From a virus: a stretch of 21,875 nucleotides of DNA. A program made the translations under genes and the position numbers. The notes below the pieces were generated by a model that was not told the origin of the DNA, did not search any database, and worked only from the letters and a program-made list of their open reading frames with translations. The stretch covers positions 1-21,875 of the IMG/VR virus record IMGVR_UViG_3300032086_004318. The stretch is one strand, 5' to 3'. This document shows positions 1-21,875 of the stretch, in pieces. Position 1 is the stretch's first letter, and each line of letters starts with the position of its first letter.

Positions 1-2
1 AA

Positions 3-236
3 TTTTCTCTAAGGGATTTACTTGCGACCTTAGTGCCTGCAGGTGTTCTCTCTTGGGCCTTGGCGATGCTGACTGCCAGCTACATGGGGCAGATCAAGAT
101 CGACGCAGCTTTCATCTCGTCCCTAGTGACGTCTGTTCTGGCAGTCTACGGAATCAGTCGCAAGGAAGACGGCAAGAAAACCGAGAAGAAACCGCCTATC
201 ATCGAGCCGAAGGACGAACCACCGATCATTAAGTGA
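3..236 (+). CDS. Holin-like membrane protein, 5' end outside the window
   Basis: The frame is open to the left edge, so the gene probably starts upstream; a GTG at 33 is the first start codon inside the window. Two hydrophobic segments are visible: one around LLATLVPAGVLSWALAMLTA and a second around AAFISSLVTSVLAVYGI. They are separated by a short polar turn (MGQIKID). A lysine- and proline-rich cytoplasmic-type tail follows, in which PPII occurs twice. Small size, two membrane segments, a charged tail and position directly before a peptidase-like gene fit a phage holin, which permeabilises the inner membrane at lysis. The stop overlaps the GTG of the next gene (GTGA), implying coupled translation. 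Holin identity is inferred from architecture and context, not from a family signature. Confidence 0.55.
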   Translation, partial: FSLRDLLATLVPAGVLSWALAMLTASYMGQIKIDAAFISSLVTSVLAVYGISRKEDGKKTEKKPPIIEPKDEPPIIK

Positions 237-1027
237 AACCAAAGAAGGTAGGCGACGTATTTAGCATCCGCGCAGTTTGCGATACAAGCCTACTGGTAGC
301 TCCTGGAAAAACTGAAGGTGAAGCCAGCATCAGTCAAGGCTGGTTTTGCCCAAGTTGCACCTTTCTTTATGAGATGGATGGTTTCTTAAAGATTGGAACA
401 GGTCTTGGTGTCTGGTGGATTGAGAAGAGCCACTGGACTTGCCCTGAAGATGAAGAAGTTATTACACCATATGTTCAGGAAGGGGATCTTCGCTACTTAC
501 CCGACGTCCCTTACTTCCAACACACAGAAGCCGCTAGAGATAACGTACGCCACTCCTTGGTCTGCACGCTTTCTGCGGTCCTCATCTACTTAGGTATAGG
601 CAATATTGAAAGCTATGAAGATTATTTAGAGATGTTATCTAAGCACGGCGATGGCTCTTTTAGGGCTGATCACCGCCATGCTTTTATTGAAAGAGGGTTG
701 ACCTTCGCATTCAGTAGCAGCATCGGTCCCTTGGAAGTCCAAGATGCTATCGATGCGGGCATCCCAGCGGTTCTTCAGGTTGCCTACAGGGGTACACAAA
801 AGACTCCTTATGGATTCAACTACTACGTTTTGATCCATGGTTACAGCCCTACGCATTGGCTCTGTCATGACCCGTGCGGGCGCCTTGACTTGGTGAATGG
901 GTTCTGGGCCTCAGAGTCACGCGAAAGCGGCGAGTCGATCCTCTACAGCCGCTCAGAGATCGAAAATAGGTTGTTCCGTGGCGGCGGCGCCAGCGGTGTC
1001 GGTTGGGTTAACTTTAAAGAAAATTAA
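233..1027 (+). CDS. C39-like (papain-fold) cysteine peptidase, possible lysis or cell-wall enzyme
   Basis: 264 aa from a GTG that overlaps the previous stop. Residues 1-75 look like a small beta-rich, SH3-like domain. Residues about 88-225 resemble Peptidase_C39_2: VPYFQ (Q96, oxyanion position), C111 in SLVCTLSAVLIYLGI as candidate nucleophile, then IDAGIPAVLQV and the VLIHGY...HDP segment that closes the fold. In this family the catalytic His normally lies six residues before the G of the GY motif; here that position is Tyr197, while H202 is next to the motif. The active site may therefore be altered. Placement right after a holin-like gene suggests a role in lysis or virion-associated wall digestion, but this is inference. 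No signal peptide is evident. Confidence 0.55.
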   Translation: MKPKKVGDVFSIRAVCDTSLLVAPGKTEGEASISQGWFCPSCTFLYEMDGFLKIGTGLGVWWIEKSHWTCPEDEEVITPYVQEGDLRYLPDVPYFQHTEAARDNVRHSLVCTLSAVLIYLGIGNIESYEDYLEMLSKHGDGSFRADHRHAFIERGLTFAFSSSIGPLEVQDAIDAGIPAVLQVAYRGTQKTPYGFNYYVLIHGYSPTHWLCHDPCGRLDLVNGFWASESRESGESILYSRSEIENRLFRGGGASGVGWVNFKEN

Positions 1028-1035
1028 GCTATAGT
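1008..1035 (+). promoter_or_regulatory. Putative sigma70-type promoter for the 1058 gene
   Basis: TTAACT (1008-1013), 16-bp spacer, TATAGT (1030-1035). It overlaps the end of the peptidase gene and would start RNA about 15 bases before the ATG at 1058. Both hexamers deviate from consensus. Confidence 0.35.
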
Positions 1036-1057
1036 TGGTTCGAAGTTTTTCCGGCTA

Positions 1058-1270
1058 ATGGATAAGATCCTTTTGGATACTGAAGTGCAGCTCCGCGCTC
1101 AGCAGCAAGAATTGGCAGACCGTATTCGTGCCACTGAAGAGGCATTAATGCGTGACAAGGAGCTGTATCTGAAGGTAACGGGAGCCCTCGAATGCGTGGC
1201 GATCCTTAAGCAACGCAAGGAAGAAGAGGACAAGCAATCCGATGGAAATCTCGAGATTGCGGGTATCTGA
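1058..1270 (+). CDS. Small coiled-coil protein of unknown function
   Basis: 70 aa with an ATG start. Nearly the whole chain is predicted-helical: a Gln/Glu/Arg-rich heptad-like region (LRAQQQELADRIRATEEAL) and a charged stretch (LKQRKEEEDK). No enzymatic motif is visible. There is no clear Shine-Dalgarno sequence before the ATG. A possible promoter lies just upstream at 1008-1035. Its end overlaps or abuts the next gene on the same strand, so the two are probably co-expressed. Short helical proteins of this sort are common among phage accessory and structural genes; no function is assigned. Confidence 0.6.
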   Translation: MDKILLDTEVQLRAQQQELADRIRATEEALMRDKELYLKVTGALECVAILKQRKEEEDKQSDGNLEIAGI

Positions 1271-1499
1271 CATGCTGAGTGACTTGAACCATGGCCGGTA
1301 CAAAGCGCTCTGTCTGATCTCAGAACATCTCAATCCTCCGTCTCGTGAGCTGAGGCTTGACGCGATCATCCAGGATGTCTCTGATGAAGACCTTAAATGG
1401 GTCTCAGAAAGGCTTCATTTTTATGTGTTGAAGCTGCTTGAGGAGTCGGACTACGACCCTGCTCACGATGACTTCGAACACATCGGGTTGACTGATTGA
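1242..1499 (+). CDS. Small acidic hypothetical protein
   Basis: 85 aa if it starts at ATG 1242, overlapping the previous gene by 29 bases; an in-frame ATG at 1272, two bases past the previous stop, would give 75 aa. A GAGG sequence lies about 12 bases before 1242, which slightly favours the longer form. The protein is acidic and mostly helical (DVSDEDLKWVSERLHFYVLKLLEE), with no motif I recognise. Its stop codon lies immediately before the 3' end of the oppositely oriented tRNA gene, so the gene and the tRNA are packed without any spacer. Confidence 0.55.
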   Translation: MEISRLRVSDMLSDLNHGRYKALCLISEHLNPPSRELRLDAIIQDVSDEDLKWVSERLHFYVLKLLEESDYDPAHDDFEHIGLTD

Positions 1500-1584
1500 T
1501 AGGAGCGGAGGGACTTGAACCCTCACAGCCACAATGGCCGACAGATTTTAAGTCTGGTGCGTCTACCGATTCCGCCACGCTCCC
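1500..1584 (-). tRNA. tRNA-Leu(UAA)
   Basis: The minus strand folds as a class II tRNA of 85 nt. The acceptor arm is GGGAGCG against CGCTCCT with discriminator A. The D-arm region is GCGGAATCGGTAGACGC, the anticodon loop is CTTAAAA (anticodon TAA), a long variable arm is present, and the T arm is GAGGG-TTCAAGT-CCCTC. CCA is not encoded. It would read UUA and UUG leucine codons. It lies antisense between two plus-strand genes and would need its own promoter; none is clear. Confidence 0.93.
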
Positions 1585-1612
1585 TTGGCGCAGAGCTTAG
1601 CTAAAAATACAA

Positions 1613-2065
1613 GTGTGTGCAGCCTACAGTTTTGACAAGGCTGGAATACCAAAAGTGTTTCATTGCGAGCAAGATCTTTTAATCAACCTCATTGTTCTAA
1701 GCCCGAAACATGCCCGAAAGAAATTTAGGCATTACATCTTCGAAGCTTGGGACTGGAAATGTGCTTACTGCGAAAAGGGTCTGACTCCTGACACTGCAAC
1801 GATTGACCACATTCTCCCGAAACACAAAGGCGGACACAACGTTAGATCAAACATGTGTTGCTGCTGCAGTGGTTGCAATCGTTCCAAAGGCTCCAGCTTG
1901 CTTGAGAATTGGTACACCGAGACTAACGATCATTACACAAAAGAAAGGTTTGATAAAATCAAGCTATGGCTTGATCAAAAGACAAGCTCAATAAAGTTAA
2001 CGGGCACAGAAAACGCCCACCCTTATATCGACAATGACCTCTTCATCAGCTGGATCGCAGCGTGA
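1613..2065 (+). CDS. HNH endonuclease
   Basis: 150 aa from a GTG. It carries a compact HNH/zinc-finger nuclease: CAYC (C-x2-C) at about 50-53, the catalytic-type TIDHILPKHKGG, then SNMCCCCSGCNRSKGS, which supplies the second Cys pair and the Asn/Lys end of the motif. It would bind and nick or cut DNA using one metal. Stand-alone HNH genes of this size in phages are usually homing endonucleases, though some assist packaging. Here it stands between a tRNA and a cluster of small genes with no terminase nearby, which favours a homing role. The 32 bases at its 3' end overlap the next gene. The Cys run CCCC is unusual, and which Cys bind zinc cannot be told from sequence. Confidence 0.85.
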   Translation: MCAAYSFDKAGIPKVFHCEQDLLINLIVLSPKHARKKFRHYIFEAWDWKCAYCEKGLTPDTATIDHILPKHKGGHNVRSNMCCCCSGCNRSKGSSLLENWYTETNDHYTKERFDKIKLWLDQKTSSIKLTGTENAHPYIDNDLFISWIAA

Positions 2066-2201
2066 TTCTGGTGCTTTTCTCCAGGGTTACCTAGAAAAAC
2101 TCAAAGAAGAGCGTGTCCCTGGAGCTGGCGACGCCGCCTTGAAGGGTGAAGTCCGTAATGACATTGTCGGCAAGGTCGACCGAGGCGTTCTGAAGGTCTG
2201 A
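2034..2201 (+). CDS. Small hypothetical protein (55 aa)
   Basis: 55 aa with an ATG start inside the 3' end of the HNH gene, in another frame. The sequence begins MTSSSAGSQRDSGAFLQGYL, then a Lys/Glu-rich helix and an Asp-rich C-terminus. The stop at 2199-2201 is one base before the ATG of the next gene, a spacing typical of translationally coupled phage genes. Composition and context argue that it is real. No family is recognised. Confidence 0.65.
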   Translation: MTSSSAGSQRDSGAFLQGYLEKLKEERVPGAGDAALKGEVRNDIVGKVDRGVLKV

Positions 2202-2202
2202 T

Positions 2203-2490
2203 ATGGCTGACCGCGCCAAAGCCAAGGCACTCGCTAAAGAGCGGATGAAGTGCAACAAACCTCGTCGTACGCCTGACCACGAGACCAAATCTCATGTGGT
2301 CAAGGCGTGTGAGGACGGTGAGGAGAAGATCATTCGCTTTGGGCAGCAGGGCGTGGAAGGCGCTGGCAAGAACCCCAAGACCGCAAAAGAGAAGGCCCGC
2401 AAGGCTTCTTACTATGCAAGACATGACGCGCAGGACCCTGATCCTGACAAGATGTCGGCTCGCTACTGGAGCCACAAAGTCAAATGGTGA
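2203..2490 (+). CDS. Conserved phage-type small basic protein, function unknown
   Basis: 95 aa with an ATG preceded by AAGG in the upstream coding end (CTGAAGGTCTGAT). It is Lys/Arg-rich at the N-terminus, then has a well-ordered core (SHVVKACEDGEEKIIRFGQQ). It ends in a pattern that looks strongly conserved: Tyr-Tyr-Ala-Arg-His, then DKMSARYWSHKVKW. Such sequences resemble small proteins I associate with marine phage genomes, but I cannot name a function. It sits in a run of small plus-strand genes (2034-2643) that look like one transcription unit. Confidence 0.75.
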   Translation: MADRAKAKALAKERMKCNKPRRTPDHETKSHVVKACEDGEEKIIRFGQQGVEGAGKNPKTAKEKARKASYYARHDAQDPDPDKMSARYWSHKVKW

Positions 2491-2496
2491 TCTGAA

Positions 2497-2643
2497 ATGG
2501 AAGATAAAGTCAAAAAGGTGATGTCTGAGTTCAAAGAAGGCGAACTCAAGTCAAGCAGCGGCAAGAAAGTCACCAGCAGGAAGCAGGCCTTGGCGATCGC
2601 TTTGGCCATGCAGCAGAAAGCCCGGAAAGGGAAGAAAGGCTAG
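2497..2643 (+). CDS. DUF6496-like small basic protein
   Basis: 48 aa. The pattern VKKVMSEFKEGELKSSSGKK, followed by V-T-x-R-K-Q-A-x-A-I-A-L-A, matches what I know of DUF6496, a short family common in phages and plasmids with no known function. The chain is rich in Lys and Ala and is probably helical with nucleic-acid affinity, which is inference. The start ATG at 2497 follows the previous stop by six bases. The TAG stop interlocks with the TAG stop of the opposing oxygenase gene through the palindromic CTAG at 2640-2643, so transcription from the two sides meets here with no terminator-like hairpin between. Confidence 0.7.
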   Translation: MEDKVKKVMSEFKEGELKSSSGKKVTSRKQALAIALAMQQKARKGKKG

Positions 2644-3440
2644 ATAAGCGGCCAGCTTCTGAACCACTTGGTGAGGATGTACTTGTCATGGCTAACCGGG
2701 GGCAGCGCCTCGTGCATCGTTTTGTAGTTTGGTATTCCGTTTTTGTAAAGGTTGTTCCAGGCCAAGAGCATCCCCCGCTTTGGTTGGAAGGTCTTCTTTA
2801 GGTACTTGAAGTAAGTTTCCCCTCCAGAGGCAACGTCATTGAGGTAGATCATGACGGTCCAAGTCCGCTGTCCCATCCACTCGCAATAGACTTTGTACTC
2901 TTTGGTAAAGGGATCGAAGAAGTCCCAGTGTTCCTTGTAGTACTGGGTTGGCAGGTACTTCTGAGCCTGGAGCGATTCCCCTAAGAAAGGGTTAAGCCCC
3001 ATAAATTCAGTGATTTTCTTGTCGATATATAGGTAGTAATCATCGTCAAAGTAGTGAAGGTTCGCTGTACTACTTGTTCTGTAGTCCGATACCTTGCCTG
3101 TATCCCTGAGATCGGACACGGTTGATGGCTTCAGGCCCTGATCGATGTAATCAATCAGCTTTTCACACTCTTCTTCTGATAAAAAGTCTTCACGTTTATA
3201 CATCTGTGTGAAGGGAAACTTTATGCGTTCTGCCTTATCTTTTATGGGCAGGTTGTAGAAATATTTATAGTCGATCCGGTCAGGCCTGGACTTGAATTCT
3301 GAGAACTCAAGTGCCTGATTGACCTCCTCTTTGGTCCAGCCGTAGTCTTTCTCATAAGTACGGAGCAATTGGGTCTTACTGACGCCACTGATGGCGCCCT
3401 TCATGAAGTGCTCTATGAGTACCTGATCCAAGATTTTCAC
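2640..3440 (-). CDS. 2OG-Fe(II) oxygenase, prolyl 4-hydroxylase-like
   Basis: 266 aa from a GTG at 3440 that has GAGGT seven bases upstream; an ATG at 3506 would add 22 residues without a ribosome site. The C-terminal two thirds (about 78-266) is a double-stranded beta-helix dioxygenase of the P4Hc type. YRTSST precedes the core, H171-x-D173 (HWD) and H243 (MHEALPP) would hold iron, and K253 in DKYILTKWFR is the likely 2-oxoglutarate ligand. WTVMIYLND and GGETYF are typical of the family. The N-terminal 70 residues are helical with no match I know. Substrate is unknown: a host or virion protein, or less likely a nucleic acid. P4H-type genes are frequent in marine cyanophages. It is transcribed alone, leftward. 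Confidence 0.88.
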   Translation of the reverse strand: MKILDQVLIEHFMKGAISGVSKTQLLRTYEKDYGWTKEEVNQALEFSEFKSRPDRIDYKYFYNLPIKDKAERIKFPFTQMYKREDFLSEEECEKLIDYIDQGLKPSTVSDLRDTGKVSDYRTSSTANLHYFDDDYYLYIDKKITEFMGLNPFLGESLQAQKYLPTQYYKEHWDFFDPFTKEYKVYCEWMGQRTWTVMIYLNDVASGGETYFKYLKKTFQPKRGMLLAWNNLYKNGIPNYKTMHEALPPVSHDKYILTKWFRSWPLI

Positions 3441-3566
3441 GAAAGACCTCACGTACAATATATTGATAGAACACTTACATGACAGTGGAGTTCTGCGCCT
3501 TAACATTTGCTTTGCTTTTCAGTGGAGCACTTGGTATAGGCAACTATTCACTGAAAGGTTTCTCAG
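3441..3566 (+). promoter_or_regulatory. Divergent promoter region between the oxygenase and the 3567 gene
   Basis: This AT-rich spacer separates two divergent genes and should hold promoters for both. On the plus strand TTGCTT, 17 bp and TATAGG can be picked out ending near 3538; on the minus strand there is a TATATT-like -10. An ATG at 3479 opens a 57-codon frame, but it runs through the 3567 gene and is probably not real. Confidence 0.35.
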
Positions 3567-3725
3567 ATGATGGACATCGACAACCCAGCCGACGAGTTCT
3601 TGGCGAGGTATATCGAGGAAAACGCAGGAGTTCTTCGCCCGGAAGATATTGACGAGAAGACTGGACTCCCTAAGATGAAGCTCGAAAAACAGACCGCTGG
3701 TCTCGGCTACGAAGATGAAGACTAG
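3567..3725 (+). CDS. Small acidic hypothetical protein (52 aa)
   Basis: The start has two consecutive ATG codons (3567, 3570) preceded by AAAGG at good distance (CTGAAAGGTTTCTCAG). The 52-aa product is acidic and helical (DEFLARYIEENAGVLRPEDI) and ends in EDED. There is no motif I recognise. It is the first gene of the plus-strand group that continues with the NblA-like protein, and a promoter-like sequence lies just upstream. Confidence 0.7.
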   Translation: MMDIDNPADEFLARYIEENAGVLRPEDIDEKTGLPKMKLEKQTAGLGYEDED

Positions 3726-3781
3726 CCCAAGTTGCTAGTTAATTCAGCGCTGTTAGGATACCTTTAAGGTTGAGAATTACC

Positions 3782-3997
3782 ATGGATGCATTAGGGCTTC
3801 CAGTGGACGTGGAATTTCAGATCCACGCAGCATCAATTGCCATTCAAGCAATGGATCGTGACGAGCTCGAAGAGGCCTTCATCGAGATGCTCCATCAAAA
3901 GGCCATGGACAAGCAAATGTTCCTAGGCGTTCTCAAAGATCACGGCATCGATGCCGATATCAAATTTAATTTCTCCACTATCGGGCAAATCTCCTAA
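3782..3997 (+). CDS. nblA: NblA-like phycobilisome degradation adaptor
   Basis: 71 aa from the ATG at 3782, with AAGG 12 bases upstream; an in-frame TTG at 3770 would add four residues. The pattern resembles the NblA family (PF04485): LPVDVEFQIHAASIAI, then the signature-like turn M24-x-R26-D-E-L, then a long helix FIEMLHQKAMDKQMFLGVLK ending in DHGID. NblA is normally about 60 aa, helix-turn-helix, and binds phycobiliproteins and the ClpC chaperone to send phycobilisomes to proteolysis. Cyanophages are known to carry nblA to dismantle host antennae during infection. The identification is by eye on a very short protein. The extra 12 C-terminal residues (KFNFSTIGQIS) are not typical. If correct, it implies a phycobilisome-bearing host. 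Confidence 0.6.
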   Translation: MDALGLPVDVEFQIHAASIAIQAMDRDELEEAFIEMLHQKAMDKQMFLGVLKDHGIDADIKFNFSTIGQIS

Positions 3998-4002
3998 GCA
4001 CC

Positions 4003-4386
4003 ATGGCAGAACGCACTGTTAAGGGTACTCGTACTACCTTCTCCGTTAGCACTGGGTCTGATATCACCAACGAAGGTGCAGGTCCTGGTCTCGATCGCTC
4101 GTCCAACATCCGCTGCTTCAAGTGCAACCCTGGTAGCACTGGCGACCTTACGGTTGACATTGTTCGTTCGACCGGTGTGAGCCGCGTGCAGATCTTCCAG
4201 GAAGATAACTTTACCGGTGCCAGTGCACCCAGCGGACTGTCTAAAGACACCAACATCTCCCAATCCGGCAAAGGTAAGGGCAAGGTCGGCGTGACTGTTA
4301 CCGATGCAACGAAAGACTATCTTGTTTATGTCTACGGTGACGGCTATTCTGAGATGAGCTACGACGCCATCGTTGACGTCCCGTAA
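4003..4386 (+). CDS. Beta-rich hypothetical protein, possibly virion-exposed
   Basis: 127 aa starting MAERTVKGTRTTFSVSTGSD, with alternating hydrophobic/polar strands throughout, many Gly, Ser and Thr, and a C-terminal pattern YLVYVYGDG...SYDAIVDV. The layout recalls small beta-sandwich domains of the pre-peptidase type or phage decoration proteins, but no family is certain. No signal peptide or membrane segment is present. It begins five bases after the NblA-like gene and its stop lies inside the start of the lysozyme gene, so these genes are likely expressed together. The 14-base overlap with the TTG of the lysozyme suggests coupling. Confidence 0.7.
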   Translation: MAERTVKGTRTTFSVSTGSDITNEGAGPGLDRSSNIRCFKCNPGSTGDLTVDIVRSTGVSRVQIFQEDNFTGASAPSGLSKDTNISQSGKGKGKVGVTVTDATKDYLVYVYGDGYSEMSYDAIVDVP

Positions 4387-5122
4387 AGGACAGCGGACCT
4401 GGAAGGAACATCCGTTTCTTACGGAAGTCGGCATTCAAATCATCAAGACCTATACGACGCCTCATACTTATTTAGGTATGGGGCGTTTTGGTTCGTATAA
4501 GGACTACGGTGAAGCTGATTATCGGATAGGTTACGGCAGTCTGAAGCTCGGTAAAAGGCGCGTCGGCTTCCATGAAAAGGCGACAGCTGAAGAAATCGAG
4601 CGACAACTGGAAGAAGATCTAAAGTCTTTTTCTGACCAAGTCGCGGAGTACGTCCATGTTCCCCTCAATCGAAACCGTAAAGGAGCAGTTCTTAGCTTTG
4701 CTCACAGCGTCGGTCTGCTTGCTTTTAAGAACTCTCGACTGCTCGAGCTGATCAATCGTCACGCCTCGAAAACGGAGATCATCAAGGAGTGGAGCCCTTA
4801 CATCAACACATATTGGTTGTGTGGTGGGGACCAGATGAGAGATCGCCGTCGCACCGAGCTCAACATCTACCTAGCGGGTGACAAGGAGATCCCGACTTTC
4901 ACCAAGCACAACTGCCATACAGCAGTTTGCCTCCTGAATCTTGCCGATACCTACACTGGCGCCCCGACTCAGATAAAAGCAATCGAATACTTAGAGAAAA
5001 AGATCAAGGAGTGGGATCCTTCTGGTCATGTGATTCGTCGGTTTTATCGGACTTGGACCCAACCCCCAGCTGGGTTAGGGTGTCCACAGCGTCCAGGTCA
5101 AAATGTCGAAGAAGATCAATAG
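4373..5122 (+). CDS. GH24-type phage lysozyme, catalytic Glu not conserved
   Basis: 249 aa if it starts at TTG 4373; no ATG occurs before residue 36, so the start is uncertain. Residues about 18-170 follow the T4/P22 lysozyme layout: VGIQIIKTYTT, then the substrate loop ending ADYRIGYGS, then EEIERQLEEDL, VPLNRNRKGAVLSFAHSVG, and the closing GGDQMRDRRRTELNIYL. In GH24 enzymes the general-acid Glu follows the I-K-x-[FY] segment; here that position is Thr28. Either the catalytic residue comes from elsewhere (E18, E47) or the protein binds rather than cuts peptidoglycan. Residues beyond 170 match nothing I know, and the last 40 codons lie opposite a probable minus-strand gene (5004-5177). It would act on the cell wall at lysis or entry. 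Confidence 0.78.
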   Translation: MTSRKGQRTWKEHPFLTEVGIQIIKTYTTPHTYLGMGRFGSYKDYGEADYRIGYGSLKLGKRRVGFHEKATAEEIERQLEEDLKSFSDQVAEYVHVPLNRNRKGAVLSFAHSVGLLAFKNSRLLELINRHASKTEIIKEWSPYINTYWLCGGDQMRDRRRTELNIYLAGDKEIPTFTKHNCHTAVCLLNLADTYTGAPTQIKAIEYLEKKIKEWDPSGHVIRRFYRTWTQPPAGLGCPQRPGQNVEEDQ

Positions 5123-5177
5123 CGTCAAGGATTCTCAGCTCTTCGCTATAGGCATCTAGAAACTCCTCATACTCCAT
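5004..5177 (-). CDS. Small acidic protein (57 aa) antisense to the lysozyme 3' end
   Basis: ATG start at 5177, 11 bases inside the end of the upstream Nmad1-like gene. The product begins MEYEEFLDAYSEELRILDAI, continues as an acidic helix (DLLRHFDLDAVDTL) and ends in a polar tail (KSDKTDESHDQKDPTP). Its composition looks more like a genuine protein than the opposing lysozyme C-terminus does. If both are translated, 119 bases code on both strands. No family is recognised. Confidence 0.6.
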   Translation of the reverse strand: MEYEEFLDAYSEELRILDAIDLLRHFDLDAVDTLTQLGVGSKSDKTDESHDQKDPTP

Positions 5178-5454
5178 CTTTCGGCTTATTCTTCAGGGCG
5201 ATTTTGAGAAGAACAAGGTAACCGATCAGATCAATCAGGACATCTTCGTCCTCATCGATAAGGCCAGACCCTTGTTTGATACGATTTAGTTTATCGTCAA
5301 TCCTTACAAGAATCTGCTCTACCTCATCTGATTTGCTAAAGATGCGGACAGGATTGAGCGCAGAATTCCCATATTTTATGTTCTTATATAGGAGGAGCTC
5401 TTTGATGTCGTCGCAGATCGAACTAATCTGAGCTTGGGTTTCATTGAGTGGCAT
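5167..5454 (-). CDS. DUF1599/Nmad1-like protein (nucleotide modification-associated)
   Basis: 95 aa from ATG 5454; an upstream TTG is less likely. The pattern KNIKYGNSALNPVRIFS, then RIDDKLNRIK, then EDEDVLIDLIGYLVLL resembles DUF1599 (Nmad1, PF07659): a K-N-x-x-Y-G-x-S loop, a helix with R-I-x-x-K-L-x-R, and an acidic D-L-x-x-Y-L helix. The family is small, helical and found mainly in phages; comparative work linked it to base-modification gene sets, but no enzymatic role is established to my knowledge. It is encoded close to a Dam-like methyltransferase on the same strand. The start is only 12 bases from the divergent 5467 gene. Confidence 0.6.
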   Translation of the reverse strand: MPLNETQAQISSICDDIKELLLYKNIKYGNSALNPVRIFSKSDEVEQILVRIDDKLNRIKQGSGLIDEDEDVLIDLIGYLVLLKIALKNKPKDGV

Positions 5455-5466
5455 TAGAGTAGTTTG

Positions 5467-5706
5467 ATGAACGACCAATTAAGCCAAGCATACGATATCG
5501 ACAACCGTCGTGCAGGTACATATACTCGTAAACCTGGACAACCGATTCAAGCCGAAGATAACGAAGCTGCAAAAGACTTCCTAGCCCAGTTTGTGGAGGC
5601 AAAACGCGATAAAGCCAACCCAGACATGACGGCAGAGACCGCATCAGAAGGGAGATTTGACTTCGGATACGACGGAACCTTTAGGAATCTTTTCAGGGCT
5701 AGGTGA
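5467..5706 (+). CDS. Small hypothetical protein, virion-like composition
   Basis: 79 aa with an ATG at 5467, preceded in frame by a TTG at 5464. It is polar, rich in Gln, Asp, Ala and Arg, and ends in an aromatic motif (GRFDFGYDGTFRNLFRAR). No known domain. It is divergent from the Nmad1-like gene, with start codons 12 bases apart, so its promoter must lie within that neighbour's coding region. Its 3' end overlaps the opposing methyltransferase gene by eight bases. There is no strong ribosome site. Confidence 0.6.
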   Translation: MNDQLSQAYDIDNRRAGTYTRKPGQPIQAEDNEAAKDFLAQFVEAKRDKANPDMTAETASEGRFDFGYDGTFRNLFRAR

Positions 5707-6322
5707 CGACTCTTCCAAGATCGGAAAAGACGTCTACAAAATGATCAATTTGGTTGAAGCCGTACTCCATTTTGGGTAAGTAAATGAAGTAGCCCCAGTA
5801 CATGGGCTGTTTGTGGGTGAAGTACTTTCCCCCATGGATGAGACGAGCCCGTTCCTTGGGGAAGCAGATCGGAAAATCCCAGATTTCTGGGCAAGATCTG
5901 AGCATTTCGGGGTAGATCGTATAAAAGATAGCCTCGGGAATGTTCCTCAGCTTCCATTCCCGTAGCAAACGCCGAAACCAGATCACCGATGGCGTGCCAC
6001 CATGCGAACCTCCCCTGGCGCTCCACCGCCAAGTTCCGCGTTTCTTGCTGAAAGAGCAACGGCCATAAGTCGGTGGAAAGAGATAAGTCTTACCCTTCCA
6101 CGGCTCTTCGACGTTCAAGCCGTCGTCATCCAGGTTGTAGATCTTTCGAGCCTGGAGAAATTGCTGGTTGGCATCATGCGTTGAGCATGGGTCCAGATCA
6201 ATCTCTCCAAGCACAGTGCGTATATGCGGCAGGTATTCGATCGGCGTGAGCCAATCGTCCTTGACGTGGAAGATCTTGCCTTGGATGTGGCGAAGAGACT
6301 TCCAACTCCGCTTTTTACTCAC
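5699..6322 (-). CDS. Dam-like DNA N6-adenine methyltransferase family protein
   Basis: 207 aa from a GTG overlapping the previous stop (GTGA). The order of motifs follows the phage Dam family (PF05869): DDWLTPIEYLPHI, IDLDPCSTHDAN (42-51, AdoMet-binding acidic loop), DDGLNVEEPWKGKTY, then the motif IV position, then FYTIYPEMLRSC and FPKERARLIHG. In most members motif IV reads N/D-P-P-Y; here it is F82-P-P-T-Y-G87, with Phe in place of the catalytic Asn/Asp and Thr inserted. The following segment, CSFSKKRGTWRWSARGGSHG, is Arg/Gly-rich. The protein may have changed specificity or lost methyltransferase activity. It follows the 6319 gene in one operon and stands near an Nmad1-like gene. Confidence 0.75.
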   Translation of the reverse strand: MSKKRSWKSLRHIQGKIFHVKDDWLTPIEYLPHIRTVLGEIDLDPCSTHDANQQFLQARKIYNLDDDGLNVEEPWKGKTYLFPPTYGRCSFSKKRGTWRWSARGGSHGGTPSVIWFRRLLREWKLRNIPEAIFYTIYPEMLRSCPEIWDFPICFPKERARLIHGGKYFTHKQPMYWGYFIYLPKMEYGFNQIDHFVDVFSDLGRVVT

Positions 6323-6717
6323 AGCATGAGAAATTCGCTGTTGACATCATCGTGCTTGTAGTGGACAAGCGCAAGCTCGTTCTCGTCTTGAATCAGGAAC
6401 AACGATTCCCTAGCGGGATCGATCTGCTCTGCACGACGAATAGCACCCTGAAGAACCTCGCAAACGCTCTCCTGATCTCGATAGTCATCAAGAGCTGAGA
6501 TCAGGGCGTCCACCGTGAGATAGAACATGCTCTCTTTGTCATCAGCCGTGGGCTTGAAAACAACGACGCCTGGACCCTCAAAGCGATAAAACTTTTCGAA
6601 GTACTCGCACATATCAGCGCAGATACGTTCGATAGTGAGCTTCATTAAGGTTTGCTCAGTCTCGCCAGTGCTGTTCAGCATCATTCGGGCGAGAAGCTTG
6701 TTACGGCGGCTTGTCAT
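6319..6717 (-). CDS. Hypothetical protein (132 aa)
   Basis: It has an ATG start, 22 bases after the stop of the upstream gene. It is mixed alpha/beta: a basic N-terminus (MTSRRNKLLARMM), a helix (TIERICADMCEYFEKFYRFE), then strands VVVFKP and MFYLTVDALISALDDY, and a hydrophobic C-terminus. The C-terminal half has a pattern typical of small regulatory or nucleic-acid-associated phage proteins, but no family can be named. Its stop overlaps the methyltransferase start by four bases, so the two products are translated together and may act together. Confidence 0.65.
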   Translation of the reverse strand: MTSRRNKLLARMMLNSTGETEQTLMKLTIERICADMCEYFEKFYRFEGPGVVVFKPTADDKESMFYLTVDALISALDDYRDQESVCEVLQGAIRRAEQIDPARESLFLIQDENELALVHYKHDDVNSEFLML

Positions 6718-6739
6718 GTTCGACTCCAGATGATCAATT

Positions 6740-7336
6740 TTAGCAAGGTTGAAGAGTGGAGCTGTCTTTTTTCTCTTCGTTTAGCTTTATAAAATGACTC
6801 AACCCAGAGCGCTTTAGGGTTTCCAGTAACTTAGGGAGCGGTTTATACAACACGACCGCCTTCTGCATGTTTCCTATTTTCTTAATGAGTTTGCCATTCT
6901 CGTCCCGTAGCTTGGTGAGCTCACCTTGACGAATGAGGTATTCCGCGACACATCGATACCTGCGCTTCTCGGCAAGGTTGATGTCCGGATACCGATCACA
7001 GATGGTGCTGATCTTCATGTCACTGAAAGTGATCCGGATCTGATCAGCAAGCGACAGACCCAAGACAAGATCAGAAGTGCTCGTCTCGTAGCTACAAACA
7101 AGCTCCAGATACCGCCTCAGATCAGGGGTTTCGAAACTTCCTGAGGGTGGAACAAACATCTCCACTTGCTGAGCGAGTGAAGGAACCAGAACCTCTTGGT
7201 AGTTTTCGATCGTTACTGTGCTGATGTCTAAATCTACGAATCGGTAACTCTGATATGAGTTAGCGGTGGAGGGATCGGGCTCGAAATCCGTCCGGTCCAG
7301 AACATCTAGCCAGTCCTCTTCTGGAGACGAAGTCAT
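6740..7336 (-). CDS. Hypothetical protein (198 aa)
   Basis: ATG start overlapping the preceding stop (ATGA). The first 60 residues are acidic and disordered-looking (EEDWLDVLDRTDFEPDPS). Residues 75-135 form helices, with ADQIRITFSDMKISTICDRY followed by NLAEKRRYRCVAEYLI, which has the spacing of a helix-turn-helix but no clear family match. Then comes a coiled-coil-like stretch (GELTKLRDENGKLIKKIGNM). A DNA-binding role is possible but not shown. It belongs to the leftward operon 7731 to 5699. Confidence 0.6.
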   Translation of the reverse strand: MTSSPEEDWLDVLDRTDFEPDPSTANSYQSYRFVDLDISTVTIENYQEVLVPSLAQQVEMFVPPSGSFETPDLRRYLELVCSYETSTSDLVLGLSLADQIRITFSDMKISTICDRYPDINLAEKRRYRCVAEYLIRQGELTKLRDENGKLIKKIGNMQKAVVLYKPLPKLLETLKRSGLSHFIKLNEEKKDSSTLQPC

Positions 7337-7731
7337 TCGAGAACGGAGTCTTGGTAAAGCTTAGCGACTTTTTTATATCCGTCCCATTGTCTCTGGTGTT
7401 CCAAGATAAGGACGTATTCGTAGTAGTCCCTGATGACGCTGAAATGCTCTTTAAAACGTATACTCTTGAACCATTGGGGGCCGTGAGTTTCTGAAAGCCG
7501 TTTTTTCGCTTTTTCGGTACATCCGCCGTAGTTTTCAGCTTCCCATAAGGATTTTGCGAACGTCTTCTGCTGATTGGTCATGAGCTGCTCGAGCTCCTTC
7601 ATAGACAGATCAGAGATCAATTCGCTAAACTCTTGGATAAAAGGGTATTCATTTCCATGCGGCGCTCCATCACCTACGCAGAGCTGTTGTTGGTCCTGAT
7701 TCTTGCCCCCGTCGGGTTCTACGCTGCCCAA
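7333..7731 (-). CDS. Hypothetical protein (132 aa), first gene of leftward operon
   Basis: No ATG occurs in the first 43 codons; the only early start codon is TTG at 7731, and the frame has an in-frame stop at 7786-7788. The first 30 residues are polar and Gln/Gly-rich. The rest is helical and charged (SELISDLSMKELEQLMTNQQ, then RDYYEYVLILEHQRQW). If translation starts at the internal ATG (MKELEQ) the protein is about 89 aa. No motif is recognised. It is transcribed away from the 7789 gene across a 57-base spacer. Confidence 0.5.
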   Translation of the reverse strand: MGSVEPDGGKNQDQQQLCVGDGAPHGNEYPFIQEFSELISDLSMKELEQLMTNQQKTFAKSLWEAENYGGCTEKAKKRLSETHGPQWFKSIRFKEHFSVIRDYYEYVLILEHQRQWDGYKKVAKLYQDSVLE

Positions 7732-7776
7732 AGTATGTACGGGTTTGTGACAGATAGAATCAGTATAGAAATCAAG

Positions 7777-7782
7777 TATAAA
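7777..7782 (+). promoter_or_regulatory. Possible -10 element placing transcription start at the 7789 ATG
   Basis: TATAAA at 7777-7782 lies exactly 12 to 7 bases before the A of the start codon, and no Shine-Dalgarno sequence precedes the gene. This would suit a leaderless or near-leaderless mRNA. No good -35 hexamer is visible 17 bases further upstream. Confidence 0.25.
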
Positions 7783-7788
7783 TAATCA

Positions 7789-8322
7789 ATGGGCGGATCT
7801 AAACCCACATATACTCCTCCCACGATCATGATGCCTAAGCCGACTGCACCTCGGCAGTATCGGACTTTTGTGCCTCAAGAGAGCTATCAGGATCTCGCGG
7901 AGCTCGGTAAGCGTTTAGATGCCCAGACCCAAGCTCTTGCTGAAGAGCGGCGGATGGAAGTTGGTAGCTCTGCGGAGCTCGGTGAGCTGATGAAGCGTCG
8001 TCAGTTCCAGGAGCAAGCCTCTTACCTGGCGTCTCTGCCTGGTCAGTCGAAGGACCCCGGTTTCATGGGTGTGACCATGGGCCAGGATGAGCGGCCAGCT
8101 GCACAACAGACTGCTCTTCCTTCCACCTTCCAGCAGGGTGGCATGGCCCCCGCCATGGAGGCAGGTAAAGAAGGCTTTGCCGCTGCAAAAGAAGCTTTCA
8201 AAAAGGCTCAGGCACAGAAAGCCAAGAAGGATCCGACCGCTGACCAGCCTGAGTTTGATCCTTCCTGGGCTAAGCGCAGTGACGAGGTCTACGCCATGAA
8301 GAACCTCGGCGAGATCAAATAA
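7789..8322 (+). CDS. Proline/glutamine-rich probable virion protein
   Basis: 177 aa starting MGGSKPTYTPPTIMMPKPTA. After the Pro-rich head there is a long charged helix (LAELGKRLDAQTQALAEERR, then ELGELMKRRQFQEQA), a Gly/Met/Gln-rich linker, an Ala/Lys helix (EGFAAAKEAFKKAQAQKAKK) and a polar tail. This head-helix-linker layout is common in phage scaffold, internal virion or head-tail accessory proteins, but no family is certain. It is a single plus-strand gene between two minus-strand groups. Its stop overlaps the stop of the opposing 8315 gene by eight bases. Composition resembles the products of 10920-12255. Confidence 0.65.
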   Translation: MGGSKPTYTPPTIMMPKPTAPRQYRTFVPQESYQDLAELGKRLDAQTQALAEERRMEVGSSAELGELMKRRQFQEQASYLASLPGQSKDPGFMGVTMGQDERPAAQQTALPSTFQQGGMAPAMEAGKEGFAAAKEAFKKAQAQKAKKDPTADQPEFDPSWAKRSDEVYAMKNLGEIK

Positions 8323-8995
8323 TAGAAGTAGTTACAGAGCCAAAGTCAAGGAAGCTATCTACGCCATCAGTCACTGATTCAAAGTTCAGGGACTCTTCGA
8401 CTGGCTCGTCAACAAAGCGCCAGTCGATGATGTTGACGTTGATTGTGATTGAATAAGTGGTTTCTATATACCTAATATCGTTAGTTATTAGGAATAGATA
8501 ATCGCCTTTAGGCAGTGTGGTGGTCGGATAGTCTTCCAGCCTGAGCTCTTCTTGGTTGTAGTCAATCGAGCTCTCAGGCGAGACATAGCCGAGGTCGTTG
8601 ATCGGGAGCTCAGTCCGACGCCCATCCTTCTCAAGGCGATAGAAGGCAAGGAGCGTGTTCCTGTTGGTCTCGCGCTCGTAACTGAACTGGCTGAGGTCCT
8701 GGGTGAATTGGAAAGACCGAGGGCCTCTGGTGGAGATCTTGTAGAAGGTAGTCGTCTTACGGCTCAGACCACCGTGAGAATTTCTCAGCGTGAGCGTGCG
8801 AAATGGAGAAGTGAAATCGCCCAGATCAATAGGAGTATAAAGGCTATCTCCAGGCTGTGCAGGGAGCGGATCAGAGCCGAAGTAGGAGGTTGGGCCATAA
8901 GCAGTAGGCCCTGAACCTCCGGTAGGATAAGCTTCGACAGTTCCAAAGTTAACAAAACCTGAGTTACTAGGGATTGTCGTTAGAAATCTGGCCAT
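8315..8995 (-). CDS. Beta-sandwich protein, PPC-like, possible virion surface protein
   Basis: 226 aa, ATG start 29 bases inside the preceding gene. Residues about 80-195 alternate like a pre-peptidase C-terminal (PPC) domain: TFYKISTRGPRSFQF, TLLAFYRLEKDG, then LPKGDYLFLITND and YSITINVNII. The first 75 residues are Gly/Pro/Tyr/Ser-rich (YPTGGSGPTAYGPTSYFGSD) as in fibre or decoration proteins. A short motif recurs near both ends: NFGTV close to the N-terminus, NFESV and DFGSV at the C-terminus. PPC-like domains are known on secreted and surface proteins, so adhesion or decoration of the virion is a reasonable guess. No signal peptide. Confidence 0.65.
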   Translation of the reverse strand: MARFLTTIPSNSGFVNFGTVEAYPTGGSGPTAYGPTSYFGSDPLPAQPGDSLYTPIDLGDFTSPFRTLTLRNSHGGLSRKTTTFYKISTRGPRSFQFTQDLSQFSYERETNRNTLLAFYRLEKDGRRTELPINDLGYVSPESSIDYNQEELRLEDYPTTTLPKGDYLFLITNDIRYIETTYSITINVNIIDWRFVDEPVEESLNFESVTDGVDSFLDFGSVTTSII

Positions 8996-9212
8996 CTTCA
9001 GACATTAATCCGGTATAAAGACCGTTAGTCCTTCCGGATTGTTGATATTTTTCTTCCATAATTATAGCCCGCTCAGGATAGAAGCCTTCGTCAACCATTG
9101 TGTCGATAACTTCGAAGCTATGACGCTTCTCGAGGCAACGCAATTCAAGCTTGGCGTCGTCCTCGGAATCGAACCACTCGCTCCACTCGGAGACACCGCC
9201 GTACGTGACCAT
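8967..9212 (-). CDS. Small acidic hypothetical protein (81 aa)
   Basis: The ATG at 9212 gives 81 aa; the frame extends upstream to 9344 but that part lies inside the tandem-HNH gene and is Ser/Thr-rich without character. The core EWSEWFDSEDDAKLELRCLE followed by a helix and EGFYPERAIIMEE is acidic. The 29-base overlap with the 8315 gene suggests they are co-translated. No family is recognised. Confidence 0.55.
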   Translation of the reverse strand: MVTYGGVSEWSEWFDSEDDAKLELRCLEKRHSFEVIDTMVDEGFYPERAIIMEEKYQQSGRTNGLYTGLMSEDGQISNDNP

Positions 9213-9243
9213 TGCGGCGTACTGACGAGTAGGGAGATGGTAG

Positions 9244-10374
9244 TTACTCGGTAAAACCTGGCTGGTTTTTTGAGTTGGCTTCCTTGAAGTGCTCGAAGAT
9301 GTTGACATAATTAAGCTGAATGTTCTCAATCCTAGAGGGGGCAATCACATCGTCAAGGCCACGAGCCTCAAGATGTAGCGGATTACAGCAATATTTTTCG
9401 CAACCTTTCTTTGTATGTATCCGATACTTCCCAACGAAGCCTCGGCTCAGCCAAAAAGCGACCCTCATCGCTGATTGAGTCGCTCCTGAGTGGACGGGTG
9501 AAGGGCAGTAGGCAACCGATTCGGTGCCACCTTTCTTCGTGGCTCCAAGCCAGGGCCAGCATTCGTCTTCACCGCGCACGTCGACCTGGTCCCAGAACCG
9601 TTTGACTGTCCAATACCAGCGGTAGTCGAACTGGGTGACGTCAACAGTGCAGCGGCCCTGCTTGAGCTCCTCTAAGCAGTCCAGGCACTCACCCATGTGG
9701 CCGAAACGGCCCTTGTGCTCCTTCGTGCCGTTGCGGTGCCAGGGGCACTCCATCTCGTTGGCCATGTGGTAGTCGAGTTCGTACCGGCGAACCTCTTCTG
9801 GATGGCTGAGAGCGAGCTTCTGCAGCACGGCATCAAGGTTGTCCCAACCTTCGCTGAGGTTAGAGCTGCTTAGCGCTTCTGGCATCCCATCAAAGGTGTA
9901 GCCTCTGCGGATTTTTCTTACTCTTTGATACGAAAGGTTGAATCTGCGAGCGACTTCCTTATTGGAAAGCCCGTGGTCCACAGATTTGATCTTCGTAACT
10001 AGGTCCGGGGTGAGAGCGTCACCGTTCCTTTGGTTCGTTTCAAGCCGTACGTCCGCCATCGTCCCGTAGTAGTAGTGAGACGGGTTGAGGCAGAACTTGC
10101 AATCACAAGTGTGCCTGCGAACAATCACTCGGTTCTCTTCATCCGGGTATTGACCGATCATCGCCAAGAGGAAAGGCCTGGCGTCCAACGTTTTGTAGAA
10201 CAGATGGTTTCGTTTGCTGTTGACGAAACCAGAGAAGATGTTGTGCCTGGATTGGTTGAGGTCCCAGCAGGCGCTCTTGCCTGAGATTTTCATGAGGACC
10301 TGGAAGGCCTTGGCGAAAACGATGGCGTCAGGGGGGATCAGGCCGTTGTCGCGAAAGAATTCCAGGGTTTCCAT
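9244..10374 (-). CDS. Tandem HNH endonuclease-like protein with central HTH
   Basis: 376 aa, ATG start. Three parts can be seen. Residues 35-117 form an HNH-type zinc module: C36-W, R-H88-T-C90-D-C92-x2-C95-L-N-P-S-H100, then YGTMADVRLETN. Residues 121-160 form a resolvase-like helix-turn-helix (LTPDLVTKIKSVDHGLSNKE, then VARRFNLSYQRVRKIRRGY). Residues 259-338 form a second HNH module of the homing type: FWDQV, ECWPWLGA, R304-V-A-F-W, C325, CCNPLHLEARG. Between HTH and second HNH is a CPWH...ECLDC cluster that may bind another zinc. Each half resembles single-domain phage homing enzymes. Two catalytic modules joined by an HTH could cut two sites or act as a DNA-binding regulator. It is transcribed away from the large palindrome. 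Confidence 0.8.
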   Translation of the reverse strand: METLEFFRDNGLIPPDAIVFAKAFQVLMKISGKSACWDLNQSRHNIFSGFVNSKRNHLFYKTLDARPFLLAMIGQYPDEENRVIVRRHTCDCKFCLNPSHYYYGTMADVRLETNQRNGDALTPDLVTKIKSVDHGLSNKEVARRFNLSYQRVRKIRRGYTFDGMPEALSSSNLSEGWDNLDAVLQKLALSHPEEVRRYELDYHMANEMECPWHRNGTKEHKGRFGHMGECLDCLEELKQGRCTVDVTQFDYRWYWTVKRFWDQVDVRGEDECWPWLGATKKGGTESVAYCPSPVHSGATQSAMRVAFWLSRGFVGKYRIHTKKGCEKYCCNPLHLEARGLDDVIAPSRIENIQLNYVNIFEHFKEANSKNQPGFTE

Positions 10375-10399
10375 GAGGGGGATTTGGGGTTAGGGCCGT

Positions 10400-10428
10400 A
10401 CCGTACCCAGAGAACCCAGTCGTGTCAA
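10400..10428 (-). promoter_or_regulatory. Putative promoter for the tandem-HNH gene
   Basis: On the minus strand TTGACA (10423-10428) is a perfect -35 hexamer; 17 bases further is TACGGT (10400-10405), a poor -10. It lies about 26 bases before the ATG at 10374 and just outside the palindrome. Confidence 0.4.
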
Positions 10429-10437
10429 CGGTTCTCG

Positions 10438-10599
10438 TTGCGTCCACCAAACATGATTTTAAAACGTCCTTTTTACTTCTTTCTATAGAGAGGGGGTCTA
10501 GGTCATTGTGCGTTCATTTTTTATCCCACAATCCCCTAGACCCCTTTCCTATACGTCTAAATAAAAACCCGGTTTTAAAACTATGTTTGGAAGACGCAA
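10438..10599. repeat. 162-bp imperfect palindrome: two outward-facing copies of a 65-bp element
   Basis: Every base i was compared with the complement of base 21037 minus i; about 57 of 81 pairs match with no gap. The arms 10438-10502 (minus strand) and 10535-10599 (plus strand), read outward, match at 48 of 65 positions. Shared blocks in order: CCTAGACCCC, CTATA, TAAAAA, GTTTTAAAA, ATGTTTGG and GACGCAA. The centre adds ATTGTG (10505-10510) against CACAAT (10527-10532). It lies between the divergent tandem-HNH gene and the 10920 operon. It could be a replication origin, paired promoters with a shared operator, or the recognition site of a phage protein. Confidence 0.85.
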
Positions 10600-10693
10600 G
10601 GCCAAATCCCTTGCAGCGCAGGCGTTTTGCCTGGGTTAAGACCGCCCTGATCGGGGTTGCCCCTCACTTCGTTGTTAGTCAGACCGCCCTTTT
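10600..10693. other. Non-coding stretch with a 10-bp direct repeat and small hairpin
   Basis: Between the palindrome and the 10694 gene no convincing gene is seen. AGACCGCCCT occurs twice, at 10639-10648 and 10681-10690, 42 bases apart. Between the copies, GGGG-TTG-CCCC can form a small stem. An 18-codon frame beginning ATGTTTGGAAGACGC at 10583 runs from the right arm of the palindrome to 10639. Confidence 0.4.
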
Positions 10694-10870
10694 CTACCGA
10701 CTCTGTGTGTGATAGTCCTCAAACATCTGAGCAAAGTTGATTGCGCTGTAAATATCTCTCGAGTATTTGCATACAGAACCCGTGGAGGAGCAGCTTCTGT
10801 ATTCGGGGTAACTTGGGCTGTTGTCTACTTCGACTGTCGAACCTTTCGGGAAAACCTTTAGCAGTTTCAT
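10694..10870 (-). CDS. Small Tyr/Ser-rich hypothetical protein (58 aa)
   Basis: The ATG at 10870 gives 58 aa beginning MKLLKVFPKGSTVEVDNSPS, followed by YPEYRSCSSTGSVCKYSRDI and ending FEDYHTQSR. An upstream TTG at 10885 would add five residues. Balanced composition, two Cys and many Tyr and Ser look protein-like, but no family is recognised and no ribosome site is seen. A TACAAT -10-like sequence (10893-10898, minus strand) lies upstream, overlapping the proposed plus-strand promoter. It faces the palindrome. Confidence 0.5.
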   Translation of the reverse strand: MKLLKVFPKGSTVEVDNSPSYPEYRSCSSTGSVCKYSRDIYSAINFAQMFEDYHTQSR

Positions 10871-10897
10871 TGATCTGATAGCCAATGTTACTATTGT
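10870..10897 (+). promoter_or_regulatory. Putative promoter for the 10920 operon
   Basis: TTGATC (10870-10875), 16-bp spacer and TATTGT (10892-10897) would start RNA near 10904, ahead of AAGG (10912-10915) and the GTG at 10920. The -10 overlaps a minus-strand -10-like TACAAT, so divergent transcription could compete here. Confidence 0.35.
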
Positions 10898-10919
10898 ATG
10901 AAAGGATTACCAAGGTAAA

Positions 10920-11519
10920 GTGGCAGAGAGGCCTAAGTACTATCCCCCTGCAGGGAGTGATTTTCTGAGTATTACCGACATTATCGGTAACTTTTTGGGC
11001 AACTTGGGCTTCGGCGCAAAGCTTCCAAGGGATATTCCGATGTACGGCGGCGGAGGTTCTATCTCGGGCCTGAGCGGATCTGTACCTGAGCGAATTAGAG
11101 AATCAAAAGTTTCTCGACCTGAGCCAGTTATTGAGCAGCGTCAAGAAGAAAGAGTAGAGGAGAAGCCAAAAGAGATTGATTCCTCGACTCTTGCACTTGG
11201 AAGCCAGTTGCAATTGCCAAAGACAGGTACAAGCGAAGATCTCGTCAAGATGTATGCAGCCCAGCGTTCGGCGGGTCAGTACAACATGCCCGAGATCCAA
11301 AGGATGTACATGGAGCAAGGGCGCCCCGATCTGGCCAAGTGGGCGGAAGCCAACCCCGATTTGGCGCAACGCGAGTACATGAAGTCCATTCAGAAGATGG
11401 GTGCTCGGCCAGAAGGTGAGGAGCTGATCGAGGCCTACGGCGGCGGTGAGCCGAAAGAAGGTGACGAAATTATCGATGCAGTGCGCTTCCTTAAGAAAAA
11501 AGCAGGACTCGAAAAATGA
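10920..11519 (+). CDS. Probable virion-associated protein (199 aa)
   Basis: GTG start with AAGG four to eight bases upstream. Segments: a polar head with an amphipathic patch (SDFLSITDIIGNFLGNLGFG), a Gly-rich stretch (MYGGGGSISGLSGS), a charged linker (EQRQEERVEEKPKE), and helices with MYAAQRSAGQYNMPEIQRMY and LAKWAEANPDLAQREYM. A basic C-terminal helix closes it. This modular low-complexity layout is common for phage head-interior or tail accessory proteins; no named family fits. It is the first gene of a four-gene plus-strand operon (10920-12401) with overlapping or nearly abutting genes. Confidence 0.65.
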   Translation: MAERPKYYPPAGSDFLSITDIIGNFLGNLGFGAKLPRDIPMYGGGGSISGLSGSVPERIRESKVSRPEPVIEQRQEERVEEKPKEIDSSTLALGSQLQLPKTGTSEDLVKMYAAQRSAGQYNMPEIQRMYMEQGRPDLAKWAEANPDLAQREYMKSIQKMGARPEGEELIEAYGGGEPKEGDEIIDAVRFLKKKAGLEK

Positions 11520-11917
11520 TGTACAATCCCGCAGGTTTTGATGACACTGATCTGATTTCAGATCCCCAGGCCCGTCAGCGGGCACTTCCCGGCGGTTACG
11601 CCAACCAGGGCGAGATGGTGAGTGCTCCTTACCGTCAGGCCAACATGGCTGCAGCAGAGAAAACCAATGAGATGAACGCCATCTCTCAGGAGCCTGGCAA
11701 GGCATTTCTCGATCAGTACATGCAGAAAGCCGGAGCGGAGCAAGGTCAAACTGCCTTCGATCCATTCAAGTTCTTCGGCGGCAAAGCTATGGAACAGGGC
11801 GATAAAGCCCGCCATGGAGAGCTAGAAGAGGAGCCGGATGCGGGCCTTGGGGCTGCTAACAGCATTCTTCGTGCACGGCAGCAGCAGATGGAAATGATGC
11901 GCCAACTGGGTTATTGA
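11516..11917 (+). CDS. Probable virion-associated protein (133 aa)
   Basis: Starts at ATG 11516, overlapping the previous stop (ATGA), with a second ATG three bases on. It is rich in Gln, Met, Ala and Gly: YRQANMAAAEKTNEMNAISQ, then FLDQYMQKAGAEQGQTAFDP, FKFFGGKAMEQGDKARHGE, and a C-terminal helix (ILRARQQQMEMMRQLGY). Helical, polar and without Cys, it resembles scaffold-like or internal virion proteins by composition only. It is second in the 10920-12401 operon. Confidence 0.65.
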   Translation: MMYNPAGFDDTDLISDPQARQRALPGGYANQGEMVSAPYRQANMAAAEKTNEMNAISQEPGKAFLDQYMQKAGAEQGQTAFDPFKFFGGKAMEQGDKARHGELEEEPDAGLGAANSILRARQQQMEMMRQLGY

Positions 11918-11919
11918 TC

Positions 11920-12255
11920 ATGGGTGACAACGATTTTCCTGCAGTCATGGCCAACGGAGGCCAGTTCCTGAGCGGTTACATGCAACGCAAAGGCTTGTAC
12001 CAGCAGTCAGGCACTGATATCCCTGAAGGCTCCATGCGTTATGTGGTTGAGCAGCAGCTCGGTGGACCACTGAAAGGAGAAGTGGAGATTGCGGGTCAGA
12101 TCCGTAGCTTGCCTGGTGCGACACCCGCTAACGCAATCATCAAGGCTCCGCACATTGACTCTCCTTTTATGGATAAACTGTTCGAGCGGGGCATGCAGCG
12201 TCCAAGCCTTCCCGCAAAACCCAAGTCAGGCCCTCAACTTCCAGGTTTTGTCTGA
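11920..12255 (+). CDS. Hypothetical protein, virion-like composition (111 aa)
   Basis: ATG at 11920, two bases after the previous stop; a TTG two codons upstream is possible. N-terminal MGDNDFPAVMANGGQFLSGY is followed by a helix and a Pro-rich tail (FERGMQRPSLPAKPKSGPQL). No catalytic motif. Its small size, Met/Gln/Gly-rich head and Pro-rich tail match its operon neighbours, suggesting they serve one structure or process. The next gene starts two bases after its stop. Confidence 0.6.
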   Translation: MGDNDFPAVMANGGQFLSGYMQRKGLYQQSGTDIPEGSMRYVVEQQLGGPLKGEVEIAGQIRSLPGATPANAIIKAPHIDSPFMDKLFERGMQRPSLPAKPKSGPQLPGFV

Positions 12256-12257
12256 TC

Positions 12258-12401
12258 ATGCCGACTCGACTCGTCAAGACCTACATTGAGTCCCTTGCTC
12301 GGTTCCTTCGGAATCAGAAAGATTACGACGACTTCGAGTATGGCACCGAGGTGATTCCTGGCGACAAAACCTGGGTCAAAAAGAAAGAGGACAGGCGCTA
12401 G
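12258..12401 (+). CDS. Small basic protein (47 aa), last gene of the plus operon
   Basis: ATG at 12258, two bases past the previous stop. The product starts MPTRLVKTYIESLARFLRNQ, then KDYDDFEYGTEVIPGDKTWV and ends KKKEDRR. No family is recognised. Its TAG stop interlocks through palindromic CTAG (12398-12401) with the TAG stop of the opposing gene, the same arrangement as at 2640-2643. Confidence 0.6.
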   Translation: MPTRLVKTYIESLARFLRNQKDYDDFEYGTEVIPGDKTWVKKKEDRR

Positions 12402-12574
12402 TCCTGATCCTCTTGAAGGGAATCTAGTTTCATCACAGGCTCGAACACGTTGATGGGATCCTTTTTCCCCTCAGTGATCGCTTTTGCTCTTATGTAGTAG
12501 TCGTTGTCGGTTGCCCCGACCTTCTCAAGATGCTTGTAGATCTTCGCCCAGTTCTCCCTCTGATACTTGTCCAT
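12398..12574 (-). CDS. Small protein (58 aa) downstream of the primase-helicase
   Basis: ATG at 12574 with a strong AGGAG four bases upstream, inside the last 50 bases of the primase-helicase gene in another frame. The product starts MDKYQRENWAKIYKHLEKVG and continues with TDNDYYIRAKAITEGKK and an acidic tail. It is helical and charged. The good ribosome site and protein-like sequence support a real gene. No family is recognised; it is the last gene of the long leftward block. Confidence 0.7.
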   Translation of the reverse strand: MDKYQRENWAKIYKHLEKVGATDNDYYIRAKAITEGKKDPINVFEPVMKLDSLQEDQD

Positions 12575-15161
12575 TGGACTCCTGTTGTCGGTTTTCCGGG
12601 AGAATGGTCGGAGCGTTCTTGAATTTTTGGTCGGAGTTGCGGAGCGCAATCCCTTTCAAGTAAGGCTTACCGAATTTGGTGAAACCGGTGACAGAGTCGC
12701 GACCGAGCTGGTTCTTGGTGCAATCAAGAAGCAGCGCAATGAAGCGTTTCTGACCAACGGGCTTCGATCCCGTGTCTTCACAATAGGATGCGTAACTCGC
12801 GTAGAGATGGAAGTTACTGTTACAATACCGCTCTTGTGCATCCTTAGCGGCAGGAATCTTCTTGCCGACAGGAGTGACGGCCTTTTCGTCTAGAACGACT
12901 TCAGACTGAAGCCACTCAACAAGGTTGTTGCTGTTGAGCATGATCTCGTTCCGGACCCGCTTCAACGAGGGCACCATTTCATAGGTGTCGAGCAGGTACT
13001 GACGCATCTCATCGTCAGTCATCTGCAGAACCCAGTTAACTAACCCAGGTAAACAATGCTTCCATAAGCCTTTTATGACACCATTGTCGACCTTGATCAT
13101 CTCCTTCGCCTCGGAGTTCTTGTTGTAGAGCGGGCGATTGAACTCGATCGTCAGGCGACGGCGGGTCAGGCCAGAGGTGTTGTCAGTGGTTTGGATTGGC
13201 TCGTTGGCGCAAACCATGACCATCCCGGTGTAGACGAAAGGCTCACCGACGTTCTTGTTCTTCTCCTCGAAACGGAGGTTGTCACCGCCGGTCAGGGCCT
13301 TGAAGATCTGCGCGGATCCGCCATAGCGCTCCGAGTCGTTGATCAGGGTCAGGCGCTTGCCCTTGATAGAGGCAACCTCAAAGCGGGATTGCTCGAGCTG
13401 GTTGAGGGTTGTGCTTGCGTAGTTGCGAGCTCCAACCAGTGCACAGCAGAGGTTTGCGAAGGTGGACTTACCGCGTCCGCCTGGTCCAATCACTTCCAAG
13501 AAGCGCTGAATTTCGTGACCTTGGCCGACGAGACAAGCCTTCAACCAAGCACGCAGGACTTGTACCCGGTCAGTGTCACCGTACTGAGTGCGAAGTAACC
13601 ACTCAATGATGGGACCGGGATCAGCATTAGGGTCGTAATCGAAGTCCAGACCCCAGGTGATGTAGTGATCGGGGCTGTGCTCGAGGAATTCACCCGTAGA
13701 GACTTCCAGCACTCCGTTCGTGAATGCCAGACGGTCATCGTCGTCATCCCAGTAAGTCTGGGTGATGTAGGCCTGGGTCAGGCTGACCACATCATTCAGC
13801 AGGGTGTTGTTGAAGCCACCGGGGAGGGGGATTCGCTCACGGACGAACAGATCTTGTATGAAATGTTTGTACTCATGCTTGTACTCTTCACGCCGCCAGA
13901 CGCCTTTGCTCTGTTGGTAGAACATGAAGACTTCGAAGCGAGGGTCGAAACGCCACCCGCACTGGAGCACCATTTCGGTCGCGTATTCAGCTAACTCAGA
14001 GCTGGGCGGATTCTTCGGGCGACGCTCTCTTTTCTTGCGGTCATTGATTTCATCACGCATTTCCCGGTCGGGGAAGCCCATGATGCTTTCAAATACAGCT
14101 TCAACTGTCTCCTGTTCTGACATAACGTCCGGCTTATCGCTGAAATATTCTTGGGCTTTCTTGATGAGGCTCTCGGGAGACTCAACGACATAGTTTCCAA
14201 GTTCGATATATCCATCTTCCTTCGCCTTAGCCCTGAGATGATGCAATCCGCAGGAACCTTCGGGGCTGGGGCCACCAGGAACACGCTCAAATGAACGCCA
14301 TTTGCCTTCGCAGACACCCTCTTCGAAGTTGGGCGCCTTCTCTGACCAAGCAATCCAGTCCTCGAGAAGCCTGTCGTCGACTTGGTGCAGACACATTCCG
14401 ACGGCGACCCACTCGTCGTAATCGGTTGCACGATCGACACTCAGATGCTCGAGGTAAATCTGAGCTTCTGCGATCGATTCTTCTTGATGGAAAGTAGAAC
14501 CTTCCTCGTAAGTGAGGTTGATGTTCTGTGTGACGAATCCGCTCGTGACGGGCTTCCGATACTTATTGGTAGGGAATGCCTTCTGGATCTCGTCGTAGAG
14601 CCATTGGGGGAGCTCTGGAGGGTTCTTGGCGTGCTCAAAACCGCCGTGGTTGGTTGTGAAATAACCCTCGGTATCAGGGTGGGTGCCCATGATTGCGCCC
14701 TGCCGAGACCTGAACAGGATCTCGAAGGACGGAACCCCGATTTTGATGGTTGCCTTGTCAGGCAGAAGGGGAATCTTGGAGTTAGGGATGCTGTAAAGCA
14801 TCCGCTGACGGCCTTCTTTACCCGACGAAATCGTCAGAGTGCTGGGGAAGATCGCATCGAGAGGACCACCTGCACGTTCTTCAAGAACAGGGATGGCAGC
14901 TGGACCATCAATATCTACCCAAACCAGACCACCTTCGTTTGACCACTGACCGGACATAAGTCCGATACCAGTAGCCCTACCTTCCTCAAGCTCGGTGCGA
15001 ATCTGATCGAGCGTAAAAGGAGTAGATGTCCAACCCGGCGTGTATGCCCGCTTCTCACGAAGAGGAGTAAGAGCCCAGTCCTGAGGGATTAAATCAAGAT
15101 TGATTTCCCCCGGTGCGATGTGGAGATGGGGGCGCTTGGGCTCGGGAGCGGGCACGGTCAC
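12525..15161 (-). CDS. Primase-helicase: Prim-Pol plus D5/P4-type SF3 helicase
   Basis: 878 aa, GTG start (a second GTG is two codons later). Domains in order: residues about 20-200, bifunctional primase/polymerase (Prim-Pol), with LVWVDIDG (D83, D85) as metal site and ISSGKEGRQRMLYSIPNS; about 228-310, PriCT_2-like (EAQIYLEHLSVDRATDYDEW, GKWRSFE); about 385-540, D5_N-like; about 545-690, SF3 helicase with Walker A GPGGRGKST (559-567), Walker B LTLINDSER (604-612) and sensor/motif C MVMVCANEP followed by RRRLTIEF as arginine finger region. It would synthesise primers and unwind DNA as a ring at phage replication forks. A separate replicative DNA polymerase is not in this window. The last 50 bases overlap the 12398 gene. 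Confidence 0.93.
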   Translation of the reverse strand: MTVPAPEPKRPHLHIAPGEINLDLIPQDWALTPLREKRAYTPGWTSTPFTLDQIRTELEEGRATGIGLMSGQWSNEGGLVWVDIDGPAAIPVLEERAGGPLDAIFPSTLTISSGKEGRQRMLYSIPNSKIPLLPDKATIKIGVPSFEILFRSRQGAIMGTHPDTEGYFTTNHGGFEHAKNPPELPQWLYDEIQKAFPTNKYRKPVTSGFVTQNINLTYEEGSTFHQEESIAEAQIYLEHLSVDRATDYDEWVAVGMCLHQVDDRLLEDWIAWSEKAPNFEEGVCEGKWRSFERVPGGPSPEGSCGLHHLRAKAKEDGYIELGNYVVESPESLIKKAQEYFSDKPDVMSEQETVEAVFESIMGFPDREMRDEINDRKKRERRPKNPPSSELAEYATEMVLQCGWRFDPRFEVFMFYQQSKGVWRREEYKHEYKHFIQDLFVRERIPLPGGFNNTLLNDVVSLTQAYITQTYWDDDDDRLAFTNGVLEVSTGEFLEHSPDHYITWGLDFDYDPNADPGPIIEWLLRTQYGDTDRVQVLRAWLKACLVGQGHEIQRFLEVIGPGGRGKSTFANLCCALVGARNYASTTLNQLEQSRFEVASIKGKRLTLINDSERYGGSAQIFKALTGGDNLRFEEKNKNVGEPFVYTGMVMVCANEPIQTTDNTSGLTRRRLTIEFNRPLYNKNSEAKEMIKVDNGVIKGLWKHCLPGLVNWVLQMTDDEMRQYLLDTYEMVPSLKRVRNEIMLNSNNLVEWLQSEVVLDEKAVTPVGKKIPAAKDAQERYCNSNFHLYASYASYCEDTGSKPVGQKRFIALLLDCTKNQLGRDSVTGFTKFGKPYLKGIALRNSDQKFKNAPTILPENRQQESNGQVSEGELGEDLQAS

Positions 15162-15314
15162 GTAGGATATTGTGGGTTTTGATTTGCTCCGGACAAAGGT
15201 TAGTGATCACGGCTGCTTACGAAAACCAGTGATCCGAATCTTTTCCGTTTTCTGTGAAGCTTTTACGTTAATTCACGTAAACCGCTATCACGGTTGACAA
15301 AGGACTTTTTTGAG
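15162..15314 (-). promoter_or_regulatory. Spacer with palindromic operator-like sites before the primase-helicase
   Basis: This 153-base AT-rich spacer holds the inverted repeat TTTACGT (15262-15268) and ACGTAAA (15275-15281) around six bases, and a perfect GTGATCAC (15203-15210). ATCACGG occurs twice. It may contain an internal promoter or a replication-protein site. A TTGACA on the plus strand at 15294 points the wrong way for the genes here. Confidence 0.4.
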
Positions 15315-16133
15315 TTAACCCTCGTCAGCTGCAGCTTCCATTTCAAGTTCTGCAGCTTTCTGCGCCGGAAGGATCTCTGAGTAGTACTTCTCGACAGTGC
15401 TCAGCCACTTCTGCTTGTACTTCTCGATCGTTCCGGCCTGGATTGCGAACACCTGTACTGTTTCCCGCGTGGCCACGAAGGTCATGCAGATCTCAGGTTT
15501 GATGTTCACGGTGTGCTCAAGCCCCAGGGCGTAAGCCGCTAGTTGCAATTGGCACTTTTGGTACTTCATGAACCCAGCCCGGCGCATTCCGTACTGGTTC
15601 TTGGGAGTTTCTGGCCCAGGCCACTTCGAGTAGTAAGGACCGTTACTGGTTTTGAGGTCCCCTAGAACGATCTTGCCCTTGTATTCAGCAACGATGTCAG
15701 GAGCACCGGCCCAACCCCAGTTCTCCTCTTCGTTGACACCTGGGTGCCACACTCGGGAGATGCCATCCCCGCCCATCGTCCAGCCGAAATCGCCTGGCTT
15801 GGCAGGGTTCTCAGCCCAGATAACGTTCTCCAGCTTCTCAAGATTCTGAGGAAGACCTTCCCAGAAGGAGGCAATCTCAGGATCATCGATCACAGGATTC
15901 CGTTCAATCCCGAGAAGAAATTCCTCCATGAGGGAGTGAACTTTCGTTCCTCGGGCAGCCGCAGCTTCACGTCCACCTGGGTTCTTCTTAGCCCAGCGCT
16001 CAAGTGCAGCCTTGTTTCCGCCAGTTGCCGACAGGATTGTCGTCACTGAAGGTAAGGCACCGTAAGGGGTTTTGTAGTGACGCGACCCGTTAATCGTGAG
16101 GCGAGTATCACCCTCGGACCGATAATCGAACAA
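15315..16133 (-). CDS. PD-(D/E)XK exonuclease, RecB/Cas4-like
   Basis: 272 aa; TTG at 16133 is the only early start and an in-frame TAG lies 33 bases further upstream. Motifs in order: YGALPSVTTIL (typical N-terminus), RGTKVHSLMEEFL (motif I, H66), GAPD146, VLGD159LK161T (catalytic D-x-K), and QLQLAAYALGL (Q195, Y201). No Cys cluster for an iron-sulphur centre is evident. The family degrades or trims DNA ends, in phages usually for recombination or host DNA breakdown. It is transcribed in the same leftward block as the primase-helicase and a Gp157-like protein, consistent with replication-linked recombination. No Shine-Dalgarno is seen before TTG. Confidence 0.85.
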   Translation of the reverse strand: MFDYRSEGDTRLTINGSRHYKTPYGALPSVTTILSATGGNKAALERWAKKNPGGREAAAARGTKVHSLMEEFLLGIERNPVIDDPEIASFWEGLPQNLEKLENVIWAENPAKPGDFGWTMGGDGISRVWHPGVNEEENWGWAGAPDIVAEYKGKIVLGDLKTSNGPYYSKWPGPETPKNQYGMRRAGFMKYQKCQLQLAAYALGLEHTVNIKPEICMTFVATRETVQVFAIQAGTIEKYKQKWLSTVEKYYSEILPAQKAAELEMEAAADEG

Positions 16134-16185
16134 CCGACTATTGCAGTTGTCAGGAGAATACGGGTACTAAATCTACGGACCGGCC

Positions 16186-16491
16186 TTAGAAGTGTTCAGT
16201 CTCGGGCGGTCTTTCTTGGAAGCAATCTTCGATATTAGCTTGGAACTGCATCGATTGGAACTGATGGACGTGTTTTTGAATCCGCGAATGGATGTCAAAC
16301 GCCGATTTAATTGCGTCCTCAGGGCTAATCATCAGCTTGCTATTCGCCAACAACCCAGCTGTCAGAATGGTTATGGCCTGCTCTTGCGGATTTGTGGTGA
16401 AAGCACGGAGAGATTTGCCGTTATCGGTGAACGATGACAGCAGAAAGTTGATGATCTCAAGATTTCTTTCACTATTCGGCTGTTCGCTCAT
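16186..16491 (-). CDS. Hypothetical helical protein (101 aa)
   Basis: ATG overlapping the previous stop (ATGA), so translation is coupled to the winged-helix gene. Mostly helical: NLEIINFLLSSFTDNGKSLR, then EQAITILTAGLLANSKLM, then a His/Gln-rich stretch (IQKHVHQFQSMQFQANIE). No catalytic motif is seen. It lies between a putative regulator and the nuclease gene. A role as partner of either is possible but not shown. A 52-base gap follows before the nuclease start. Confidence 0.65.
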   Translation of the reverse strand: MSEQPNSERNLEIINFLLSSFTDNGKSLRAFTTNPQEQAITILTAGLLANSKLMISPEDAIKSAFDIHSRIQKHVHQFQSMQFQANIEDCFQERPPETEHF

Positions 16492-16748
16492 GCTTGATCC
16501 TCCAGCTCTTTGACTTCGTAAAGGGTGATGGTTTGTCTCTTGATGACAGGGACAAGAATCCCCTCATCTTTAAGAGCCTGAATGCGGCGTTGGATGGTGC
16601 GATGGTTGCGTCCGAACTTTTTGACCACTTCAGTAACAGGGATCAATACGAAATACGATCCGCCATACTGCGTCGAGATCTCCAAGAGGTACTCATGGAT
16701 GCCCATTGCTAAGTCATCCATGAGGTCAGTCATTACCGGACGCACCAC
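16488..16748 (-). CDS. Winged helix-turn-helix protein
   Basis: 86 aa with a GTG start (a second GTG is adjacent). Residues 38-80 form a winged HTH: VLIPVTEVVKKFGRNHRTIQ, the recognition-helix region RRIQALKDEGIL, and a wing (VPVIKRQTITLYEVKE). This pattern is typical of small DNA-binding regulators or replication initiator-like domains. The N-terminal 35 residues are acidic and helical and may serve dimerisation. It sits in the replication block, so it may control that block or bind replication DNA. The gene ends in ATGA overlap with 16186-16491. Confidence 0.75.
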   Translation of the reverse strand: MVRPVMTDLMDDLAMGIHEYLLEISTQYGGSYFVLIPVTEVVKKFGRNHRTIQRRIQALKDEGILVPVIKRQTITLYEVKELEDQA

Positions 16749-16757
16749 TTTCGCTGC

Positions 16758-17030
16758 CTAGTTTTCTTCTAGATTAGATTCTACGGGAGTCTTACTCTCC
16801 TCGTCGGGCTTATCCGTGTGCTTGGCTAGGTACTTCGAAACCCCAGACTTTGCAGTCTGCAGGTCCATAGTCCAGCAAAGTTCCCAGTCGTGTGCCTTAC
16901 TAGGGAACTTATATAGGATGTGTCCTGTGTTTCCATGCTTCAGGCTCTTGATCTCGTAGCCTTCGTGGATGATGGAATCCAGGATCTCCGACTTTTCGCC
17001 GCGATACTTGACTTTCTTAGCTTGCCTCAT
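16758..17030 (-). CDS. Hypothetical protein (90 aa)
   Basis: ATG start, 47 bases after the stop of the 17078 gene. Small alpha/beta protein: basic N-terminus (MRQAKKVKYRGEKSEILDSI), then HEGYEIKSLKHGNTGHILYK, a Trp-rich centre (DWELCWTMDL) and a charged tail (DKPDEESKTPVESNLEEN). No domain recognised. It precedes the winged-helix gene by nine bases, so the two are in one operon. Confidence 0.65.
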   Translation of the reverse strand: MRQAKKVKYRGEKSEILDSIIHEGYEIKSLKHGNTGHILYKFPSKAHDWELCWTMDLQTAKSGVSKYLAKHTDKPDEESKTPVESNLEEN

Positions 17031-17077
17031 TGTTGAGGTGGCAACAACTTGACAAGCTTAATTACCCTAATCCAGGA

Positions 17078-17254
17078 TCACTCAAACAAAGAGTTGAGTG
17101 CCTTCCTGTTGATTGCTGCCCGAAGTTGATGCTGCTTCTCTTCGGCAAGGTGCATCGATGACACCGTGCAGCATTCAGTAAAACCGTCTTCAGTCAGGCA
17201 GACGCGGACACACCCATCTTCAAGAGTGTGCATTTCGAGGTTGCTTTCGCTCAT
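17078..17254 (-). CDS. Small Cys-containing protein (58 aa)
   Basis: ATG at 17254, overlapping the 3' end of the next upstream gene by 35 bases. Starts MSESNLEMHTLEDGCVRVCL, continues EDGFTECCT and ends in a helix (AEEKQHQLRAAINRKALNSL). The four Cys in CVRVC and ECC could bind metal, but spacing fits no finger I know. Continuous reading, ATG start and context in a coupled series support a real gene. Confidence 0.6.
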   Translation of the reverse strand: MSESNLEMHTLEDGCVRVCLTEDGFTECCTVSSMHLAEEKQHQLRAAINRKALNSLFE

Positions 17255-17387
17255 AGGACTTCACTTCCTTATCAGGCGCAACCAGCCGCTTGTGGTACGG
17301 AAAGTCAACCCAAAGGATGTTACGTCCTTCCAGCATTGCTGCGTTCTCGATCAAGTTGAGAAAGGACTGGCGCTTGTTGTTGTTCAT
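17220..17387 (-). CDS. Small basic protein (55 aa)
   Basis: The ATG at 17387 overlaps the TAA of the preceding gene (TAATG), a classic coupled junction. Starts MNNNKRQSFLNLIENAAMLE, then GRNILWVDFPYHKRLVAPDK and a basic tail. No family is recognised. It lies in the tight leftward series 18898 to 16186. Confidence 0.6.
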   Translation of the reverse strand: MNNNKRQSFLNLIENAAMLEGRNILWVDFPYHKRLVAPDKEVKSYERKQPRNAHS

Positions 17388-17644
17388 TACTTTCCAATCT
17401 TAACTAGAAGAAATTCGTCAGGTCCAGTCTGGAACCACTCCAGAACATCATCATCTCGCCAACCAACACGTCCCAGAAGTTCTGTCGGGATGTCGAGCTT
17501 GCCTTCCATGTTGATGGAGAGCTGCCAGCGGTTTCGGTATTCCTTGTCGAAGTCATACTCGTCCTTGAGCTCCGCTTCGTATTGATCGTTGGAGAGGTGA
17601 ATACACCGGAGGTAAGGCAAAGGACCGTGTGCTGGACGAACCAA
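17387..17644 (-). CDS. AbrB/SpoVT-like small DNA-binding protein
   Basis: Up to 85 aa. The only early starts are TTG codons (17644 or eight codons later), with an in-frame stop six bases upstream of the first. Residues 44-84 resemble a swapped-hairpin AbrB domain: N-M-x-G-K-L-D-I-P-T-E-L-L-G-R-V-G-W-R-D, then DDVLEWFQ and a final strand (EFLLVKI). The N-terminal half (YEAELKDEYDFDKEYRNRWQ) is charged. AbrB-type proteins bind AT-rich promoters as dimers, and some serve as antitoxins; no toxin gene is adjacent. The lack of an ATG makes the exact start uncertain. Confidence 0.6.
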   Translation of the reverse strand: MVRPAHGPLPYLRCIHLSNDQYEAELKDEYDFDKEYRNRWQLSINMEGKLDIPTELLGRVGWRDDDVLEWFQTGPDEFLLVKIGK

Positions 17645-17677
17645 GCGTATCTAGCCAGCGCCAAGGGTCAAGTGTGC

Positions 17678-18280
17678 CTAAACACCCTTTTGCAAACGTT
17701 TACGATAGCCGTACGAAAGTGAGACTCTCCTGACAAGCCTTGCAGCATCTGGGGCCTGAGAAGGGTTATCTATCAGCGTTTGACGCAACTCTTCCTTGTC
17801 TGCATACACGTCTTCACGCTTTTTGATGACCTCACCATCACGAACTGTTTCGACGACTACTGTCTTCTTGATGCCAAAGTTGCGTCGGTCAGCATCAGTC
17901 CACTGGTCAAAGTTCTCCTGAACCTTAGGAAGAACGTTCCGAATCGTGGCCTGGTACTTAAGTCCTGTAGGCTTCGAGCTTATCAATTGATTTTGATAGG
18001 CTGCCTTAATAATGTTAATAACGTTCTGACGCTTGTTCTTCCAGTAGTCGACAGTCGTGCGGAGTTCGTCTAACTCTTTGGTGAACTGTTCAATGCAGTT
18101 GTCGCATTCTTTGATGACGCCGATGATTGCGTCGAACTTGTAGGCTTCACGGCTCTTCAGGTCATGCCAAAGCGAGGCCAGCTCCTGGCGCTCCTCTTCG
18201 TCAGTCCCCGGAAGCTCGATCAGCTCCTCGATCATCTTCTGGTCTTCCAGAATTTCCCGATAGCTCTTGCGGTCTGCCAT
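17678..18280 (-). CDS. Gp157-like protein (siphovirus Gp157 family)
   Basis: 200 aa from the ATG at 18280 with AAGGA eight bases upstream; the frame extends further but that part is Ser/Thr-rich noise inside the previous gene. A long helical hairpin occupies residues 10-115 (DAIIGVIKECDNCIEQFTKE, ELRTTVDYWKNKRQNVINII), followed by beta-strands (LKYQATIRNVLPKVQ) and DADRRNFGIKKTVVVET. This matches the layout of Siphovirus Gp157 (PF05565), named for a phage protein linked to resistance; related proteins sit with recombinases and SSBs. It probably acts in DNA replication or recombination, or inhibits host nuclease. It overlaps the oxygenase gene by 80 bases. Confidence 0.68.
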   Translation of the reverse strand: MADRKSYREILEDQKMIEELIELPGTDEEERQELASLWHDLKSREAYKFDAIIGVIKECDNCIEQFTKELDELRTTVDYWKNKRQNVINIIKAAYQNQLISSKPTGLKYQATIRNVLPKVQENFDQWTDADRRNFGIKKTVVVETVRDGEVIKKREDVYADKEELRQTLIDNPSQAPDAARLVRRVSLSYGYRKRLQKGV

Positions 18281-18764
18281 TGTAAAGATCCTTGAGTTCG
18301 AAGTAATCTTTCTCTTGCTCGAAGTACAACGAGAAGAGGTAGCGGGGTGAATCGAGGTTGATGACCGTGTGTAGGACCTGGTTGTTGAACAGGTAGAAGG
18401 TGTCAGGCTCGTAGATGAGCTCGACAACATCCTTGTTCAGGTGGTCCCGCTGAGTGCCAAAAAGGGTGTGACTCATGCTGTTGACACTGAACAGCATGTT
18501 CACGCAAGATAGCCGATGCTGGTCGACATGCCAGTCATAGACAGACATTCCGTCCACCTTGAGCAGGCCCAGCCGACCAATCGGCCAGATCTTATTCAGT
18601 TCTGAGAGAGCAGGTTCAAGCTCGATGAACTCTGAAGGGATCTCGAATGCCTCGAACCCGAAGTGGCTTTCCCAGACTGGGTCTTGACCTATAGCCCAGG
18701 CGATGAAGTCGGGAAGTTGCTCAGCTTTTTGACGCAGTGGGTAAAAGCAGTCGTCTGCTCTCAC
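18201..18764 (-). CDS. Second 2OG-Fe(II) oxygenase-like protein
   Basis: 187 aa from a GTG overlapping the previous stop (GTGA). The core matches a small cupin-fold dioxygenase: YDWH79-V-D81 (iron-binding HxD), LFSVNSMSHTLF strand, then EPDTFYLFNNQVLH132TVIN (distal His) and R141 in PRYLFSLYF as likely 2-oxoglutarate ligand. It differs from the P4H-like enzyme at 2640-3440 in size and motif spacing and recalls aspartyl/asparaginyl hydroxylase-like folds. Substrate is unknown. The last 26 codons lie on the start of the Gp157-like gene and may be less constrained. It is second gene in the replication block, so a nucleic-acid or replication-protein substrate is possible (inference). Confidence 0.75.
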   Translation of the reverse strand: MRADDCFYPLRQKAEQLPDFIAWAIGQDPVWESHFGFEAFEIPSEFIELEPALSELNKIWPIGRLGLLKVDGMSVYDWHVDQHRLSCVNMLFSVNSMSHTLFGTQRDHLNKDVVELIYEPDTFYLFNNQVLHTVINLDSPRYLFSLYFEQEKDYFELKDLYNGRPQELSGNSGRPEDDRGADRASGD

Positions 18765-18898
18765 TTACCCTGGCCGCGATACTGCTTTTGTCCTCGGACT
18801 TTGAAGGAGCCACGCTTGCGACGACCGTGGCCAATCGAGGTTTTCTTGGGAACACCTTCGATGCTTTTGGAGTTGGTGAAGGACTTCCTGGCAGCCAT
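18761..18898 (-). CDS. Small very basic conserved phage-type protein (45 aa)
   Basis: ATG at 18898. The sequence starts MAARKSFTNSKSIEGVPKKT, then SIGHGRRKRGSFKVRGQKQY and ends RGQGK. About a third of residues are Lys or Arg. The ending KxYRGQGK is one I associate with tiny basic proteins of marine phages. Function is unknown, with nucleic-acid binding likely from charge. It is the first gene after the strong promoter at 18920-18947 and couples by GTGA to the oxygenase gene. Confidence 0.75.
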   Translation of the reverse strand: MAARKSFTNSKSIEGVPKKTSIGHGRRKRGSFKVRGQKQYRGQGK

Positions 18899-18919
18899 GG
18901 GCTTAAGAGAGGTGTTCAG

Positions 18920-18947
18920 ATGATAGACACCGCAAAAGGTTTGTCAA
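18920..18947 (-). promoter_or_regulatory. Sigma70-type promoter of the leftward replication block
   Basis: On the minus strand: TTGACA (18942-18947), 16-bp spacer, TATCAT (18920-18925). The -35 is perfect and the -10 has one mismatch. RNA would start near 18913, before the ATG at 18898. This is the best host-type promoter in the window and faces the whole 18898-12398 gene series. Confidence 0.72.
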
Positions 18948-18980
18948 TAGAAAAGAATTCCTAAAGATTGTGCACGTTCG

Positions 18981-19012
18981 CTAACATTTAAGCTTGCGCC
19001 CATTGTTAGAAT
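18981..19012. promoter_or_regulatory. Inverted repeat and -10 element upstream of the 19033 gene
   Basis: CTAACA (18981-18986) and TGTTAG (19004-19009) form an inverted repeat with a 17-base centre; the right arm overlaps TAGAAT (19007-19012), a good plus-strand -10. A repressor bound here could block the 19033 gene. No good -35 is seen. Confidence 0.35.
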
Positions 19013-19032
19013 AATCATTATGCAATAACTCG

Positions 19033-19290
19033 ATGTCCGAAGAGTTTGACATTGTAGAGATTCCCTTCGAGGAGTTAGAAATCTCCAAAACTCTTGAGGA
19101 CGAGTTCACAGAAGCGCGGATAGTTAAGCTAATCGATTCGACAGAGAATGTCGAGGAGCTTAAGGATGCAGCCATCAAGCTCCTGAAAGTAGCAACTGCA
19201 CGGCAAGCAGCGATCCGTGGTCTTTGCAAGCGCCTGGTTCAGTACGAAACCATGGCCATGCAGCATATCTTGGATAACGACAACCAATAA
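19033..19290 (+). CDS. Small helical acidic protein (85 aa)
   Basis: ATG start, no Shine-Dalgarno. Acidic N-terminus (MSEEFDIVEIPFEELEISKT), then helices TEARIVKLIDSTENVEELKD and AAIKLLKVATARQAAIRGLC, and a C-terminal helix (KRLVQYETMAMQHILDNDN). No enzymatic motif and no family I can name; the helical bundle could be an adaptor or anti-host protein. It is a lone plus-strand gene between two leftward blocks, with its own promoter-like region. Its stop codon touches the terminator of the opposing block. Confidence 0.68.
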   Translation: MSEEFDIVEIPFEELEISKTLEDEFTEARIVKLIDSTENVEELKDAAIKLLKVATARQAAIRGLCKRLVQYETMAMQHILDNDNQ

Positions 19291-19314
19291 AAAAGCGAGG
19301 GACTGAGCCCTCGC
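19289..19314 (-). terminator. Rho-independent terminator of the 21754-19399 block
   Basis: Read on the minus strand: stem GCGAGGG, loop CTCAGT, stem CCCTCGC, then six T (19294-19289). A 7-bp perfect stem and a T tract make a standard terminator, about 85 bases after the DUF5895-like stop. The T tract overlaps the TAA of the opposing gene. On the plus strand the hairpin lacks a T tract. Confidence 0.85.
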
Positions 19315-19398
19315 CTGCGGTGGTGTGTGGAACTAGGACTACAGTAGGCCCGTGTCGGGTAGGGGTAAGTAAGAGAATCTAACGATTCCGCACTTATG

Positions 19399-20337
19399 TT
19401 ACTTCAACCCACCCTCGATGGCACCTGTTTCATCCTTTGCCGCGAGCATTGCACGGATACCACCTGAACCTTCAGGGACAGGGAGGGTCAGGTTGCTCAG
19501 GTCCACGCCGGGAGCGATGGCGTTGATGCCAATTTCCTTCTCGCACTGCTTGAAGAACTTGGCGCAGTAGACCTCCATAGTCACGCTCTCGTGCACGTCC
19601 TCGATGTAGTCGATGTCTTCGCCTTTTTTGGGGAAGAACTCTTCGAGGTTCTTGGCGGTCGGCTCCTTCCAGGTCTTGGGCACCGCGATGGCAGACTTCT
19701 GCTTCTCGCCGTACATCACAGTCCCGAAGGTGGGAGTGAAGATGGCAGCTGCAGCCTGCTTGGGGTCAAACCCAGTGGCGCTCTTGAGGTTGTACTTGTC
19801 GCTAAAAGCACCCTCAAGTTGCTCGAGGAAGCGACCGTAAGCAGTCACGAACTCCTTCGAGGCACCGCCGTGGAGGGACAGGATGAGCGGCTTTTTGTGT
19901 GCAGCGACACCATCCTCGTTCACCAGGTAGATGAGGATCAGGCGACGGCGCTTGTAAGGGCAGGGCTGACCAGGGTTCTGGTCTTCCCAATCGTCGTACA
20001 GGTAGCTGTCCTGGGGATAGATCCCCACAATCTCACCTTTGTTCTTGGAGTTCTCGATGAAGGTGGTGTCCTTCGGGTTGCCACCGTGGATGACGAGCAT
20101 CCGAGGGGTCTTGAAGAACATGCCGCGCTCGGTGTCTCCAGTGTTGAAGACGTGTTCGTAGTCGGCCTCCGCGTTGGGGAAGTCGTCGGCACTACCAACA
20201 AAACCGCAACGGTCAAGGGCATTTTGTTTGATGAAGAGACCAGGCTTGGTCTTCTCATTCAGGATTTGTGCGATAGCGAGTTCACGCATCACACCCTGAT
20301 ACTTCTCAGTGTTCAGGTAACGGTCAAGGACGGACAT
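19399..20337 (-). CDS. DUF5895-like protein, ssDNA/replication block
   Basis: 312 aa with ATG start. A short helical start (MSVLDRYLNTEKYQGVMREL) precedes a region with GLFIKQNALDRCGF, then MFFKTPRMLVIHGG, GEIVGIYPQ, RRRLILIYLVNEDG, KKPLILSLHGGASKEFVTAY and a C-terminal VTMEVYCAKFFKQCEKEIG segment. The RMLV...G.Y...LIYL order is what I recall for DUF5895, a family found in cyanobacteria and their phages, function unknown. Its place next to the SSB and dCMP deaminase genes suggests a role in DNA metabolism. A hairpin at 20361-20384 lies between it and the SSB gene, so expression may be partly separate. Followed by a terminator. Confidence 0.58.
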   Translation of the reverse strand: MSVLDRYLNTEKYQGVMRELAIAQILNEKTKPGLFIKQNALDRCGFVGSADDFPNAEADYEHVFNTGDTERGMFFKTPRMLVIHGGNPKDTTFIENSKNKGEIVGIYPQDSYLYDDWEDQNPGQPCPYKRRRLILIYLVNEDGVAAHKKPLILSLHGGASKEFVTAYGRFLEQLEGAFSDKYNLKSATGFDPKQAAAAIFTPTFGTVMYGEKQKSAIAVPKTWKEPTAKNLEEFFPKKGEDIDYIEDVHESVTMEVYCAKFFKQCEKEIGINAIAPGVDLSNLTLPVPEGSGGIRAMLAAKDETGAIEGGLK

Positions 20338-20360
20338 GAGTTTCGACGGTATGGACAGAG

Positions 20361-20384
20361 AAAAGGGCCTGGTAAACCAGACCC
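20361..20384 (-). terminator. Hairpin with short T tract between SSB and DUF5895-like genes
   Basis: Minus strand: GGGTCTGGT, TT, ACCAGGCCC (20384-20365), nine pairs with one G-T, then TTTT. The T run is short, so it may be a partial terminator or an RNA-stability hairpin that lowers or separates expression of the downstream gene. Confidence 0.5.
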
Positions 20385-20433
20385 CTGCCTCTCGATCTGA
20401 AGTTAGCTGCGCCTTCGAATCGGCGCCATAAAA

Positions 20434-21126
20434 TCAAAAGGGAATTTCGTCACCCCCAGGGACGGGTTGGGGGATTACGGTTGCCGTCGCCGGGGGAGCA
20501 GGTTCCTCTGTCTTGGGAGCAGTCTTTTCAGGGTTGTTCTTGCCGAAGAAGCTATACAGACCGCCCCTGACTTGCACCTTGTATGCACTGCGGGGACCGT
20601 CCTTACCTTGCCAGGTTTCGTAGCGAAGCTTGCCGCCGATTGCGAGTTGGCGACCCTTATAGACGAACTTCTGGAATCGAACAGCATCATCGCCCCAGGC
20701 ATCCAAACGAAGGGGAACGCTGTCCTCCCAAGAGAAGTTCAGCAGCTTCTGCGCTGGAGCCTGACAAAGCATTCCGCAACCGAACAGATCTTCGCGGCGT
20801 TGCTCAGCAATGAAGCCAATGCCACCAGCAGCTTGAACCTGGTTCAGCAGTACGCCACCAGTAACAGTCTGGATGGGTGTAGTCGGCGCGACATACATTT
20901 TGTAGTCGGTCTTACTGGGATACATACGCCCAGTGAAGATCAGGTTGGTGCCCGGCTCGTAGGCGTCGATCACGAAAGAGTCACCTGCAGCCCTGGTGGG
21001 AATCAGGAAGACAGGGACCGGGTTGGCTTTCGCACCCATGGTTTGGATCTCGACATGCATGCAGCGGACGCCGCTTTCGGTCGAGGAAGGGCCGATGAAC
21101 TTGGCAGTTGCAGTGATGAGGTTCAT
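20434..21126 (-). CDS. Single-stranded DNA-binding protein with SSB-type C-terminal tail
   Basis: 230 aa, ATG overlapping the previous stop (ATGA). Two beta-rich OB-like segments can be traced: about 1-100 (MNLITATAKFIGPSSTESGV, SFVIDAYEPGTNLIFTGRMY) and about 118-190 (VPLRLDAWGDDAVRFQKFVY, GRQLAIGGKLRYETWQG). A Pro/Ala-rich linker (EEPAPPATATVIPQPVPG) leads to the end GDEIPF, very close to the acidic-IPF tail by which bacterial SSBs recruit partner enzymes. It would coat single-stranded DNA at phage forks. The arrangement could be a tandem OB or one OB with an extension; this cannot be settled by eye. Confidence 0.78.
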   Translation of the reverse strand: MNLITATAKFIGPSSTESGVRCMHVEIQTMGAKANPVPVFLIPTRAAGDSFVIDAYEPGTNLIFTGRMYPSKTDYKMYVAPTTPIQTVTGGVLLNQVQAAGGIGFIAEQRREDLFGCGMLCQAPAQKLLNFSWEDSVPLRLDAWGDDAVRFQKFVYKGRQLAIGGKLRYETWQGKDGPRSAYKVQVRGGLYSFFGKNNPEKTAPKTEEPAPPATATVIPQPVPGGDEIPF

Positions 21127-21584
21127 TTGACGTTGATGTCTACAATTTCGTGACCGATTCCGGCCTCATTGAGTAAAGATGAGGCCATACGGAAGCTGTC
21201 AAGCCACCGGTTGCACTCGAAGTTGTGGGCTGCAACAACGACGGTTGAAATGCCAGCGTTGATAAGTACAGCAGCACAGCGACTGCATGGATGGAAAGTG
21301 ACGTACGCAGTGCAACCAGCAGTGCTGACACCGTGGAGCGCAGCAGTTGTGACAGCATTGACCTCTGCATGGACCGTCATTTCGTATTTGAGATCACGGT
21401 CAGTCAGACGCTCAAGCGAGTCTTCGACTCCCATGGGCAGACCGTTGTAGCCCACACTGACTACTTTCTTGCCTTTGACAAGTACGCAGCCGACCTTTGT
21501 GCTGGGATCCTTACTCCAGCTCGCCACCTCATGGGCAAGCTTCATGAAGCGGAGGTCCCACTTCTCCTGCTTGAAGGGGTTCAT
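21123..21584 (-). CDS. Deoxycytidylate (dCMP) deaminase
   Basis: 153 aa from ATG 21584, which overlaps the stop of the 57-aa gene (ATGA). The zinc site is H72-A-E74 (HAEVNA) and C100-x2-C103 (HPCSRC); other family marks are SWSKDPSTKVGCVLV, SVGYNGLPMG and GISTVVVAA. It converts dCMP to dUMP, feeding thymidylate synthesis for phage DNA. The larger allosteric forms (T4 type) add more N-terminal residues and a longer tail; this one is short. Its gene is coupled on both sides, upstream to the 57-aa protein and downstream to the SSB. Confidence 0.93.
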   Translation of the reverse strand: MNPFKQEKWDLRFMKLAHEVASWSKDPSTKVGCVLVKGKKVVSVGYNGLPMGVEDSLERLTDRDLKYEMTVHAEVNAVTTAALHGVSTAGCTAYVTFHPCSRCAAVLINAGISTVVVAAHNFECNRWLDSFRMASSLLNEAGIGHEIVDINVK

Positions 21585-21754
21585 TTGGTCAAAAGGTTGT
21601 TTTCGATACGGCTTTTGATTTCCTCCTGAATTTGGAGAAGCCGGTTCTCCCAGACCTCCATCCATTCTTCAAGGTCTTCATGCATCTCGACGAGTTCGAG
21701 GTAGCTGAATTTGGAAAGCGAGCCCTGTGTGACTTGCGGTTTGGGGGAATCCAT
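21581..21754 (-). CDS. Small coiled-coil protein (57 aa), first gene of the block
   Basis: ATG at 21754. Starts MDSPKPQVTQGSLSKFSYLE, then an acidic helix with heptad-like spacing (LVEMHEDLEEWMEVWENRLL) and QIQEEIKSRIENN. Stop overlaps the dCMP deaminase ATG (ATGA). A longer open frame on the same strand (21589-21804) is Arg/Ser-rich and judged a shadow. No family is recognised. Confidence 0.68.
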   Translation of the reverse strand: MDSPKPQVTQGSLSKFSYLELVEMHEDLEEWMEVWENRLLQIQEEIKSRIENNLLTK

Positions 21755-21792
21755 GGTGCTTCGAGGGAGCCAACGAACTGTAGTTGGGTCGC

Positions 21793-21846
21793 ATAGAATT
21801 GCACTATACAGAAATATTAAGAATCACATCACCGAAGTTCTTAATA
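21793..21846. promoter_or_regulatory. Divergent promoter region with 9-bp inverted repeat
   Basis: TATTAAGAA (21815-21823) and TTCTTAATA (21838-21846) form a perfect 9-bp inverted repeat around 14 bases, placed between the leftward 21754 gene and the rightward 21860 gene. TATACA near 21805 is a possible plus-strand -10 and TATAGT a possible minus-strand one. The repeat fits an operator controlling one or both directions. Confidence 0.45.
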
Positions 21847-21859
21847 GGTTGCTGAAATT

Positions 21860-21875
21860 ATGTCTCAAACAAAAG
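21860..21875 (+). CDS. Start of a plus-strand gene, cut by the window edge
   Basis: ATG at 21860 begins MSQTK before the window ends. An AGG lies about 12 bases upstream, and the inverted repeat at 21815-21846 sits just before it. Too short to identify. Confidence 0.4.

What the first reader, a model, noticed from the sequence alone, without database searches (positions are those of the whole stretch)
10438..10599. 162-bp imperfect palindrome made of two diverging 65-bp elements
The centre between two divergent transcription units is symmetric about position 10518.5. The outward-read arms (10502-10438 minus, 10535-10599 plus) agree at 48 of 65 positions with no insertion or deletion. Conserved blocks CCTAGACCCC, CTATA, TAAAAA, GTTTTAAAA, ATGTTTGG and GACGCAA are separated by short diverged blocks. 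Such conservation in blocks suggests protein-binding or promoter elements under selection rather than a recent duplication. Candidates are a phage replication origin, paired promoters for a phage or host polymerase (the CCTAGACCCC-N5-CTATA part is reminiscent of single-subunit RNAP promoters), or a site cut or bound by the adjacent tandem-HNH/HTH protein.
Basis: partly seen in the sequence, partly recalled or inferred. Interest (0 to 1): 0.82.

Follow-up and report, generated by a model that had tools for sequence, protein, structure and literature searches.

The report
Palindromic control site of cyanophage regulator
Just upstream of one gene in a large, uncultured family of cyanobacterial viruses sits a long mirror-image DNA site whose two halves keep changing together, most likely the docking site through which the virus controls the DNA-binding protein made by that gene, a protein that appears to be a worn-down DNA-cutting enzyme turned regulator.

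Summary
The palindrome is real: 48/65 matching positions, against 35/65 for the next best in the window. It is conserved in viral relatives, not chance. Two details need correcting. The spacing is CCTAGACCCC-N4-CTATA, not N5. The next gene on the right is a 63-aa minus-strand ORF, so the divergent operon begins only at 10920.

In relatives, marine ones with psbA included, a symmetric site is centred about 140 bp upstream of the adjacent HNH-HTH-HNH gene (65 of 71 loci, p<=0.05). A DNA-only search of 2.9 million viral contigs gave 24 hits, all 139-140 bp upstream of this gene. The arms evolve in concert, and a conserved sigma70 promoter of the gene lies just outside one arm. The gene is resident (76/76 loci). 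Its endonuclease-type catalytic histidine is lost in 49 of 66 relatives while the zinc ligands stay invariant, and the predicted structure's nearest matches include I-PpoI and the DNA-binding domains of Smad and NFI.

Best reading: a palindromic operator or assembly site bound by this degraded-endonuclease protein, which controls its own promoter. Binding itself is not shown. Phage-RNAP promoters, homing target and RNA hairpin are disfavoured. A replication origin remains possible.

The parts
10438..10502 (-). HNH-side arm (H arm), read outward towards the HNH gene
   Evidence: 48/65 identical to the other arm; conserved in 17 other related contigs
10535..10599 (+). other arm (K arm), read outward
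10503..10534 (.). 32-bp centre between the two Box 1 copies; contains CACAAT on each side and an A/T-rich core ATTTTTTAT (10516-10524)
   Evidence: length constant in all freshwater relatives that have the pair
10493..10502 (-). Box 1 of the H arm, CCTAGACCCC (TACCTAACC in marine relatives)
10535..10544 (+). Box 1 of the K arm
10468..10488 (-). Box 2, H-specific form CTATAGAAAGAAGTAAAAAGG
   Evidence: arm-specific and conserved
10549..10570 (+). Box 2, K-specific form CTATACGTCTAAATAAAAACCC
   Evidence: arm-specific and conserved
10438..10454 (-). Box 3 ATGTTTGG plus lineage-specific tip GACGCAA (H arm)
   Evidence: tips match within genomes more than between genomes
10583..10599 (+). Box 3 plus tip (K arm)
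10400..10428 (-). sigma70-type promoter of the HNH gene: TTGACA (10423-10428), 17 bp, TACGGT (10400-10405); the -35/spacer is the H copy of Box 4
   Evidence: 59/66 relatives TAnnnT, 53/66 spacing 17, score 10.9 vs 8.5 shuffled; for position
10608..10622 (+). K copy of Box 4 (CCCTTGCAGCGCAGG); same layout as the H copy but no -10 follows
9244..10374 (-). 376-aa HNH-HTH-HNH-like protein; start codon 144 bp from the centre of the palindrome
   Evidence: PHROG HNH matches, HTH, catalytic His lost in most relatives, structure
10694..10885 (-). 63-aa ORF reading towards the element, conserved in freshwater relatives, missing from some marine ones; probable ATG at 10868-10870
10920..12255 (+). three-gene operon on the far side; sequence variable, order conserved

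Best explanation
The palindrome is a cis-regulatory operator or nucleoprotein assembly site belonging to the gene for the adjacent HNH-HTH-HNH-like protein. SHOWN by sequence: a symmetric site with four boxes per arm (Box 1 CCTAGACCCC/TACCTAACC; Box 2 TATA plus an A-rich run; Box 3 TTTGG plus tip; Box 4 TTGnnnCG) is held at a fixed distance, about 140 bp, upstream of this gene; its two arms change together across lineages; the H-side Box 4 overlaps the -35 and spacer of a conserved sigma70 promoter; the protein keeps zinc and HTH DNA-binding features but has mostly lost its nuclease histidine. INFERRED: two (or more) copies of the protein, each with several DNA-binding modules, bind the inverted arms, and the complex represses or activates the promoter, giving autoregulation. 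In marine relatives a second Box 1 pair about 220 bp away would allow co-operative binding or looping. Whether the protein also controls other phage functions is unknown.
For: A DNA-only pattern scan gave 24 contigs and in 24/24 the HNH gene starts 139-140 bp from the centre, whereas the distance to the opposite operon varies from 288 to 2036 bp. A symmetric site lies 133-159 bp upstream of the gene in 65/71 loci at p<=0.05. The palindrome persists with a different sequence in a 36%-identical relative (L311) and where the protein is split in two (L286, L302). Arms evolve in concert: own arm best or near best in most of 20 lineages (rank 1 in 14), within-genome score 32.4 against 14.2 between genomes, permutation p 5e-5, and 8.5 in a control with the same choice of centre; tip permutation 2/5040. 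Box 1 copies with 0-1 mismatches occur only at this locus in marine genomes of 55-87 kb. Conserved sigma70 promoter. Gene resident in 76/76 loci. Catalytic position H88 is His in only 17/66, zinc ligands C90, C95, H100, C325, C329, H334 invariant. Model with pLDDT 80; structural matches I-PpoI, I-HmuI and Smad MH1 for the N-terminal part, NFI for 208-344.
Against: No binding or expression data exist. The structural matches are modest (Z 4.3-5.9) and plain Foldseek gives nothing at E<=0.001. The arms (65-105 bp each) are far longer than a usual operator. The K arm has a Box 4 but no -10. Six of 71 loci show no significant symmetry. Another phage or host protein could be the binder.
Confidence: 0.5

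Rival explanations
1. Replication origin: inverted arms and A/T-rich centre are initiator sites on which the phage primase-helicase (P4/D5-type) or the HNH-HTH protein starts replication.
For: One such locus per genome with clustered inverted sites and A/T-rich core, two pairs in marine relatives; a P4/D5-type primase-helicase gene ends about 2 kb away in the window; S-EIV1, which lacks a detectable homologue of this HNH gene, has concentric inverted repeats near its primase.
Against: GC and AT skew show no clear turn at the element in G007, G025, G026 or G028. The position is locked to the HNH start, not to the primase, whose start is 6.8-8.6 kb from the centre in three marine loci.
Confidence: 0.2
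2. Two divergent promoters read outward from the CTATA blocks, served by a phage or modified host RNA polymerase.
For: Arms point outward; CTATA lies at a promoter-like distance from Box 1; loose likeness to single-subunit RNAP promoters (own knowledge).
Against: One pair per genome even in a 67.7-kb contig; no T7-type RNAP in long relatives or S-EIV1 while the T7 control rings; a conserved sigma70 promoter outside the arm already serves the HNH gene; the K arm faces an oppositely oriented ORF in the window.
Confidence: 0.1
3. A structured RNA or ssDNA hairpin (both arms pair with each other) is the functional form.
For: Either strand folds into a long hairpin, z about -9; arms co-vary.
Against: Any palindrome folds; arm mismatches show no strand-specific G-U preference (176 vs 151); no credible Rfam family; the conserved internal asymmetry is arm-specific sequence; a promoter lies between the hairpin and the HNH gene.
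Confidence: 0.08
4. Homing or cleavage target of the HNH protein, or an end of a mobile element.
For: HNH motifs; the gene is adjacent to the site in all loci.
Against: No empty site in 76/76 loci; catalytic His replaced in 49/66; conserved gene order on both sides.
Confidence: 0.05
5. Neutral quasi-palindrome: template switching during replication keeps making the arms alike.
For: Tips and some other positions are homogenised within genomes.
Against: Arm-specific Box 2 forms stay different and conserved in both arms; distance to the gene start is fixed; Box 1 is kept at great divergence.
Confidence: 0.05

Closest known systems
I-TevI operator in phage T4 (homing endonuclease that autorepresses its late promoter; PMC2988022)
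   Same: Phage nuclease-type protein with a site of its own immediately upstream of its gene, at or next to the promoter.
   Different: I-TevI is a GIY-YIG intron enzyme, active and mobile, with a roughly 20-bp operator; here a resident gene, catalytic His mostly lost, site a 160-200-bp palindrome with co-evolving arms, and a host-type sigma70 promoter.
[quoted passage not shown]
   Same: His-Me-finger fold reused for sequence-specific DNA binding after loss of catalysis (Smad MH1); NFI binds palindromes; structural matches for both end domains.
   Different: Eukaryotic; here a phage protein with two such domains plus an HTH; similarity is modest (Z 4.3-5.2 for Smad/NFI) and not significant by sequence.
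Autoregulated plasmid replication initiators (e.g. F plasmid RepE; own knowledge, listed)
   Same: Initiator with an inverted-repeat operator upstream of its own gene.
   Different: No iteron array or replication evidence here; no Rep-family match.
T7/SP6-type phage promoters
   Same: CTATA block and upstream conserved block.
   Different: Single locus, no phage RNAP found, arms about three times longer, rigid inverted pair.
Intergenic concentric inverted repeats of cyanophage S-EIV1 (KJ410740, 7830-7968)
   Same: Palindromic intergenic region near the primase gene.
   Different: No sequence likeness and no detectable HNH-HTH-HNH homologue in that genome.

Membership tests
Single-subunit (T7-type) RNAP promoters | Phage encodes the polymerase | tested here: not met
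   PF00940 absent in contigs of 49-78 kb and in the complete S-EIV1 genome; T7 control E=1e-109. Contigs may be incomplete.
Single-subunit (T7-type) RNAP promoters | Several copies before phage operons | tested here: not met
   Only the one divergent pair per genome matches exactly
Homing endonuclease with autorepressor operator (I-TevI kind) | Site next to the protein's own promoter | tested here: met
   Fixed distance, promoter overlap
Homing endonuclease with autorepressor operator (I-TevI kind) | Mobile, sporadic presence with empty sites | tested here: not met
   76/76 loci carry the gene
Homing endonuclease with autorepressor operator (I-TevI kind) | Active nuclease (catalytic His kept) | tested here: inconclusive
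   His88 kept in 17/66 relatives, the window protein among them; activity not measured
Homing endonuclease with autorepressor operator (I-TevI kind) | Protein binds the site and represses | not testable with these tools
   needs gel shift and reporter assay
Degraded His-Me-finger transcription factors (MH1/NFI kind) | His-Me-finger fold | tested here: inconclusive
   HNH by PHROGs; I-PpoI Z 5.9, Smad4 MH1 Z 5.2, NFIB Z 4.7; Foldseek alone not significant
Degraded His-Me-finger transcription factors (MH1/NFI kind) | Catalytic histidine lost | tested here: inconclusive
   Met in 49/66 relatives, not in the window protein itself, which keeps His88
Replication origin with initiator sites | Strand-composition turn or mapped initiation | tested here: inconclusive
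Structured RNA | Covariation with G-U pairs on the transcribed strand | tested here: not met
   176 vs 151, no strand preference

The most novel reading that the evidence does not exclude
A whole lineage of cyanophages has turned a homing-type endonuclease into a multi-domain master DNA-binding protein (two degraded His-Me fingers around an HTH), independently of the animal Smad/NFI factors, that assembles as a symmetric complex on a co-evolving palindrome of about 200 bp to switch a phage programme or start replication.
Probability: 0.35. Interest if true: 0.82.

Novelty: new variant of a known kind. Interest (0 to 1): 0.64.

Why it matters
It defines a conserved cis-element and its probable protein partner in a widespread uncultured cyanophage family, one that carries psbA in the sea. 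The concerted change of the two arms gives dozens of natural protein/site pairs for testing recognition. If the partner binds as proposed, it would be a phage case of a degraded endonuclease reused as a transcription factor, the route proposed for animal Smad proteins.

Tried and rejected
Phage RNAP promoters: rejected. RNA hairpin: folds well but no G-U strand bias. Homing target: no empty sites, catalytic His lost in most. Terminal or concatemer hairpin: not tested; several contigs end 0.4-4 kb from the element, mostly on the variable operon side, which I read as assembly breaks. GC skew for an origin: no clear signal. Similar DNA or HNH protein in isolated phages: none. Bacterial genomes: three weak, partial matches. 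First structure model (12 sequences) was too poor; rebuilt with 44. Covariation away from the tips (positions 27-31, 49-55, 56-60, 63-68) was not above chance. A telomere-resolution site was considered and set aside because the centre is not palindromic.

Full report
OBSERVATION. The neighbour on the right is a 63-aa minus-strand ORF, not the plus-strand operon.

WHAT CARRIES IT. The window is a whole 21,875-base viral record. Its primase is 33% identical to that of Synechococcus phage S-EIV1, and marine relatives carry psbA, so these are cyanophages. No isolate carries the adjacent HNH-HTH-HNH protein at E<=1e-5.

CONSERVATION. The DNA pattern recovers the pair from freshwater relatives, with a constant 32-bp centre, once per genome up to 67.7 kb. 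A scan with the HNH protein family gave 80 loci. In most, a symmetric site is centred 133-159 bp upstream of the gene, mainly 139-145. Of 71 loci, 61 reach p<=0.01 and 65 p<=0.05 against other places of the same locus. A search with DNA letters alone for a divergent marine Box 1 pair returned 24 contigs from 2.9 million; all 24 have the HNH gene starting 139-140 bp away. In marine genomes of 55-87 kb, Box 1 copies with 0-1 mismatches cluster only here; in several of them they form two divergent pairs 215-226 bp apart.

CONCERTED CHANGE. In freshwater genomes the arm tips (GACGCAA, GATAA, GGCCAA and so on) differ between genomes but agree within one: 0.66 within against 0.44 between, 2 of 5040 permutations. 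Other variable stretches did not exceed chance. Over 20 distant lineages the two arms of a genome align at a mean score of 32.4, against 14.2 for arms of different genomes (permutation p 5e-5) and 8.5 when centres are chosen the same way at random places. Arm-specific forms of Box 2 (CGTCT against GAAAG in freshwater) nevertheless stay fixed. This combination fits sites read by one symmetric protein with an arm-specific extra role, and fits poorly with free drift or with plain homogenisation.

PROMOTER. Beyond the H arm lies TTGACA-N17-TACGGT (10428-10400). Across 66 relatives the best promoter-like site has TAnnnT in 59 and a 17-bp spacer in 53, mean score 10.9 against 8.5 (sd 1.06) in shuffles. 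The motif around the -35 (Box 4) has a counterpart on the K side without a -10.

PROTEIN. HNH matches and an HTH are clear in the window protein. The His of the N-terminal HNH (position 88) is His in 17 of 66, otherwise Ser, Ala, Gly or Cys, while C90, C95, N97, H100 and C325, C329, C330, N331, H334 are invariant. The window's own protein keeps His88, so nuclease activity there is not excluded. A 44-sequence model (pLDDT 80) compared with solved structures gives I-PpoI (Z 5.9), I-HmuI (5.4) and Smad MH1 (5.2) for the N-terminal part, and NFI (4.7) for 208-344. These Z values are modest and Foldseek alone is not significant. They agree with the sequence-based HNH assignment. A degraded homing endonuclease as a DNA-binding domain has a precedent in Smad. 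The gene is present in 76 of 76 loci recovered through a neighbouring gene, so it is resident and not a sporadic homing gene. In two relatives it is split into N and C halves and the element stays upstream of the N half.

MECHANISM. I conclude, at about 0.5, that the palindrome is the operator or assembly site of this protein on its own promoter. Position, symmetry, concerted change and protein type are shown; binding and the sign of regulation are inferred. I-TevI is the nearest documented behaviour. An origin of replication is the main rival: skew is uninformative and the site is locked to the HNH gene and not to the primase, but nothing excludes it. Phage-RNAP promoters, RNA hairpin and homing site are disfavoured.

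LIMITS. The records are metagenomic fragments, related genomes are not independent, and no experiment exists.

Noticed in passing
10886-10898: TGTTACTATTGTA is fully conserved between the 63-aa ORF and the plus-strand operon in most freshwater relatives and occurs once in the window; possible promoter of one or both.
   Followed up: partly
L107:7725-8075 (S-EIV1): Intergenic region with concentric inverted repeats and a third direct copy of GGATATGTAAGAT, about 1.7 kb past the primase; candidate origin or operator of S-EIV1.
   Followed up: partly
1500-1584: tRNA-Leu (TAA) gene on the minus strand, also in relative G007.
   Followed up: no
10920-12255: Operon of three small proteins whose sequence varies quickly between close relatives while gene order is kept; many related contigs end 1-4 kb from the element on this side.
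   Followed up: no
L286, L302: The HNH-HTH-HNH protein is encoded as two separate ORFs, which marks a natural domain boundary near residue 167.
   Followed up: partly
L183, L154 and relatives: Marine cyanophage genomes of 55-87 kb with psbA and no isolated relative by these proteins; possibly the lineage of singleton gOTU G241 of PMC5332604.
   Followed up: no
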